Part shown: positions 1-64,000 of the stretch, one piece after another | How the letters are laid out: each line of letters starts with the position of its first letter | How positions within the stretch are numbered: the first letter of the stretch is position 1 | NCBI GenBank assembly: GCA_002731275.1 | Contig: PCBK01000003.1 | Location: forward strand, 1 to 64,000 | Reading direction: 5' to 3' | DNA length: 64,000 nt | From: Deltaproteobacteria bacterium | Lineage (GTDB): Bacteria; Myxococcota_C; UBA6777 | Notes under the pieces: model-generated | What the model saw: the letters and a program-made list of their open reading frames with translations, nothing else | Databases searched by the model: none | What the model was told of the DNA's origin: nothing | Position numbers and translations under genes: made by a program

Positions 1-19
1 TCGAATCCTTCTACGCGAG
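1..19 (+). tRNA. 3' end of a tRNA, identity unknown (partial)
   Basis: The window opens inside a tRNA. Bases 1-6 fit the end of a T-loop (TCGAAT), 7-11 the 3' side of the T stem, 12-18 the 3' side of the acceptor stem, and G19 the discriminator base. CA follows, so CCA is not encoded in full. It lies 7 bases before the tRNA-Asp gene and ends in the same GCA pattern, so the two probably share a transcript. The anticodon is outside the window, so the amino acid cannot be named. Confidence 0.7.
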
Positions 20-26
20 CAAAACT

Positions 27-98
27 GGGGATGAGAGCCTAAGGTAGGCTATCTGACTGTCTATCAGACGTAAGCGGGTTCGATTCCCGTCATCCTCG
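27..98 (+). tRNA. tRNA-Asp (anticodon GTC)
   Basis: A full cloverleaf can be folded by hand. The acceptor stem is 27-33 with 91-97 (one G-T pair). The D arm is AGCC-TAAGGTA-GGCT (36-50). The anticodon stem TCTGA/TCAGA (52-56/64-68) encloses the loop CTGTCTA with anticodon GTC at 59-61. The variable loop is 69-73 and the T arm GCGGG-TTCGATT-CCCGT is 74-90. The discriminator is G98, as expected for tRNA-Asp. CCA is not encoded and must be added after transcription. Confidence 0.95.
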
Positions 99-230
99 CA
101 AATCCAAACAAACCATCCCCAAATACTCCTTTTGGACGATGACGTCTTCTCCGTGTTTCTGTAGGATACATATCTATCGTAGTCATGTTCGAATACGTTG
201 AGATATCAACCTGTATCCTGGAGACACGTC

Positions 231-1088
231 ATGTCCACTCCCACACAAGACCCAGCTCATACAAACCCCAGCGCCTCCAACAAAAAGATGCTCGCACGCT
301 GGATCGCGTCGGGTATCCTCTTCTTTATTGTCATCTTTACACTCACGTGGATATCCATCCCACAAACACCCAATCCACTCGCCAACACACTCACACACCG
401 AATGTTCTTTGCAGCGCTCCATATCTTCAGCGCGAGTCTCTTGCTGTTTTTGGGATTTTTGGCGGTCGGTTCAACACGGTGGCATCTCGAAACAGCAGAT
501 CCAACAGCCAACCCAGCCATCAGCGGCGAAAAAGCCAGCGGAATGAGCATTCACAACCGTGTACATGGACAATTCCTCAGTAACACCACCGAACAATTCT
601 TGATGTTTGCGACAGCAGCTTTGGCAGCGAGCTTCTTTCTCTCTGCGACTGGGATGAAACTCTTAACAGTCACAACCGTCGTGTGGATTGCTGGAAGATT
701 CTTCTTTTGGGGAGGATACTGGTACACTGCGGTCAAAGGACTCCCGACGTACCCACGCGCAGTTGGGCTGGCGACGGGGTTGTTCTGCACGATCGTGATG
801 GCCTCCATCGCGGCAGCAGGGATCTCCCTGCACTTTCCGCTGTTTGAAGGACTCCTTCAAACAACCTCAGCGACCCAAACAACATGCTTTGGTCTCCTCC
901 TCGCTCCAACAACAGGTATCCAAGCGAGCAACCTTATCCCACTCTGCTTCTTCAGCTTTTTGATCATGTGTATGTGGGGAATCGCCTTCTTCCCCAAAGT
1001 CTCTCCCCCTGCCCTCGCGATCACAATCATCACAACCACAGGCTGGGGATACCTCCTGCTCTCCGGCACAATTCCTCTGCGCTTTTGA
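231..1088 (+). CDS. MAPEG-family membrane protein
   Basis: Multi-pass membrane protein of 285 residues. MAPEG proteins (microsomal glutathione S-transferase and leukotriene synthase relatives) conjugate or isomerise lipophilic substrates with glutathione in the membrane. What is seen: N-terminal span at about residues 22-42, a second at 58-80, the family-like NTTEQF at 118-123, then a helix with R156 (VWIAGRFFFWGGYW) and PRAVGLATG, which resemble the conserved MAPEG core. About 90 residues after that form two further spans, longer than a minimal MAPEG protein. The start at 231 was chosen over an in-frame ATG at 198 because GGAG lies 7 bases before it. It stands alone after the tRNA genes. Substrate unknown; the family call rests on a short motif. 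Confidence 0.7.
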   Translation: MSTPTQDPAHTNPSASNKKMLARWIASGILFFIVIFTLTWISIPQTPNPLANTLTHRMFFAALHIFSASLLLFLGFLAVGSTRWHLETADPTANPAISGEKASGMSIHNRVHGQFLSNTTEQFLMFATAALAASFFLSATGMKLLTVTTVVWIAGRFFFWGGYWYTAVKGLPTYPRAVGLATGLFCTIVMASIAAAGISLHFPLFEGLLQTTSATQTTCFGLLLAPTTGIQASNLIPLCFFSFLIMCMWGIAFFPKVSPPALAITIITTTGWGYLLLSGTIPLRF

Positions 1089-1236
1089 GTCACTTGGTGT
1101 ATGCCCACAAAAAACATACGCTCACTCAACGCCAAGACCTTCCTTTCGCAAAGCTTGTGTTTCTCGCTCACAACCCCTACACTACCCCGTAGACAAGTCG
1201 CCACCTCCACAAAGGAAACAACACAGCGAGGGCTTC

Positions 1237-2265
1237 GTGAGAGTCAAATCAGAGCACAAAAAAAGACTGGACGAGTTCGAACACAAAATGGACCAATGCC
1301 GCGTCCAATACGAGAACTTCTTCCGGGGCGCAGATGGACGAGAGCCGATCTGGCTGCGCCGCGAAGTCGAAAAACATATGAAGTTCTTCCGTCGCTGCAA
1401 ATTCCGCAGCGTCTCCGATCGAAACCGCTTCAACACACTCGCCACTCGATGCGGTATCCTCCTGCGATACTGGGATACTGTCATCCGTGAACAAGGAGAA
1501 GGCGTCTTTCGCGAAAAACACAAACGAGGCAACAAACGCGCCGAAGAAGCGAGCAAAAACGACAACACAACAGAACCACCCACCACAACCCCAGACGAAG
1601 AACATACACACCTAAAGGAAGAAGAGACCTCCTCAACCGCTGACGTCCCCCAAGCGGCAAACGAAGAAACATCTGACACCCCCACCGTAGCAAACGAAGA
1701 AACATCGGCTCAAGAACCATCCACTCCCCATCTCCCCACGTCTCCCCTGGATACAGCAACGCCAGTCCACCAGCAAACCTCCGAAGAGTCAGAATCCAAA
1801 CCTACTTTGGCTGAGCCCCCTTCAACCACACAAAACCACACACCAGCCCCCTCTCTCGAACAAAAAGAAGAGACGGTCGAAGCGTCTACCGCAGAAAGAA
1901 ACACGCTTACAACGCCAGCGCCACAACCTGTACAAGCCTCTCCCACAACCCCACCCACACAAGATGAATCAACAAACCATCATCCTCCCAAAATCACGCC
2001 TCCCCCTCCGAGCTTACTCCCCCATCAGATCGACCTCGAACACTTTGACCCATCCAACTTACAAGGATTTTATCAACAGTACATCGCAGCACGCGAGTAT
2101 TGTGGCGAATCCATCAATGGATTGAGCTTTCAAAAGTTCGCCAAAAAGATGGGGCAGCGTGTCCCCGCGATGAAGCAAAAAGGACACCACAAGATCGAAC
2201 TTCGCGTCCGCATTCAGGATGGAAAAACCAAACTGGAGATCGTCGGCAAGAGCCCCACAAGCTGA
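1237..2265 (+). CDS. MXAN_5187-like protein with long disordered linker
   Basis: A 342-residue protein of unknown function. The N-terminal ~90 residues are charged and helical, with a run of basic and aromatic residues (LRREVEKHMKFFRR, RFNTL, RYWD). Residues ~105-255 are a low-complexity Thr/Pro/Glu/Ser linker. The C-terminal ~80 residues (YIAAREYCGESINGLSFQKF ... VRIQDGKTKLEIV) resemble the domain named after Myxococcus xanthus MXAN_5187, which is largely confined to deltaproteobacterial groups. The start is GTG with GAGGG just upstream; an in-frame ATG at 1288 (Met18) is the alternative. No signal peptide or membrane span, so probably cytoplasmic. The domain call comes from memory of the motif pattern. 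Confidence 0.7.
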   Translation: MRVKSEHKKRLDEFEHKMDQCRVQYENFFRGADGREPIWLRREVEKHMKFFRRCKFRSVSDRNRFNTLATRCGILLRYWDTVIREQGEGVFREKHKRGNKRAEEASKNDNTTEPPTTTPDEEHTHLKEEETSSTADVPQAANEETSDTPTVANEETSAQEPSTPHLPTSPLDTATPVHQQTSEESESKPTLAEPPSTTQNHTPAPSLEQKEETVEASTAERNTLTTPAPQPVQASPTTPPTQDESTNHHPPKITPPPPSLLPHQIDLEHFDPSNLQGFYQQYIAAREYCGESINGLSFQKFAKKMGQRVPAMKQKGHHKIELRVRIQDGKTKLEIVGKSPTS

Positions 2266-2276
2266 ACATATCAAGT

Positions 2277-3284
2277 TCACGTGAGCATCGCGATCTGTTG
2301 GTGATACCAAAGCCAAAATGACGCATGCTCTGTGAGTGTGTGCCGATTATCTGTATACACAAATCGTCCGCTACGATACACCCCCCTCACCTCCTCTGGC
2401 GGAGGACACGGCTCCAACTCCAAGGAAGGGATCGCTTCGAGCAATTCCCGACGTTGAGCATCCAACACACCAGCCTCATCGAGTAGACCAAGTAACAACT
2501 CTTGCTGAAACAACAACAGCAGCTCACGTGTCACGTCGTCGATGTCTTCGATGACTGAAAAACACCCCCGGTAAAAATGCCTCTCATGCCCCAACCACTC
2601 CCCCCATAGATGGCTGTAACTCTCTTCATTGTAACCTGTCTGTGTCCAACAATCGCCTCGGTCCAATTTTGTCATCCTCTCCGCAAGACCCTCAGAGGCG
2701 TAAGAGGCCATGATAAACAGCACTGCCGTCTCTTGCCATAACTCCAAGAGCGCGTAAAAACACCCCCACCACTCACGCCATAGGACATGTGGATACAGAC
2801 AGTGAAACCCCATACAAATCGCCGGACGCACTGTATACACCGTACATCTTCCAGTCTTGCCATCGACGAGTGAACACGGAAGACCCAAGCCTCCGTCTTG
2901 TCTGGCTTCTTCGTGCTTATGGCGTACAGCAGGAGGCACGCTGATCCCGTAAGGGTCGCCACGTCGCTGTGAGAGCCACATATCCAGGACATCATGCCCA
3001 CCTTGTGTGAGCCATTCACCGACGAGAAAGTTGGGAAAAGGCGGCGTCACACTGCAACACCTCATCCCAGGAAGTGTCCGCCCCTCTTTCACCCAGCGAC
3101 AATCATCACAATCCAACGCTGGGACAGATACCATCTCCGCCTGCAAAATTTGTGGATGCAAGAGGTTTTTGTAACTCTTCGCGATGACCACGTCAGACCA
3201 GGTCTTTGGAGGCTCGATGCTCTTGTTCTCTTTCAATGTATCTACCCCAAAACGAATATCAAATGGTCTCAAACCACTCTTCAA
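2277..3284 (-). CDS. YkgJ/UPF0153-like Cys-cluster protein
   Basis: A 335-residue protein with the cysteine arrangement of the YkgJ (putative zinc- or iron-chelating) family: CDDC at 59-62, CC at 76-77, then LPCSL, RCTVY and AICMGFHC. These proteins are thought to bind a metal or Fe-S cluster and are generally uncharacterised. The C-terminal half (~170 residues) is helical and rich in Trp, Glu and Leu, with no family I recognise, so the protein is longer than a minimal YkgJ domain. The start is TTG with a weak AGGA 10 bases upstream; the true start could be a little downstream. It converges on the MXAN_5187-like gene with only 11 bases between the stops. Confidence 0.7.
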   Translation of the reverse strand: MKSGLRPFDIRFGVDTLKENKSIEPPKTWSDVVIAKSYKNLLHPQILQAEMVSVPALDCDDCRWVKEGRTLPGMRCCSVTPPFPNFLVGEWLTQGGHDVLDMWLSQRRGDPYGISVPPAVRHKHEEARQDGGLGLPCSLVDGKTGRCTVYTVRPAICMGFHCLYPHVLWREWWGCFYALLELWQETAVLFIMASYASEGLAERMTKLDRGDCWTQTGYNEESYSHLWGEWLGHERHFYRGCFSVIEDIDDVTRELLLLFQQELLLGLLDEAGVLDAQRRELLEAIPSLELEPCPPPEEVRGVYRSGRFVYTDNRHTLTEHASFWLWYHQQIAMLT

Positions 3285-3402
3285 ACAGACTGCATCCTAA
3301 CACATTTTGTCGTCTTCCTCCTTGGAGTGCTTGCAAACAAAACCAAAACAAAGCATTATTTGGTCCTTTGTTTGGGCAACACTGACACAGGAGAAGCGAT
3401 AA

Positions 3403-4419
3403 ATGGCAGTTTTGGTGACAGGTCCAGCCGGTCACATTGGAATCAACCTCGTCCGTGCGCTCGTCAAACAAGGACGTGATGTGCGCGCTTTGATCTACCG
3501 TAGTAAACAAGGTCTCGAAGACTACGACATTCAATTTATCAAAGGCAATGTACTGGATCCAGACTCTCTCAAAGACGCGATGGAAGGTGTCGATGTTGTC
3601 TATCACCTCGCCGGCGCACTCGCCGTCGATGGTGCCAACGAAGAGCTGATGTATCGCATCAATGTACAGGGCACAAAAAACGTCGTAGAGGCTTGTCTTC
3701 AACAAAAAGTCAGCAAACTCATTCACTTCAGCTCCATTCGCGCCCTCTCCTATCGACCTCTCCACGAAGTCGTCGATGAATCAAGAGCCCTCGCGCTCGA
3801 CGCCAAACGCTACCCAGCCTATGACGTCACCAAAGCCCTCGGAGAACAGGCTGTCCTTGAAGGCGTCGAGCGTGGACTCAACGCCTGCATCCTCAACCCA
3901 ACGGGAGTGTACGGTCCCTACGACTATAAACTCTCCTCCTTTGGCGAAGTCCTGCTCAAACTGCACCTTCGGCAACTCCCGGCGCTCGTTCCAGGTGGCT
4001 TTGACTGGGTTGATGTCAGAGATGTCGTTGAGGCCGCCCTTCAGGCCGAACAAAAAGGGGTCGCAGGAGAACGCTACCTCCTCACAGGAGAGTACGCGAG
4101 TGTCAAAAAGGTCGCCCAACACGTCCACGAGCTCACAGGTTCACGTCCCCCTCTTATCACCTGCCCTTACTGGCTGGCGATGCTCGGCGTCCCTTTCGTG
4201 GCAGTCTACAGCAAAATACGCTCACAACGCCCTCTGTATACGTTTGAGTCGCTCAATACACTCCGACAATTCACCCAACTGAATGGACAAAAAGCACGTT
4301 ATGTATTGGGGCATCAACCCCGCCCACTCGAAGAAGGATTACGCGATACGTTTGAGTGGTTACGACAATCCCACCACCTCTCCCCTCAACAACTGAAAGA
4401 GGCTCCCATTGATCGATGA
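3403..4419 (+). CDS. Extended SDR, NAD(P)-dependent epimerase/3-beta-HSD-like
   Basis: A 338-residue extended short-chain dehydrogenase. It has the Rossmann motif TGPAGHIG (6-13), the HLAG motif (68-71), Ser110/111 and the catalytic YDVTK (Tyr140, Lys144). The layout matches the dihydroflavonol-reductase/3-beta-hydroxysteroid dehydrogenase branch, which oxidises or reduces a hydroxyl or keto group with NAD(P). A strong ribosome site (AGGAG, 8 bases away) supports the ATG at 3403. The stop overlaps the start of the steroid 5-alpha-reductase homologue by 11 bases, so the two are very likely co-translated. That context suggests a steroid-like or isoprenoid ketone substrate, but this is inference; the SDR family is broad. 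Confidence 0.85.
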   Translation: MAVLVTGPAGHIGINLVRALVKQGRDVRALIYRSKQGLEDYDIQFIKGNVLDPDSLKDAMEGVDVVYHLAGALAVDGANEELMYRINVQGTKNVVEACLQQKVSKLIHFSSIRALSYRPLHEVVDESRALALDAKRYPAYDVTKALGEQAVLEGVERGLNACILNPTGVYGPYDYKLSSFGEVLLKLHLRQLPALVPGGFDWVDVRDVVEAALQAEQKGVAGERYLLTGEYASVKKVAQHVHELTGSRPPLITCPYWLAMLGVPFVAVYSKIRSQRPLYTFESLNTLRQFTQLNGQKARYVLGHQPRPLEEGLRDTFEWLRQSHHLSPQQLKEAPIDR

Positions 4420-5176
4420 AAAGACACTCCTACATGGCATCACCTACACGTGGTTTGGCATCTCTGCTGTTGTGCTTATCTTGCTCTTCTTTCTGACCGC
4501 GCCTTATGGTCGGCATCACGCGAGCAAGGGATGGGGGCCATCCATCCCCGCCCAAGCGGGTTGGCTGTTTATGGAGCTGCCTGCGGTTCTCGTCCCGATC
4601 CTTTGTATGTTGCTCAGTACACGCGAACAAAACATCGTCATTTGGCTCTTTCTAGGTATTTGGCTCTTTCATTACATTCATCGGACATTCATTTACCCAT
4701 TCCGGATGCGTATGAACGGCAAGAAGATGCTTCTTTTGATCGCCTCTCTCGCCTTCTTGACCAACGTCAGCATCAACTACGCCAACTTTCGCTGGTTGAC
4801 GGAGTTGGGACCACTTTATCCCAAGAGTTGGCTCACAAACCCACGTTTTTTGTGCGGTGCGGCTGTATTTTTTGTGGGTTTTGCGATCAATTTTCACAGC
4901 GATGAGCTGTTGCGTAAGCTGCGTAAACCAGAAGAGACTGGCTACAAAATTCCAAAGGGTGGGCTGTACCGATGGGTCTCATGTCCCAATTACTTTGGCG
5001 AGATCCTCGAATGGACAGGGTGGTTCATCGCGACGAGTTCTTTACCGGCCTTAGCGTTCCTCGTCTGGACAATCTCCAACCTCCTCCCCCGCGCGATCTC
5101 CCACCACAGATGGTACAAAGAGACCTTCGACGATTATCCAAGTGAGCGAAAAGCCCTCATCCCTTACATTCTGTAA
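4409..5176 (+). CDS. Steroid 5-alpha-reductase (SRD5A-like) family protein
   Basis: A 255-residue protein with about seven membrane spans. The C-terminal half closely follows animal SRD5A enzymes as I remember them: NFHSD (161-165), LRKPEETGYKIPKGGLYRW (171-189), NYFGEILEW (194-202) and a final YP..RKALIP. Upstream, ELP (Glu56) and HYIHRTFIYP (Tyr89) match the two SRD5A2 residues (Glu57, Tyr91) that contact the steroid 3-keto group. These enzymes use NADPH to reduce the delta-4 bond of 3-oxo-delta-4 steroids. The length equals the human enzymes. The start is TTG with GAAAGAGG upstream, inside the end of the SDR gene. The native substrate is unknown. Confidence 0.85.
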   Translation: MIDEKTLLHGITYTWFGISAVVLILLFFLTAPYGRHHASKGWGPSIPAQAGWLFMELPAVLVPILCMLLSTREQNIVIWLFLGIWLFHYIHRTFIYPFRMRMNGKKMLLLIASLAFLTNVSINYANFRWLTELGPLYPKSWLTNPRFLCGAAVFFVGFAINFHSDELLRKLRKPEETGYKIPKGGLYRWVSCPNYFGEILEWTGWFIATSSLPALAFLVWTISNLLPRAISHHRWYKETFDDYPSERKALIPYIL

Positions 5177-5246
5177 ACATCGGTCTCTACCAAACCAACA
5201 AACATCGCGAATCCTTTCTCCCTCAAAGGCGCAGAGGGATGTGTTT

Positions 5247-5261
5247 GGAGCTTGTGCAGCG
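5247..5261. repeat. Left arm of a 15-bp perfect inverted repeat
   Basis: GGAGCTTGTGCAGCG at 5247-5261 is the exact reverse complement of CGCTGCACAAGCTCC at 5452-5466, 190 bases away. The right arm leads directly into the tandem array, whose units begin with the same CACAAGCTCC word. Confidence 0.85.
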
Positions 5262-5479
5262 CGATTGGAAGCTTGTCCAGCGATAACGAAAGCAATGTCA
5301 GCCACTCAGAGAGCTTGTGCAAGCTGTAAACATCTATAAGTAGAGGTGTTTTGGAGTCTGTGCAGCGCCTATGGAAACAAGCGCTCTGAAAAAGGAAATC
5401 TTGTGCATCCAAAGCAAACGCCAAAACATCGGACAATAGGAGATTGACTTTCGCTGCACAAGCTCCACAGCTTCTGTTG

Positions 5480-5668
5480 CACAAGCTCCCTGACACCGAA
5501 CATCATCTTCCTGACGCCTCGCACAAGCTCCCTGACACCGAACATCAGCTTCCTGACACCTCGCACAAGCTCCCTGACACCGAACACAAGCTCCATTTGT
5601 CCTCACACAAGCTCCACTTGTCCCAACACAAGCTCCATTTGTCCCTGCACAAACTCCCTGGAACCGTT
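5480..5668 (+). repeat. Tandem array: nine 21-bp units
   Basis: Nine consecutive 21-bp units, each beginning CACAAGCTC, CATCATCTT or CATCAGCTT. The first five alternate between two forms, one with CCTGACACCGAA and one ending CCTGACRCCTCG. The next three share CAYTTGTCC and the last is more divergent (CACAAACTCCCTGGAACC). The two-form alternation points to growth by duplication of a 42-bp pair. Read in one frame the array would give a heptapeptide repeat HKLPDTE, but start and ribosome site are lacking. There are no unique spacers, so it is not a CRISPR. Confidence 0.9.
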
Positions 5669-5849
5669 GACATCCTCATTCAGGCAGGAGGAGTGATATG
5701 AAAGAAGGGAGCGGTCCTGTTTCGTGCGTTTTTCTCCTTGGAGTATCCTGACACCGAAAATGAAACGCACAAAGATGAGACTTGACATCAACACCTTCGC
5801 ATGATTGTCTTATATCTTCACAGTGTATGACTCTAAGGAGTAGTTATCT

Positions 5850-7289
5850 ATGAGATGGATACTCATCTTTTTGCTGTTGATGACTTGTGGTTGCACAGGA
5901 CAAACAAATCAGAGACATGAACTCGTTGAGGGAAATCATGATGGAGGCTCCTTGGAAAAGACATATGAGCGACTTCCAGAGAAACCTCCACAGGAGAAAG
6001 AGCGAAAGATATGGGACTTTCAACCAAACTGTGGGAAAGATGCTGCTTGTCCACATTTTCCTATCACTGCCATCTTTGAGTGGAGTGGAAAACAGATAGG
6101 AGAGGCGTACTATATCGTGAGTATTTCGAATATTGTCGTATACAAAGAACGTTTGTACTTCACAGCATACGCAAAATCGAAAGATTATGCTGTCTCTCCA
6201 ACGAGATATACCATGCACTACGCCATTGACTTTACGGGAAAAGTTCTTTGGGTGAAGCATAGACATGGTAGGTTTGGTGGCACTTTGACGATGACAAAAA
6301 ATGGTGTTTTGCTGTCCTCTTTCAATATTTTCTCGAAAAATAGCTCCGACAACGAATACATCATCCACGCGATTCGTGCCAGCGATGGAAAATTGCTCTG
6401 GTCACATGTTATTCCAAATGCAGAAAAGAGACGATACACGATGGCTTCTGTTGCAAACAAGATGGTCATTGTTGGAGGCCCAAACCTCATCGCTTGGGAT
6501 GAATTTTCAGGTAAGAAACTATGGGAGAGGAGCCTCTCAGAACCTGGCGAAAGCATCCCCTTAGACGGAGAGGATAAACCAGTGCTTGGGAAGGAGCATA
6601 TTTATGTTTTTTCTAGCATTGGCAATATCCTTGCATTTGATTTTCAAGGGAACAAACAATGGTCAACAATGATTCCTGGTCTACCGAAAGCTCAGGGGGC
6701 CATTGCAATAGGAAAAGATAAAGATTTGATCGTATCGACAGGCTATTACTTGTTCTCTTTATCAAAGGTTGGCGAGATAAAGTGGAGTGCAAAACAATCA
6801 TCAAATCGTCTGACTATCGATAGACACGGGAACATATACACGACAACGAGAGGTCCGTACTATACAGCATCTTACACTCATGAAGGGAAAAAACGATGGG
6901 AACTTTTCAATGTCGCTTATCATGATCCAAATGATCTGCTTGGGTACGCAGTTGATCCGCCCATGACCTTTTACGATGGTCTTTTTTATTTAGGCGCATC
7001 GACATATAGCATGGGATTTGGATGGATTGACTTTCAGGGAGTGGTGAAACAACGTTTTACAGGGTTCGATGATGTACGTTTTTTTACTGGAGATTTCAAC
7101 TACATCGAAGAAACAGGACAGCTTGTCACCTTTTTTCGCGATCCCAGAATTCCTTATGAGCCAAATCCAACAAAGGACACACCACATCAACGTATGCTGT
7201 TGATACTCATCGATATTGGAAAGAAAAAACTGGATGGATACTGGCCAATGAGATTCCACGACCCGCGAAACTCCTCCTCTGTCGAATAA
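5850..7289 (+). CDS. PQQ-type beta-propeller protein, exported
   Basis: A 479-residue protein with an N-terminal hydrophobic signal (about residues 2-14) followed by a Cys-containing stretch (TCGC) that resembles a lipobox but is not canonical. The body carries repeated W-motif blades of the PQQ/BamB type: GKLLWSHVI, GKKLWERSL, GNKQWSTMI, GEIKWSAK, GKKRWELF. Such propellers bind ligands or act as scaffolds in the periplasm or at the outer membrane. TAAGGAG nine bases before the ATG supports the start. The gene looks AT-richer than those around it and lies between two repeat-rich stretches, so it may be a recent acquisition. Its stop codon is directly followed by the repeat element described at 7292. 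Confidence 0.75.
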   Translation: MRWILIFLLLMTCGCTGQTNQRHELVEGNHDGGSLEKTYERLPEKPPQEKERKIWDFQPNCGKDAACPHFPITAIFEWSGKQIGEAYYIVSISNIVVYKERLYFTAYAKSKDYAVSPTRYTMHYAIDFTGKVLWVKHRHGRFGGTLTMTKNGVLLSSFNIFSKNSSDNEYIIHAIRASDGKLLWSHVIPNAEKRRYTMASVANKMVIVGGPNLIAWDEFSGKKLWERSLSEPGESIPLDGEDKPVLGKEHIYVFSSIGNILAFDFQGNKQWSTMIPGLPKAQGAIAIGKDKDLIVSTGYYLFSLSKVGEIKWSAKQSSNRLTIDRHGNIYTTTRGPYYTASYTHEGKKRWELFNVAYHDPNDLLGYAVDPPMTFYDGLFYLGASTYSMGFGWIDFQGVVKQRFTGFDDVRFFTGDFNYIEETGQLVTFFRDPRIPYEPNPTKDTPHQRMLLILIDIGKKKLDGYWPMRFHDPRNSSSVE

Positions 7290-7291
7290 GA

Positions 7292-7464
7292 GGCTACAGC
7301 AAGGAAAAAGCGCACAAAGGAGGGCAATAGATGGAGCCTCAAGCATGGCATGAAGAGAAGACATGGCCACCGCTATATCGACGACGAATCACGATGCTTG
7401 CGGTTTCAGTTGCAACCTCCACGTGTGTTTCTTTCCTTGCTGTATACTTTTTTATTGCAGTCAC
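7292..7464 (+). repeat. Repeat element, copy A (degenerate ends)
   Basis: This stretch aligns end to end with the MITE-like element at 35682-35854, read there on the minus strand. Shared blocks include GGAAAAAGCG near the left end, GCCTCARGCA-GGCATGARGAGAAG in the middle and TCGACGACGAAT further on. The outer ends are an imperfect inverted pair, with about 11 of 16 bases matching over the inner part. It starts two bases after the TAA stop of the PQQ gene, in that gene's direction. The internal frame encodes STTNHDACGFSCNL (7375-7416), matching STTNNKACGFSSNL in copy B. Confidence 0.7.
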
Positions 7465-7491
7465 CAAGTTCCCCACTCGATGGCAACACAT

Positions 7492-8421
7492 TCACATCAA
7501 AACGTAATTGATCGGCTGCGTCGGCTCAGGCAACTCTTCCTCTTCGAGCAGTTGACGAAGATCGATCTCTATCGTACGACATAGCGCCGTCATCGGTGTA
7601 TCTGTCGCACGATTTTCAAAGGGATCTTCTGTATAACGACCAGACGCCTCGATCACGTTAAACACGAATGTCACGATCAAACACACAGGCAACGTAACAA
7701 TCCCAAGGTCCTTGACCAGCGTAAAAGGCAAGATAAAGAAAAACAACCACAAAAAGACCAGGGTAAAATAACTATAATACCGAGGAAGAGGTGTCTTCTT
7801 GATCCGCTCACACTTACCTTGCAGCGCATAAAACTCGCGCAATGACTGATTAAGTTCAATGTGCTGAAACTCACTCAAAAAACCCTTCTCCCGAAGCTCT
7901 TTGAGCTGTTGTCCCTGCCAATGATTGAGCAGTGTCGCCTTGTTCTTGGCGCTCGCGAGCTTTTTTTGCTCCTGTTTCGACAAAAAAGGCGCAAGCTCAT
8001 CCCAACTGTCCTGCTCACGTAGCTGCAAACGTAGCGCGTTGATATACGCAAGATGTCTGTAAATCAGGTTCTTTTGGTGCTTTTGCAGTTGCTCTTTCTT
8101 CGCCCCTTCAGGCTCACTCATCATCGACAAGACGCTCATACTGAAGGTCCGACTCTCATTCACAACACCACCCCAGATCTTGCGCGCCTCCCACCAACGA
8201 TCATAGGCCGCGCTGTTGCGAAACCCCAAGAAGATGGACAACGCGATCCCCATCACGCTCACAGCGGTCGAAGGAATCGCGATCCACTTCACCGAATAGT
8301 GTTTGTAGAGGAGAAAGATAAACCCCGCATACACCAACAAAAAGATCTCGACTCGCCAGGCCAACGACACGCTCGACATAATCGCACGACGAACTCTTCT
8401 ATCCTTCAGACTTACAATCAT
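7492..8421 (-). CDS. Bestrophin/YneE-family anion channel-like membrane protein
   Basis: A 309-residue protein of the bestrophin-like (UPF0187/YneE) family, whose members form pentameric ion channels in the inner membrane. Visible marks: two N-terminal spans (about 23-40 and 50-68), the family-typical GFRNSAAYDRWWEARKIWG just after them (about 67-85), and a second membrane pair at about 220-255 (FTLVFLWLFFFILPFTLV..LPVCLIVTFVFNVIE). A cytosolic helix-rich part and DPFENRATDTPMTALCRTIE close the protein, as in the family. AGGAG eight bases before the ATG fixes the start. The stop lies 15 bases before the fumarase stop-side neighbour's region; both genes run leftward, with fumC upstream, so co-transcription is possible. 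Ion selectivity cannot be read from sequence. Confidence 0.85.
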   Translation of the reverse strand: MIVSLKDRRVRRAIMSSVSLAWRVEIFLLVYAGFIFLLYKHYSVKWIAIPSTAVSVMGIALSIFLGFRNSAAYDRWWEARKIWGGVVNESRTFSMSVLSMMSEPEGAKKEQLQKHQKNLIYRHLAYINALRLQLREQDSWDELAPFLSKQEQKKLASAKNKATLLNHWQGQQLKELREKGFLSEFQHIELNQSLREFYALQGKCERIKKTPLPRYYSYFTLVFLWLFFFILPFTLVKDLGIVTLPVCLIVTFVFNVIEASGRYTEDPFENRATDTPMTALCRTIEIDLRQLLEEEELPEPTQPINYVLM

Positions 8422-8436
8422 ATCGCGTGCTCCTAC

Positions 8437-9828
8437 TTAGTTGGTTGGAGAGACCATGTTCTCGGGGCGGACAGCTTTATCGAACTCTTCACCTGTCATA
8501 TAGCCCAACTCGATGATCGTGTTGCGCAGGGTTTTGTGCTCTTTGTAGGCTTTCTTCGCGACTTCGGCAGCTTTGTCGTACCCAATGTGTGGGTTGAGCG
8601 CCGTCACCAACATCAAAGAGCGCTCCAGGTTGAGCTTGATCTGTTCGTGGTTGGGTTCGATGCCTACGACACAATTGTCTGTGAAGGAGTGACACACGTC
8701 CGTCAACAAGCGAATGGACTCGATCGTGTTGTGCATCAACATAGGCATGTAGACATTCAGCTCAAAATTACCAGCAGAAGCTGCAAAACCAACGGCTGCA
8801 TCATTTCCGAGGATGTGTGCACATGCCATCGTCAGCGCCTCCGCCTGTGTGGGGTTGACCTTCCCTGGCATAATCGATGAACCGGGCTCATTGGCGGGCA
8901 ACAAGATCTCGCCAATCCCACAACGAGGTCCACTTCCCAACCAGCGGATGTCATTTCCGATCTTATTGAGCGCGACAGCGAGAGTCTTCAGCGCACCGTG
9001 AAGCGCACACAGAGGCTCTTTTCCGCCGAGCTGTGCAAATTTGTTTGGTGCAGAGATAAACGGATATCCAGTCTCCGCCGCGAGTGTTTCGCACACTTTC
9101 TCCGCGTATCCCACTTTGGTGTTGAGCCCTGAACCGACAGCCGTACCACCGATTGCGAGTTCGTACATCAAGGCGAGATTGTCTTTGATCGTGCGTTCAC
9201 AGTAACCGAGCTGCGCAGCATACCCGGAAAACTCCTGCCCAAGAGTCAGGGGAGTCGCGTCCATCAAGTGTGTACGTCCAGTTTTGATGATGTCTTTGAA
9301 GGCTTCGGCTTTGTCTTCGAGGGCCTGTTTGATCTTGGCGACAGCAGGGAGCAGCTCACTGTGGACTTGATCGACAACAGCGACGTGGATCGCTGTGGGG
9401 AAGCTGTCATTTGTCGATTGACTCTTGTTGACGTCATCGTTGGGGTGGATGGGGGATTTGGAGCCAATCTCTCCACCTGACATCTCGATCGCGCGGTTGG
9501 CGATGACCTCGTTGGTGTTCATATTGGTCTGTGTCCCCGAACCGGTCTGCCAGACGACGAGCGGAAAGTGCTCATCGAGCTTGCCTTCGATGACCTCTTT
9601 GGCGGCCTTTTGGATGATGTCCTTTTTGTCGGCGGACAACAACTCCATCGCACAGTTGGCTTCTGCCGCAGCAAACTTCACGAGCCCGAGCGCCTTGATC
9701 ATGGGACGTGGCATACGATGTCCACCGATCTTGAAGTTCTCCAAAGAGCGTTGTGTTTGGGCACCCCAGTAACGATCACTTTGGACTTCAACAGCTCCCA
9801 TACTATCGTATTCAGTACGTGTAGACAT
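8437..9828 (-). CDS. fumC: Fumarate hydratase class II
   Basis: Converts fumarate and water to L-malate in the TCA cycle; a cytoplasmic homotetramer. The 463-residue length is typical for FumC. Signature stretches are present: [13 protein letters not shown] near residue 96, [11 protein letters not shown] near 137, [10 protein letters not shown] near 185 and the fumarase/aspartase signature [15 protein letters not shown] near 315, which holds the catalytic serine loop. GGGAG eight bases before the ATG supports the start. It runs in the same direction as the bestrophin gene downstream, 15 bases away, and no other TCA gene is in the window. Confidence 0.97.
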
Positions 9829-9923
9829 CTTTCATTCTCCCTTTCTTCATCTTGGCAAAAGGTTCGGTACAACAAATCGTTTACGAGAGGCGTTTTACAA
9901 ACAATCGATGCATTTGTCGAGGA

Positions 9924-10598
9924 TCAAAATGGAGCCGGACACGTCCACTCCATCCATTGACGGGTGATAGGGTGGGCAAAACGTAGCCAGCAAGCGTGCA
10001 AAAGAAGACGAGAAGACGCCTCAAACGCGTCATCAGGTGCGTACAATTCACACCCCCAAATAGGGTGCCCAATGGCCGTCATATGAAGTCTCAATTGGTG
10101 CGTCCGTCCGGTTACAGGCGTCAACGAAACCCTTGTACAGCCTCTTTGGGTGTCCCGCTCAAGCACTTTGTACTGTGTATGACAGGGTTTACCTTCGACA
10201 AAGTCGATCTTTTGGCGTGGTTTGTTGGGCCAGTCTGGCTTGAGCGGGAAGCGCAAGTCACCACACTGGGCCTCGACAATCCCATCGACAACAGCGACAT
10301 ATCGCTTCTTGACCTCGCGATATTGGAAGGATTGATTGAGACGCTTTTGGCTCTCTTTGTGGCGTGCAATGACCATCACACCAGAGGTCAATCGATCGAG
10401 ACGATGGACCAGTCTGATCTCCTCGAAGTCCTCTTGCAGTCGTCTGACGAGATTGTCACTTTCGTATTGGGGATCAGGCCCTGGCATGGACAACAACCCC
10501 GCCGGTTTGTCCACGACGAGGATATCGTCATCCTGATAGAGTATGGTGACCTCTTCTTCGCATGGTGGCGCAAGGTAAGAAGGTGTCGGTGTTCTCAT
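9924..10598 (-). CDS. rluA: RluA-family pseudouridine synthase
   Basis: Isomerises uridine to pseudouridine in RNA. The 224-residue protein matches E. coli RluA (23S U746 and tRNA U32) along its length: LYQDDDILVVDKPAGLLSMPG, the catalytic HRLDRLTSG (Asp in RLD), the PDWPNKPRQK stretch found in RluA itself, and TGRTHQLRLHM. There is no S4 domain, as in RluA and unlike RluC/RluD. The ATG at 10598 was chosen over an upstream in-frame TTG/ATG because GGAGA lies six bases before it and because the homologous region starts there. The exact RNA targets are inferred from the family. Confidence 0.9.
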   Translation of the reverse strand: MRTPTPSYLAPPCEEEVTILYQDDDILVVDKPAGLLSMPGPDPQYESDNLVRRLQEDFEEIRLVHRLDRLTSGVMVIARHKESQKRLNQSFQYREVKKRYVAVVDGIVEAQCGDLRFPLKPDWPNKPRQKIDFVEGKPCHTQYKVLERDTQRGCTRVSLTPVTGRTHQLRLHMTAIGHPIWGCELYAPDDAFEASSRLLLHACWLRFAHPITRQWMEWTCPAPF

Positions 10599-10775
10599 GC
10601 AAATTCTCCATTTGATGGCTTTGGAAAAGAACAGGCAGGTGAGCTTTTGTGTTCCCCTCCCGAAAAACCTTTGACACTCCATGTGCAGTATAGCAAACAA
10701 ACCCGACATACCCTATACTTGTCGAAAGGACAATCTCTCAAGTACAGAACCGTTCGCTAAAAGAGCACACAAAAC

Positions 10776-13073
10776 ATGATCAACCAATACAACCTTCGAT
10801 GGTCCACGTGGACATTACTCCTGCTCTTCTCATTGACGCTCTGGCAATGTGGTACAAGCCCTTGTAAAGCAGACAAGGATTGCGATGTGACCCAACGCTG
10901 TGTCGCCTTCAGCTGCCAAATCGATCACTGTCGCCCACTCAAGCTCGAACAAAAAATTCAGTGGAGCGCCGAGAGAGTCCCACAAACGCCGTGGACTTTA
11001 CGTATCACAGCGACACTACAAGACACGGACTTGCAGTGGCGATTTGCACCCACAGTACAAAAAGCAACCGAAGGGTGGGACATCCAATCGACTCAATTTG
11101 ACCCAAAGTCGGTCCCAAGCCAGCTTGTCATCATCGCCTACTCAAAAAAGCAGTGGGAACAACCCATACAACTGTCTATCCAGAGCGATGTATATCCACA
11201 CAATCAACAAGAGCAAGACGAGATCAAGTGCCCTTCCAGTTGGACGAGTCCCCCCATACAAGTAGCATGTCCAAAGGACACAACGGACTGTGACGGCTTG
11301 TGTACTTCGACGCAGCAGAACAACGAACACTGCGGCAGCTGTGGAGTTGTGTGTGCAAACAATACAACCTGTTGCGCAGGCGTTTGTGTGCAGCTGAGTA
11401 ACGATACACAACACTGTGGTCGGTGTGGACAAACATGCACAGCAGGAGACGCATGTTGTAGTGGACAATGCACATCAACACGCAACAACCCGGCCCATTG
11501 TGGTGCTTGCTTTCAAAGCTGTGGGGGAAAAACATGTTGTGACAGTCAATGTGTTGAAACGCAATCATCACGTAAACACTGTGGGGGATGTGGCCAAGTA
11601 TGCTCGGGAAATTGTCGTGTAGGGGTCTGCTTTCAATGCCAACGCTCAAGTGAATGTAGCGCAGGAGAACGATGTCGATATGGGCAATGTGTACCATGTG
11701 ACACGAACAACCCATGTGATACGTTCCTTTACCTGACCAACACACTCCAATCATCCAATATCGCGCTCGACAAGACAGGTAACATTTACATCGCAGGCCG
11801 GTTTGAGAACCAACTCAAAGCAGGCCAAACATTGTTGAATTCGCAAGGGGATAAGGATCTTTACTTTGGCAAGATCAGTCCAACAGGACGATGGCTTTGG
11901 GCCTATGGCGCAGGAAGTCCAGGCCAAGAATTAGCAGCCTACATCACGCTTGACAGTCAAGGTTCTGTGTACTTGACAGGCCATTACGGTCGCAATGCAA
12001 ATGGTAAGCCACTCCAATTGCAATACAACAGCACTTCGCCCAAAACACTCCCGCTGCCAAACAACAGCAATGACACAGTGTTCTTGGCAAAATTCTCATC
12101 AGAAGGACAAAACCAGTGGATCAAACGCTTGTTTGGTGGGATCAATCACTGGGGAAACAAAGCACATACCCTTCCAACAGGCGCTTCGCGTATTGCTATG
12201 ACACCCCAAGATACAGCCAGCACAAAAGGCATCTTTTGCGATTTCGACAATCTCTTTAATGGAAAAGATCCTCTCGACACAAACGGACAAATGGCGATCA
12301 TTGCGCTTGACACACAAGGAAAATGCCAGTGGGGACGTCTTGCAGGCACATTCAATGGACATGACAGCTCAGAGCTGCTATCTGTCGATGAAAAGGGACA
12401 TACTTACTGGGGTGGTGTCATCACAGGTCCCTCCAACTTTGGTTCATTCTCCCCTATACACTACGATAAAGAGGACATCGCGCTCGCCAAATTGGATGAA
12501 AAAGGTTCCTTTTTGTGGGCGACATCGTTCGGTGGAATGGGAAACGACTTCCCTGCGGGTATACAGGTTGATAAGGACAAAAATATATACCTGTATGGAC
12601 GTTTCGCGCAAAACATTGTGTTCGGAACAAAGACACTCACAGCACAAGCCAAACAAGATGGGTTTGTGAGCAAACTCGACACCAACGGCAAACCACTCTG
12701 GACGCTTCACTGCAAAAGTGATGAAGACGTCGGGATCAACAACGGTCAGCTCGATGCAAAAGGTTTTCTCTACGTAACAGGCGACTTCAAGGGGCTCGCA
12801 CAATGTCAGCAACACACCTTTCAACCTCCTTCAGGCAGCGCAAACGATGGATTTGTCCTTAAAATCGATCCAACGACAGGTTCTATCCTTTGGAGCGCAG
12901 CCATCACAGGTCAGGGGTACGAGTACGTGACATCACCACGTTTTGCGACAGATGGGGCGCTGCACTTGTTACTAGGGACGACGAGCCAAATCTTTTACGT
13001 CGATGGAACAAAGGTACAAAGTCCGAGCGTTGGTGGTGTGGGGTTTCTCTGGCGACTCCCCATCCCCAAATAA
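10776..13073 (+). CDS. Stig1-like Cys-rich lipoprotein with SBBP-type propeller
   Basis: A 765-residue exported protein. The hydrophobic signal (about 11-25) ends at Cys27 in a lipobox-like but unusual LTLWQC. Residues ~160-290 hold four Cys-rich Stig1-type units (NxxHCGxCGxxC ... CCxGxC), common in Myxococcota surface proteins. From ~320 to the end are repeated propeller-like blades (ITLDSQGSVYLTGHY, IQVDKDKNIYLYGRF, GQLDAKGFLYVTGDF) of the SBBP type. The role is unknown; a surface-exposed scaffold or binding protein is likely. The ribosome site is weak. It converges on the 574-residue protein gene, with 17 bases between the stops. Confidence 0.8.
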   Translation: MINQYNLRWSTWTLLLLFSLTLWQCGTSPCKADKDCDVTQRCVAFSCQIDHCRPLKLEQKIQWSAERVPQTPWTLRITATLQDTDLQWRFAPTVQKATEGWDIQSTQFDPKSVPSQLVIIAYSKKQWEQPIQLSIQSDVYPHNQQEQDEIKCPSSWTSPPIQVACPKDTTDCDGLCTSTQQNNEHCGSCGVVCANNTTCCAGVCVQLSNDTQHCGRCGQTCTAGDACCSGQCTSTRNNPAHCGACFQSCGGKTCCDSQCVETQSSRKHCGGCGQVCSGNCRVGVCFQCQRSSECSAGERCRYGQCVPCDTNNPCDTFLYLTNTLQSSNIALDKTGNIYIAGRFENQLKAGQTLLNSQGDKDLYFGKISPTGRWLWAYGAGSPGQELAAYITLDSQGSVYLTGHYGRNANGKPLQLQYNSTSPKTLPLPNNSNDTVFLAKFSSEGQNQWIKRLFGGINHWGNKAHTLPTGASRIAMTPQDTASTKGIFCDFDNLFNGKDPLDTNGQMAIIALDTQGKCQWGRLAGTFNGHDSSELLSVDEKGHTYWGGVITGPSNFGSFSPIHYDKEDIALAKLDEKGSFLWATSFGGMGNDFPAGIQVDKDKNIYLYGRFAQNIVFGTKTLTAQAKQDGFVSKLDTNGKPLWTLHCKSDEDVGINNGQLDAKGFLYVTGDFKGLAQCQQHTFQPPSGSANDGFVLKIDPTTGSILWSAAITGQGYEYVTSPRFATDGALHLLLGTTSQIFYVDGTKVQSPSVGGVGFLWRLPIPK

Positions 13074-13090
13074 TCTAAGGACACGGACCT

Positions 13091-14815
13091 TCACGGACTT
13101 GTACAAAGTCGCTGCTTGATCGTATCTATCAACCTCGGAAGTTCATCGGGATAGAAGATATCATCCCAGCCCCATCGATACAACAGCTGCAAGTCATCTG
13201 TCCGAAACCAACCATCCACGACCAACAAAAACGTCGGGCATGTCTCGGATGTATAACGTAGCTTCATCGCGGCGACGCGACCACATAACTCCTTGCGCTT
13301 GTCCACCCGCCCTTTGTATGCGCTCTGACACTTGATCCAGCACGCTCCTTCTTGGACACAGATCATATTCCCTGTCGCAGGTGCCCACTCACCAAATTCC
13401 CCGGAGAACGATGGATGGCGAAGAGGAAAAGAGACCTCCAGCCCCATCTCCCGCAGCCTTCGCACGACCAACCATTCGAGCGGCTGAAAGAGACGATAAT
13501 TCATCATCTTGTAAAAGAAAATGGACTGACATGTCGTCCGCCTCGCGTCCTCTGCGAGCTGACCAAAACGCTCCCTTCCCCAACGCGATAAATGACCAGA
13601 GAAGACTTCCGCGAGTCGTAACATTGCGTCCTCTCGTACGCACTTTTTTCGGTTGATCATATCGGCGATGTCGATATACCCACGACTGATCCCCTCTTCC
13701 TCACCAAGCTCCCTCGCCAACGCAGAATACCCATAGGCGTCCTGTCCTCCCTCCTCAACTCGACGTAACTGCATCATGGCAGAGAGCAACCAATGCCCCT
13801 CCGAATCGACAACCTCCTCTGTATAGGATAACCCATCAAAGACGTCACGAAGTGCTCCCTTCATCCCCGTAGAGTCCGTCAATCGATCCCAATGCGTGAG
13901 GATCCACTCGTACACCCAGTCCAGCCTGTATAATTCTCTCAACGATCGCGCGTACTCCGAAAACAGCGGCAGTGTTTCGTCGATCAATTCGACAAGCTCG
14001 TCCACCTCTACGAAGATATCTTCCTGTACAAATGCGAGCAATTGCTCATCGACACAGCGCGCACCTCTCAGTGTACGACGAAACCAACCCAGCTCAAGCG
14101 CAAATTGCCATGACGCTGCCTCTTCTTGGACTGGAACCTTGGATACAATCGAATCTCTCGCGACTTGCGGCAGCGCATACCACTTACACAGCGCCCGACG
14201 AAAAGCGGTCGTCTTCGCCACACCACCAAACGCCTCTCTCTCACGTAACCAGGGCGCTGTTTGTGGCGAGGATGTCAGCGCTACAAGCTCAGTCTTACAA
14301 AAAGTGAGAAACCACTCCCACCCATCGATCAATCCATCGCATAATGCACGCTCAACATGCTCTAAAGCTTCCAGCGCCGTCCCCACAGGGGTAGCATGAA
14401 ACAGTTGTTCAAGGGAGCGAGCGAGCGCTTGGCCTTCATTGACATCTTGCCACCGCAAAAATGAGTCAAAGAGCGCCGAATATGCACGATCGAGTTTGTG
14501 CTTGAGTGAACCCGAACACTGCACACTGAACAACACAGGTGGTCCTGGAAGCATCCGCGCCTCAAAGATCTCGGTCATCGTACGCCAGAACTTCTTTTGT
14601 CCAGCCATCGATGCGCCACCGTGTGTCACAAAGCACAACAATGTCGGCGCATCAGTGGGGCCAACGAGAATATCCGGATCGATTGACATCCCCGCAGGTG
14701 TGTGACGACGATCGACGTTCCAGCTCACGTCATCGAAGACTTCAGCAACGGCAAGGTACACCACGGCTTCTTGAAACTTCCACAGCGATTTGCTCCGGAC
14801 ATGTCGTCTTGCCAT
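13091..14815 (-). CDS. Uncharacterised protein, possibly restriction-endonuclease-like
   Basis: A 574-residue cytoplasmic protein with no signal or membrane span. I do not recognise it firmly. Near the N-terminus DPDILVG (about 46-52), a hydrophobic strand LLCFVTH and KKFWRTMTEIFEAR follow one another in the way seen in some PD-(D/E)xK type II restriction enzymes, although a clear ExK is replaced by FVTH. The C-terminal ~120 residues contain a second mixed alpha/beta part with WIKCQSAYKG and TFLLVVDGW, which could also be a nuclease-like core (D/E..K strands). No methyltransferase is nearby. AAGGAG five bases before the ATG fixes the start. It is an isolated minus-strand gene between two Cys-rich lipoproteins, a position compatible with horizontal gain. 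Confidence 0.6.
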   Translation of the reverse strand: MARRHVRSKSLWKFQEAVVYLAVAEVFDDVSWNVDRRHTPAGMSIDPDILVGPTDAPTLLCFVTHGGASMAGQKKFWRTMTEIFEARMLPGPPVLFSVQCSGSLKHKLDRAYSALFDSFLRWQDVNEGQALARSLEQLFHATPVGTALEALEHVERALCDGLIDGWEWFLTFCKTELVALTSSPQTAPWLREREAFGGVAKTTAFRRALCKWYALPQVARDSIVSKVPVQEEAASWQFALELGWFRRTLRGARCVDEQLLAFVQEDIFVEVDELVELIDETLPLFSEYARSLRELYRLDWVYEWILTHWDRLTDSTGMKGALRDVFDGLSYTEEVVDSEGHWLLSAMMQLRRVEEGGQDAYGYSALARELGEEEGISRGYIDIADMINRKKCVREDAMLRLAEVFSGHLSRWGRERFGQLAEDARRTTCQSIFFYKMMNYRLFQPLEWLVVRRLREMGLEVSFPLRHPSFSGEFGEWAPATGNMICVQEGACWIKCQSAYKGRVDKRKELCGRVAAMKLRYTSETCPTFLLVVDGWFRTDDLQLLYRWGWDDIFYPDELPRLIDTIKQRLCTSP

Positions 14816-14946
14816 CGGCGCTCCTTGAAGAAAGACTGGAATCAGGCTACTCTCTTGATCAGAAAAAAAGACACTCTGTGGATGTGACCTTCAAAAGGAC
14901 ATCTTACACATATCAAACCGGGCTTTCGAACGAAAGGACATTGGGT

Positions 14947-17010
14947 ATGCAACAAGGTATTCGCTATCTTTCTTTTGTGTGGAGTACAGGTGTGCTCATT
15001 TTCTTGGTGTTTGGTTGCAGCCAACCCAAACAAGCCGTGTGCACCTTGGACAGAGATTGCCCAACGGGTCACCTTTGCAACAAAGACGATAAAGGCGAAG
15101 CCTTTTGTGAAGCCGTCAAACTCGATGAGTGCCCTTCGAGTTGTAAAGTGGACGCGGACTGTAGCAAGTGCGATGCTGAGAAACAACAATGTGTCCAAGG
15201 TGTTTGTGGCAAAGAGACAGAGAAAACATGCCCAACAACTTGCACGAGCAACCAGGATTGTATCCCTTGCCTCTCCAACCAGTCGTATTGTGTCGGTGGT
15301 GTATGTGGTGAAAAACCAACGTGCCCACAAACGTGCGCCCAAGACGCAGATTGCGCCCCCTGTACGGACACAAAATTTTGTGTAGAGGGTGCATGCGCGA
15401 AAGAGAAGGTCGCTTGCCCTTCCACCTGCACAAAAGACGACGACTGCAAATCCTGCCCAGACCAAAAGCTGGCGTGTACCGAGGGGACATGTCAACAACC
15501 CTCTCAATGTCCTGATAGCTGCGCGACTGACACGGATTGTAGCAAATGCGCTGTCAAGGATCGAGTCTGCGTCTTCGGTAAATGTGGTGACCCGGACTGT
15601 CCGGCAAGTTGCCAGGATGACAGCGACTGTGCAAAATGTTCAAGTGGCAACACCAGCTGTGTCAACAATGTTTGTAGCGCAAAAGCAGTCTGCCCAAAAT
15701 TCTGTTTTATCGATCAGGATTGCGCTCAATGTAGCAAAGACCTCCAAAAATGCACGAACGGTTCTTGTGGCGATCAGGTCCTCTGCCCAGAGTCATGCAA
15801 CGCGGACAGTGATTGTTCTGCCTGTCCAGCCAACCGCGTGGCGTGTCGCAACGGAAGCTGCGCAGAGAAAGACCCCTGCCCAACGACCTGCACAGAAGAC
15901 AAAGATTGTAGCGCCTGTGGGACGGGCTATGTCTGCGATCCAACAGCCAAAACATGCAAAAACCCAAACGCCGTCGGCGTTGGTGGAGAGTGTGACGCAA
16001 ACAAGCCCTGTCAACGCGATCTCTCCTGCCTCGCGATAGAGAATATCCAAAAAAGTTATTGCTTCCAAGTCTGCAACCCCAAGTCCAAGATCTGCGACAG
16101 CAACAAGGCAGATGGACGCGACCAGTGCTTGGAGATCCCCATCGAGAAAGGTTCCGAGCACGTGTGCATTGGTAGCGCCGCAAAGGGAGAGGCTTGTGGT
16201 TTCGCGATCGCAAAGCAAGCGCTCTGTGATGTGAGCACCTCCGCGACACTGTATTGCAGCACAAAAAAGGGGACATGTGAGGACATCACCATCCAAACCA
16301 AAGAAGATGACCCATGTACACCAACAGGCTCGACAGATGAACCCATTCTGCGTTGTGATGTGAGTAAGGGGCTCTATTGCGACCCCACGACCAAAAAGTG
16401 CGGCAAGCAAAACTTTGCCCAAGAAGGTGAGCTTTGTGATCCATCAGGCCGAGTCCTTGGAAAAGTCATTAATTGTGGCTCGGGGATGTCTTGCGTCTCT
16501 TTTGCGACAGGCACAAACCTGCGCTGTCATGTCGACTGCTCGACCAACCAAAGCGGACAGTGCAGTCACAACAAGGACACGACCTGTGTCCCCACGACGA
16601 CAGGAGGTGCTGGTGCCTGTCTCGATACACAGTGTCAATCAGATGCAGATTGCACGTTCAAGGGGTACTTTTGTTTGCGCTCCCAAAGTGGCAACATTTG
16701 CGCTCCTGAACCTCCAGCAGGCCCCGTCTCCTACGGTGGTATTTGCGGAATCCCACTCGATAAATATGGATGTGACGCCAAGTCATCATGTGCACAAGTC
16801 AGCGCTGGCTCTTTGGGCTTTTGTACAGTCGGATGTGACTCAAAAACACCATGTCCATCCCTGAAGACCGCCAATGGCGACATCAAAGCGACCTGTGTCT
16901 CCCAAAGAGGTGTGCTGTTTTGCGTCTTCCTTTGCGACTCGAATTCACCCGTTTGTCCCACGGGCATGAAGTGTCAAAAAACCCCAGCGGGCTCGTATTG
17001 CTTCCCGTAA
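14947..17010 (+). CDS. Cys-rich repeat lipoprotein (CPxxC..DxDC repeats)
   Basis: A 687-residue lipoprotein. The signal peptide ends in a good lipobox, LVFGC, at about residue 26. Residues ~60-330 carry about nine repeats of roughly 30-35 residues with the pattern CPxxCxxDxDCxxC...C...G.C, each with six or more cysteines that could form disulphides. The C-terminal half has further cysteine-spaced modules without strict repetition. Such proteins are frequent on the surface of Myxococcota; function unknown. The frame is open far upstream (to 14539), but that part overlaps the opposite gene and has no ribosome site. The ATG at 14947 has AAAGGA eight bases before it and begins the signal peptide. 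Confidence 0.85.
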   Translation: MQQGIRYLSFVWSTGVLIFLVFGCSQPKQAVCTLDRDCPTGHLCNKDDKGEAFCEAVKLDECPSSCKVDADCSKCDAEKQQCVQGVCGKETEKTCPTTCTSNQDCIPCLSNQSYCVGGVCGEKPTCPQTCAQDADCAPCTDTKFCVEGACAKEKVACPSTCTKDDDCKSCPDQKLACTEGTCQQPSQCPDSCATDTDCSKCAVKDRVCVFGKCGDPDCPASCQDDSDCAKCSSGNTSCVNNVCSAKAVCPKFCFIDQDCAQCSKDLQKCTNGSCGDQVLCPESCNADSDCSACPANRVACRNGSCAEKDPCPTTCTEDKDCSACGTGYVCDPTAKTCKNPNAVGVGGECDANKPCQRDLSCLAIENIQKSYCFQVCNPKSKICDSNKADGRDQCLEIPIEKGSEHVCIGSAAKGEACGFAIAKQALCDVSTSATLYCSTKKGTCEDITIQTKEDDPCTPTGSTDEPILRCDVSKGLYCDPTTKKCGKQNFAQEGELCDPSGRVLGKVINCGSGMSCVSFATGTNLRCHVDCSTNQSGQCSHNKDTTCVPTTTGGAGACLDTQCQSDADCTFKGYFCLRSQSGNICAPEPPAGPVSYGGICGIPLDKYGCDAKSSCAQVSAGSLGFCTVGCDSKTPCPSLKTANGDIKATCVSQRGVLFCVFLCDSNSPVCPTGMKCQKTPAGSYCFP

Positions 17011-17079
17011 TGTCGTAGGTGTTGCGTAGAGCAACGTCCTCTCTTTCGCCAGTCATCATTCACAAAGTGGGGTCGTGAA

Positions 17080-18549
17080 ATGATTCTCCCTCTCAGCTCA
17101 GAATCTCCTCTCAAACGCCAACCTGTTGTCACTCTAGGCATCGTCGCGCTCAATATCGTCGTATATATTGTGATGCTCGTCATGGATTTCAAGACCAAGC
17201 TGAGTTGGGCGGCGATTCCAGGACACATCGCACAGGCTGACCCACTCACCCTCGCAGGATGGAGGGAGTATATCACTCTCATCACATCGGGGTTTATGCA
17301 CGCAGGGTTTTTCCACCTCCTGTTCAATATGATCTTCTTGATGGCCTTTGGATGCAAGGTTGAAGACCGTCTCGGTCGCCTACGTTATGCACTGTTTTAC
17401 TTTGCCATCTTGCTCCTCTCTGGGCTGACCTTTGTGCTCGCACATACGAGTGTCTACAGGCCATGTATCGGCGCCTCTGGTGCGATCTCAGGTGTTTTGG
17501 GAGCCTACCTGTTCAAATTCCCTCACACCCGTATACGCACCCTCTTCTGGGTCATTATTCGCGTCTGGATCTTGCGTATCCCCGCGTTCTTGTTGCTCGG
17601 ATATTGGTTGCTCCTCAATGTCATTCAATTCTTTAGGCAGACACTCAAAACATCCAATGTCGCATGGCTCACACACCTCGCCGGTTTTATCGTTGGAGTC
17701 GTCTTGATTGGTTTGATGACAGGTTTTCGCATCGAATCAAGCGCCAAAGAGGAGAAAACACACGACTGGCACGAATACTTTCACACTGCAGGTAAGATGC
17801 TCCGCGCGGAGCTGATCTTCTTGCTCCTTATCCCACTGATCATGTACAGCATGGCATTTGTCACCACATTCTTTGTGGAAACGCCTTACTACTACAGCTC
17901 CTACACCTTCTCGATACGCAACAAGCACGCCTTCCGCCTGCTCCTCTCGTGGCTTTACCTCTACATGTTTATCCTGGCTGTGATCGTCGGTATCGTGTGG
18001 ATGTTTGTCCGCCAACGACGGCTCAAACAAGCCCTGATGCTCGAACCCTGCCTGATGTGCAAACAGACCGTCAAGGATGATGAGTTTGGCGACTACATCT
18101 GCCAACATTGTGGATTTGACATCAAACAACAGAGAGAAGAAGATCCAGACAAGCTCGAATTATTGCGGGAGCTTCGCGTGACGGAAGAGTTTGTCAACAA
18201 CATGCACGGTTATCTGGAGACAGAGATTGTCCAGAGCTCTTTGTTGTCATTTGACGACGAAAAAAATGCCGATCTGCTTCGAGGTTTTGAAGAGAGTATT
18301 TCAGTCTTTCGGGATTTTATACAGCATCACACAGAGGGTCTGGGAAAGTTGTTGGAGAGAGACGAAGAGGAGAGGCCCTTTACCTCGGAGGATCTAAAGA
18401 AACTATCACAGATGTCTCCAGATTACACACACAGCGGCGTGGGTGCCAAAGCGGACATCGAGATCCACCGCGAGCAACACAAAATACTCGGTGTTGCCGT
18501 TCAATTTCTTGCACATGTCTCGACGCAATTGAGGGGGACTGTGGAGTAG
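17080..18549 (+). CDS. Rhomboid-family intramembrane serine protease with zinc ribbon
   Basis: Cleaves membrane proteins within the bilayer. The 489-residue protein has the rhomboid core in its first ~210 residues: HLLFNMIFL (His79, Asn83), the catalytic GASGAISG (Ser133) and WLTHLAGF (His199). Two more spans follow at ~240-262 and ~285-310. Then come a cytoplasmic zinc ribbon (CLMCK ... CQHCG, about 325-345) and a helical tail of ~140 residues. The ribbon and tail are additions to the minimal enzyme and may bind a partner or regulate access. It has no strong ribosome site. Its stop is 29 bases from the converging TPR lipoprotein gene. Confidence 0.9.
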   Translation: MILPLSSESPLKRQPVVTLGIVALNIVVYIVMLVMDFKTKLSWAAIPGHIAQADPLTLAGWREYITLITSGFMHAGFFHLLFNMIFLMAFGCKVEDRLGRLRYALFYFAILLLSGLTFVLAHTSVYRPCIGASGAISGVLGAYLFKFPHTRIRTLFWVIIRVWILRIPAFLLLGYWLLLNVIQFFRQTLKTSNVAWLTHLAGFIVGVVLIGLMTGFRIESSAKEEKTHDWHEYFHTAGKMLRAELIFLLLIPLIMYSMAFVTTFFVETPYYYSSYTFSIRNKHAFRLLLSWLYLYMFILAVIVGIVWMFVRQRRLKQALMLEPCLMCKQTVKDDEFGDYICQHCGFDIKQQREEDPDKLELLRELRVTEEFVNNMHGYLETEIVQSSLLSFDDEKNADLLRGFEESISVFRDFIQHHTEGLGKLLERDEEERPFTSEDLKKLSQMSPDYTHSGVGAKADIEIHREQHKILGVAVQFLAHVSTQLRGTVE

Positions 18550-18578
18550 GAAGGGGAAGAGTCGGGGGGAATTGTTGG

Positions 18579-19625
18579 TTACTTCTTCTTTTTCATCTTT
18601 TTCATCGCTTTTACGCGCGCAGCCTGGAATTTTGCCGCATATTCTTTGGCTTTTTTATCATATTTACGACGAAGGCGACGTTTACGACGCTTTTTCGCAT
18701 CGATGGAGAGCGCCTCGTAGGTCATCTTGATGTTCCCCAACACACTTGGTGAGTTGGGATCGATCTGCTCAGCCTTCTGCAGCCATGTCAGCGCTTTTGT
18801 GAAGTCTCTCACGCTGTTGGCGTAAATCATCGCGGTCTGGAAAGTGGGCAGCATCTTCTTGCCTTTGTCCTTCAGAGCGCCGCTGAGCGCAGAGGCAGCT
18901 TTGTAAGCCTTCAACGCTTCCGCCAATTCTTTCGCTGGGGCAGTAAACTTGGGTCCTTTGCCACGCTTCTTTGGTGGGTTCTTTTTGTCGAAGGTCTTGC
19001 GGGCCTTCATGATCAAGTTGGAGTAAATGTTCCCGATCCGAAAGTAGGCTTCCCAGTGGAGATTGGCGTTCTTCTCTTTTTTGTTGAGCGTGATCGTCGT
19101 GGTCTTGCTGGAGTTTTTGACTGCATCCTGAAGGAGTTTAGCGGCTTCTTTGAGGCCCGTGTAGTCCACAGGAGGCTTTTTGCTGAGGCGGTTCTTGATC
19201 AGACCGAGCATGAACAGGGCTTTGGCGTTCCCTTTGTCCATCTCAAGGAGCTTTTGCAGGTAATCACGTGCGCGCTTGAGTTGGCTTGAGAGTGAGAACT
19301 CGTAGGCGCTCGCGTACAAGGCTTGCTTGTAATACTCGGCAGCCTTGGGATCTTTCGGCATCAATTCGTACATCGTCTTGGCGTTTCCGTAGCACTGGAA
19401 GTTGTTGCGATACTGATCGCCACAGTACAAAGCGGTGATCGCCTTGAGCGCTTCTTTGTGCTTGGGTTTTTCCTTGAGGATGGTTTTGTACGTTTTGGCT
19501 GCCATCTCGTAGTCTTTGGCTTTGATGTAGTCTTGAGCCTTCTGCAGTTTGTTTTCACAACCCGTCAGAAGCACGAGCAAAAAGAGCGCTCCGAGTGATT
19601 GTGTCAGCGTGACATTCCATTTCAT
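18579..19625 (-). CDS. TPR-containing lipoprotein
   Basis: A 348-residue lipoprotein. The signal peptide ends in the lipobox LLTGC at about residue 24. Residues ~25-300 form helical TPR-like repeats (AQDYIKAKDYEMAAKTYKTI, AEYYKQALYASAYE, AMIYANSVRDFTKALTWLQK), which usually mediate protein-protein contacts in envelope complexes. The C-terminus is very basic (KKRRKRRLRRKY, ending MKKMKKKK), which is unusual for an exported protein and might bind anionic polymer. The ATG at 19625 has AAGGAGA eight bases upstream; the open frame reaches 19814, but that extension lacks a signal. A divergent promoter region lies upstream, with a possible TTGACG/TATAAA pair at 19710-19715 and 19689-19694 (spacing 15). 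Confidence 0.8.
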   Translation of the reverse strand: MKWNVTLTQSLGALFLLVLLTGCENKLQKAQDYIKAKDYEMAAKTYKTILKEKPKHKEALKAITALYCGDQYRNNFQCYGNAKTMYELMPKDPKAAEYYKQALYASAYEFSLSSQLKRARDYLQKLLEMDKGNAKALFMLGLIKNRLSKKPPVDYTGLKEAAKLLQDAVKNSSKTTTITLNKKEKNANLHWEAYFRIGNIYSNLIMKARKTFDKKNPPKKRGKGPKFTAPAKELAEALKAYKAASALSGALKDKGKKMLPTFQTAMIYANSVRDFTKALTWLQKAEQIDPNSPSVLGNIKMTYEALSIDAKKRRKRRLRRKYDKKAKEYAAKFQAARVKAMKKMKKKK

Positions 19626-20154
19626 ATTCAAGATCTCCTTTGTAAAACAGCAAAGATATCTGTCATCCATTTCCAGAATGTGTGTGTTTTTATAGGTATT
19701 TGATGGATTCGTCAACTCACCAAGCACGCTATAGCACACAGAAGGCAGCAAATGATCCCCAAAGAGTCCCGAATTTTGATGCATTTTTTTGCCCCCTCCA
19801 CGCCTCACACTCAAAAATTTTTCATGCAGGACATTTTTGTCATTCTTTCACATGCCCCATCACAAAAGCCAAAAGACAGCCCCAACCACATCATGACCAT
19901 GTACACCGAAACAAAAATCAGCGCTTACTCTCCACATCACACAGTTGGCACAGTGTGTGCTTAGGGGACCGGCCCGGTGACGCAATCACCCACAAAGAAT
20001 GTTGAGATGTATATCGTACGATCTCTGTTTTGTTGAGAGGTCGTTTTTGTTGCAGGCTGTAAGGCCTGAATCATCGAAGCGTTTGTACAAAAGACAAGCG
20101 CGATCGATGTTTTTTATGGCGGACCACAAGGTCCTATTTTTGGAGAAAAACACT
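19626..20154 (+). other. Divergent intergenic region with sigma-54-type promoter and leader
   Basis: This 529-base gap separates the leftward TPR gene from the rightward small-protein gene. I see no supported gene in it. It holds a near-consensus sigma-54 promoter (19945-19961) about 195 bases before the small-protein start, which leaves a transcribed leader of roughly 180 bases. The leader contains short complementary pieces (for example CAGGC/GCCTG at about 20054-20070) but I recognise no known riboswitch. A plausible housekeeping promoter for the leftward gene lies near 19690-19715. Confidence 0.5.
19945..19961 (+). promoter_or_regulatory. Sigma-54 (-24/-12) promoter for small protein and rSAM genes
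   Basis: TTGGCACAGTGTGTGCT carries GG at 19947-19948 and GC at 19959-19960, exactly the 10-base spacing of the -24/-12 elements. It matches TGGCAC-N5-TTGC(A/T) at all but one conserved base (GTGC in place of TTGC). The predicted transcript start is near 19972. It lies upstream of, and points toward, the gene at 20155. A sigma-54 activator is encoded elsewhere in this window (52584-54005), but nothing shows that it acts here. Confidence 0.6.
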
Positions 20155-20523
20155 ATGAATCAATGCCCACACTGCGAAGGTTTCATCACTGTAGAGATGA
20201 AAGAATGCCCCCACTGCGACACTTCACTTCCCTCCTCCTCTCCCTTCATGCAACGCATCAAACGCTTTGGCCTTGGACGCAGTATTGTTGCTGCGGCCGG
20301 CGGAAGCGCGTTCATGTTAACCTTGATGGCCTGCTATGGTGCTGCGCCACCATGTGACATGGTCGACAACGATAAAGACGGATACACCACGTGTAGCGAT
20401 GGGACCAACTACGCTGGCGGTGATTGTAAAGATGACGACGCCACGATCAACCCTGGTGCGGAAGACAAGGCCGGAGATGACATCGACCAAAACTGTGACG
20501 GGGTCGATGGTGTCGCGCAGTAA
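20155..20523 (+). CDS. Small zinc-ribbon/MopE-like protein, possible rSAM substrate
   Basis: A 122-residue protein in three parts. Residues 1-21 form a CxxC..CxxC zinc ribbon (Cys4, 7, 18, 21). Residues ~40-60 are a hydrophobic segment ending LTLMAC, where Cys60 sits in a lipobox-like context. Residues 61-122 are acidic and resemble MopE/metal-binding motifs: DNDKDGYTTC (71-80), GGDCKDDDATINPGAE (88-103) and DIDQNCDGVDG. If cleaved before Cys60, the ribbon part would be a leader and a 63-residue acidic core would be released to the envelope. GGAG nine bases before the ATG sets the start. A radical SAM/SPASM gene follows after 86 bases, so it may be that enzyme's substrate; this is inference. 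Confidence 0.8.
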   Translation: MNQCPHCEGFITVEMKECPHCDTSLPSSSPFMQRIKRFGLGRSIVAAAGGSAFMLTLMACYGAAPPCDMVDNDKDGYTTCSDGTNYAGGDCKDDDATINPGAEDKAGDDIDQNCDGVDGVAQ

Positions 20524-20544
20524 GTCCAAACCATAACGCTCTAC

Positions 20545-20576
20545 AGTGACATCCCATCGCACGATGGGATGTCACT
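20545..20576 (+). terminator. 15-bp stem hairpin between small protein and rSAM genes
   Basis: AGTGACATCCCATC (from 20545) and its perfect complement GATGGGATGTCACT (to 20576) form a 15-bp stem around a four-base loop GCAC, extended by one more pair outside (C20544-G20577). It lies 21 bases after the stop codon at 20523. No T-run follows (GCTCTTCGACTC), so it is more likely an attenuator or 3'-end stabiliser than a full terminator. It could let the small protein be made in excess over the downstream enzyme. Confidence 0.75.
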
Positions 20577-20609
20577 GCTCTTCGACTCTCTTTGCAAAGG
20601 TGTCCCGTC

Positions 20610-21947
20610 ATGAGTACACGCCGCGTATCCGTAGCCTCCTCCTATCACCCCCGTTATGTCGTCTGGGAATTGACCTTGCGCTGTGATCAATCTTGCAATC
20701 ACTGTGGTTCACGTGCAGGCGACGCGAGAGACACAGAGTTGTCACTCGAAGAAGCCCTTGGTGTCGTGCAAGAGCTCAAAGAGATGCAGACCAAAGATGT
20801 CGTCCTGATCGGCGGTGAAGCCTATCTTCACCCAGGTTTCCTGGAGATCGTCAAGGCGCTCAAAGCGTCCGGGATTCGCCCTATGATGACCACTGGAGGT
20901 GTGGGGATCACCGAAGAATTGGCGCAATCGATGAAAGACGCAGGGATGGCGCAGGTCTCAGTCAGTGTAGACGGTCTGGAGCGCTCTCATGACCTGATTC
21001 GCGGAAAGAAAGGTAGCTTTCAAGCCGCGCTACGTGCCCTCGACGCGATGAGGGCTGTTGGACTCCCAACAGGTGCAAACACCAACATCAACCGGGTGAA
21101 TCGCGATGATCTCGACGCGCTCTTTGCCTTGCTCAAAGACAAAGGGATCAACGCCTGGCAAGTCCAGATCACTGTCCCACTCGGACGTGCCGCAGATCGC
21201 CCTCAAATGCTGCTTCAACCATACGACCTCATGGAGCTGATGCCCAAAGTCGCAGCGCTTAAACGCAGCGCTTATACACAAGGTATCACAGTCATGCCTG
21301 GCAATAATTACGGTTACTTTGGTCCCGAAGAGGGCTTGATGCGTTCACTTCATGAAGGTGGAAACGACCACTGGCATGGATGTATGGCTGGACGATTTGT
21401 GATGGGGATCGAGTCTGACGGCGCAGTCAAAGGTTGTCCTTCCCTGCAAACCAAAGACTACGTCGGCGGGAAGCTCGGTGAACAACCTCTACGAGAGATC
21501 TGGGAGACATCCCCACAAGTCGGCTTCACACGAACGCGCACAAAAGAAGATTTGTGGGGTTTTTGTCGCACATGCCCGTTCGCAGAGACCTGCATGGCAG
21601 GCTGTAGCTTTACAGCGCACGCACTCTTTGGCCGGACAGGCAACAACCCATACTGCCACTTTCGCGCACGTACACTCGCCAAACAGGGCAAACGCGAACG
21701 ACTCATCGCCAAAGAGATGGCCAGCGGAGACCCTTTTGATCACGGACTGTTCGAGATCGTCGTCGAAGACATCGACGCGACCGAGCCAGCCTTTACACAG
21801 CACTTCTCTGCCGAGACACGGTTTGGTGTTCACGTAAAAGAGTACCCGGAGACACCAGAAGGCAAACACAAACGCCTCGCCCAACTCGTCCGAAAGCTGG
21901 CCAAGCAGCGCAAGACCCCCTGCTCATCCTGTCCCAGCCAGATGTAA
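20610..21947 (+). CDS. Radical SAM/SPASM domain protein
   Basis: A 445-residue enzyme. The radical SAM cluster motif is CDQSCNHC (Cys25, 29, 32), binding the [4Fe-4S] centre that cleaves S-adenosylmethionine. GGE (68-70) and later strands fit the TIM-barrel. A C-terminal SPASM region has Cys258, Cys276, Cys319, 322, 328, 332 and 349, enough for auxiliary clusters, as in maturases of ribosomally made peptides (PqqE, AlbA type) and anaerobic sulfatase-maturing enzymes. The last ~95 residues end with CSSCPSQ. The ATG at 20610 has AAAGG nine bases upstream. No sulfatase is nearby; the small protein at 20155 is the obvious candidate substrate. Confidence 0.9.
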   Translation: MSTRRVSVASSYHPRYVVWELTLRCDQSCNHCGSRAGDARDTELSLEEALGVVQELKEMQTKDVVLIGGEAYLHPGFLEIVKALKASGIRPMMTTGGVGITEELAQSMKDAGMAQVSVSVDGLERSHDLIRGKKGSFQAALRALDAMRAVGLPTGANTNINRVNRDDLDALFALLKDKGINAWQVQITVPLGRAADRPQMLLQPYDLMELMPKVAALKRSAYTQGITVMPGNNYGYFGPEEGLMRSLHEGGNDHWHGCMAGRFVMGIESDGAVKGCPSLQTKDYVGGKLGEQPLREIWETSPQVGFTRTRTKEDLWGFCRTCPFAETCMAGCSFTAHALFGRTGNNPYCHFRARTLAKQGKRERLIAKEMASGDPFDHGLFEIVVEDIDATEPAFTQHFSAETRFGVHVKEYPETPEGKHKRLAQLVRKLAKQRKTPCSSCPSQM

Positions 21948-21962
21948 GGCGTCGGGCTTCAT

Positions 21963-23426
21963 TTATCCCATCGTCTTCTCAAGCGCTGGCATCCCAACAG
22001 GCGTCAACAAGGCTTCGAGCTCTTTGGCGGCGTGAAGCAAAAACAGATCGTGAAAACGTGGCGCTTGTAATTGCAACCCAATGGGCAAACCATCACGCCC
22101 CATACCACAAGGGATCGCGAGCGCAGCGTGTCCAGTCAAAGAGGTCACACAATTCCAGACACCTGTCACATCACTATAAGGAACCTTTTGTCCATCGACT
22201 TCGAGGGACGCACCAGTGCGACAATGAGGAAACGCGGTCCTTCCAGCGACAGGCATCAACCACAGATCATATGTATCAAAGAAGCTATCGAGCTGTTCGA
22301 GGATACCATCAAGTGTATGTTGCGCGAGAAAATATCGAAAGCGATTATTTGTCGTCCCCCGACCAACGTACTTTGCGTACGTACTCGCACCAAACATCCA
22401 ACGCAAGATCGCAAAACGCATCAACAGTCCTCCCATCCACCCTCTTCCAATCCAGGGCGCGAGTTGTTTTAGTTCGAATCCATGAACATCCCCCCAACAC
22501 TGAAAAGCTTCCTCAAAAGAGTACGACGGACTGGCCTCAATGACCTCGGCCCCAGCTTTACGCAGTGTCTCGACGACCTGAAGACAGACATCTTTTGTAT
22601 CTAGAGAGAGAGGGTAACCAATATCCATCGTATAAGCGATTTTCAGCGTAGAGAGTGGACGCTGCTTCCCCAACCCCATCGCAAACTGCGATGTATCGCG
22701 ACGTGGATCGAGCAAGACCTCACGCATTAAAAAATCAATATCTTCGACATGACGGGCATGTGGACCAACTGAAACAAAATGCCTCATCGCATGGCATCCG
22801 CCAGGCATATTGGCGTGCCCTTTGGAGGATAACAATCCAAAACTCGGTCGCAGGCCATACACACCGCAAAAGTGAGACGGCACCCGGATCGAGCCCGCCA
22901 CATCACTCCCGATCCCCACAGGCGTCAATCCTGCGGCGACTGCGGCAGCAGCCCCACCAGAGCTGCCTCCTGGTGTGCACGTTGGGTCCCAAGGGTTACA
23001 GGTTCGACCATATACGAGGTTGTTTGTCTGCCAATCATACGAAGATGTCGGCAAATTAGTCTTCCCCCAGATATTCGCCCCGGCTTGTTTGAGTTGCCGC
23101 ACCAACACAGCGTCCTGTGACGCCACGTTGTTGCGAAGCCATGGTAAACCGATCGTCGTCTTCATCCCTTTGACATCAAAGGCCTCTTTAACAGTCATCG
23201 GGATACCGTGAAGAGGCCCCCAGTCTTCCCCCTGCGCCCATGCTTTGTCAGCCTGATCAGCCAATTGGCGCGCACCTTCGACATCGGAGACGACGATCGC
23301 GTTGAGAACCGAATGATAAGTTTCGAAGCGCGACAGGTGCGCTTCTAGCAGCTCACGAGCGCTTACATTTTTTGCTCGAAACGCATCCACCATTTTTCGT
23401 AATGACCACGATGTCAAATCATCCAT
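21963..23426 (-). CDS. Amidase (amidase-signature family)
   Basis: Hydrolyses amide bonds; a 487-residue cytoplasmic protein. The Ser-cisSer-Lys apparatus is visible: TVKEAFD holds the catalytic Lys (about residue 79) and the Gly/Ser signature GGSSGGAAAAVAAG with GSDVAGSIRVP holds both serines (about 155-180). Length and layout are like fatty-acid-amide-hydrolase-type and generic amidases rather than GatA, and no GatB or GatC is near. The ATG at 23426 has AAGGAG five bases upstream; longer in-frame reading to 23594 lacks this. It converges with the rSAM gene, 15 bases apart. The substrate cannot be told. Confidence 0.92.
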   Translation of the reverse strand: MDDLTSWSLRKMVDAFRAKNVSARELLEAHLSRFETYHSVLNAIVVSDVEGARQLADQADKAWAQGEDWGPLHGIPMTVKEAFDVKGMKTTIGLPWLRNNVASQDAVLVRQLKQAGANIWGKTNLPTSSYDWQTNNLVYGRTCNPWDPTCTPGGSSGGAAAAVAAGLTPVGIGSDVAGSIRVPSHFCGVYGLRPSFGLLSSKGHANMPGGCHAMRHFVSVGPHARHVEDIDFLMREVLLDPRRDTSQFAMGLGKQRPLSTLKIAYTMDIGYPLSLDTKDVCLQVVETLRKAGAEVIEASPSYSFEEAFQCWGDVHGFELKQLAPWIGRGWMGGLLMRFAILRWMFGASTYAKYVGRGTTNNRFRYFLAQHTLDGILEQLDSFFDTYDLWLMPVAGRTAFPHCRTGASLEVDGQKVPYSDVTGVWNCVTSLTGHAALAIPCGMGRDGLPIGLQLQAPRFHDLFLLHAAKELEALLTPVGMPALEKTMG

Positions 23427-23905
23427 CTCAGCTCCTTGCGGTGTCTTAACCATTGCCTTGGAATACAAACCGATCCTCTGTGTTGTTCTATTTTGCATCT
23501 CCCAAAAATCCAGACAAGCAGCCAAACGCTCTGTAGCGTGTATCGCGCTCCAAATGAGCGCCAAAGTCCATCTCCCCTCAGGGACAGACATCATCCATTC
23601 TCGCTAGAGCCTGAAGCGAAAAAAGACCACACACACACTCCACCAGCCCTCAAAGACAACTCCTTCCTCTTTTTTTTCAATTCAAAATCAAAGCATTACA
23701 AACTTTTTTCACATTTTTTTGTTTTGCGTGGTGCGATCTTGGTTGGGGCTACGATTTACCTGTCAGAACGTTTCACAAAACGCTTCAGTCCTGCTCGCTT
23801 CTGAGTGGGATTCTAATATGCATTCACTGCGACGATGCTGGCTTTACCCCTGATGGGTACTCGTGCGCGTGTGATATGGACCAACTGATTTGGAGCATGA
23901 AAATC
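23427..23905 (+). other. Divergent gene-free stretch, AT-rich
   Basis: This stretch of 479 bases lies between the leftward amidase and the rightward lipoprotein. No supported gene, tRNA or repeat was seen. Bases ~23665-23735 are strongly T-rich (runs of T8 and T7), which could bend DNA or serve as promoter upstream elements. No clear -35/-10 pair could be chosen. Confidence 0.5.
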
Positions 23906-24787
23906 ATGAAAAAAACGAAAGTCACCCTTCTCACTTCCGCCCTTTTGATGGTCTTCTCGATGACAGGTTGCACAGCCCTGAAGAAGATGTTTGTCAAGAA
24001 AAAGAGCAGCTACCAGCTGAGAAAAGAACGCCAAGCCAAAGCAGCGAAAGCAGGTACTGAAGCCCTCGCGAAATTGAAATCCGGCAAAGCGAGCTGCGAA
24101 GACATCATCAAGCTCGCCAAGATGGCGAACAAAGCGCCCAGTAAAAGAGGCGGGTATGTAGAGAAATATGGCATCATCGCAAGTGAAGCGGCTCGCTGCA
24201 AAAAATGGGACTATGTCTTCCGTCACACAGCCCGCATCAACTACCGCCCCTTCACCAAAGTCATGAAGTACGTCGAAGCCAAAGGGTACGACACACACAC
24301 GGCTTATGACAAATGGCTCAACGGACAAAAACACCCCTACTACAACGTAGGATATGGAAACTACTCCTTGACCTCCATTCGTGGATGGTTGCAAAAGAGC
24401 TCCAAAAAGAAATCCCACTGCAAAGCGTTCGCATCTGCCGCTCAACGTACATACGAATCCGTCGAAGCGGACGGAAAAATGGGCCGCGTCGCAGCGCAAT
24501 ACAACAGAAAGTGGAACCGCTACTACCGCTCCGGTTTTGTCGGATACCTCTACGTCGCAGACTGCCAAGAGCACATCAAACTTGTGCGCAAAATGCTCAC
24601 TGGAAACAACTGGAAAGATCGCAGCCAAGCATGTGACATCATGGCCAAATGGGGCAAAAAGTCCGACCTGAGAAGGCTCCGCACCATCGCTTCAACAGAT
24701 GCTTACTCCTACTTCCGCCGTCGTAACCGCATCTTCCCCGTACGTGACATGTGCCGCAAAGCAGCTGGTCGCGTCTCCATGCGATAA
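23906..24787 (+). CDS. Uncharacterised basic lipoprotein
   Basis: A 293-residue lipoprotein with signal peptide and lipobox SMTGC (Cys at about residue 22), followed by a Lys-rich stretch (ALKKMFVKKKSSYQLRKERQ). I do not recognise the family. The rest is helical and basic with scattered Cys and Tyr/Trp. The last ~80 residues (LVRKMLTGNNWKDRSQACDI ... DLRRLRTIAS) look like HEAT-type helical repeats. The ATG at 23906 has GGAG ten bases before it; an ATG at 23897 is too close to that site. It converges with the beta-helix protein gene, 30 bases between stops. Confidence 0.75.
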   Translation: MKKTKVTLLTSALLMVFSMTGCTALKKMFVKKKSSYQLRKERQAKAAKAGTEALAKLKSGKASCEDIIKLAKMANKAPSKRGGYVEKYGIIASEAARCKKWDYVFRHTARINYRPFTKVMKYVEAKGYDTHTAYDKWLNGQKHPYYNVGYGNYSLTSIRGWLQKSSKKKSHCKAFASAAQRTYESVEADGKMGRVAAQYNRKWNRYYRSGFVGYLYVADCQEHIKLVRKMLTGNNWKDRSQACDIMAKWGKKSDLRRLRTIASTDAYSYFRRRNRIFPVRDMCRKAAGRVSMR

Positions 24788-24817
24788 CACTCCCCTAACA
24801 CTCCCCAGCTTCCCCTT

Positions 24818-26482
24818 CTAAGACCGCTCTTTCTGACGTGGCACAAAGATCACAAACAACAACACACACAACACAATCGACACAGGTGTACCACCACTCT
24901 GACAACCACACCCCTCCCCTTGTCGCTCCATCTTATCCGAAAGTGTCGATCTCTCAGGAATGTCAGTTGTAGGCTTCTCTTCCTTCAGTTGTGTCGTCTC
25001 TTCGACCGATTCTTGGAGCGTTTCGCTTGGACCAATGGGTTCAGACTTCGGCTCAACAACCTTCTCAGAAGAAACAGGCTCTTTTGGCTCTGGCTCTTTC
25101 ACTGATTCAGCGGGAGCAGGTTCTTGTGTGTCTGGTTCTGTGACAGGCTCTGGAAGCGGCTCATTTGTCGGCTGCTCTGTTGGTTGGGGGTTGGTTTGAG
25201 GTGCTGGTTTAAAGCCAAACTTGATCGCCCAGTTGGGCTTCGCACCATCACGCTCATACGCCCCGACATCAGGCTTCGTTCCACGAACGCGACCTTCAAA
25301 GTCATCTTGTGTTGCGTACTTCGCGAGCGCCGCATCGAGCAACTTCGAGCCCGCAGGTGGATAGAAGACATTCTTCGCAGGATCGCCTAGATCGGCCTTG
25401 TCCGATTGTCCCTTGATCGTCCCTTTGTTGTAATTGCTGCTCCCAAGGATCACATTGTTAAAGAACTGCGCGGCAGGTGCACCACCATTGATATTCAGAG
25501 CCTGCCCACCAGCACAATAAAACGCATTGTTTGCCACGAGCTGGTCTTTCTGTCCGCTCCAATTGTTGGTCTTTAGGCAGGCGCTCTTGGCCTTGTAAAT
25601 GGTGTTGTGCAAGATCTTGACGGAGTGAGGATTGAAACCCTGACTCGCTTTCGAATGAATTCCATACACCCCTGCATTGACGATAATGTTGTTGCGAACA
25701 ATCACCTGACCGACGACTTGAATTCCATTATCCACTGTCTTGTAGATAAAATTGCGCTCAATGATGTTCTCAGTCCGCCCTGCAGCCTCCTGGAAACCGT
25801 AGAGTGTAATCGCTGGATACTTTGCGTTGACAATCACGTTGTCTCGAACAACATTCCCCCACGACCCCGTCTTCAACTCGATCCCATCACCTTGCGAACC
25901 ACCGAGGTCGTGGATGTAATTGCCCTCGATAATCGAGCGACTCATCACACACGCAGCGTTATTGCAGCCAAGATACATTCCTTCACCGTGTCCTGCTGTA
26001 TCGAAGATCTCATTGCCTCGAAGTGTCACCACATCACAACGACTCGTCGAGGCATTACACGAGATCCCAACACTCGCGGTCTTGTGGATCTTCATGTCCT
26101 CGATGACCGCGTGATCAACTTTGTACAGACGCAATCCGTGGCTCCCATTGGTGATCTCAAAACCACGAAATGTAAAGTGTGAACCGTTGATGTTGATGAC
26201 GTTCTGGTTGGTCTGCCCTCGAATGATCGGCCGCTCGCCAGCCGCAGCCTCGATCACAATCGGCTGCTGCGCCGTCCCATCCCACTGGACCGTGTAAAAA
26301 CCGGGCGTTTGGTACGTCCCCTTATGGACGATGACTTTGTCACCGGCCTTCACCTTCTTGAGCACATCGAAGAGCTTATCAGCAGGGCTCTTGATCGTGT
26401 ATGTCTTCGCCGATACGTACGACGGTAGACAAAACATCAAGAGCAGACAAAACAACAACACACACTTCCTCGGGTATGACAT
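24818..26482 (-). CDS. Parallel beta-helix surface protein with MYXO-CTERM-like tail
   Basis: A 554-residue secreted protein. The signal peptide ends SYVSAK (about 25). Residues ~30-390 form a right-handed parallel beta-helix of the pectate-lyase/NosD type, with repeated N.I..N.I and GI.L/GIQV motifs, a fold often used by polysaccharide lyases. A Pro/Glu/Thr-rich linker (~400-510) follows. The end has GCGCQSGG, a hydrophobic span (VSIVLCVLLFVIFV) and the basic RQKERS, which is the layout of the MYXO-CTERM sorting signal, so surface anchoring after processing is likely. AAGGAG five bases before the ATG at 26482 sets the start. The enzymatic substrate, if any, is unknown. Confidence 0.85.
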   Translation of the reverse strand: MSYPRKCVLLFCLLLMFCLPSYVSAKTYTIKSPADKLFDVLKKVKAGDKVIVHKGTYQTPGFYTVQWDGTAQQPIVIEAAAGERPIIRGQTNQNVININGSHFTFRGFEITNGSHGLRLYKVDHAVIEDMKIHKTASVGISCNASTSRCDVVTLRGNEIFDTAGHGEGMYLGCNNAACVMSRSIIEGNYIHDLGGSQGDGIELKTGSWGNVVRDNVIVNAKYPAITLYGFQEAAGRTENIIERNFIYKTVDNGIQVVGQVIVRNNIIVNAGVYGIHSKASQGFNPHSVKILHNTIYKAKSACLKTNNWSGQKDQLVANNAFYCAGGQALNINGGAPAAQFFNNVILGSSNYNKGTIKGQSDKADLGDPAKNVFYPPAGSKLLDAALAKYATQDDFEGRVRGTKPDVGAYERDGAKPNWAIKFGFKPAPQTNPQPTEQPTNEPLPEPVTEPDTQEPAPAESVKEPEPKEPVSSEKVVEPKSEPIGPSETLQESVEETTQLKEEKPTTDIPERSTLSDKMERQGEGCGCQSGGTPVSIVLCVLLFVIFVPRQKERS

Positions 26483-26538
26483 GAGAACTCCTTTTCTCGC
26501 ATTGGGGTAAACAACAAAGCCTTGGAGCGGCCTTGGCG

Positions 26539-27243
26539 TTATGGGACAAAGATAAGGATGGGGATATACACGATCACGAACAAAATGCCACCTAATCCGA
26601 GCGCTCCAAGTAGGTAAAGAGGCCACGGGCCGAGATAATCGAGCGCTGTTGGACCCGGCGGTTTTCGGTGCGTGTAGATATAATTGGCACCGAGTAACCA
26701 GTTGAGCAGGCCAACAAATGGGACATATGCGAGGACCGCGAGGTATGTGTTCACGATCCCCCACCAACGCGGATACAGTTGAAACACGACGGTCATGTAA
26801 ATGACAAAGACGACGAGGCCACCGTGGACAATCCAATACTTCAAGAAGGAAATGTGTGGAAATGCGTTTGGACTGTCCGGCGTGATGATCGCCTGAAAGG
26901 TTCCTCCAAGCGCGAGAAAGTAGTAGATCTCATGGGTTGTCAGGTTGGGTGTCCACATCACCAGCGGAAGCACAAGGGCCATCATATTGCAGATATCAAG
27001 CGGCAAATCGGTGATCGTATCAAGTGTCCGACTGTTCCATCGCATCGCCGTCCAAACGACGATAGACAAGGACATACAACACGCCATAACGCGCGCCAAC
27101 AACAATCGGTATTCAAGCGATAACTGTAAGCCAATCATCGGCAGTGCGACGCTCAAGACGACGATCCCAACCATCACCACCCAATGCTGTACACCAAATG
27201 CCTCAAACGCGTTGTTTTCGTCGACAAGTGCCCGATACAACAT
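26539..27243 (-). CDS. TIGR02206/YwaF-like membrane protein
   Basis: A 234-residue integral membrane protein with six to seven spans. The pattern FGVQHWVVM near the start, LPLDICNMMALVLPLVM in the middle, PNAFPHISFLKYWIVHGGLV and the GANYIYTHRKPPGPT loop near the end fits the YwaF family of unknown function. The ATG at 27243 follows the stop of the monooxygenase gene by two bases and has GGAG seven bases upstream; GTG at 27249 is a possible alternative. It is therefore the second gene of an operon with the EthA-like enzyme, which suggests a link to lipid or ketone metabolism, but no function is known. Confidence 0.85.
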   Translation of the reverse strand: MLYRALVDENNAFEAFGVQHWVVMVGIVVLSVALPMIGLQLSLEYRLLLARVMACCMSLSIVVWTAMRWNSRTLDTITDLPLDICNMMALVLPLVMWTPNLTTHEIYYFLALGGTFQAIITPDSPNAFPHISFLKYWIVHGGLVVFVIYMTVVFQLYPRWWGIVNTYLAVLAYVPFVGLLNWLLGANYIYTHRKPPGPTALDYLGPWPLYLLGALGLGGILFVIVYIPILIFVP

Positions 27244-27245
27244 CC

Positions 27246-28706
27246 TCACTCTCCTGCTGGCCCCAGAAACTCTAACTCACCGTCCTCAACGGTGCCAAAC
27301 GCAAATTCAAACAGATCACGGACGTAATTTTGATGCATACGCCACGGACGCCTTGAACCCAACTTCGGGAATGTATGGACAGCCCGCTGGATGTAGCCAG
27401 AGCTGAGATCCATGAAAGGGGCCTCTTCGACACTCCCATCGTGAAGACGGGGTGTACACTGGACATACCCCTTTTTCTTCATCGTGTTGAGGACGCGACA
27501 CACAAACATCGACACAAGCTCACACTTGAGCGTCCACGATGCGTTTGTGTACCCTGACGCCAACGCCAGATTAGGGATGTCACTAAACATCGCACCTTTG
27601 TACGTCATCGTCTCCGGTGCCTTGATATGTTTTCCATCGACCTCGACGTGCAAATGGCTCATAAACTTGAGCTTTAATCCAGTCGCAGTCACGATCATAT
27701 CGGCCTGAAGCTCTTCTCCCGATTGAAGCAAGATCCCATCAGGTGTAAATGTCTCGATGTGGTCGGTCACAACACTAGCTTTACCGTCGCGAATCACTTC
27801 GAAAAGATCGCTGTCAGGGACAAGGCAGATCCGCTGGTCCCAGGGTTTGTAACGGGGTGTAAAGTGCGTATCCACATCAAAGTCAGGTAGCTCTTCGCGG
27901 ATCTTATCGATGATGAAGTGTTTGACCTTCTCTGGACGACGACGCGAGATGCGATACATAAACATCGACATCAAAATGTTCTTCAGGCGCGTTAGACGCC
28001 CTGCTGTCCGACGGGGAAGAAATGCTTTCAGGCGTTCACCGAGGGGATCTTTGGCAGGTCTGGAGACGACGTATGTTGGTGAACGTTGCAACATTGTCAC
28101 GTGTTTGGCTTGTGTCGCCAAAGACGGAAGTAGCGTAATCGCCGTCGCGCCACTGCCGATGATCACGATACGTTTGTCCTTGTAATCGATCGACTCATCC
28201 CACTTTTGAGGGTGAATGACCTCGCCTTCAAATGTCCCGATATCCGGAAAATCAGGAGTATACCCCTCTTCATAATCGTAGTACCCTGTGCACATGTACA
28301 AAAAGTGACAGGTCCAGCTGACCTCTTTGCCTGTGTGTTTGTCGTGGACAGTCACAGTCCACTTCGCATCCTCTGAAGACCAAGAAGCACGTTGGACATA
28401 CTTTCCGTAGTGGATCTTCTCTTCGAGTTTGTACTCGCTGACAGTGTCCTTCAGGTATTGCAGGATAGAGGCGCCGTCGGCAATCGAGACATCACCTTCC
28501 CATGGCCGGAAGGAGAAACCCAACGTATACATATCGGAATCAGAGCGGATCCCTGGATAGCGAAAAAGATCCCATGTCCCGCCGATTGCATCGCGTCCTT
28601 CGAGGATCGCAAATGTACGCTCAGGGCAACGTTGTTGAAGATAGACGCTCGCGGCGATCCCTGAAATCCCTGCTCCCACGACCAATACGTCGACGTGATT
28701 TTGCAT
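27246..28706 (-). CDS. EthA-like Baeyer-Villiger flavin monooxygenase
   Basis: A 486-residue FAD- and NADPH-dependent enzyme that inserts oxygen next to a ketone to give an ester. Visible motifs are the FAD-binding GAGISG (11-16), GGTWDLFRYPGIRSDSDMYT (about 43-62), the Baeyer-Villiger fingerprint FEGEVIHPQKW (FxGxxxHxxxW), and a second dinucleotide motif GSGATA. Over its length it follows mycobacterial EthA as I remember it, including GYTNASWTLK. AGGAG six bases before the ATG at 28706 sets the start. It leads an operon with the YwaF-like membrane protein. The natural substrate is unknown; steroid, fatty or aromatic ketones are all possible. Confidence 0.93.
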   Translation of the reverse strand: MQNHVDVLVVGAGISGIAASVYLQQRCPERTFAILEGRDAIGGTWDLFRYPGIRSDSDMYTLGFSFRPWEGDVSIADGASILQYLKDTVSEYKLEEKIHYGKYVQRASWSSEDAKWTVTVHDKHTGKEVSWTCHFLYMCTGYYDYEEGYTPDFPDIGTFEGEVIHPQKWDESIDYKDKRIVIIGSGATAITLLPSLATQAKHVTMLQRSPTYVVSRPAKDPLGERLKAFLPRRTAGRLTRLKNILMSMFMYRISRRRPEKVKHFIIDKIREELPDFDVDTHFTPRYKPWDQRICLVPDSDLFEVIRDGKASVVTDHIETFTPDGILLQSGEELQADMIVTATGLKLKFMSHLHVEVDGKHIKAPETMTYKGAMFSDIPNLALASGYTNASWTLKCELVSMFVCRVLNTMKKKGYVQCTPRLHDGSVEEAPFMDLSSGYIQRAVHTFPKLGSRRPWRMHQNYVRDLFEFAFGTVEDGELEFLGPAGE

Positions 28707-28838
28707 GTCGTGCTCCTGTTCTATCGCACTGATACCAATCCAGACCATCGTGCAGGCATCGTAGCCGACAGCCTACCAAATGACAATCAGTGGAGACAGG
28801 GATGGAGTTGATTCTCTTGTTCTGTTGGGGGAGTAGGA

Positions 28839-30077
28839 TTATGCGGAGGGAGGAGCGGGGGTGTTCTTTGCGCTGCGCAGGACGTGATATGCGCGCTCGA
28901 CGCTTTGTTTTCGTCGGATCATACGTGTCGCTTCTTGCCCATCGTGGTAAAGTTGCGCTCCCATCGCAAAGTTTTCGGAGAGTTGTTCGTAAGCGGCTTT
29001 GAGCGCATCACGGCTCGCGGACTCGGAGATGTCGAGGAGCTTCGACGCCAATCTCATCGAAGGCTTCGCCAACCGCATCTGAAGATGCCCCAACAAACGC
29101 TCGATCTGCTCAGGCGCAAAGCCCAACAAGTCACACAATTGTCTCAACAGAACCTGCTCCTCTTCAACAATAATACCGTCAGCTTCGATGACACTAAGCG
29201 CACCGTAGATCAACTGGAGATCAGGATGCAGACATCCGACCGCGTTCGCAGCCCCAAGGTATTCACGCACAAGTACACCAAGTGGGCGCTCCATCTCATC
29301 GCGTGCGTCCTCAAAGACCTCGGAGAACGAAGTCGAAGGGAGTCCCATTCGCGTACAGATCGCGTGGATCTGATCCTTCTCACGACGATCGAAGTGACCA
29401 TCCACACCCATCACATTCATCAGGATCGCAGTGAGCTTTGTACAATGTGTCCACGCAACTTTCTCCTCCGAAGTCTCAGCGGTCATCGCGACTTCAGGAA
29501 GATCTTCATAGGAGATATAGCGACTGGGTGCGAGGACATGTGTCACCTCTTCTTCCTCGATATCGTGTGAAACATCGGATATATCATCGAGCGAATCGAA
29601 AGAGACCTCACGAAGCGCGTCGTATGACTCGTTTTTCTTCAGGTGTGAATCGACCATCAGCTCCTGCCACGTCTTGGCTGGAACAGGTTGTGGTTGTGTC
29701 TGTCCGCCTTCGCGAACGCGACGTAACGAGAAGGCGCCTCGTACGATAAAAAGACACAACGTCAGGTGGACAGCAGAGAGGAGCAATTGGTGCGCCAAGA
29801 GCGCTCCCACGACGAGCGTGATGGAGATGTACGATCCCATAAAAGCGAACATATCCCGGCCGCGAAGGGTTCCAAATGCCGCACACATCATCGCCACAGC
29901 TGAGAACAGACAACCTCGTCCCATCCAAGCGTTAGCAGTCTCTGAGAGTCCACTAAAACCAACCCCAAGCGCGATCACGCCGACACTGATCTGAACCAAA
30001 AAGGTCACGCCCATCGCAAGCGTTGCGTAGCTGACTCGTTGTTCTTCTTGTTCCAATGTATTTGTGAATGCTTCCAT
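28839..30077 (-). CDS. Membrane protein with TerB-like and degenerate J-like domains
   Basis: A 412-residue protein. Four hydrophobic spans lie in the first ~130 residues. A linker rich in Asp, Glu and Ser follows (~140-200). Residues ~215-345 are an all-helical domain with acidic patches (GVDGHFDRREKDQI, VIEADGIIVEEEQVLL), the hallmark of TerB-like domains, which are linked with tellurite resistance and envelope stress. The C-terminal ~60 residues (LDISESASRDALKAAYEQL) look like a shortened J-domain without HPD. The function is unknown. It stands alone, with the long gap 30078-30425 upstream. Confidence 0.7.
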   Translation of the reverse strand: MEAFTNTLEQEEQRVSYATLAMGVTFLVQISVGVIALGVGFSGLSETANAWMGRGCLFSAVAMMCAAFGTLRGRDMFAFMGSYISITLVVGALLAHQLLLSAVHLTLCLFIVRGAFSLRRVREGGQTQPQPVPAKTWQELMVDSHLKKNESYDALREVSFDSLDDISDVSHDIEEEEVTHVLAPSRYISYEDLPEVAMTAETSEEKVAWTHCTKLTAILMNVMGVDGHFDRREKDQIHAICTRMGLPSTSFSEVFEDARDEMERPLGVLVREYLGAANAVGCLHPDLQLIYGALSVIEADGIIVEEEQVLLRQLCDLLGFAPEQIERLLGHLQMRLAKPSMRLASKLLDISESASRDALKAAYEQLSENFAMGAQLYHDGQEATRMIRRKQSVERAYHVLRSAKNTPAPPSA

Positions 30078-30425
30078 CGTCGTCTACCTTTCGTATAGGG
30101 TGATGTCTTCACTCGCACACTCCTTGTGCGTTCACTATGGGTAAACGCTCCCCCCAAGAAAAAGCTCAGTCGATCGGCCTGTGTATGGTCATATTCACAC
30201 AATCGAGCACATATCTGTTCCAAATCGGTCCTTTTGTTGTCGTGTGTCACCCCCATCCCAACAAAGCTCCTCCACGAGAAATGATATCCCCCCCCTCTTT
30301 TCGCCAACCCCCGAGGAACCAGCGATTTGAGAGCGAACAAAAGCAGGTTAACTTGACAGATATCACCCACTCTCTAAGGTGAACACACAGGGCATTCACG
30401 ATTCATCCGAACAAAAAGGCTTGCT
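30078..30425 (+). other. Divergent gene-free stretch
   Basis: A gap of 348 bases between the TerB-like gene (leftward) and the aminotransferase gene (rightward). Apart from the candidate promoter at 30353-30380 I see no feature. Open frames present here lack ribosome sites and any recognisable content. Confidence 0.5.
30353..30380 (+). promoter_or_regulatory. Candidate sigma-70-type promoter of the aminotransferase gene
   Basis: TTGACA at 30353-30358 matches the -35 consensus. TAAGGT at 30375-30380, 16 bases later, is a weak -10 box. The pair lies 45 bases before the start codon at 30426 on the correct strand. Confidence 0.4.
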
Positions 30426-31772
30426 ATGAAACACCATGTTATCAATTCTCAGTTGATCTGCGCACAATACGACAAAGACTACCCCATGCTTGTCTCAGGC
30501 AAAGGGATCTACCTCTACGACAAAGATGGAAATGAATACATCGATGCGTCTGGTTGTACGGCCGCCGTCACGGCGATCGGCCACGGCGTCGAAGAGGTCG
30601 CAGATGCGCTCGCAGTGCAGGCGAAAAAGCTCGCCGTCCACCCCACACATGTCTTCTACAACGAAACACTCGAAGCCTACCTCGCGCATCTATGCGACTT
30701 TGCCCCAGAAGGTTTCAACAAGGCCTGGACGATCAGCGGTGGTACAGAAGCTGTCGAAAACAGCGTGAAGCTCGCCTACCAGTACCACAAGGCCAAAAAG
30801 CGAACCGGACGCACAAAGATCATCGGACGCTGGGGGAGCTACCACGGAAACTCCCTCACAGCCCTCGACATCGGCGGCCTCAAAACACGCCGCAATTACT
30901 ACACAGACTTGATGGTCGATCATCTCCACGTCTCCCCCTGCTTCTCCTACCGCAAACCTGAAGCTCTCAGCCCAGACGCATACGAAGACACACTCATCGA
31001 GGAATTCTCCCAACTCGTCGAACAGCACCCCGATCAGATCATCTGCTTTGTCGCTGAACCCATCGTCGGCGCCGCGCTCGGCGCCGCCCCTCCAACACCT
31101 CGATATTTCGAACGCATCGCCGAGATATGTCGCGCACATGACATCTTGATGATCGCCGATGAGGTCATGACGGGCTTCGGTCGAACAGGGACCGCCTTTG
31201 GATGTGAACAATACGGCACACACGCAGACATCCTCGCATGTGCCAAAGGCATCAGCGGTGGTTACCTGCCTCTCGGTGCGGTCATCGCCCACGATCGCGT
31301 GCTCGACCCCATCAGAGAAAGTGGCGAGCCATTCTACAGCGGACAAACCTATTCGTGTATCCCACTCGCAGCTGCCGTCGGTGAAGCTGTCCTCCATTAT
31401 ATAGAGGAACACACCCTCGTCGAACGCACTGAGATCGTCGGTGCGCACCTCAAACGACGCTTTGAAGAATTGCTTTCACTGCCGTTTGTCGGTGATGTAC
31501 GTGGTGAAGGCCTGTTCCTCGGGATCGAATTTGTCGAAGACAAAGACAGCAAACGACCCTTTGACCCCTCCTTGATGTTTGCCAAACGCGTCGAAACAAC
31601 AGCACTCAAACATGGCCTCGTCACATACTCATGTCGCGGAACAGTCGAAGGGACGAAGGGAGACCACATGCTCTTTTCCCCTCCGCTGACGATGAACATC
31701 GAGCAAGCAGACACACTTCACAAACGCTTTCATGCCGCTCTCGTCGAGACATACGAACAAGTCCAAAAATAA
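30426..31772 (+). CDS. Class III PLP-dependent aminotransferase
   Basis: Moves an amino group between an omega-amino compound or amino acid and a keto acid using pyridoxal phosphate. The 448-residue protein has the class III layout: SGGTEAVENSVKLA (104-117) for phosphate binding, ADEVMTGFGRTG (244-255) with the PLP-contacting Asp245, and CAKGISGGYLPLG with the Schiff-base Lys274. AAAGG six bases before the ATG supports the start. It has no operon partner, since the next gene begins 75 bases on and encodes an exported protein. The substrate cannot be read from sequence; it is not argD, which is at 56339. Confidence 0.9.
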   Translation: MKHHVINSQLICAQYDKDYPMLVSGKGIYLYDKDGNEYIDASGCTAAVTAIGHGVEEVADALAVQAKKLAVHPTHVFYNETLEAYLAHLCDFAPEGFNKAWTISGGTEAVENSVKLAYQYHKAKKRTGRTKIIGRWGSYHGNSLTALDIGGLKTRRNYYTDLMVDHLHVSPCFSYRKPEALSPDAYEDTLIEEFSQLVEQHPDQIICFVAEPIVGAALGAAPPTPRYFERIAEICRAHDILMIADEVMTGFGRTGTAFGCEQYGTHADILACAKGISGGYLPLGAVIAHDRVLDPIRESGEPFYSGQTYSCIPLAAAVGEAVLHYIEEHTLVERTEIVGAHLKRRFEELLSLPFVGDVRGEGLFLGIEFVEDKDSKRPFDPSLMFAKRVETTALKHGLVTYSCRGTVEGTKGDHMLFSPPLTMNIEQADTLHKRFHAALVETYEQVQK

Positions 31773-31847
31773 ATGTCGTGATCACAGCGCGTTTTTCAAG
31801 TGAAGACGTTCACAACAAAAACACATCTCTTACGACAGGAGCCGAAC

Positions 31848-32675
31848 ATGAAACGATACCAATTCCCTCTCACTTTGCTCTCTCTTCTTGGTGTATTGCT
31901 CGGATGCTTGATCAGTATGCCGAGCACAGTTGATGCTTGTAAGTGTCGCCGCCCTGATATGAAAAAGGTCTACGCCCGCTCGACACATGTCTTTACAGGT
32001 ATCTTGCGTGCGGTCAACACGTCGGCTATGCGCGTACATACATTTACATTTCAGGTCACACGCTCTTTCAAAGGCAGCGCAAAAGGAACATTTACCATCC
32101 ACTCACCGGGCCACTCATGTGGGCTCAAGACAGGCGCGATCACGCGCATCGGCACAGAATATCTCGTCCTTGGCTCATCGCGTGGTGGGAAGGTATGGTC
32201 CAGGCAGTGTCGAGGAGTGGGACCGACAAACCGCGCCTCCGTAAAAGCAGCGATTGCGTTGTTCGGTAAAATGCCAGCTCCAGCGACCAAAAAACCACAA
32301 TCCATCCGCTCACTCATCATGGCCTGTCGCCATATCGGTCCAGGCATTGGGCCACGTGGTCTTTTCACGTTTGACTTTCAGAGCAAGAAACCACAGCTCC
32401 TCTCGACGATCTCATTTGGCAAAAAAGGCTGGGGACAAGGTGCCCAAAGGATCTCCAACGTGCGCATTGCAGGCAACGGAAATATCAGCCTGAAGCTCCC
32501 CTCTCGCAGTGGGAGAAGTGGAACCGATGTGCAGATTTACTTTCGCGGACAAAGCAGCCAGTTGAAAGGCAAAAAATACCACGGCAAGGTGCTCATTTTC
32601 ATGATGCGTTACCCCATCCCCCCGAATGTCCGCATCGCGCCACGAAGACTCGTCTGCTCCAAAATCCAACTTTGA
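31848..32675 (+). CDS. TIMP/NTR-like secreted protein
   Basis: A 275-residue exported protein. A signal (about 8-30) is cleaved near VDACKC. The mature start CKCRRPDMKKVYARSTHVFTG has the paired cysteines and [DTS].VF.G pattern of bacterial TIMP-like (netrin-fold) proteins; further cysteines at HSCGL and SRQCRG would complete disulphides. In animals this fold inhibits metalloproteases; in bacteria the role is unknown. The C-terminal ~130 residues have basic beta-rich sequence of no known family. The ATG at 31848 has AGGAG six bases upstream, chosen over the open frame from 31800. Confidence 0.75.
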   Translation: MKRYQFPLTLLSLLGVLLGCLISMPSTVDACKCRRPDMKKVYARSTHVFTGILRAVNTSAMRVHTFTFQVTRSFKGSAKGTFTIHSPGHSCGLKTGAITRIGTEYLVLGSSRGGKVWSRQCRGVGPTNRASVKAAIALFGKMPAPATKKPQSIRSLIMACRHIGPGIGPRGLFTFDFQSKKPQLLSTISFGKKGWGQGAQRISNVRIAGNGNISLKLPSRSGRSGTDVQIYFRGQSSQLKGKKYHGKVLIFMMRYPIPPNVRIAPRRLVCSKIQL

Positions 32676-32825
32676 TGTTCACCGTCTGAAAGAACAAAGC
32701 CCAACGCAGACTCCCACCGACTCTCCACAACACCTCCCCCCACACTCTAGAGCCGTCTCTCAGTATGTGTTATGTATATTCTCCAAAACACGTTCAAAAT
32801 AGGGCAGCCAATAGAGTTGGAGAAC

Positions 32826-34919
32826 ATGACAGACCATCCCTCGACACAACCGACGAGACAGGAGGATTCCTCTCATCAAGAGACGGGCTCGATGCAATCA
32901 CCTCAACAGTTACCGAGCATGACAGGCTATACTTTGTGGATAGGCCGCTCGCTGTGGGGTGTGGCGATCGTGTTGCCAGCATTCTTGTTGATGGTGTATC
33001 TTTACCACATGCCTTCGTTTTTGCAGGCCAATTTCCAATCGCAATTCTTTGAACCACAGAGTGATCCCTTTCTATCCCAATATCTATTTCCGACACTCTC
33101 GATGGTCCGGCGTTTGAGTTTGGCGCTTGGAGGATGGTTACTCGTCGCCATTATGTGTTGGCGCCGAACAGATCGAGCGCTCATCCTGTGGACATCACTG
33201 GCGATCATCGGCATCAGCAACTTCAGTGTTCACGTCGAGCTCTTGGAGAGATCCGTATTTCAACATGGATGGTTGCAAGGTGTGAGGGCGCTCGCTGCGA
33301 TTCAGGCATGGATAGGGCCATCTGTAGGGTTGGGGATTATGATGGTGATCCCCGACGGCAAGCCTCTCTCACGATGGCTTCGCTATCTCTATCCACTTTT
33401 TACCATCTTACCGGGACTCTATGCTTGGATCTGGTGGAGTGAACATAAGGCATATAAACCTGCCCTGCTCGGCATCTCCGAAGTCATGCTTGTGATGTGT
33501 ATCTACCTGTTCATTCGCTTTCAGTGGACCAAAGAGCCCAGAGAGAAGCTACAACTGCGTTGGATGATCGCGGCGAACTTTCTCTCTGCGTTCGTCTTCG
33601 TGATGTATGCGACGCTGCTCTTTTTGCCCTCGTCGTCGGATAACACGCTGATCATCCTCAAACGCTGTGCACAAGAAGGGTTTTTGTTTATCGGCTATCT
33701 CTCACCACTGCTGACCTTTTTTATCATCCTCATACGTTTTCGCCTGTGGTCCTTCCACGTGACGGTCAACCGCTCGCTCATTTACGGTGCCTTGAGTATC
33801 ACGATGATGTTGGTCTTCGTCCTTGGATTTTTGGGGATCCAAGAATTTTTGCGCTCATACCTCGGACACAAACAAGAGCTGTGGTCCGCTTCGATAGGTG
33901 TGGTCTGTGTCTTGTTGTTGTACAACCCAATGCGCAACGTCTTGAGACGCTTTGTGGACCGCCGAATTTACGGCATCGCGATCGAGTACGAGGGCGCGAA
34001 GTTTGAAGAAAGAGGCACCAAAAAGCCTGAACGCTCGTCTCTCTCACGGATCACAAACTTTGGACAATACCAGGATCTCAAATGGATCGGGAGTGGTGGG
34101 ATGGGTCAGGTCTTTCGGGCCAAACACCCTGTACTGAAACGAGATGTTGCCATCAAGTTTCTGTCCTCATCACACGCGCTTGATCCAACGACGAGAGAGC
34201 GCTTCGTGCGAGAAGCCCAAACCGTCGCACAGCTCAACCACCCACATATCATCACGCTTCACGACTTTGGCGAGCAAGATGACCGGCTCTTTATGGTGAT
34301 GGAGTATATCCAAGGCGAAGAATTACAAAAACGACTACAACGCAAAGGAACCTTCCCTCTGGATGAAGCGATTGAGCTGCTCAAGCCTATCGCCTCAGCG
34401 CTCGATTACGCTCATCAACAAGGCGTCATCCACCGCGATGTCAAACCCTCCAACATCATGCTCGAACACAACGAAGAAGACCCCCTTCACCCAAGGGTGA
34501 TCATTATGGACTTTGGGATCGCGCGTGTCGTCGACATGTCGACACTAACACAAGCCGACAGTAACGCGATCCTTGGAACACTCCCCTACATCGCCCCAGA
34601 ACAAATAAAAGGTGAAAAGCTCCTCGATGGACGCGCTGATCAGTACGCTTTTGCTTGCATGACATACCAACTACTCACAGGGCGTGTCCCCTTTCCCCAA
34701 CGGGGACCGATCGAACTTGTCATGTCGCACCTCCTACATCCTCCCCCGTCGCCTCGCAAGTTCGCACCTCATATCCCTCGCCACACAGAGCAGGCCCTCT
34801 TTAAAGCACTCAGCAAAGAGCCAGAGGACCGTTTTGAAGATATCACGGCCTTTGTCGAAGCGCTCCAGACCAAGCCACAGCTCGATCAAACCCTCGACTT
34901 TGGGGATATACCTTCGTAA
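32826..34919 (+). CDS. Ser/Thr protein kinase with sensor-kinase-type membrane module
   Basis: A 697-residue membrane kinase. The N-terminal ~370 residues hold about eight to nine spans, ending with the patterns RFRLWSFHVTVNRSLIYGAL and LLYNPMRNVLRRFVDRRIYG. These resemble the membrane module of ComP-like sensor histidine kinases. A Hanks-type kinase domain follows (~415-680): GSGGMGQVFRA (glycine loop), AIKFL (Lys), HRDVKPSNIM (catalytic loop), DFGIA and APEQ. All key residues are present, so it should be active. GGAG sits close before the ATG at 32826; an earlier in-frame ATG at 32772 is possible. It nearly touches the converging CBS gene, with three bases between. Confidence 0.9.
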   Translation: MTDHPSTQPTRQEDSSHQETGSMQSPQQLPSMTGYTLWIGRSLWGVAIVLPAFLLMVYLYHMPSFLQANFQSQFFEPQSDPFLSQYLFPTLSMVRRLSLALGGWLLVAIMCWRRTDRALILWTSLAIIGISNFSVHVELLERSVFQHGWLQGVRALAAIQAWIGPSVGLGIMMVIPDGKPLSRWLRYLYPLFTILPGLYAWIWWSEHKAYKPALLGISEVMLVMCIYLFIRFQWTKEPREKLQLRWMIAANFLSAFVFVMYATLLFLPSSSDNTLIILKRCAQEGFLFIGYLSPLLTFFIILIRFRLWSFHVTVNRSLIYGALSITMMLVFVLGFLGIQEFLRSYLGHKQELWSASIGVVCVLLLYNPMRNVLRRFVDRRIYGIAIEYEGAKFEERGTKKPERSSLSRITNFGQYQDLKWIGSGGMGQVFRAKHPVLKRDVAIKFLSSSHALDPTTRERFVREAQTVAQLNHPHIITLHDFGEQDDRLFMVMEYIQGEELQKRLQRKGTFPLDEAIELLKPIASALDYAHQQGVIHRDVKPSNIMLEHNEEDPLHPRVIIMDFGIARVVDMSTLTQADSNAILGTLPYIAPEQIKGEKLLDGRADQYAFACMTYQLLTGRVPFPQRGPIELVMSHLLHPPPSPRKFAPHIPRHTEQALFKALSKEPEDRFEDITAFVEALQTKPQLDQTLDFGDIPS

Positions 34920-34922
34920 ACA

Positions 34923-35399
34923 TCAAGACTTTAAGTCTGTCTCCTCTCCACTTTTGGACATTGGCGAGAACGTGCTTGGACGCAACAGTTGGCAAAGAAC
35001 CCACAACAGATCAGCGCGCGTCACAATCCCAACAAGCTCACCGCTTTCAGTCCCACACACCAAGACAGAGCCGACTTTATGCTTGAGCATGAGCTCCGCA
35101 ACCTCAGAGAGCTCCGTATCTGGTGACACCGTCAACGGCTCTTGGTGAGCGACAACCCCCACCTCCTCCAATAAACTGAGCCGCTCTTGGGCGCTCTCTT
35201 CTTCTGTATTAAAATTAGCATGTGTCAGCTTCTTCACATCCCGATCGGAAATCACGCCGCGCAAACGACGCTCTTCATCCACGATCGGAAGATGTCTTAG
35301 CTGGTGTGCGTCCATCAAATCCATCGCATGATAAACCCGATGATTCGGACTTAAAGTCACGAGTTCCACTGACATTACCTGTTCGACTGTCATATTCAT
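34923..35399 (-). CDS. CBS-domain protein
   Basis: A 158-residue cytoplasmic protein made of a CBS pair (Bateman module). CBS1 covers residues ~4-60 (VEQVMSVELVTLSPNHRV, LPIVDEERRLRGVISDRDV) and CBS2 ~85-140 (EPLTVSPDTELSEVAELM, VLVCGTESGELVGIVTRADL). Such modules bind adenosyl nucleotides and regulate partners. There is no catalytic domain, so it would act in trans. The ATG at 35399 has GGAGG seven bases upstream; TTG at 35402 is less likely. It converges on the Ser/Thr kinase gene. Confidence 0.9.
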   Translation of the reverse strand: MNMTVEQVMSVELVTLSPNHRVYHAMDLMDAHQLRHLPIVDEERRLRGVISDRDVKKLTHANFNTEEESAQERLSLLEEVGVVAHQEPLTVSPDTELSEVAELMLKHKVGSVLVCGTESGELVGIVTRADLLWVLCQLLRPSTFSPMSKSGEETDLKS

Positions 35400-35678
35400 C
35401 AACCATCCTCCCTATACCCAATGAAATGTTTCAAATAAAAGATTCAAACATTTGAACATATAGATGTACATACATAAATATAAAGTCAACTCCATCATCA
35501 AAAAAAGTCACATCTTCTTTTGTAAGAGAATCGACGTAAGATCGGCTGTCTTCCGACTTACGCGGCTACTATTTTGTGGACTTGGTGAGGAGGAGGATAT
35601 GGAGCCATTGTCAGGTGAGTTTGAGGAGAAGCGCATACAAAAAGGGACAGGTTACGGAATCGACCTGACCGCGAGCGT
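35400..35678 (+). other. AT-rich gene-free stretch with one hairpin
   Basis: About 280 bases upstream of the CBS gene, with an AT-rich part at 35420-35520 that may hold that gene's promoter. A hairpin with a 10-bp stem and one bulged A, CGTAAG(A)TCGG / CCGACTTACG around a 7-base loop, lies at 35535-35562. No T-run follows and no neighbouring transcript ends here in the right direction, so its role is unclear. The repeat element follows at once. Confidence 0.5.
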
Positions 35679-35857
35679 TAAGGCCGTCGGATAGAAAAAA
35701 GAATACGGAAAATGAGACGAAGACAGAAGGTTGCTGCTGAAGCCACAGGCTTTGTTATTCGTCGTCGACATGGCCCTGCCATGCCTTCTCCTCATGCCTT
35801 GCCTGAGGCCCCACCCACTGCCCTCTTGTCTTCGCTTTTTTCCATCCGACGGCCTAA
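35679..35857 (-). mobile_element. MITE-like element, copy B, with TIRs and TAA duplication
   Basis: A 173-bp element at 35682-35854 bounded by 20-bp inverted ends, GGCCGTCGGAT(A/G)GAAAAAAG, with one mismatch. The left end is 35682-35701 and the right end 35835-35854. TAA flanks both sides (35679-35681 and 35855-35857), as expected of a target duplication. Read on the minus strand the element starts inside the stop codon of the radical SAM gene and aligns with copy A at 7292-7464. It encodes no transposase, so it would need one in trans. The internal frame carries STTNNKACGFSSNL. Confidence 0.8.
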
Positions 35858-37395
35858 CCGCTGACATCGTAAGGAGCCTGTGGTACGACGTTACGGACTT
35901 GATCGCGCATCTTTTCGTCGAAGACTTTGTCGTTGGGGCTCATGCCGAGAACGGAGAGACCCGCGCGCATTTTCCGTTTGAATTCACCAACAGAGCGGAT
36001 ACGTAGCATACTCTTGAGGACATACTTGGGACGCAAGTAGAAGTCTTTGTAGCAATGAACAAGCATCTCGCGTAATTCTGCGCGGGTGAAGTTCTCCTCC
36101 CAAACAGGAAGCTCAAAGCCAGGCTTGGGATCTTTGGCAAAGTTGCCCCAGACATCTTCTTTGATGATGCCGCTCTCCAAACCTCTTTGGTAGATCTCGG
36201 TCCCTGGATAAGGACAGAAGATCGTGAAGTGGACGTAATCGGGTTTGATCGCCTTGGCGAGATCGATAGAGTCCTGAATATCACTTGCAGTCTCGGTCTG
36301 TTGACCGATGATAAAGTACCCAAGACGCTCCATTCCAGCTTCTTTGGTCCATTTAAAGGCGTTCTTGACGCGCTCGACGCTGTGGTTTTTCTTGATCACC
36401 TTCATCATGCGCTCGTTTCCGCACTCAACGCCGTAGTGAATGCGATCACATCCAGCGTCGGACATGGCCTTCAACATGTCGAGAGTGACAGTGTTCACGT
36501 GTGCACGAACGTCCCAACGGAAGTCGATCTTTCGCTTCTTGATCTCATCACACAACTCGTAAATCCGATCCTTTCGGACCGTAAATGTATCATCATAGAT
36601 GAAGGCCTCTTTGATCCCCATCTCGACGCAGCGCTCCATCTCGTCGGCGACGTGAGCCGCTGAGCGCCAACGAAAACCAGAGATAACAGGCGAATAAGGA
36701 CGATCACAGAAGGTACAACGGAAGGGACAACCACGGCTGGTAAACATCGTCGTGATCACATCATCACGCCCAAGCAAAGAGGTGTACTGGCTGATATCGA
36801 GCTTGTCACGTGCGGGCAAGCCGAGTTTGTCCAGATCTTTGGTACTTGGTGCGATGCCGTTGTTGATCATTTTTCCATTATCATCGATATAGACGATGCC
36901 AGGAACAGTTCCCCACAGTTCTTTGCGGTCCATTTTATTCAGGAAGTCGACAAACGCGATCTCTCCCTCTCCCTGAATCAAAAAGTCGACCTCAGGCATT
37001 GAGATGGTCTCTTTTGGATACAGGTGGACATGGGGTCCGCCAAGGACGATCTTCGCTTTGGGCTTGACCTGCCGTACAACCTGACAGGTCAGGTAGACAT
37101 CGATCAATGTAAACGTCATGGCAGTGATACCAACGACATCACAATCGCGACGCATGATCTGACGTTGTAGCTCGACATAATCCCAACCAGGAGGTTGGGC
37201 GTCGATAACTTCGACGCGGTGAGGGCTATTAGCTTCGACATATCCTGCCAACATCAACACACCAAGAGGTGGGTTAAACCCACGGTGTTTTTCGACAATT
37301 GCAGGGTTTTTACCGATCAGCTCGTTGAAACGAGGAGGGTTGATCAAGAGGACCTTTTTGGGCTTCACATTTGAAACATCACCAGACATATCCAT
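35854..37395 (-). CDS. B12-binding domain radical SAM protein
   Basis: A 513-residue enzyme. Residues ~15-160 are a cobalamin-binding-type Rossmann domain (VLLINPPRFN, GVLMLAGYVE, VVGITAMTF, GGPHV). The radical SAM motif CPFRCTFC lies near residue 226-233, with an EXXYDDTF strand after it, followed by a C-terminal helical part. The family (BchE, HpnJ and related methyl- or ring-forming enzymes) carries out methyl transfer or cyclisation on lipids, hopanoids, cofactors or natural products. AGGAG six bases before the ATG sets the start. It is a single gene whose stop overlaps the repeat element. The substrate is unknown. Confidence 0.9.
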   Translation of the reverse strand: MDMSGDVSNVKPKKVLLINPPRFNELIGKNPAIVEKHRGFNPPLGVLMLAGYVEANSPHRVEVIDAQPPGWDYVELQRQIMRRDCDVVGITAMTFTLIDVYLTCQVVRQVKPKAKIVLGGPHVHLYPKETISMPEVDFLIQGEGEIAFVDFLNKMDRKELWGTVPGIVYIDDNGKMINNGIAPSTKDLDKLGLPARDKLDISQYTSLLGRDDVITTMFTSRGCPFRCTFCDRPYSPVISGFRWRSAAHVADEMERCVEMGIKEAFIYDDTFTVRKDRIYELCDEIKKRKIDFRWDVRAHVNTVTLDMLKAMSDAGCDRIHYGVECGNERMMKVIKKNHSVERVKNAFKWTKEAGMERLGYFIIGQQTETASDIQDSIDLAKAIKPDYVHFTIFCPYPGTEIYQRGLESGIIKEDVWGNFAKDPKPGFELPVWEENFTRAELREMLVHCYKDFYLRPKYVLKSMLRIRSVGEFKRKMRAGLSVLGMSPNDKVFDEKMRDQVRNVVPQAPYDVSG

Positions 37396-37538
37396 AGAAG
37401 ACTCCTGACAGTGTAAAATCGTACGTATGTGGTCTGCAATAGGCCAGGAATGTTATGTGAATTCCCTCTCCAAGTCAAGTCCATACACACTCTAAGAGCA
37501 CACAAGTCATCCCCCTCCTCTGAGACAGCACCCTCTCC

Positions 37539-40085
37539 CTAACGGACATAGACCACAACGGGCTTGGAGCGCACTTGGCCATCCGAAGTCATCGCGACAA
37601 ACCGATGTGTCCCACGACGCAAAGACCAGCGCATCGTGTAGGGCCATTTTTTTCGACCAAGCACCTCTCCGTTGACCGTCCACGTGATCTTAGAAACAGG
37701 TCGTTTGCTCTCGACCTGTAGTGCCAACGTCGAGTAGTCAGCCGGGATCGTTGGATCGAGCAAAAAACGAGCGCGATGAAGTGGACTGCGAATACGTAAC
37801 CACTGCTTTTTCGGAGTCGCAGGACGCCCTTTACGTGGACACAATGCGCTATAACGCGTAGGTGGAGGGGTGTGTCCCATCCATCGAGCCCAAGTCGTAA
37901 AGCGCGGTGGGACAACCACAACGTTGCGTCGCATCACCTTCGCCGCCGGACAATGAGGCCCCACTCTCAGGCCTGTGAGGCGCTCCAAACGGATACTTTT
38001 GTGAAAAGAACATGTCTGGTGGCGATGTCGAAAATTCGGTGGAAACCACTCTTCTGTTACACCAGGGCAGGCATCGCCACGTGGCATACCGGAGAGCGGA
38101 CAGATACGAGTCTTCACCCAATGACGAGGGGGTGAGAACGCCGCCGCAGGTTTTCTCGGCTCGACCACCTCCATCGCGGCCAGCATCACTCGCTGGAAGA
38201 TCTCACCACAGCCACGCGCACCAGACAAACGCTTCATCTTACGGTAGTCGTGATTGCCAACCCAGCACCCTACAACAACGCGATCACTAAACCCCACCAT
38301 CCAGGCATCGCGATATGCCTGGCTTGTCCCTGTCTTTACGGCCACAGGGAACGGAAATTCCAGCACACCATATCGCCCAAATGAAGGCAAACGCGCAACA
38401 GGATCAGAGAGAATATGTGCAATCATACGCGCCGCTGCCGGGCGTAGAGGCTGGCCATCAGGAAGCGCAGACGCGAAGACGTGTGCGCCCTGTTTGCCGA
38501 TATCATGCCAGCGACCAAGACTGTCCCTGGCTTTCGAAGCCCACTTGACCGCCATCGGTTCTCCAGCACGCGCCAACAACGCATACGCACGCACCAGCTC
38601 CATCAAAGAGACCTCCCCAGCCCCCAACGCAAGCCCCAAACCATAAAACGCTGCGTCCTTCTGCAAGCTCTGAAAACCAACCTGCCGAAACCGCTCCAAC
38701 ATAGAATCAACACCAACACGTGCCAACGTTCGTAGCGCTGGAATGTTACGAGAGTTTCCAAGCGCCACCCTCATACGCAGCGGACCCAACATGCGAAAGT
38801 CGTAATTGCGAGGGTGATAAGCCCCACGCTTCCAAAGAAAACCCTGCGCCAAGTCCGAGAGCAACGTCGCCCCTGTGTAGAGCTTCTTTTCGATCGCATG
38901 GGCGTAAATAAAGGGCTTCAATGTCGAGCCCGGTGAACGACGCACCTGAACAAAGTCGATCGCGCCACGCCTCCTTTTGCTGAAGTAATCGTGAGAGCCT
39001 ACATAGGAAAGGACTTCACCTGAGCGATGATCCATCACCACAACAGCCCCTGTCCCAGCCCCATACCCATTCAAGTCAGCCAACGCAGTGCGCACGATGG
39101 AGTGGACTTTCTTCTGCAACGAAAGATCCAGCGTTGTCTTCAACGTCACCCAACGTTTAGAAGGCTTCACTTTTTTTCGACGCTTGAGATAGCGCAATAT
39201 CCGCTGTGTAAAATGAACACTCGCCAAGACACGCCGCTTCTTTTTTTGCACACGTAACGCGTCGGAGAGTGCCTCCTGGTATTGCGCGAGTGAGATCCAA
39301 CCGAGCTGAAGAGCACGCTTTAAGATACGATGAGATCGCCGAAGCGCACGTCGTCGACCACGCCTGGAGAACGGATTCAGATGCCCCGGCCCCCACGGCA
39401 ACGCGACCAAAAACGCAGCTTGCGCCAAACTCAAGTCCGCAGCAGGTCGATCGAAGTACATCAAAGACGCCCGCTGCGCACCTTGTACGCGGTTACCATA
39501 AGGAGCCCGGTTGAGATACTCACGCATCACCCCCTCTGCTCCCCAACGAGACCGCAACACCAACGCCCAAAACATCTCCCGAAGCTTATTTCGATACGTG
39601 CGCTTCGCAGGACGAAATTGTCGGACAAGTTGCATCGCCAATGTACTCGCTCCAGACACTCTTCTTTGATGCAGAATATTGCTCCAAAGAGCCCGTACAA
39701 TCGACCACACATCGACACCTGGATGTTCATACAGGCGGTGATCTTCTGCCGCCATCGTCATCACGTGGAGGTGCTTTGGGATCTGATGTCCAGGTAACCA
39801 CACACCAAATCGCCCATTTTTTGCTGACTTTTCGACGAGATAGTGACCATCACGATCCAACAATCGCAAAGACAGTGTGTTCTGCGTCGACCATACCTTG
39901 GGAATGGATGTATTCCACACGACACACATCAGCACGACGTATCCGACCGCCAGAGTCGCCAGAGAGTACTCGAAGAGAAAAAAACAGCGCCTCCACCAGC
40001 GCAAGCGCGCGCGCTTGCGCTGGGCAGTTCTTCGTATCGACGACGGGATCGCTAAAGGAGGTAAAGGTTCCATGGGACCACTCAC
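37539..40085 (-). CDS. pbpC: Penicillin-binding protein 1C
   Basis: A bifunctional peptidoglycan synthase of 848 residues. After a membrane anchor at ~32-55 come the GT51 glycosyltransferase (EDHRLYEHPGVD, GASTLAMQLVR, NRAPYGNRVQGAQRASL) and the transpeptidase with SPGSTLK (Ser-x-x-Lys), GNSRNIPAL (SxN) and VKTGTSQ (KTG). The C-terminal ~90 residues (IRSPLHRARFLLDP ... NGEVLG) match the BiPBP_C domain that distinguishes PbpC. The GTG start overlaps the stop of the alpha-2-macroglobulin gene, so translation is probably coupled; an ATG at 40073 is possible. In the A2M/PbpC pair, PbpC is thought to repair wall damage after protease attack. Confidence 0.95.
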   Translation of the reverse strand: MSGPMEPLPPLAIPSSIRRTAQRKRARLRWWRRCFFLFEYSLATLAVGYVVLMCVVWNTSIPKVWSTQNTLSLRLLDRDGHYLVEKSAKNGRFGVWLPGHQIPKHLHVMTMAAEDHRLYEHPGVDVWSIVRALWSNILHQRRVSGASTLAMQLVRQFRPAKRTYRNKLREMFWALVLRSRWGAEGVMREYLNRAPYGNRVQGAQRASLMYFDRPAADLSLAQAAFLVALPWGPGHLNPFSRRGRRRALRRSHRILKRALQLGWISLAQYQEALSDALRVQKKKRRVLASVHFTQRILRYLKRRKKVKPSKRWVTLKTTLDLSLQKKVHSIVRTALADLNGYGAGTGAVVVMDHRSGEVLSYVGSHDYFSKRRRGAIDFVQVRRSPGSTLKPFIYAHAIEKKLYTGATLLSDLAQGFLWKRGAYHPRNYDFRMLGPLRMRVALGNSRNIPALRTLARVGVDSMLERFRQVGFQSLQKDAAFYGLGLALGAGEVSLMELVRAYALLARAGEPMAVKWASKARDSLGRWHDIGKQGAHVFASALPDGQPLRPAAARMIAHILSDPVARLPSFGRYGVLEFPFPVAVKTGTSQAYRDAWMVGFSDRVVVGCWVGNHDYRKMKRLSGARGCGEIFQRVMLAAMEVVEPRKPAAAFSPPRHWVKTRICPLSGMPRGDACPGVTEEWFPPNFRHRHQTCSFHKSIRLERLTGLRVGPHCPAAKVMRRNVVVVPPRFTTWARWMGHTPPPTRYSALCPRKGRPATPKKQWLRIRSPLHRARFLLDPTIPADYSTLALQVESKRPVSKITWTVNGEVLGRKKWPYTMRWSLRRGTHRFVAMTSDGQVRSKPVVVYVR

Positions 40086-43000
40086 TCCCCGTTCTTTTTA
40101 TTCGTGTTGGCTTTGATCACCAACGTATACCCTGGACTGCGACCAAAGATCGTTGGACGATACATCGACTCGACGTGACAGGCAGGATACGTATAACGTC
40201 CGCTCGTCGTTGCCTTCAAACGAAAGTAAAAGGTATGATTGCCCGCAGGCATCGCATCGAAGAAGAAGCGGACACGATCATCCAAAAACTCCTGGTGTGT
40301 TGGTTTCAACGTGTGCTGTTTTGATGACTTTGCCGCAGAGGAGGTCGTCTTCAGCGCGGCGTTCATCACCTCAAGGCCAGCGGCAAACGGGATCTCAATG
40401 GCGACGTTATATCGTCGATGAGGGTTGATCACCCTGACCTGCTCTTCGAGGACCGCACCAAAAGCCACCTCTTTACGCATCCCGGCCTTCACATCGAAGT
40501 AACGCGTACCTTTTGTCGTCCCGGTGACCTCTGTCGAGCGTGTGATCGTAAAGCCTTTGTTGAGGGGTGCCGTCATAAACCCTCTCTTGGAAGGAAGATA
40601 CGAATAACGAGCACGTATCCAAAGAGGCTCTTTCAGCGCACGCCCACGCAGCAGCATCCAGGGCATCGCATCACTTCGACGCGTCCACGACCACAACCCG
40701 CGCTTTTGTGCGTCAAGTGTCTTTTGCACGCTCCAGCGAGCACGACCACGACCTCCGTATATACGCAATGCCACTTTGGGCAGCTTTGTGTGTCGCTTTT
40801 GCTTGAGCAGCGCGCGCAGCGCGAGCAACGCACGTGCATTATCCTGTGTGTTCCCCCAGGTGACACCACGACCATCTGAACGCAACCCATAGCCGTAACG
40901 TGCCGAGATGCGTTTGTCTAACAAGACGCTCTTAAGAGCTTCCAGTCGCTTATCCGCAGGAGTCGCCTCAGAGAGCGCCTCTAACAGCCCCGCGACGGTC
41001 CTCGTGCGGCTCGACAGAGAGACACCATACCAGCCAGAGGTCCGATAAAACTTCATCCCCTGGAATGTCCAACGCTGACCACTCCGACGAAGAAGAACCT
41101 GTCTCCAAAGCTCCTTAGACAGCGACATGATCCTCTGTGAGTGGTGCTGTTTGTCACGCATCATCGCGAGCAACAAGCGAGTTCGCGCAAAGAGATCCAT
41201 CGCGTGTCGTCGACGGAAGAGATGACGGACATAAGATGCTTCGTGTTGTCCTGCCTGTGCGAGAGCCCACACAACGGCTGCTTGTGACTCACTTCGATAG
41301 CCAGAGAGATACAATGAGACATCCGAACGCAATGAGCGACGCAGCGCGCGAAGAGATCGTTTGAGCAAGTGTTGAGGGAAGCGATATCCGGCCTTCTTGG
41401 CCTCGACGATGAACGGCACGACGTACGCCGTTAACCAAACATACCCCGTTGATCCAGGCCAATACCCAAACAAACCATCGCGACGTATGGTCTTCTTGAG
41501 ATAGCGGAGTGTTTGTCTCACAGCACGCTGTACACGCCTGGAGGAGACCTTCTTCACGGCGAAGCGGCGCAAAGTCTTCTCCAACACGAGCATCGGATAC
41601 GCCCGACTGACACGTTGCTCCGTACAACCGTATGGGTATTCGAGCAGATACTCCAACCCGGCGACCGCTCGCAAAATGTCCCCTCTCACAGCGACAAGAA
41701 TGTCGAGCCTTCCGCTTCCTTTGCGGATCAACTCCGGCCACTTCCCAGCCATCCGAAAAGGACGCCCCAACGAGGAAACCATCTGTTCTTTGACGAAGTA
41801 TACGCGTTTGCGGTCCGGCCTCATTGGAAGCTTGACGCGAAACGCATCCTTCGCACCATCACTTCGTCTCTTCACACGTAACTCGACGGAGACATGGGGC
41901 TGGAACGAGGTACGAGCGAGGAAGGGAAAGAAGACCTGCACGGCTTTCAGAGGATGCAGTTGAAAGGACCGACGTTTCGACTCGCTGACCTGTAACCCTC
42001 TGGTCTTCACCTGTGCGTACGCGGGGCCACCAGGTCCCTCCGTAACACGCGCGATACCACCGGAGACAAAGCGATCTCCTGGTCGTACAAAGCGAGGCAA
42101 CGTGCGCTGGATCATCACAGGCAAACGCACGCGCAATCGTCGCTGTCCATAACCAAACCGACGCGTGCCACTCACAGCGACAGCCCGTACGGCAAACGTC
42201 GTCAAATCGTCTGGCAACTGGAAGCGAAAATGCACCTTCCCAGAGGGTCCGACGACAATCGAAGGTTTGTACACAGGGACGCTCTTGAAGTTCTTGCGCA
42301 CAACAAATCCCTTTCCACCTACCGCACCATCCGTATCACCACCGGGGTAATCTGGTTTTCGCGGGATGCGTCCGAGGACGAGATTGCGTGTATCGCGCAC
42401 ACGGATTTCCGGACGCTTGGCGCGCACAAAGGCTCCGAGGGGGTTGAGAGGACCTTCTTTTCCAAGAGACAACACCGCACGATCCACGAGCCAGAAGGTC
42501 ACCTCTCCAGCGAGCGGTTTGCCTCCAGGTGTTCGCATCTTGATCGTGACATCCACCCAATCACCGGGGCGGGCTTTTTTGGGCAGCTTCATCGCCAACA
42601 TCACGCGGTGGGGAGCAGCACTCACAGGGACCCATATACTCGACAAGACAGTGCTCGGACGCCCAGGATCAAAGCCCTTCCTCTGGACGTTGGAGACGCG
42701 CCCTTGCATCAGCACGACGTGGACCGGAATCGAAGGCGCAAAGCGCGTACGCACAGGGAACGTAATCAAGCCCTGACCTCCCTTTACGTCGACCCATTTG
42801 TATTGCGATCCAGCAGGATCTTCGATAATCACGAGCGCACGAGCTTGCTGGTAAGGACTGCGCAGGAGAATGCGTGCGGTCTCACCAATGCGATAGCGTT
42901 TTTTGGACAACGTGAGCTTAAACACGCCAGCATCCGGTCGCTCCCACACGAGGCTCTTTTGACCACGCACGTACAAATCGACGGACACACTTTGCAGACG

Positions 43001-45973
43001 TCCCATCTTATCGCGAGCCCGAAGACGAAGGATATAGACCCCGCTACGGGTCGTCTTCAGAGGACATGTCACAAAATCTTTGGCGGAGATCACCTTGCAC
43101 TTTGCCAGAGACTTGTCGACGATCTGTGTTTGGTACTTCACACCCCCCTTCACAAAATCAGTCTCCACGAGATGAGAGTGCCACTCGCGGCGTAAGAGCT
43201 CGACCTCCATAGGGACACCTTTGCGCATATGCCCTTTGTGGTTGACTGCGACAAACTGGGCTTTAAGTGCCCCCGGCTGCAAACGAAAGCGGTCCTTAAT
43301 CTTGATCCCGATATGGAAAGGAGGCAACAAAAACAGCGAATGTCTCCCTGTCACATCCCGACCGTCAGGTCCAGTGATCACGGCTTCGATATCGTATCGA
43401 TGGGGACGTACATCGAGGCTTCTGGTAGGATCGAGCTTCAAAATCCCTTGCCCTTTGTTGTTGAGCGTCCCAGTCTGGTCGACGATCACCTTTCGGCCTT
43501 CGTGACGTTTGCGCCCAAAACGATACTGAGAAGCAAAGTGGACCCCTTTTAACCCTGCCGGTCGGTAGCGAACAGGTGTCGATGTCACGCGCCATTTGAC
43601 AGGCCGATCGACGACCATCCCCCCCGCGTAATACTTCCCCATCACCGAGATTTGAAACGGTTTATCAGAGGGGACATACTTACGAGAGAGCACGCGCACT
43701 TCGAACATCGGGATACGATACTCCTCGATGCGGAAACGACGTGATGCGAGGATCTGCTCGTTGTGTTTGGGGGACTCATAGATCAAACGCGCAGTGTACA
43801 TTCCAGCGGCAGGATCAGGCGTTTGAAACTTTTGATAAAATCCACCAAGCGCTGTGAGTTCGGGAGCGTGGAACGCCCACTTTTTACCATTGGGTCCGAT
43901 GATACGGAGTGTAAAAGCTTGCGAGTCCTTGGGAATGGTCAGACGCCCCTTCACACGACCACGAATCAAACCCTTGATATGAACGGCTTCAGAGGGACGA
44001 TATACAGGGCGTTCGACGAAAACATGGCCACGGTAAGGACGAGGCGTCGACTTTTTGGCGTCGACATCCAACCACCACAACCACTTGTGATAAGAGGGCC
44101 ACCAATGGTTGGAGTAAAAGACGGGTGGAGGCTCTTGCGTATCCAGCACGAGTTGATCGCCTTGATGAGTCACTCGAATCCGTATTGGACGACCTTTGAG
44201 TCCCTTCTTCACGACGAGTGTCGCCATCCCTTTTGCGTTCGTTTTTCCCGTCCAAAGCACCCTCCAATCGGTCTCACCTTTGGGTGCACCTTCGAGGCGA
44301 ATCGTTGCGTGTTTAACGGGCGCTGCGCTCTTGAGTGATGTCACGACAAAACGCACACGTCCCTTCTCTTCGACTGTCGTCAGCGCAAGATCCGTCACCT
44401 GCGCCCAGACATAACGCCGATAAGGCGAACCATCGAGCGTACGCAAGCCGATCAAAAAACAAGCGCCCGGACCAAACTTCTTTCGCCTCTTTGTCAACAA
44501 TGGCTTGAGCAGTTTGGCAAGATCGAGACCAAAGCGATGTCCTTGCCCTTCAGGGTCTTTGGGCAATGTTACGACACCAGAGAACATAGGCGTCCCGAGC
44601 ATTTTGAGGTAATTGCGAATCTTCTTTTTGCGCTGCCATCGATCATATGACTCGGCTTTGGGAGGCTCTTCGCCAGGGGCAGGAGGTTTCGTCGTCTCAT
44701 CAAGTTGAACAGAGCGTTTTGGGTATGGCCAAAAACGTCGGTCTCCAGACGGGATCTTGTAGATGCGAAGATCGACCTTGCGTATCCCACGTGCATGTAG
44801 TGGCATCATCTGTGGACCGTTTTTTTCCAAGATGCCTTTGCCTCTCTTCCAGCGCAGGAAGGGTCTCTTCTTGCTCATATAAAAGAAGACGACTTGGCGC
44901 CCTTTGTGTTGTAAACGTTGTCCAGTGTCATCGAGCACCGAAAGTCCCTGCCCCAGGATCGTCAACTGATACAATACATCACGTCGATACCGACCTTTAA
45001 AGGCGACACGCTTCCCACTCACTTCTGCCCGAAGACCAGGGACTGTCGGACTCACTCGTATCAATCGTCGCAAAAGTCCTGGGTTGTTTTTCCCAAGCGA
45101 TCGGGAAAAAACCAACGTTGGGACGCTGTCATGACTGCCACAGTGGAGCGCGCGATGTTTACTGTAACGTGATTTTCCCCACCCAATACTTACGGATTGC
45201 CTTTGACATCGGACCCGACGAAGACGAAAAGGCATCTGCGTGAAGAAAGAGCCCTCCCACAGAGGGAGTGTCTTTTTGCCAGCACGTAGCGCGAGATCGA
45301 GTTGGACGGTGACTTTGTGCGCTTTGGGAAGTGGCTTTGTAAACAGCAATAGATACTCAGCTTTACTTGACGCGACGGAGGAGACGCGCTTCAGACGCCA
45401 GCTTGACGAGGGGATAAATGAACGCTCACCTGCACCTTTGACACCAGGACTTGGACGAAGCTCCACACGCAACGCCTGTTTTAGCAGACGCTCGGGAAGG
45501 ATCTGCGAAAAATCGAGCTGAATTTTGCGCACATCTTTGACATCGCGACTCCCAACCGCCGGCAACATACGCACAGGTTTAGGCAACAACGTCCTAACGA
45601 TGACACGTACAGTCCTCCCAAGCCGCTCCCCACTTCGGGCCTTGACGTACCTTGGGACCGAAAAGGACATACGGGACAAGGCGGGCCAGGCTTTTGCAGG
45701 CCGAAACTCCAACGTCTTGCTGTCGAGCCAGCGATACGCACCAGGGAAAGAGGGACGAATGCGTAAATAGCGTTCTCCTCGGTCTTCAGCCCCTCCATTT
45801 TGAGGTCCCACAGCTTTGTTAAAGGTCGCAGTCACAGGATCAAAGCGTCGCAGAAAATGCTCAGGCAAGACCTTCACTTGTAGCGCAGCCTGCGCCAGCG
45901 CAGGCCAACAGAGAACGACCCCCCCAAGCAACAAAAGGCTCCACCGAGTTGTTCTCCACATCGTCGACTTCAT
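40082..45973 (-). CDS. Alpha-2-macroglobulin family protein
   Basis: A periplasmic protease trap of 1963 residues. The signal peptide ends PALAQA (about 30) and is of the ordinary type, with no lipobox, unlike E. coli YfhM. The middle carries MG-type beta-sandwich domains, including GHVFVERPVYRPSEAVHIKG (MG2-like). The thioester motif YGCTEQ is present, with Cys1450, in a helical domain (~1400-1700), so covalent trapping should work. The C-terminal ~200 residues form receptor-binding-like beta domains. AAGGAG seven bases before the ATG at 45973 sets the start; earlier in-frame ATGs add sequence before the signal. It lies between the PPC-like giant gene (76 bases upstream) and pbpC (overlapping). 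Confidence 0.95.
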   Translation of the reverse strand: MKSTMWRTTRWSLLLLGGVVLCWPALAQAALQVKVLPEHFLRRFDPVTATFNKAVGPQNGGAEDRGERYLRIRPSFPGAYRWLDSKTLEFRPAKAWPALSRMSFSVPRYVKARSGERLGRTVRVIVRTLLPKPVRMLPAVGSRDVKDVRKIQLDFSQILPERLLKQALRVELRPSPGVKGAGERSFIPSSSWRLKRVSSVASSKAEYLLLFTKPLPKAHKVTVQLDLALRAGKKTLPLWEGSFFTQMPFRLRRVRCQRQSVSIGWGKSRYSKHRALHCGSHDSVPTLVFSRSLGKNNPGLLRRLIRVSPTVPGLRAEVSGKRVAFKGRYRRDVLYQLTILGQGLSVLDDTGQRLQHKGRQVVFFYMSKKRPFLRWKRGKGILEKNGPQMMPLHARGIRKVDLRIYKIPSGDRRFWPYPKRSVQLDETTKPPAPGEEPPKAESYDRWQRKKKIRNYLKMLGTPMFSGVVTLPKDPEGQGHRFGLDLAKLLKPLLTKRRKKFGPGACFLIGLRTLDGSPYRRYVWAQVTDLALTTVEEKGRVRFVVTSLKSAAPVKHATIRLEGAPKGETDWRVLWTGKTNAKGMATLVVKKGLKGRPIRIRVTHQGDQLVLDTQEPPPVFYSNHWWPSYHKWLWWLDVDAKKSTPRPYRGHVFVERPVYRPSEAVHIKGLIRGRVKGRLTIPKDSQAFTLRIIGPNGKKWAFHAPELTALGGFYQKFQTPDPAAGMYTARLIYESPKHNEQILASRRFRIEEYRIPMFEVRVLSRKYVPSDKPFQISVMGKYYAGGMVVDRPVKWRVTSTPVRYRPAGLKGVHFASQYRFGRKRHEGRKVIVDQTGTLNNKGQGILKLDPTRSLDVRPHRYDIEAVITGPDGRDVTGRHSLFLLPPFHIGIKIKDRFRLQPGALKAQFVAVNHKGHMRKGVPMEVELLRREWHSHLVETDFVKGGVKYQTQIVDKSLAKCKVISAKDFVTCPLKTTRSGVYILRLRARDKMGRLQSVSVDLYVRGQKSLVWERPDAGVFKLTLSKKRYRIGETARILLRSPYQQARALVIIEDPAGSQYKWVDVKGGQGLITFPVRTRFAPSIPVHVVLMQGRVSNVQRKGFDPGRPSTVLSSIWVPVSAAPHRVMLAMKLPKKARPGDWVDVTIKMRTPGGKPLAGEVTFWLVDRAVLSLGKEGPLNPLGAFVRAKRPEIRVRDTRNLVLGRIPRKPDYPGGDTDGAVGGKGFVVRKNFKSVPVYKPSIVVGPSGKVHFRFQLPDDLTTFAVRAVAVSGTRRFGYGQRRLRVRLPVMIQRTLPRFVRPGDRFVSGGIARVTEGPGGPAYAQVKTRGLQVSESKRRSFQLHPLKAVQVFFPFLARTSFQPHVSVELRVKRRSDGAKDAFRVKLPMRPDRKRVYFVKEQMVSSLGRPFRMAGKWPELIRKGSGRLDILVAVRGDILRAVAGLEYLLEYPYGCTEQRVSRAYPMLVLEKTLRRFAVKKVSSRRVQRAVRQTLRYLKKTIRRDGLFGYWPGSTGYVWLTAYVVPFIVEAKKAGYRFPQHLLKRSLRALRRSLRSDVSLYLSGYRSESQAAVVWALAQAGQHEASYVRHLFRRRHAMDLFARTRLLLAMMRDKQHHSQRIMSLSKELWRQVLLRRSGQRWTFQGMKFYRTSGWYGVSLSSRTRTVAGLLEALSEATPADKRLEALKSVLLDKRISARYGYGLRSDGRGVTWGNTQDNARALLALRALLKQKRHTKLPKVALRIYGGRGRARWSVQKTLDAQKRGLWSWTRRSDAMPWMLLRGRALKEPLWIRARYSYLPSKRGFMTAPLNKGFTITRSTEVTGTTKGTRYFDVKAGMRKEVAFGAVLEEQVRVINPHRRYNVAIEIPFAAGLEVMNAALKTTSSAAKSSKQHTLKPTHQEFLDDRVRFFFDAMPAGNHTFYFRLKATTSGRYTYPACHVESMYRPTIFGRSPGYTLVIKANTNKKNGE

Positions 45974-46049
45974 ATCCACTCTCCTTGTCTGCGTGAACAT
46001 TCTCCCCAAAGGGGGTGTTGTGTGTGTATTCATTGAGCTCTCCTTTGCG

Positions 46050-49000
46050 TCATCGACGTTGGCCAAGAAGGGACTTGATGTACCCTGCGGGAGGTGTCTT
46101 CGGTGGTGGGCGAAGACCACGTACGACAAACGTCATCATTGTCGCAGGTGCGCCCTTCGCGAGTGAAACAAGAAACCAATATCGCCCCTTTGGAAGGGTG
46201 AGATAGCCCATGCAATCCTGACTCTTTCGCTGAAAATCTGCGTCGTAGAGTCGACAGCGCATCGCTTCGTGCGCCCCCACAGCGCCAAGGCCGACCTTCT
46301 GTTTGTGTCCAACATCGACCTGATACCATCGGCTCATTTGTTGCCCCAACAACACAGGACCATGACGACCATCGCCAACCGCTTTCACACGCCCTACTAG
46401 GCGCTCAAGAACACCGTAGAGAGGATATCCACGCTCTTGATAGGCACCAAACCAGTATCGTCCAGGTGTAAGAGGGAGTGTCAGCTCACATCCTTCGCTG
46501 CCACGACGGACAACAAGTGGTGCCTTTCCAACTCTTCCGAATGCACAAGTCGCCGACGTCCCACGCCAACGAAGCGAGATGACCTGCTTTGTCTTGACCT
46601 CCAAAGATCGCAACAACAACGCCTCTCCTTTGACAAACTCGCGCTGCCCGTCCAGCTTCGTGAGGACGCGACCTGGGATCTTTTTCCCCCACAACGCCGC
46701 GCGCCTCTGGCCCTTTTTGTACAACAACATCCGCACAGGGTGACCATGTGCAGAGACGGACAATGTCGTCCCCTTCGAGGAAAGAACGAGCTTCTGATAA
46801 CATCCTTTCTTGTACGTGAGTCCCTGAGAGACACGACATTGAACGTGTTGTCCTACAACTTCGAGAATCGTAGGCCCAGCTCCTTTGAGAGACCATTTTG
46901 AAACACCGTACAGATGGTCTCCAGAGAGCTGGATGTGTGTTCCCGATGCCAATGGACGTACGGGTAAAGGCGAGCCTTCTCGCAGTTGAATATGATACTG
47001 AAGCCGTTGTCCGACATCGGCGAATAAGCGAAGGATGCTCTGCGCTGCGACACTTTTCCAGTGACACGTTTTGACGCCTTCGGAATCCTGTCGACAAGAT
47101 GCGAGGATGACGCCTTTTTTGGAGAGCAAGAGCGCAACACCACGACCATGAAGCGTCACAGACCCCTTCAAGGTTCCAGCCTGTGTGAGCGTCCAAGCCT
47201 TCTGTGTGTGTTTCTCCAACGTCCCCTCTTGAAAAGAAGTACGCCACACAGGTGCCTTCTCAGTGGACTCTATCGCACCGAGACGACGTACTCGAATGAC
47301 CCCATGTGAGAGCTGCTTCGATGTCTCTTCTGGCCGCCAAAGTACCAGCCGATGATGCCCTTTGCGGAGCGTCGCAAACACCAAACAACGCAAAGAGGGA
47401 TGTCGCTTTCCAGGCCACCACACACCTCTCTGAGCCCCGATCCGACATGACCATGATGCGCTCCCTTTTCCAGAGATCTCAAAGGCATACAGTCCATCTT
47501 CAGCGAGCTTGATGTTGTAGTGTTGTGCTTGCGCAGGAGGCAATGAAACAGAGAGTGTTTCCCCTGCCATCGCCTCTTCAGCAACATGAACGCTGGCCTC
47601 TTTGCGGCCACGGCCACGATGTTCCATCCACCACAAATACCAACCCTTTGACAAACTCAAGCGCTTGTTACAAGGAACCCATTCCAATGGCCCTCCCTGT
47701 AAAGCGAGGCCACAGCGGGTAGACGTGCTACCGGAGACGTGAAGTTTGTACAGCCCAGCATGTGGGACTTGAAAGCGTAGAAATGAAGGTTTGCGAGAGG
47801 CCAATGAGAGCGATGCTTTCTCGTTGAGCAAGAGCGCACGACTTGGGATACTCTTCACTGAGACCTTCACACGAGAGCGCTCCTCCTCCAAGGAGCGAAT
47901 ACGCCAATGATACGACCCTGGCACCAAGAGACGAAAGAGTTGGCACCGACGACCGCCAGAGTGTCCCAAAGAACGTCTCTGTTGTATGTCATCTAACACG
48001 CATCCAATACGGCTCTTGGCGCGAGAGTAAAATTGCAGCGCGGTGACTTTCGAGAGCGCAAAAGAAGCGACGTGGATTTTCTGCTCTGGGACAGAGAGCG
48101 TTGTCGGTGTATTGAGTGTGATAGTTGTCTGTTTCGAGACACCTCTCTGTTGCACATCGAGCCACACCCCTTGGCCTTTGCCCTCGACACGGAGTGTGTA
48201 TTGACCGGCGGAGAGGACTTCTGAGATACGACAATCCCAACGTGTCCTGGACTGGTTGTCATTTTGCGCGATGAGTTGGCCCTTTTTGTCGTACAATTGG
48301 CACCACACATCAGCGTCCCCCTCAGTCTCAATATCAACGCGCTTACGCCCCTCCACACGGAGCGAGAAGGTCGAGGGAATAGACTTCCAAATGCGCAGCC
48401 CTGGTGTTGAGAGCAGGATCTTGGGACGCAATGTGTAGCGCACCCCCGTCTCTCCCACACGACTCTGGACGAGGACTTTGTACGTACCGGGTGTCAGCCA
48501 GCGTTGCTGCAATTGTGTGCTGTCCGCGATAAACACATCCCCCCGGAACACACGCACCAAAAGCTGTGTCGCGCTCCCACGACGTCCCTTCACATGCAAA
48601 GAGAGAGAGAGCTTCATCTTCGTGGGGATTTTCAACGTGTACAAATCCCACCCAAGTGGTGACAGGTTCGCGTGATAGGTCCCAAACAACTTGAGCGCAG
48701 AGGAGACCTTCTTGCCTCTTGGTGTACGAACAGCGTGGATCGTTTGTGGCCATATATTGGCCTTCTGGTCATCGTCATACAACAACGCACGATAGCGCGT
48801 CGTGTGAAGCGCCGGATACAACCACAGTCCGTACTTGCCAGGTGTAAGAAGACCTCGCCAATCACATTTATTCCCACCAAAGAGCGGCCAGCCACCGATC
48901 CTTTCGAGGCGACACAAGATATGCTGATCCAAACTCTGCAGCTTGAGATTCATCTCTCTCGCTTTCTTGACAGAGAAGACATGATACCGACCAACAGAGG

Positions 49001-51374
49001 AGTAGAGTCGGTTGTAAATGGCCTCTCCTGCGAGTAATCGCTGCCCGGAATAAGCTCGTAAACGTTTGACGAGCATACCCATGTGCCCTCTCGTACGTCC
49101 GAGGACTTTCACGCGGAGAAGATAGCGACCCGCGGGCATGTACTGCACCATCATACAATTGTCACCAGGTCCGCCACGTTGGTTGGAGAAGAGAGAGGTG
49201 GTCGCCTCTGTCTGCAGGGTACAACCCACCTTGAGCAGGCCAAGACTCTCGATCTGGTACAGACCACTTCGTTTGGCGTGCCATACAAAACGCCTCTCTT
49301 CGTGACGCTTCATATGAAAAAATTGCTTCTTATACGTGCGAAGCCGTACTGGTTTAGGTGACATTACGAAGGGTAAGGGCTTGGGTTTCCACGGTGTCAA
49401 TGGTGCCATCTGAAGAGACGCGTCGGGGCTCATTTTGATCTCAATGTCTCCACCATCCACCACACTTTGTGCGATCTCCAGTGAGCCTTTGGACTGTGGG
49501 GCGTGGCCTTTGAGCACACAATGTGCCCCCTTGAGCTGACCAAATATCGGGGCAACACCAGGAAAGCGCAGAATGCAGTGTTTGACACCACGAATGGCGA
49601 CGTGAAATGACCGCTTCTTCAAGTAGACAGGCAACGTACGACCACCTTCAAACATACGCAAACGCACGATCTGTTTCTCTCGAAGAGGTAACTGAAAGAC
49701 ACCAATCGAACGAATCAAGTGCATACCAGGCTGTCCAGTAAAGAGCCTGTACTGACCAGCCTTCAGTTTGACTTGAAAAGAACACCCCTCACTATCGACG
49801 TAGGTTTTGGCCGCTGAAGGCGAAAATGAGTAATACATCTTCGTTGAGAGCGCTTTGTGGTATCGCTCGCGAAGCTGAAGACGGTACAACCCCGCCTTGA
49901 GTTTGCGGCGGATCTTGCAGTTGCGACCAGGACCATCATCGTCATCACTTTCAACAGTAAGACCGTACTGATCCATCAACACACAGTATGCATCTCCACG
50001 ACCCTGTGTGCCAAACTCAAACATCCCATCTGCCGGGATCTGGATCCACTCGACCATCCCCCCTCCGACGAGCTGCAGTGTACGTCGGTGCTCATTGCCT
50101 CCCTCATGACGCAAGCTACGCACACGAATACGCTGATTTCTGTTTTTTCCAAGTTTTTCGAGCACACACGAGCGGACATGTTTGGGCTGTGCTTCGATCC
50201 AATACGTGCCGTCCTTTTTCACATCAAAGAAGACCTCTCCCAAACGCCCCGCGAGTGAGAGCTGGTTGTGTCTTTGTCCAAGTGAGATCTTGAGTTTAGG
50301 CTGTGCAGACATCGCCGCAAAAAACAAACGAATCTTTGTCCCAGCCTCTCCGTTGATGCGCAAACGATATCGTCTACCGGCCTTGATAGGGTGGAACATC
50401 GATAATGTGCTCTGGCCACGACCTGTATGGGTTCCATAGCGATGGATCAACTGTCGACCACGACGCCCCCCCCAACCATGCCGATACAGCGAGAGGCTCC
50501 ACCCACGAGCAGTCCCGCTGGCATAAAAAAACGCAAAAGGTTTCTTTTTCGGTAGAAATCCCTTTGGCAATTGGAACCAAAGATCCATCACGTTGTCATC
50601 TGGGAGTGTATAGGATTGCCAACGATAAGGTGTCAAAACCCCGGCACCGTAAACAACGGAGACAGACGCCTCGCTTTTGGGGATAGAATCACCTGTACTC
50701 TTGGCGTCTGGAGCAGGTGTCGAGCGATCACCGTAAAGTTCTAACTTGTATAATCCTGGCTCCACAAAACGCGCGATTGAACACCGGTGGATTTTGTGTC
50801 TTCCCATATGTAAAAGCGTTCGGGAGGTTTGCTTGGCATCCATCACCCAACCACCACGTGCGAGCAGTCGGCAATGATGGAGTGTCTCTCCCATCGCACG
50901 CACAGTCAACCATCGACGACGCTTCACACGGATACTATATGCTCTCAACGTTCCAGCCTTGAGCGATCCTTTGGCGAGCGTACCTTCCTCTACTATCGTC
51001 TCCGGCTGTGCTTTGGTGTATTGATGAAGGGTGACCTTCGCTTGTGCGCTGCCCTTTTGGACGACGAAGCGATACGCGCCTTTCACGAGACGCAGATCCA
51101 AGCGACAGTTTTTGGCCACACCGCTTGAGTGATCAGACGCAAACAGCCCCCTCCATCGATCGTAAAGAGCACACTTTGTATCGGCCTCTCCCTTTGTCTC
51201 AATGCGATACTCTCCAGTGACAGGGATCCTCAGCTCAAAAGAATGTGAGCCAGCCCCGACGAGAGATGTCACGTCCCCAGGCCGAAGCAAACGAGCCTTG
51301 GCATGGACGACACTGCCTCCTAGCACACACCACAACAAACAAGCGTGCGCGCAGATCCTTACAACGCTTCTCAT
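46050..51374 (-). CDS. Giant secreted protein of PPC-like Cys-paired beta-sandwich repeats
   Basis: A 1774-residue exported protein. The signal peptide ends SVVHAK (about 25). The body is a chain of perhaps a dozen degenerate beta-sandwich units resembling PPC (pre-peptidase C-terminal) domains. Each has a G.Y.IE..G..D..C.LYD strand pair and a second Cys about 20-28 residues on, then L.AG.Y.L.V. Clear cases are GEYRIETKGEADTKC, GMFEFGTQGRGDAYC, RVDIETEGDADVWC and GLYKLHVSGSTSTRC. There is no catalytic domain or membrane anchor. AAGGAG eight bases before the ATG sets the start. It is the first gene of an operon with alpha-2-macroglobulin and pbpC, so a role in envelope protection or prey contact is inferred. 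Confidence 0.8.
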   Translation of the reverse strand: MRSVVRICAHACLLWCVLGGSVVHAKARLLRPGDVTSLVGAGSHSFELRIPVTGEYRIETKGEADTKCALYDRWRGLFASDHSSGVAKNCRLDLRLVKGAYRFVVQKGSAQAKVTLHQYTKAQPETIVEEGTLAKGSLKAGTLRAYSIRVKRRRWLTVRAMGETLHHCRLLARGGWVMDAKQTSRTLLHMGRHKIHRCSIARFVEPGLYKLELYGDRSTPAPDAKSTGDSIPKSEASVSVVYGAGVLTPYRWQSYTLPDDNVMDLWFQLPKGFLPKKKPFAFFYASGTARGWSLSLYRHGWGGRRGRQLIHRYGTHTGRGQSTLSMFHPIKAGRRYRLRINGEAGTKIRLFFAAMSAQPKLKISLGQRHNQLSLAGRLGEVFFDVKKDGTYWIEAQPKHVRSCVLEKLGKNRNQRIRVRSLRHEGGNEHRRTLQLVGGGMVEWIQIPADGMFEFGTQGRGDAYCVLMDQYGLTVESDDDDGPGRNCKIRRKLKAGLYRLQLRERYHKALSTKMYYSFSPSAAKTYVDSEGCSFQVKLKAGQYRLFTGQPGMHLIRSIGVFQLPLREKQIVRLRMFEGGRTLPVYLKKRSFHVAIRGVKHCILRFPGVAPIFGQLKGAHCVLKGHAPQSKGSLEIAQSVVDGGDIEIKMSPDASLQMAPLTPWKPKPLPFVMSPKPVRLRTYKKQFFHMKRHEERRFVWHAKRSGLYQIESLGLLKVGCTLQTEATTSLFSNQRGGPGDNCMMVQYMPAGRYLLRVKVLGRTRGHMGMLVKRLRAYSGQRLLAGEAIYNRLYSSVGRYHVFSVKKAREMNLKLQSLDQHILCRLERIGGWPLFGGNKCDWRGLLTPGKYGLWLYPALHTTRYRALLYDDDQKANIWPQTIHAVRTPRGKKVSSALKLFGTYHANLSPLGWDLYTLKIPTKMKLSLSLHVKGRRGSATQLLVRVFRGDVFIADSTQLQQRWLTPGTYKVLVQSRVGETGVRYTLRPKILLSTPGLRIWKSIPSTFSLRVEGRKRVDIETEGDADVWCQLYDKKGQLIAQNDNQSRTRWDCRISEVLSAGQYTLRVEGKGQGVWLDVQQRGVSKQTTITLNTPTTLSVPEQKIHVASFALSKVTALQFYSRAKSRIGCVLDDIQQRRSLGHSGGRRCQLFRLLVPGSYHWRIRSLEEERSRVKVSVKSIPSRALLLNEKASLSLASRKPSFLRFQVPHAGLYKLHVSGSTSTRCGLALQGGPLEWVPCNKRLSLSKGWYLWWMEHRGRGRKEASVHVAEEAMAGETLSVSLPPAQAQHYNIKLAEDGLYAFEISGKGSASWSCRIGAQRGVWWPGKRHPSLRCLVFATLRKGHHRLVLWRPEETSKQLSHGVIRVRRLGAIESTEKAPVWRTSFQEGTLEKHTQKAWTLTQAGTLKGSVTLHGRGVALLLSKKGVILASCRQDSEGVKTCHWKSVAAQSILRLFADVGQRLQYHIQLREGSPLPVRPLASGTHIQLSGDHLYGVSKWSLKGAGPTILEVVGQHVQCRVSQGLTYKKGCYQKLVLSSKGTTLSVSAHGHPVRMLLYKKGQRRAALWGKKIPGRVLTKLDGQREFVKGEALLLRSLEVKTKQVISLRWRGTSATCAFGRVGKAPLVVRRGSEGCELTLPLTPGRYWFGAYQERGYPLYGVLERLVGRVKAVGDGRHGPVLLGQQMSRWYQVDVGHKQKVGLGAVGAHEAMRCRLYDADFQRKSQDCMGYLTLPKGRYWFLVSLAKGAPATMMTFVVRGLRPPPKTPPAGYIKSLLGQRR

Positions 51375-51633
51375 CACAAGCACTCCTTTGTCCCACCGAT
51401 CTATCCAAACGTAAGGCTGACCCAAAGCCACGCCGAGAAAAAGCAGGTAGTTGGATTTTTTCAAACAAAAACATGAAAGCTCATGGATTTGTATCATATA
51501 CCTACATATTGTGAAGGGTGTATGAATCGTTCATGAAAACATAAGCCTATGGAGCGAAAGAAGCTGCAGTGCTATAGTGCAAGACCAAATCAAAGTGTGT
51601 TTGTGAATGAACGTCCCCTGACAAGGAGCAAAG

Positions 51634-52569
51634 ATGAGTTGGAACCCCACTCAAAAACCAGACGTCCCTCTCGCAGAAGAGGTCGACCAAATCGAAACAG
51701 TCATCATTCCCCGCGCAAAAGATCTCGGTGGATTTGAGGTCCGAAGAGCGCTCCCCTGTCTCAAGCGTCAAATGATCGGCCCCTTCATCTTCTTTGACCA
51801 GATGGGACCTGCAGAGTTTTTGACCAACGAAGGCATTGATGTCCGTCCACACCCTCATATCGGGCTCGCGACGGTCACGTATCTGTTGAAAGGAGAGATC
51901 CTGCACAGAGACAGTCTCGGGACCACGCAACGCATCAAACCCGGTGAGGTCAACTGGATGATCGCGGGTAAGGGCATCACCCACTCAGAGCGCACAGCCG
52001 AAGATGTCCGTCAGCAGCCTTCCGAGCTCTTTGGCCTGCAAACCTGGATCGCCTTGCCTGAAAAAGATGAAGAGACATCACCCGGCTTCCAACACCTCGC
52101 TGAAGGTTCCTTGCCTGTCATCGAAGATAACGACAAACACATCCAGCTCATCCTTGGTAAACTCTACGGCGAGGAAGTGCCTATCACGACATTTAGCGAT
52201 ATGTTTTACGCTGATGTACAGCTTCAGGCCGGTGCACAGCTTCCACTCGATCCAGATCACGAAGAGCGCGGAGTCTATGTGCTCGATGGTGAGGTTGAGA
52301 TCGCAGGTCAGTCCTTTGGCCGACACCATATGCTCACCTTCCGCACAGGAGACAGGATCACCATCCGCGCCAAGAAGGCTTCTCGTATCATGCTCTTGGG
52401 AGGTGATACGCTCGAAGGTCCACGCCATCTTTGGTGGAACTTTGTCGCCTCGTCCAAAGAGAAAATTGAGGCCGCGAAAGAGGCATGGCGTCAAGGAGAT
52501 TGGGAGTCAGGGCGCTTTCATCTCCCTCCAGATGACAACGACGAATTCATCCCCCTCCCAGAGACATAA
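51634..52569 (+). CDS. Pirin-family protein
   Basis: A 311-residue bicupin. The N-terminal cupin has the pirin metal site HPHIGLATVTYL and GEILHRDS, and the HSER motif near 119. Here RPHPHIG supplies two of the metal-binding His, with a further His and a Glu downstream. The C-terminal cupin (about 185-270) has GVYVLDGEVEIAGQSFG and GPRHLWWNFV, typical of the family. Bacterial pirins show quercetin dioxygenase activity or bind enzymes; the role here is unknown. AAGGAG six bases before the ATG at 51634 supports the start. It converges on the sigma-54 activator gene, 14 bases apart. Confidence 0.92.
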   Translation: MSWNPTQKPDVPLAEEVDQIETVIIPRAKDLGGFEVRRALPCLKRQMIGPFIFFDQMGPAEFLTNEGIDVRPHPHIGLATVTYLLKGEILHRDSLGTTQRIKPGEVNWMIAGKGITHSERTAEDVRQQPSELFGLQTWIALPEKDEETSPGFQHLAEGSLPVIEDNDKHIQLILGKLYGEEVPITTFSDMFYADVQLQAGAQLPLDPDHEERGVYVLDGEVEIAGQSFGRHHMLTFRTGDRITIRAKKASRIMLLGGDTLEGPRHLWWNFVASSKEKIEAAKEAWRQGDWESGRFHLPPDDNDEFIPLPET

Positions 52570-52583
52570 ACCAAGCCATCCAC

Positions 52584-54005
52584 TCACTCTTCCAAAAATT
52601 GCTCACGCAGCAGGTGATGTTGCCTCATCTTCCGCGTAAAGGAACGTCGACTCACACCTGCCAGCTCAGCGCTCTTGCCAACATGTCCTGCACAACTCCT
52701 GAGACAATATTCCAAAAACAGCCGCTCTGCTTGGTGGAGAAAGGCCTTCATGTCCTGGCCCTCATGAAAGATACGCCCCAAAGAAGACAATGGTGCCTTG
52801 TCTTTTTCAGCTTTCGCCTCCGAACCCGATTCATACTGAAATGGACCCATAATCTCGTTGAAATCGTGAAGTGAGACGACTTTGTTCGCGTTGGTCAACA
52901 CAAGTCTCTCGACGAAGTTCTCAAGTTGTCGAACGTTCCCAGGCCATGAATAGGACAGTAAGCCGTCGAGAAAGTCATCCTGGATGGAGGGCCGCTCCAT
53001 GTTGTACTGTTCGGACAATTTACGCAGGAAGTAAGCGAACAAAAACAAGATATCCTCTTGTCGTTCACGTAATGGGGGAACAGTGAGATAAAGCACACTC
53101 AGGCGGTACATGAGATCTTCGCGAAACGTCCCATCTTGAACTTTTTTGTCGAGCGCTTCGTTGGTTGCCGCGATCACACGGACATCAACAGGGAGCTCTT
53201 CGTGCCCCCCAACAGGCCGGATCGTCCCCTCTTGCAGAGTACGCAGCAGACGAAACTGCACCTCAAGTGGGATGCTCGCAAGCTCATCGAGAAACAACGT
53301 CCCTCCGTCAGCGTGACGAAAGAGCCCCTTTTTATCGTGCATCGCCCCTGTAAATGCGCCCTTGACGTGACCAAACAGCTCGGAGTTGATCAGCTGCTCA
53401 GGGACAGCCCCACAATCCAACACGACAAACGCCCCTTTGCGTCCAGAGCGCCGATGTAGCGCCCGAGCGATCAACTCCTTCCCTGTCCCCGTCTCGCCGA
53501 GTATCAAGACCGTCGCGTCAGTCTCCGCGATGTTGATACATGTGTGAAACAGATCCCACATCTCCGGACTACGACTGACCAACCCCTCAAAACGCGATGA
53601 AGACGTAAAGTCTTCGTTAAGCTCATTCATCCGTGGCAAGAATCGCTGCTCTTCGATGATCGTATCGACGACATCGACAAGATCCTCTATTTTATCGGAG
53701 AGCACAACGTCCTTTGCTCCCTGTTTAAACGCCCTCCTCACAAAGTGTGCGCCCGCACGTGGTGACCACAACACGACATCAACCATTGGCCATTGCTGAC
53801 GCAAGGAACGGACGAGTTTATCGGCCTGTAGCGTCTTCAAGTTGGGCGTGTAAATCAACAAGCAACGAGGGGGCACGATATCCTGTGAGGTGCGAAAGAA
53901 TTGCTGCACATGACGCAAAGAGTAAAGTTGGATCCCCGACAATCGCAGCAATTTTGCAGCCCTTTTACAACCAAAACCCCAGACAGTGTATACTTGCTCC
54001 GTCAT
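52584..54005 (-). CDS. Sigma-54-dependent transcriptional activator
   Basis: A bacterial enhancer-binding protein of 473 residues. The N-terminal ~120 residues look like a receiver fold (CLLIYTPNL, VDVVLWSPRAG, GAKDVVLSD), but the usual phospho-acceptor Asp is not evident, so it may be a degenerate sensor. The AAA+ domain has Walker A GETGTGKE (170-177), the sigma-54 contact GAFTGA (216-221) and Walker B GGTLFLDE (234-241). The last ~45 residues are a Fis-type helix-turn-helix (AGHVGKSAELAGVSRRSFTR). GGAGG before the ATG at 54005 sets the start. Two palindromic repeats just upstream are probable autoregulatory sites. Confidence 0.93.
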   Translation of the reverse strand: MTEQVYTVWGFGCKRAAKLLRLSGIQLYSLRHVQQFFRTSQDIVPPRCLLIYTPNLKTLQADKLVRSLRQQWPMVDVVLWSPRAGAHFVRRAFKQGAKDVVLSDKIEDLVDVVDTIIEEQRFLPRMNELNEDFTSSSRFEGLVSRSPEMWDLFHTCINIAETDATVLILGETGTGKELIARALHRRSGRKGAFVVLDCGAVPEQLINSELFGHVKGAFTGAMHDKKGLFRHADGGTLFLDELASIPLEVQFRLLRTLQEGTIRPVGGHEELPVDVRVIAATNEALDKKVQDGTFREDLMYRLSVLYLTVPPLRERQEDILFLFAYFLRKLSEQYNMERPSIQDDFLDGLLSYSWPGNVRQLENFVERLVLTNANKVVSLHDFNEIMGPFQYESGSEAKAEKDKAPLSSLGRIFHEGQDMKAFLHQAERLFLEYCLRSCAGHVGKSAELAGVSRRSFTRKMRQHHLLREQFLEE

Positions 54006-54491
54006 CACTCCTCCACAACGTTTGAGCCATTTTTGTCTCACCCTTATACAATAGGACAAATTTGTCCCACCACAATAGGACAACTTTGTCTCACCTCTCA
54101 GCACAAAACGATTTTTCTCTTTACCAGCAAGCTCAAGAACACGTGGCACAGATCGTGCACAAAAGGCAGGTCGCGATGTTCTTTGCGCACATGACAGCTT
54201 GTACATCAACCTTATCCACATAGAGAAGAAAGGTCACATGTCACACAAAGTCACTCCATACACACCCGCTCACCATACACGGAGAGTCGATCATCAGGCG
54301 TTGTGCATTGGGCACTTTCACCTGACGTGTACGTTGTGTCACAGACAGCGCACCAGCACAAGTCTTGATCCCCCCTTCTGCGCCACTCATTACGCTCTCT
54401 AGACCTTTCTATCCATCATACACCCACAGATATCCAAAAATGTATAGGTACAACGATGATGTCTTGTACCTACCAGCGGACAAGGACTACC
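54006..54491 (+). other. Divergent region between sigma-54 activator and argC
   Basis: It holds the paired operators (54054-54091). A possible 54-codon frame at 54238-54402 with AAAGG before its ATG has Cys and His but no recognisable family, and I do not call it. A weak TATAGG near 54444 might be the -10 box of argC. No ARG box pattern could be identified. Confidence 0.45.
54054..54091. promoter_or_regulatory. Tandem palindromic operators upstream of the activator gene
   Basis: GGACAAATTTGTCC at 54054-54067 is a perfect 14-bp palindrome. GGACAACTTTGTCT at 54078-54091 is an imperfect copy centred 24 bases on. Both sit in a repeated context (ATAGGACAA...TTTGTCYCACC), and a third half site TTTGTCTCACC lies at 54032-54042. 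They are 49-86 bases before the activator's start codon. Such paired sites on one face of the helix typically bind a dimeric regulator, most simply the activator itself. Confidence 0.6.
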
Positions 54492-55538
54492 ATGAACCGT
54501 CATACAGACTCGTCTACCCACATCACCCCCTCGAAATGGCGCGTAGGCGTCCTCGGTGCCACAGGAATGACAGGCACGGAGCTTATCAAGCAGCTTCAGC
54601 ACCACGACGCCTGTCAAATCGTCTACGCAACATCGAGAGGTTCTGCAGGAAAAAGCCTGCAAGATATCGACCCATCAGCACCAGACATCACGTTGCAGTC
54701 TCCAGAGGCATGCGCTCCTGAAGACGTTGATATCGCCTTTATCTGCCTACCACACGGCACGACCGCACAGATTACAGAGCGCTATCTCAAGCACAATGTC
54801 CGCGTTCTCGATCTATCAGGAGATCTTCGTCTGACCTCTGAGCGTCTCCACCAAACGACTTACGGAACCCCACGCCCCGAAGGTCTCGCCAAAGAAGCAG
54901 CATACGGTCTCACCGAATTTAACCGCGAACAGATCAAACACAGCAAGCTCGTGAGCAATCCAGGTTGCTACCCGACCTGTTCGATGATGGGACTCGCACC
55001 ACTGATCCAGTCCAAGACAGTCACAGGGACGATTGTTATCAACGCAGTCTCTGGCATCTCAGGAGCAGGACGCAGCCCCAAAGCAGGCACACACTTCTGT
55101 ATGGCATACAACGACGTCAAACCCTACAAAGTGGGACGACACCACAGACACGTGCCAGAGATCGAGCAAACGATCAGTCGCCTTGCAGAGACACAAGAGT
55201 CGCCAAAAGTCATCTTCAATCCCCACACAGTCCCTGTCGAACGTGGGATGCTCGCGACCATCACAGTCGAAACCTCACTCAGCTTCCAAGAGGTCCGCGC
55301 ACTTTACGAAGAAGCGTACGGTAACGAGCCCTTTGTCCGGCTCCTCCCAGAGGGAAGACAGGCCCAGCTTCGCGCGATCCAGGGGACCAACCACACAGTG
55401 ATTGGGCTTCATGAGGTCGAGGGTAGCCAACACATCGTCATCACCAGCGCGATCGACAACCTGCTCAAAGGCGCTGCAGGCCAAGCCATCCAAAATATGA
55501 ACGTGATGCTGGGACTACCAGAAACACAAGGTCTTTGA
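54492..55538 (+). CDS. argC: N-acetyl-gamma-glutamyl-phosphate reductase
   Basis: Third step of arginine biosynthesis: NADPH-dependent reduction of N-acetylglutamyl phosphate to the semialdehyde. The 348-residue protein has the Rossmann motif GVLGATGMTG (19-28) and the catalytic NPGCYPT (Cys159), followed by SGISGAGR and the HRHVPEIEQ stretch with the conserved His. AAGGA just before the ATG at 54492 supports that start over an upstream in-frame ATG at 54456. It leads the cluster argC-argB-argD-GNAT-argJ; the gap to argB is 48 bases. Confidence 0.97.
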   Translation: MNRHTDSSTHITPSKWRVGVLGATGMTGTELIKQLQHHDACQIVYATSRGSAGKSLQDIDPSAPDITLQSPEACAPEDVDIAFICLPHGTTAQITERYLKHNVRVLDLSGDLRLTSERLHQTTYGTPRPEGLAKEAAYGLTEFNREQIKHSKLVSNPGCYPTCSMMGLAPLIQSKTVTGTIVINAVSGISGAGRSPKAGTHFCMAYNDVKPYKVGRHHRHVPEIEQTISRLAETQESPKVIFNPHTVPVERGMLATITVETSLSFQEVRALYEEAYGNEPFVRLLPEGRQAQLRAIQGTNHTVIGLHEVEGSQHIVITSAIDNLLKGAAGQAIQNMNVMLGLPETQGL

Positions 55539-55586
55539 GCCTTGCACACTTCCTTTTCCGTTCCGCGTAAGCGCAGGAGTTAGACA

Positions 55587-56342
55587 ATGAAACAGATCGT
55601 CGTCGTCAAGGTTGGAGGTGCACACCTCGACAACCCACAATATCTCGATCAGCTCGCAATCTACCTACAAAATATCCGTGACAAAGGACACCAAATCGTC
55701 CTCGTCCACGGAGGCGGTAAAGAGATCTCCAAGATCCACGAAGTCTATGGACTCCCATTTATCAAGAAGGCTGGTCTTCGCGTCACTCCGCCCGAGAGCA
55801 TGGCGCTCGTCTCCATGGTCCTGTGTGGACTCGTCAACAAACGCCTCGTCTCACACATGAACCGCTTCAATTTAAAAGCCGTCGGATTGAGCGGTGTGGA
55901 CTTTCACATGATGAAATCTGACCTGCTCAACGAGCGAGAATACGGCCGCGTAGGTGGACCACCACGTGTCATCACGACACCACTCTGTCAACTCCTCAAA
56001 GAGAACCATCTCATCGTTCTCGCCCCCGTCTGCGCCGGACCAGATGGCGCACCAGTCAATGTCAACGCCGATGTCTCCGCACAAGCTGTCGCCATCGCGC
56101 TCGAAGCCAAGAGACTCGACTTTGTCACAGATGTCCAAGCCGTCAAAACACAGGAAGGCCCACGACAACAACTCCAAAGCGCCGAAGTTCCCAAACTTAT
56201 CGAGGATGAAATCGTCCAGGGCGGCATGATCCCCAAATTGACGTCAGGTATCGCCGCACTCGAAGGTGGCGTATCACACGTCCGCGTCGGCAACATCTCC
56301 AGCCTTACACATAACACAGCCACAGAGGTGACACTCTCATGA
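55587..56342 (+). CDS. argB: Acetylglutamate kinase
   Basis: Phosphorylates N-acetylglutamate with ATP, second step of arginine synthesis. The 251-residue protein has KVGG (8-11), LVHGGGKEIS (39-48), the substrate site NVNADVSAQAVA and GGMIPKL near the end, as in the short non-feedback-type ArgB of E. coli and archaeal/LysZ relatives. The N-terminal helix of arginine-inhibited enzymes is missing, so arginine feedback is unlikely. AGGAG seven bases before the ATG supports the start. Its last codons overlap argD by four bases. No LysW-type carrier gene is present, which argues for the acetyl route. Confidence 0.93.
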   Translation: MKQIVVVKVGGAHLDNPQYLDQLAIYLQNIRDKGHQIVLVHGGGKEISKIHEVYGLPFIKKAGLRVTPPESMALVSMVLCGLVNKRLVSHMNRFNLKAVGLSGVDFHMMKSDLLNEREYGRVGGPPRVITTPLCQLLKENHLIVLAPVCAGPDGAPVNVNADVSAQAVAIALEAKRLDFVTDVQAVKTQEGPRQQLQSAEVPKLIEDEIVQGGMIPKLTSGIAALEGGVSHVRVGNISSLTHNTATEVTLS

Positions 56343-57538
56343 AACATATCGATCAAAACAACTCCGAGCTCGTCCTTGCACTCGCGGACAAAGTCCTCGC
56401 GCCGACATACACCCGTCCCGAACACCTCTTCGTCGAAGGTGATGGTGTCTTCCTCAAGGACGCAGAAGGCCAACAATTTCTCGATATGACAAGCGGCGTC
56501 GCGGTCAACGCACTCGGCCATAACGCAGAGATCATCAAAAATGCGCTGCGCAAAGGCCTTGAGGGCTTGATCCACACCTCTAACCTCTTTCACACAGCCC
56601 CTGCGATCCTGCTCGCCAACGAATTGGTACAGCACTCCTTCGCGGACAAAGTCTTCTTTACCAACTCCGGCGCAGAGTCCGTCGAAGGTGCGATCAAGTT
56701 TGCCCGGCTTTACGCCAAAGACCGCCACGAGATTGTGTATTTTGACAGCTCATTTCATGGGCGTACACTCGGCGCACTCGCAGCGACAGATAAAGAGAAG
56801 ATCCGCACCCCATTCACACCGCTCCCCACAGGCTACCGCTGCGCCCCCTGGAACCAGCATGTCGCATTTAATTACATCACAGCACAGACCGCTGCAGTGA
56901 TCGTCGAGCCCATCCAAGGCGAAGGTGGTATTCGCTTCGCCGATGAATCCTGGCTGCAAGCCTTACGTGCACATTGCGACAAGGTCGGCGCGCTGCTGAT
57001 CTTCGACGAGGTACAGTGTGGACTCGGTCGCACAGGCACGCTCTGGGGACACCAACACTATGGAATCACACCCGATCTGATGACGCTGGCCAAGCCACTC
57101 GCAGGTGGGCTCCCGATGGGCGCTGTGTTGATGACGCAAAACGTCGCAGATGCTATTACACCGAGCTGCCACGCGACAACATTTGGTGGCGGGCCACTTG
57201 TCGCGACGGTCGCCTACGAAGTGTTCAAAGAGATCTCCAACCCCACCTTCTTGCAAGCGGTCCAACACAAAGGCGCGTTCTTGCTCGAAACGTTACGCGA
57301 TCTGCACTCCCCATATATCGAAGATATTCGCGGCCGGGGGCTGTTTGTCGGTGTCCAACTCAACATCCCGACCCAGCAAGTCGTCGAAGCTGCACGCAAA
57401 GAAGGCCTCCTGCTCGTCGCTGCAGCCAATCAGGTCGTTCGCTTTGTCCCCTCACTTACGATCACAAAGCAAGAGTTGGAGCAGGCTGTCGCCCTCTTCG
57501 CCAAAGCCCTGCACGCAGTCCAATCAACTGACAGTTAA
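56339..57538 (+). CDS. argD: Acetylornithine aminotransferase
   Basis: PLP enzyme that converts N-acetylglutamate semialdehyde to N-acetylornithine. The 399-residue length is normal for ArgD. Motifs: NSGAESVEGAIKFAR, FHGRTLGALAATDKEK, the EPIQGEGG motif, FDEVQCGLGRTG with the PLP Asp, and LMTLAKPLAGGLPMGAV with the Schiff-base Lys. The start overlaps argB by four bases (ATGA), which implies translational coupling. The next gene, a GNAT, starts 58 bases downstream. Confidence 0.96.
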   Translation: MKHIDQNNSELVLALADKVLAPTYTRPEHLFVEGDGVFLKDAEGQQFLDMTSGVAVNALGHNAEIIKNALRKGLEGLIHTSNLFHTAPAILLANELVQHSFADKVFFTNSGAESVEGAIKFARLYAKDRHEIVYFDSSFHGRTLGALAATDKEKIRTPFTPLPTGYRCAPWNQHVAFNYITAQTAAVIVEPIQGEGGIRFADESWLQALRAHCDKVGALLIFDEVQCGLGRTGTLWGHQHYGITPDLMTLAKPLAGGLPMGAVLMTQNVADAITPSCHATTFGGGPLVATVAYEVFKEISNPTFLQAVQHKGAFLLETLRDLHSPYIEDIRGRGLFVGVQLNIPTQQVVEAARKEGLLLVAAANQVVRFVPSLTITKQELEQAVALFAKALHAVQSTDS

Positions 57539-57596
57539 TCCCCTGATAATCGCCCCTCACACTCTTTTCGTGCAAACAAGGAGAACATACCACGCC

Positions 57597-58049
57597 ATGA
57601 AAGCACAGAGAACATATCGGCTCGAACAGGCGACATCAAAAGATATCCCTGCGCTCGTCCAGTTGATGGGAGATGCAGTCCCCGATTGTGCACCACAAAC
57701 CGTATGGGACATCCCCTGGAACTGGTCGTCTTACAGAGTCATTCGCGATCCAGAAGGTGAGATTATCGCAGCGGGCTCCATGCAAGAGGTCGACTCTCAA
57801 AATGTCGAGCTACGCGGTATTGTCGTCAAGTCATCACAGCGCGGTTCGGGCATCGCGACTTACTTGCTCAAGCAGCTGATGGAGCACGTACAGGAGCAAC
57901 AACAGACTCCCATGTGCATCACAGGCAAACCCGGGTTTTTCGAGCAGTTGGGGTTTCAATACGCTCCCCATCTGAGAAAAGCTGAATGGGCACGTGAACG
58001 ACCTGACCGCAGACCTTCTCAACGTATCCCCATGTTTTTTGCACGATAA
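57597..58049 (+). CDS. GNAT acetyltransferase, likely short ArgA-type N-acetylglutamate synthase
   Basis: A 150-residue GNAT enzyme with motif A RGIVVKSSQRGSGIATYLL (acetyl-CoA phosphate loop) and a C-terminal PGFFEQLGFQYAP (F..lGF), typical for the fold. Short stand-alone GNATs in arg clusters often act as N-acetylglutamate synthases. Position between argD and argJ (11 bases before argJ) supports this, although ArgJ may also make acetylglutamate. AGGAG lies 13 bases from the ATG, a long spacing, yet no better start exists in frame. The function is inferred mainly from context. Confidence 0.75.
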   Translation: MKAQRTYRLEQATSKDIPALVQLMGDAVPDCAPQTVWDIPWNWSSYRVIRDPEGEIIAAGSMQEVDSQNVELRGIVVKSSQRGSGIATYLLKQLMEHVQEQQQTPMCITGKPGFFEQLGFQYAPHLRKAEWARERPDRRPSQRIPMFFAR

Positions 58050-58060
58050 GAGGACACACG

Positions 58061-59272
58061 ATGAAACCCTATATTCTCGAAACCCTCGCGGAGGGAGATC
58101 TGTTCTCCGTCCCCGGTATTCAGGGAAGCTCATGCAAAACCGGTGTCAAGCCGTCAGGTTCACCAGACCTGTCTCTGATCGTCGCGGACCAGCCGATGAC
58201 GAGCGCGGCGATGTTCACCAAAAATGAATGCGCCGCAGCCCCCGTCCACCTGTCTCGCGCGCGCGTCCATGAGACAGGACAAACGCGCTCTGTCGTGATC
58301 AACAGTGGTAACGCAAACGCGCTCACAGGCCCACAAGGGATGAAAGACGCCGAAGCGATGATGCAGACACTTGAAACGTATTGCGGCGCGCCTGGCTTTG
58401 TGATGTCGACAGGGATCATCGGCGTCCCCCTCCCCGTCGAGCAGGTACTCGAAGGGATACGCAACGCCAGCCAACAACTGTCCAAAGACCAGCATGAGGT
58501 CAACAAAGCGATCCTGACAACAGACACAAGAGAAAAAACAGTGGCTGTCCAGATCATCGACAGCCGTGACCCCTCACGACATCGTTGGACAATTGGTGGG
58601 ATCGCCAAGGGCTCCGGGATGATTCACCCAAATATGGCGACAATGCTCGCGGTCATCGCGACAGACCTCCCCCTCGCCAGCGTCCAAGTCAAACAAGGTC
58701 TTCAGGACGCGGTGGATCACTCCTTTCACCAAATCTCAGTGGACGGTGACACCAGCACAAATGACACCGTGCTGCTCATGGCACCTCCCGCGCAAGAACC
58801 TCTACCGGAAGGACTCTACGAGACCTTTATGGAGGGTCTACGAAAGGTCGCCATGTCACTCGCCCAACAGATCGTGCTTGATGGCGAAGGTGCCGGGCGT
58901 TGGATGGACATTCATGTCAAAGGCGCAAAAGATCAACAGAGCGCGCGACAGGTCGCCGACGCGATCGCTCGCTCCCCCCTCGTCAAGACTGCCCTCGCAG
59001 GTGGAAATCCCAACTGGGGACGGATCATCTCCGCTGCAGGAAACGCAGGCGTCCCACTTCAGGTCGAGAACATCACCCTGTACCTCGGACAACACGCCGT
59101 TTTACAACACGGCAGCCCCACCCCCGTCGATGCAGCGTTGCTCGATAAGACCTTCTCCGCACAGCGCGTCGATGTCCACTTGGATCTCGGCCAAGGCGAC
59201 GCAAGCACGCTCATGACGACCATCGACCTGACCCACAAATACATCGAAATTAACGCCGAATACACAACGTGA
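58061..59272 (+). CDS. argJ: Ornithine acetyltransferase/N-acetylglutamate synthase
   Basis: Moves the acetyl group from N-acetylornithine to glutamate, recycling it. The 403-residue precursor has KGSGMIHPNMATMLAVI, where self-cleavage occurs before the Thr in ATML to form alpha and beta chains, and GNPNWGRIISAAGNAG in the beta chain. AGAGGA six bases before the ATG fixes the start. With ArgJ present an ArgE deacetylase is not needed for arginine, so the M20 enzyme at 63445 probably serves something else. Confidence 0.96.
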   Translation: MKPYILETLAEGDLFSVPGIQGSSCKTGVKPSGSPDLSLIVADQPMTSAAMFTKNECAAAPVHLSRARVHETGQTRSVVINSGNANALTGPQGMKDAEAMMQTLETYCGAPGFVMSTGIIGVPLPVEQVLEGIRNASQQLSKDQHEVNKAILTTDTREKTVAVQIIDSRDPSRHRWTIGGIAKGSGMIHPNMATMLAVIATDLPLASVQVKQGLQDAVDHSFHQISVDGDTSTNDTVLLMAPPAQEPLPEGLYETFMEGLRKVAMSLAQQIVLDGEGAGRWMDIHVKGAKDQQSARQVADAIARSPLVKTALAGGNPNWGRIISAAGNAGVPLQVENITLYLGQHAVLQHGSPTPVDAALLDKTFSAQRVDVHLDLGQGDASTLMTTIDLTHKYIEINAEYTT

Positions 59273-59327
59273 GTGTGTCTCCCAACACCTCCGTTATTCT
59301 TTCACAAACCCACAAGAGAGGAAGCCT

Positions 59328-59933
59328 ATGCAATCTACATATTATACGAACACAACGAAGCCCACTCCCTCGAATGGTTTGCAGATCCGACGTGTCAAAC
59401 GCCGCGACATGGAGATCGTCGCCCAGCTCGTGAGCTCTTCTGCGGACTGGTATGCCAAATTTGTCGACGCCAAAGACATGGATGAGCACGAGGTCGGCGA
59501 AGAATGGGCCGACGTCAACTACAATCGCCGAGACTTCTACCTTGGCTATGAAGGAAACACCCCTGTCGGTACCATCTCACTCCAGTACTTTGGTGAGTAC
59601 GCCTACCTTGGTTACATCTATCTCGACGTCAAACACGTCGGACAAGGCTACGGCAAACAACTCATGCAATTTGGTGAGCTGCAAGCGCGCCAACGCGGCA
59701 TGAAAGGCATGGCGCTGATCGCACACCCCGAAGCCACGTGGGCCAAAAAAGCCTACCTCAAATACGGATTTGAGCTGACTGAGACCTCCAAACACGCTGT
59801 GACTTCGTGGAACAGAGGCGTCCTACGTCCACACTATGAAGAGGGCTTTGAGCTCTATCTCTACGACTTCAAACAGCGTCCCAACACCAATCTGCTCAAA
59901 CAGTACGCAAAAGAGCTCGCGAGCGCGCTTTAA
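59328..59933 (+). CDS. GNAT-family acetyltransferase
   Basis: A 201-residue GNAT. The acetyl-CoA motif is YLDVKHVGQGYGKQLM (about 98-113), followed by AKKAYLKYGFEL, the usual GNAT C-terminal strand and helix. An N-terminal stretch of ~20 polar residues precedes the fold, and the C-terminus has ~35 extra residues. GAGAGGA five bases before the ATG sets the start. It follows argJ by 55 bases and precedes the ATP-grasp gene by 57 bases, in one direction, so it may belong either to the arg operon or to a separate biosynthetic set. The acceptor is unknown. Confidence 0.85.
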   Translation: MQSTYYTNTTKPTPSNGLQIRRVKRRDMEIVAQLVSSSADWYAKFVDAKDMDEHEVGEEWADVNYNRRDFYLGYEGNTPVGTISLQYFGEYAYLGYIYLDVKHVGQGYGKQLMQFGELQARQRGMKGMALIAHPEATWAKKAYLKYGFELTETSKHAVTSWNRGVLRPHYEEGFELYLYDFKQRPNTNLLKQYAKELASAL

Positions 59934-59990
59934 TCACAAACTTCCTTTCTCCCTCTCCCTTCTTTCCCCACACAACAAAGGAGTCTTTAT

Positions 59991-61256
59991 ATGACTTCGT
60001 CCAAAGACGAACAATATACGCCTATCCGCACAGCGATACTCGGTTTCTGTCTCCCCGCCATGGAAGCCCTCGATGCACACGGACGCCCGTTCGTCGCGGT
60101 CGTCCCAGAAGAGTTCCGTGGATACATGGAGCAGTACGACATCCCACACGTTTGTTGGGACTTTGGCCGCGTCAACGAGCAGTCAGAGCGTCTGGCCCTC
60201 CAACTCAGTGAGCGTGGCGTTAAAGTCGCGGTCCCACTCTACGAAGAGACTGTCGAATGGGCAGGCGCGCTCAATGGACACTTTCGCCAGGATAAGCGTC
60301 TATTTACCCGTTACCTCCTGTTTCGCGACAAAGCCATGATGAAACGACGCGCGCAGATGTACGGAATCCGCGTGGGGGTCTTTGAAGAAGCAGATGACAC
60401 CGAGGCTGTGGAACGCTTTTTCCATCGCGTTAACACCGCGATGTCCAAAATCGAAGGGGATATCAAAGACCCCATCCACCTCAAGCCTCTCAACGCCGCG
60501 GGAAGCCTCGGCCATGAGATGATCAAGAGCGAAGAGGACATCCGCAAGCTCACAGAGAAGAACTTCCCATGCTTGCTCGAAACACACCTCAATGGGCAGG
60601 AGTTTTCATGTGAGGTCTTTGTCCACAACAAAAAGATCCGCTTTCTCAATATCACCGAATACATCCACCTCGGTTACTCCAACTTCGTCCCAGCATCAGA
60701 GACATTGGAGAGTCGACGAGAGCAAATCAAACAAGCCATCCAAGACCTGATCGACGCATTCGACATCGAATACGGCATGATCCACCCTGAGTTCTTCATC
60801 ACACCAGATAACAAGATCAGCTTTGGAGAGGTCGCCGCACGTGTCCCAGGTGGACACATCTTCGAGCTTATCGAAAAAGCCCACGGCTTCAACCCATTCG
60901 TTGGGTTCACCTTGTGCGCCGATCCAGAGACGACAGAAGAAGAATTGCAAGCCTTCTTCCCTCGTTACAACGCAGCAGAGCAGTACGCCGGATGCTTGAT
61001 GGTTTACCCCAAACAATCGGTCATCACACACGCAGAGATGCCAGAAGAGGTCCTCGCCCATCCCTACTACGAGAAACACAACCTCTTTATCCCGAGCAAC
61101 CCCAAAGTCGCAGAGCGAGAAGCCTTCGGAAATCACTACGGCACGATCTATTTCCAAGGTAAAGACCCGGAAGAAATGAGGAAACTGCTCCAGGACTATG
61201 AGCACCTTGACTTTTACGCGAGCACAGATCCAAAAGCCAAACAGAAGGAGTCATAA
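59991..61256 (+). CDS. ATP-grasp ligase
   Basis: A 421-residue ATP-grasp enzyme of the carboxylate-amine ligase type. Residues ~5-110 form an N-terminal Rossmann-like part. The ATP-grasp core follows with FTRYLLFRDKAMMKRRAQMYGI (about 104-125), IHLKPLNAAGSLG (ATP lysine and glycine loop), ETHLNGQEFSCEVFV (EfhGxEfsve-like strand) and MIHPEFFITPD..SFGEVAARVPGG (metal-binding Glu and Asn-type end). Such enzymes activate a carboxylate as acyl phosphate and couple it to an amine, thiol or peptide. AAAGGAG sets the start. It is translationally coupled (TAATG) to the next gene. Substrates unknown. Confidence 0.9.
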   Translation: MTSSKDEQYTPIRTAILGFCLPAMEALDAHGRPFVAVVPEEFRGYMEQYDIPHVCWDFGRVNEQSERLALQLSERGVKVAVPLYEETVEWAGALNGHFRQDKRLFTRYLLFRDKAMMKRRAQMYGIRVGVFEEADDTEAVERFFHRVNTAMSKIEGDIKDPIHLKPLNAAGSLGHEMIKSEEDIRKLTEKNFPCLLETHLNGQEFSCEVFVHNKKIRFLNITEYIHLGYSNFVPASETLESRREQIKQAIQDLIDAFDIEYGMIHPEFFITPDNKISFGEVAARVPGGHIFELIEKAHGFNPFVGFTLCADPETTEEELQAFFPRYNAAEQYAGCLMVYPKQSVITHAEMPEEVLAHPYYEKHNLFIPSNPKVAEREAFGNHYGTIYFQGKDPEEMRKLLQDYEHLDFYASTDPKAKQKES

Positions 61257-63268
61257 TGCACGCTTCGCAAGACAAAAGCGAACAGATCCTGCTCACACTT
61301 CATGAGAGATTCGAGACCATCCTCGAACATCTCAAAACAGCCAAAGAGTTTGCCAAGAGCACGTACCAGACCGACGCCTTCCAGATCGCCGAGACACTCA
61401 TGAATACAGAGGGTGGATTCGACGTATTGTACGAATATGCACCTGTCTTTGACGATATCGGGCTGTTTTACGGCGGTCCCTGGCAACACGCGTCACGCCT
61501 ACAAGCCCCTCTCATCTCCGGATGCTTAAAAGGAAAAGGCGTCTATCCCATCATTGAGATCCTCAGCGATCTCAGGATGCTCGCGATCGCAACACAAAAA
61601 AACACCTCAGAAGAAGTCTCCGCCGAAGAAGCACGTACCTTCCTCAACGAAGCCATGGCCCTCAACCTGGAGCTGCTGTTCCCGGCAGAGACAGAACACA
61701 CCCGTACAGAGGTCTTCCCACACCGCCTCGCGAGCATCAAACTTTTCTCCCTGATCGCCGATGAGCTAGGTGTCGCCTCTTTACATGAGAGTGTCCTGCT
61801 TGAGCTCGAAGCGCTTTGCGCACAACGTCCCATCACCAACAGGCCGATCAAGCGCATCATTAAGATGGCCAAGCGTATCCCAAAAGAACGCATGGATGCA
61901 GACAGCCTCAGCAAGCTGAATGTGTACATCAAAGCAATCGAAGGTGCAGGAAACATCGCCCAAGAGACAAGGGAGCTCGCAGCGTACAGAACGCGACTGG
62001 GAACCCTCGATGAGCAAGCACTTGAGACCGAAGCCAAACAATTCGCGACGTTGATGACAGAGACGGGTCTCTCCTCTCCCCATCACGCGGTCCTGCTTCG
62101 GCATCTCAGAAGACACGCGAAACATCTCTTCCCGACAGCGCTCGGACTCAACGATATCGGGCTGGCCGAGCTCACACAAAATGAAGAGTTGATCCTCAAG
62201 ATCTTCAAAGTTTCGATTTTGCCGAGCACATCATCCTCTATCTACGGTTTGGCACGGATGATCGAGAGAGGTCTATTCTCTCGTAACGAGATTCAGGTTG
62301 GCCTACAAAATCTCATCACGATCGACCTACAAAGTCACGTTCGTAAGAATCTGCTTCAACATCGGACCAAGAAAGACGGCGCAACAGCAAACTCACTGCT
62401 GCTCGCAGGCCTGCTCTCTGTTCTCGGCCACCCACTCGGCGTCGGTCAAGGAAAGACGCCGACGTGTCAGGCAGCTCGCGGGATCAGCCTGTGGGCCCAA
62501 CACGCACCGGGATATCTGATCAAGTTACTCATCTCGGCGGCCAGAGATGGATTTGTCCAAATGAACCTGGAAGACACGACGTATCGCTCAAGTGAGATCC
62601 CCTCCAAACATTACGAAGCGTTGGATCTCACACTCGACGCAGTGTCTCTCGTGCTCGTCCCCCATCTCGACTACATTTACCACCACATGATGATCAAGGT
62701 CGCCTTGCGCTCGGAAGATGGACACAAATGGATCAACCCCGCGCTGTACGGGAGATGGGTCCAACGTGGTTTTGCATCGGTCTTCCCGGATCGAGCACAG
62801 ACTGTCGTCACCAATTACGAGGACTTTGTCAGGCGCTTTTTTGCGACACATCACCCCGCGTACAACGACGCACAGCCCTTGATGTATCCCAACCCTGTCG
62901 GGATCTGTGTGACCAATGGTCACGGTGATTACCTCGGCCCACATGCAATTTCGCTGCAACGTGTGCAGGAAGATACAACAGGTCAACTGCGGGCCTACTT
63001 CTACAACCCAAACAACGAAGGTAGACAAGATTGGGGGATGGGTGTCAAACCCTCCATCAAAGGAAAAGGCGAAGAACCTGGAGAGTCGTCGCTCCCCTTC
63101 GAACAGTTTGCGTCACGACTATACGCCTTCCACTACAACCCTTATGAAGAAGGTGATGCGTACGCGGTCCCCGACAAGATCGTAAAAGACGTCGAAGAGG
63201 CTGCACGCAAAACATGGGGCCGCACCTTCCAATGGCAAAACTGGACCCAAGACGAAGAAGAAGAATAG
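61256..63268 (+). CDS. Uncharacterised 670-residue protein with possible Cys-His-Asn triad
   Basis: I do not recognise a family. There is no signal or membrane span. Residues 1-~370 are helical. The C-terminal part has QGKTPTCQAARGISLWAQ with Cys404 at a helix start, GDYLGPHAISLQRV with His563 at a strand, and YFYNPNNEGR with Asn584, the order and spacing style of papain-like peptidases or transglutaminases; this resemblance is mine and untested. AAGGAG five bases before the ATG and a one-base overlap with the ATP-grasp gene show coupled translation. Together they may form and trim an amide or peptide product. A gap of 176 bases leads to the M20 gene. Confidence 0.75.
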   Translation: MHASQDKSEQILLTLHERFETILEHLKTAKEFAKSTYQTDAFQIAETLMNTEGGFDVLYEYAPVFDDIGLFYGGPWQHASRLQAPLISGCLKGKGVYPIIEILSDLRMLAIATQKNTSEEVSAEEARTFLNEAMALNLELLFPAETEHTRTEVFPHRLASIKLFSLIADELGVASLHESVLLELEALCAQRPITNRPIKRIIKMAKRIPKERMDADSLSKLNVYIKAIEGAGNIAQETRELAAYRTRLGTLDEQALETEAKQFATLMTETGLSSPHHAVLLRHLRRHAKHLFPTALGLNDIGLAELTQNEELILKIFKVSILPSTSSSIYGLARMIERGLFSRNEIQVGLQNLITIDLQSHVRKNLLQHRTKKDGATANSLLLAGLLSVLGHPLGVGQGKTPTCQAARGISLWAQHAPGYLIKLLISAARDGFVQMNLEDTTYRSSEIPSKHYEALDLTLDAVSLVLVPHLDYIYHHMMIKVALRSEDGHKWINPALYGRWVQRGFASVFPDRAQTVVTNYEDFVRRFFATHHPAYNDAQPLMYPNPVGICVTNGHGDYLGPHAISLQRVQEDTTGQLRAYFYNPNNEGRQDWGMGVKPSIKGKGEEPGESSLPFEQFASRLYAFHYNPYEEGDAYAVPDKIVKDVEEAARKTWGRTFQWQNWTQDEEEE

Positions 63269-63444
63269 CGCACACTCCCCCCACGCCAATCGCTCTCCTC
63301 CCAAGACTGCCGAGCACAAAACCAACCAGAAACATCGACGGAAATGAAGCAGAACATCCCTTGCCGGGTTGCGTTCTTTTCCACAAATCCGCATGTTCAT
63401 CAGAGACATTGTTTGACTTAGCACAAAGCACAAAGAGGCACGAG

Positions 63445-64000
63445 ATGAGTACACCCTCCATACAACGCACAATACAATCATATATCCCCGACTTGATCGC
63501 ATTTCGGCACGACCTCCACAAACACCCAGAGGTATCCAACGAAGAAGCGAACACAGCGCAACGGGTGAAAGACTTCCTCGCTCCCTATCAACCCTCCCGT
63601 GTACTTGAAGGGCTTGGCGGACACGGCCTCGCCTATTGCTATGAAGGCAAAGAACCTGGCCCCACCATCATGCTGCGCTGCGAACTTGACGCGCTCCCGA
63701 TCACTGAGATCAACACTTTCGCGCACCGCTCCACAAACGATGACGTCTCCCACAAGTGCGGACATGATGGACACATGAGTATCCTCGCGGGCGTCGCACG
63801 ATTGCTCCATGAGCATCCAGTCGAAAAAGGGCAGGTTATTCTTCTGTTTCAACCTGCGGAGGAGACCGGAGAAGGCGCACGACGAGTGCTACAAGACGAG
63901 GCCTTCCTCAACATCAAACCAGACTTCGCTTTCGCGCTCCACAACCTGCCCAACTACCCAGAAGGTCATATCATCTTTCGCCCTGGCCCCATGGCCTGTG
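63445..64000 (+). CDS. M20D-family amidohydrolase (partial, runs off the window)
   Basis: The first 185 residues of a zinc metallo-amidohydrolase. RHDLHKHPEVS (about 21-31), KCGHDGHM (about 108-115, metal His and catalytic Asp) and QPAEETGEGARR (about 135-146, general-base Glu and metal Glu) match the M20D group, which removes acyl or amino-acid groups (IAA-amino acid hydrolase, hippurate hydrolase, AbgB type). The frame stays open to the last base. AGAGG six bases before the ATG supports the start. It lies 176 bases after the 670-residue protein in the same direction and may complete that pathway by hydrolysing an N-acyl intermediate. Confidence 0.9.
   Translation, partial: MSTPSIQRTIQSYIPDLIAFRHDLHKHPEVSNEEANTAQRVKDFLAPYQPSRVLEGLGGHGLAYCYEGKEPGPTIMLRCELDALPITEINTFAHRSTNDDVSHKCGHDGHMSILAGVARLLHEHPVEKGQVILLFQPAEETGEGARRVLQDEAFLNIKPDFAFALHNLPNYPEGHIIFRPGPMAC

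Follow-up and report, generated by a model that had tools for sequence, protein, structure and literature searches.

A predicted splicease-type radical SAM/SPASM enzyme and its zinc-ribbon partner protein in Myxococcota

In the window, the whole 64,000-nucleotide stretch of contig PCBK01000003.1 that we analyzed, a gene for a small Cys-rich protein stands ahead of a gene for a radical SAM/SPASM enzyme. The locus raises the question of whether the small protein is the substrate of the enzyme and, if so, which part of it would be modified. In the best explanation, to which we assign a probability of about 0.75, the enzyme is a radical SAM/SPASM maturase of the splicease type that acts on the small protein as its dedicated substrate, with export and anchoring of the protein after splicing. 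Spliceases as such are already known and widespread. According to two reports on PlpX, this enzyme of SPASM subclass IPR026482 acts together with PlpY to excise tyramine from Xaa-Tyr-Gly, leaving an alpha-keto amide (PMC11002830, PMC10533398). A further paper describes the splicing reaction as broadly distributed in bacteria and its products as protease inhibitors (PMC10373908, citing Scott et al. 2022).

Association of the two genes

The small-protein gene occupies 20155-20523 of the forward strand, and its ATG at 20155 is preceded by GGAG, a plausible ribosome-binding site. The enzyme gene (445 codons) follows on the same strand at 20610-21947. The original prediction had joined the two as substrate and enzyme and had asked whether the small protein lies beside each homologue of the enzyme. 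Orthologous enzymes with 57-72% identity were found in many Myxococcota, as well as in one relative (G003) that belongs to the same family as the window. An ORF with the ribbon and a Tyr-Gly (YG) pair adjoins the enzyme in 36 of 39 orthologous loci, compared with none of 16 outgroup radical SAM loci and 2 of 195 mononucleotide shuffles. Of the three exceptions, L061 is a locus at a contig end. L056 has no ribbon neighbour, and another contig of the same genome (G195) encodes a ribbon protein with LMACYGVPC. The third, L068, does have the ribbon gene, in which a gap removes the LMACYG stretch; the gap may be a genuine deletion or may stem from the assembly, and it counts against the splicease reading. 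A sulfatase or other conserved substrate was considered as an alternative and rejected, as none adjoins the orthologues whose ORF lists were inspected.

The association also holds between genomes. A ribbon-alignment search of 195 Myxococcota genomes gave strong, nearly full-length ribbon matches in 34 of 36 enzyme-bearing genomes versus 1 of 159 enzyme-free ones (tallied by hand from tables; a Fisher test that takes no account of shared ancestry gives p of about 2e-34). In the two enzyme-bearing genomes with no strong ribbon match, G057 and G111, the enzyme is at a contig end or partial. G224 had been scored as enzyme-free with a ribbon match, and inspection shows a divergent enzyme remnant beside the gene. 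On contig 81 of this genome (L161, 4107-4718 and 4906-5658), an LMACYG ribbon gene stands next to this partial or frameshifted remnant.

The pairing of the two genes is real, and both the adjacency and the co-occurrence support an enzyme-substrate relation, as originally proposed. The single sigma-54-type promoter ahead of both genes in the window would also suit mere neighbours that share, for example, a regulon. However, the two genes are co-directional in the window, L006, and others but divergent in many members of the large f29 family, and many myxobacterial loci with the divergent order still keep them adjacent. In G195 the genes lie on different contigs of one genome, and the co-occurrence is almost perfect in both directions. 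A neighbourhood lacking an enzyme-substrate relation is therefore very improbable.

The promoter element TGGCACAGTGTGTGCT at 19946-19961 (forward strand) was recognized by a pattern match and by conservation upstream of orthologues. The relaxed −24/−12 pattern matches twice in the window versus 0.23 expected. In 17 of 30 non-redundant orthologous loci, such a site precedes the start codon of the ribbon gene by 45-80 nt, versus a background of 1.1%; the comparison is rough because the background sample covered entire loci, coding DNA included. The distance to the start codon is 209 nt in the window (ATG 20155) and 155 nt in L006. The window's genome also contains rpoN. These findings bear out the predicted sigma-54-type promoter, which would drive transcription.

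Between the two genes, the expected hairpin with a 15-bp stem is present at 20544-20577 (forward strand; z = -4.7), with no T run after it. It is strong in the window, but in the closest orthologue, L006, the enzyme and ribbon genes overlap and leave no room for it, and we rejected it as a shared regulatory element. Two further genes lie upstream of the pair in the window and were not seen in L006. One encodes a large protein that is rich in Cys, with the cysteines in repeated clusters (14539-17010), and the other a rhomboid protease with a zinc-ribbon-like C-terminal region (17080-18549).

Conserved elements of the small protein

The small protein of 122 residues has the predicted layout of a CxxC-x10-CxxC ribbon, a hydrophobic segment up to LMAC, and a tail. 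It starts with MNQCPHCEGFITVEMKECPHCD, which is followed by a basic stretch, the hydrophobic segment, LTLMACYGAAPPCDMVDNDKDGY, and an acidic MopE-like tail. The zinc ribbon (C4-x2-C7-x10-C18-x2-C21, residues 4-21) is encoded at 20164-20217 and is proposed to be a cytosolic recognition leader. The hydrophobic segment IVAAAGGSAFMLTLMAC (residues 44-60, 20284-20334) has a mean Kyte-Doolittle value of 1.9 over its 17 residues and ends in the lipobox-like LMAC, which continues as LMAC-Y-G-AAPPC. Cys60-Tyr61-Gly62 (20332-20340, forward strand like all these features) is the predicted splice site, Xaa-Tyr-Gly being the known site of PlpX (PMC10533398, PMC11002830).

Across 18 aligned orthologous partners, the four ribbon cysteines, Gly9, Tyr61, and Gly62 are invariant, and Tyr61-Gly62 are the sole invariant residues outside the ribbon. 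The usual context of the YG pair is (L)MACYGxP(P)C, commonly TLMACYGMPPC. In a larger set of 40 partner proteins, Tyr directly follows Cys in 29 and Leu, Ala, Val, or Ile in the rest; a Pro mostly occurs within two residues after the Gly, and 37 have a further Cys 4-7 residues after Tyr. Proteins in which Tyr does not follow Cys have a separate Cys upstream, mostly a few residues before YG (SSCFVAQPVYG, SACPQPVYG, TSCVAIYG). This would be expected if the Cys is the anchor and YG is the splice site. The orthologous substrate of L064 has CYGVGTG with no Pro in the usual place, which counts against a splicease.

The original prediction had placed the modification in the acidic Cys/Asp-rich core, and this part of it failed. 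The metal-binding motif of the tail (residues 90-117, 20422-20505, forward strand) matches PF11617 (MopE) at 26.6 bits, with a gathering cut-off of 27, and the corresponding tail of L006 scores 36 bits. If the tail were the modified product, the YG pair would be a mere feature of the signal peptide. The occurrence of MopE-like tails in the window, L006, L058, and L064, which include early-branching lineages, agrees with this, as does the acidity of the tail in most members. However, the MopE motif is missing from most orthologues, whose unrelated tails are rich in DGG/DAG and still follow a retained CYGxP. Because the tails are unrelated in most members and Tyr-Gly is invariant, the conserved target is Tyr-Gly, which after Cys matches the XYG motif of the enzyme family, and not the acidic core. 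We rejected the tail as the product and give this alternative hardly any weight. Among the papers searched, none connects MopE with radical SAM and SPASM.

The ribbon and hydrophobic part as leader or anchor with a lipobox-like Cys fared better. In addition to the invariant ribbon cysteines, a relaxed lipobox pattern is found in 33 of 40 partner proteins, with LSAC or FTAC in others, and putative cleavage at Cys60 is plausible. Lipidation is uncertain, since LMAC deviates from the lipobox [LVI][ASTVI][GAS]C at position -2 (Met) and it is unusual for a signal segment to come after a ribbon.

Apart from the window protein, the window's genome (G000) yielded a single ribbon relative, which partners a second copy of the enzyme on contig 167 (L002, about 22410-24080). 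This pair resembles the window pair in its ribbon, its hydrophobic segment, a lipobox-like FTAC, and a downstream enzyme, which is 48% identical to the window enzyme. Unlike the window pair, it has two YGIP sites well after the lipobox Cys, and its enzyme belongs to another subclade.

Kinship of the enzyme

The enzyme has a CxxxCxxC motif (C25, C29, C32) and, as predicted, seven SPASM-region cysteines (C258, C276, C319, C322, C328, C332, C349), and all ten are invariant in an alignment of 32 enzymes. It matches PF04055 with 90 bits and PF13186 with 34.5 bits. The AlphaFold model (pLDDT 87) is closest to the folds of SkfB, SuiB, and anSME (Z 26-28). Its C-terminal 50 residues have low pLDDT and contain one helix at 416-433. 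The motifs, the SPASM cysteines, and the fold match place the protein among the radical SAM/SPASM enzymes. The model supports a SPASM maturase fold and not any particular reaction.

Among the NCBIfam models, TIGR04103 ('nif11-class peptide radical SAM maturase 3'), which presumably corresponds to IPR026482, matches best. The score of 458 bits does not reach the cut-off of 725, which counts against the splicease reading. This cut-off is exceeded in 14 of 244 cyanobacterial genomes, and the window enzyme is about 46% identical to the cyanobacterial members. In a maximum-likelihood tree of 94 rows, with SH-aLRT as its sole support measure, the window clade (99) forms a superclade (100) with a GDL-like group and a cyanobacterial/myxobacterial TIGR04103-like group. 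Any kinship with PlpX itself and with the enzymes of Scott et al. (2022) is indirect, the cyanobacterial TIGR04103 members over the cut-off standing in for PlpX; this also counts against the splicease reading. The window clade stands beside the cyanobacterial spliceases as a sister group and does not branch from within them, and its sister group also holds maturases of GDL peptides; both points count against a splicease. The GDL-motif peptide maturases (TIGR03913) share the superclade with the window enzyme, and some of their DUF1843 peptides have PYG near the start. Unlike the window substrate, these peptides are small and have neither ribbon nor anchor. DUF1843/GDL peptides also adjoin related maturases on Azospirillum and Aureibacter plasmids (L122, L123), and the PYG near the start of some hints at a related core.

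The YG core recurs in proteins encoded beside related enzymes. In the cyanobacterial TIGR04103 loci (12 fetched and a Nostoc plasmid), the precursors are of the Nif11 type or similar to it, and their core reads LYG, IYG, MYG, or CYG, in most cases with Pro after it (for example PLYGVVWPP, AIYGLPP, and LQCYGLPP). These loci also have a small gene downstream that takes the place of PlpY. On the Nostoc sp. C057 plasmid p057_G (L121), the likeness to the window pair lies in the enzyme kinship, the SPASM cysteines, and the YG..P core (ALYGLPPELF). Unlike the window pair, this locus has a Nif11 leader and a downstream gene in the PlpY position, and its precursor has no hydrophobic anchor segment. 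Myxococcota relatives at 42-50% identity adjoin unrelated proteins with nothing in common but YG..P, which often recurs within a protein (for example PPIAMRYGLRPP, PLYGIFRPP, MYGVIMP, and DYGLPPP). In the partners of the myxobacterial TIGR04103-like enzymes, the first of these occurs four times, ARYGVIRP at least five times, and PLYG..P nine times, and DYGLPPP follows a GG leader.

Several other arrangements were observed among the related loci. In L099, L074, L076, L078, L081, L083, and L035, a protein upstream of the enzyme contains several tandem YG..P repeats (nine PLYG..P or PMYG..P in L099), and such proteins are apparently multi-site substrates of related enzymes. In L035 (two tandem copies), L074, L076, L078, L081, and L099, a conserved protein of about 96 residues lies downstream of the enzyme, and several of these proteins have an SNYGYP motif. 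The one that was scanned had no Pfam match, and the protein may serve as another substrate or have an accessory role in recognition. L082, L084, L086, L091, and L093-L098 encode small precursors with a double-glycine-like leader end and then one YG core, for example IRGGSADYGLPPP. Downstream of more distant enzymes (35-39% identity), Cys-rich repeats CDYGVLPP or CDYGILPPEV are found in L103 (3419-3763) and L107 (3871-4182), so YG..P may extend beyond the superclade.

The YG site could also be modified by another radical reaction, for example Tyr decarboxylation, a crosslink, or a thioether via Cys60 or Cys67, with no excision of tyramine. The sister position of the window clade, the second Cys after Tyr in 37 of 40 substrates, and the occurrence of the radical SAM/SPASM fold in maturases that form sactipeptides or crosslinks, SkfB and SuiB among them, are all compatible with such a reaction. 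However, it is Tyr-Gly that is invariant and not the preceding Cys, whose place may be taken by Leu, Ala, Val, or Ile, and the YG..P core is common to the window substrate and the TIGR04103 clade. We consider another radical reaction unlikely, and the grouping with TIGR04103 enzymes together with the adjacent Xaa-Tyr-Gly precursor points to a splicease.

Proposed splicing and anchoring of the small protein

In the proposed splicease mechanism, the zinc ribbon would stay in the cytosol and bind the enzyme as a recognition leader, and the enzyme would excise tyramine at Cys60-Tyr61-Gly62. The spliced protein would then be exported and anchored at the Cys, probably by the lipoprotein route, or as a membrane-spanning protein. 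An electrophilic ketoamide would thereby be left at the membrane face, at the base of the acidic extracytoplasmic tail. Since the XYG core is on the outer side of the hydrophobic segment, splicing must precede export, which counts against the splicease reading. We infer that splicing would spare the Ala59-Cys60 bond and the thiol, so processing by signal peptidase II would still be chemically possible even if the residue before Tyr is the lipobox Cys.

The closest known counterpart is PlpX/PlpY with PlpA of Pleurocapsa (Morinaka et al. 2018), in which an enzyme of the TIGR04103 kind is likewise next to an Xaa-Tyr-Gly precursor with a Pro-containing stretch after the core (PMC11002830, PMC10533398). 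The published splice tags contain PIRPLYGLPI and AVAAGYGVVFP (PMC10533398, PMC11002830). Unlike PlpA with its Nif11/NHLP leader, the window precursor combines a zinc ribbon as leader with a hydrophobic segment that is lipobox-like, and its residue before Tyr is Cys. A PlpY homologue was not found near the window enzyme or elsewhere in the window clade at E 1 with a single Nostoc PlpY-position query, a weak test, although this query matches 12 of 12 cyanobacterial loci. The ribbon may act as a substitute for PlpY. With a zinc-ribbon, lipoprotein-like substrate, a lipobox-like Cys before Tyr, and no PlpY homologue found nearby, the pair appears to be a new form of splicease system, as judged against these descriptions of PlpX/PlpY.

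A 2022 review states that a natural spliceotide had yet to be isolated and gives the biological role as unknown (PMC8868522). The window pair offers a clean one-site substrate, an enzyme for which no nearby PlpY homologue was found, and possibly a new lipoprotein chemistry. Many myxobacteria conserve this apparently sigma-54-controlled pair, which suggests a use of backbone splicing for a cellular protein in the envelope, beyond peptide metabolites.
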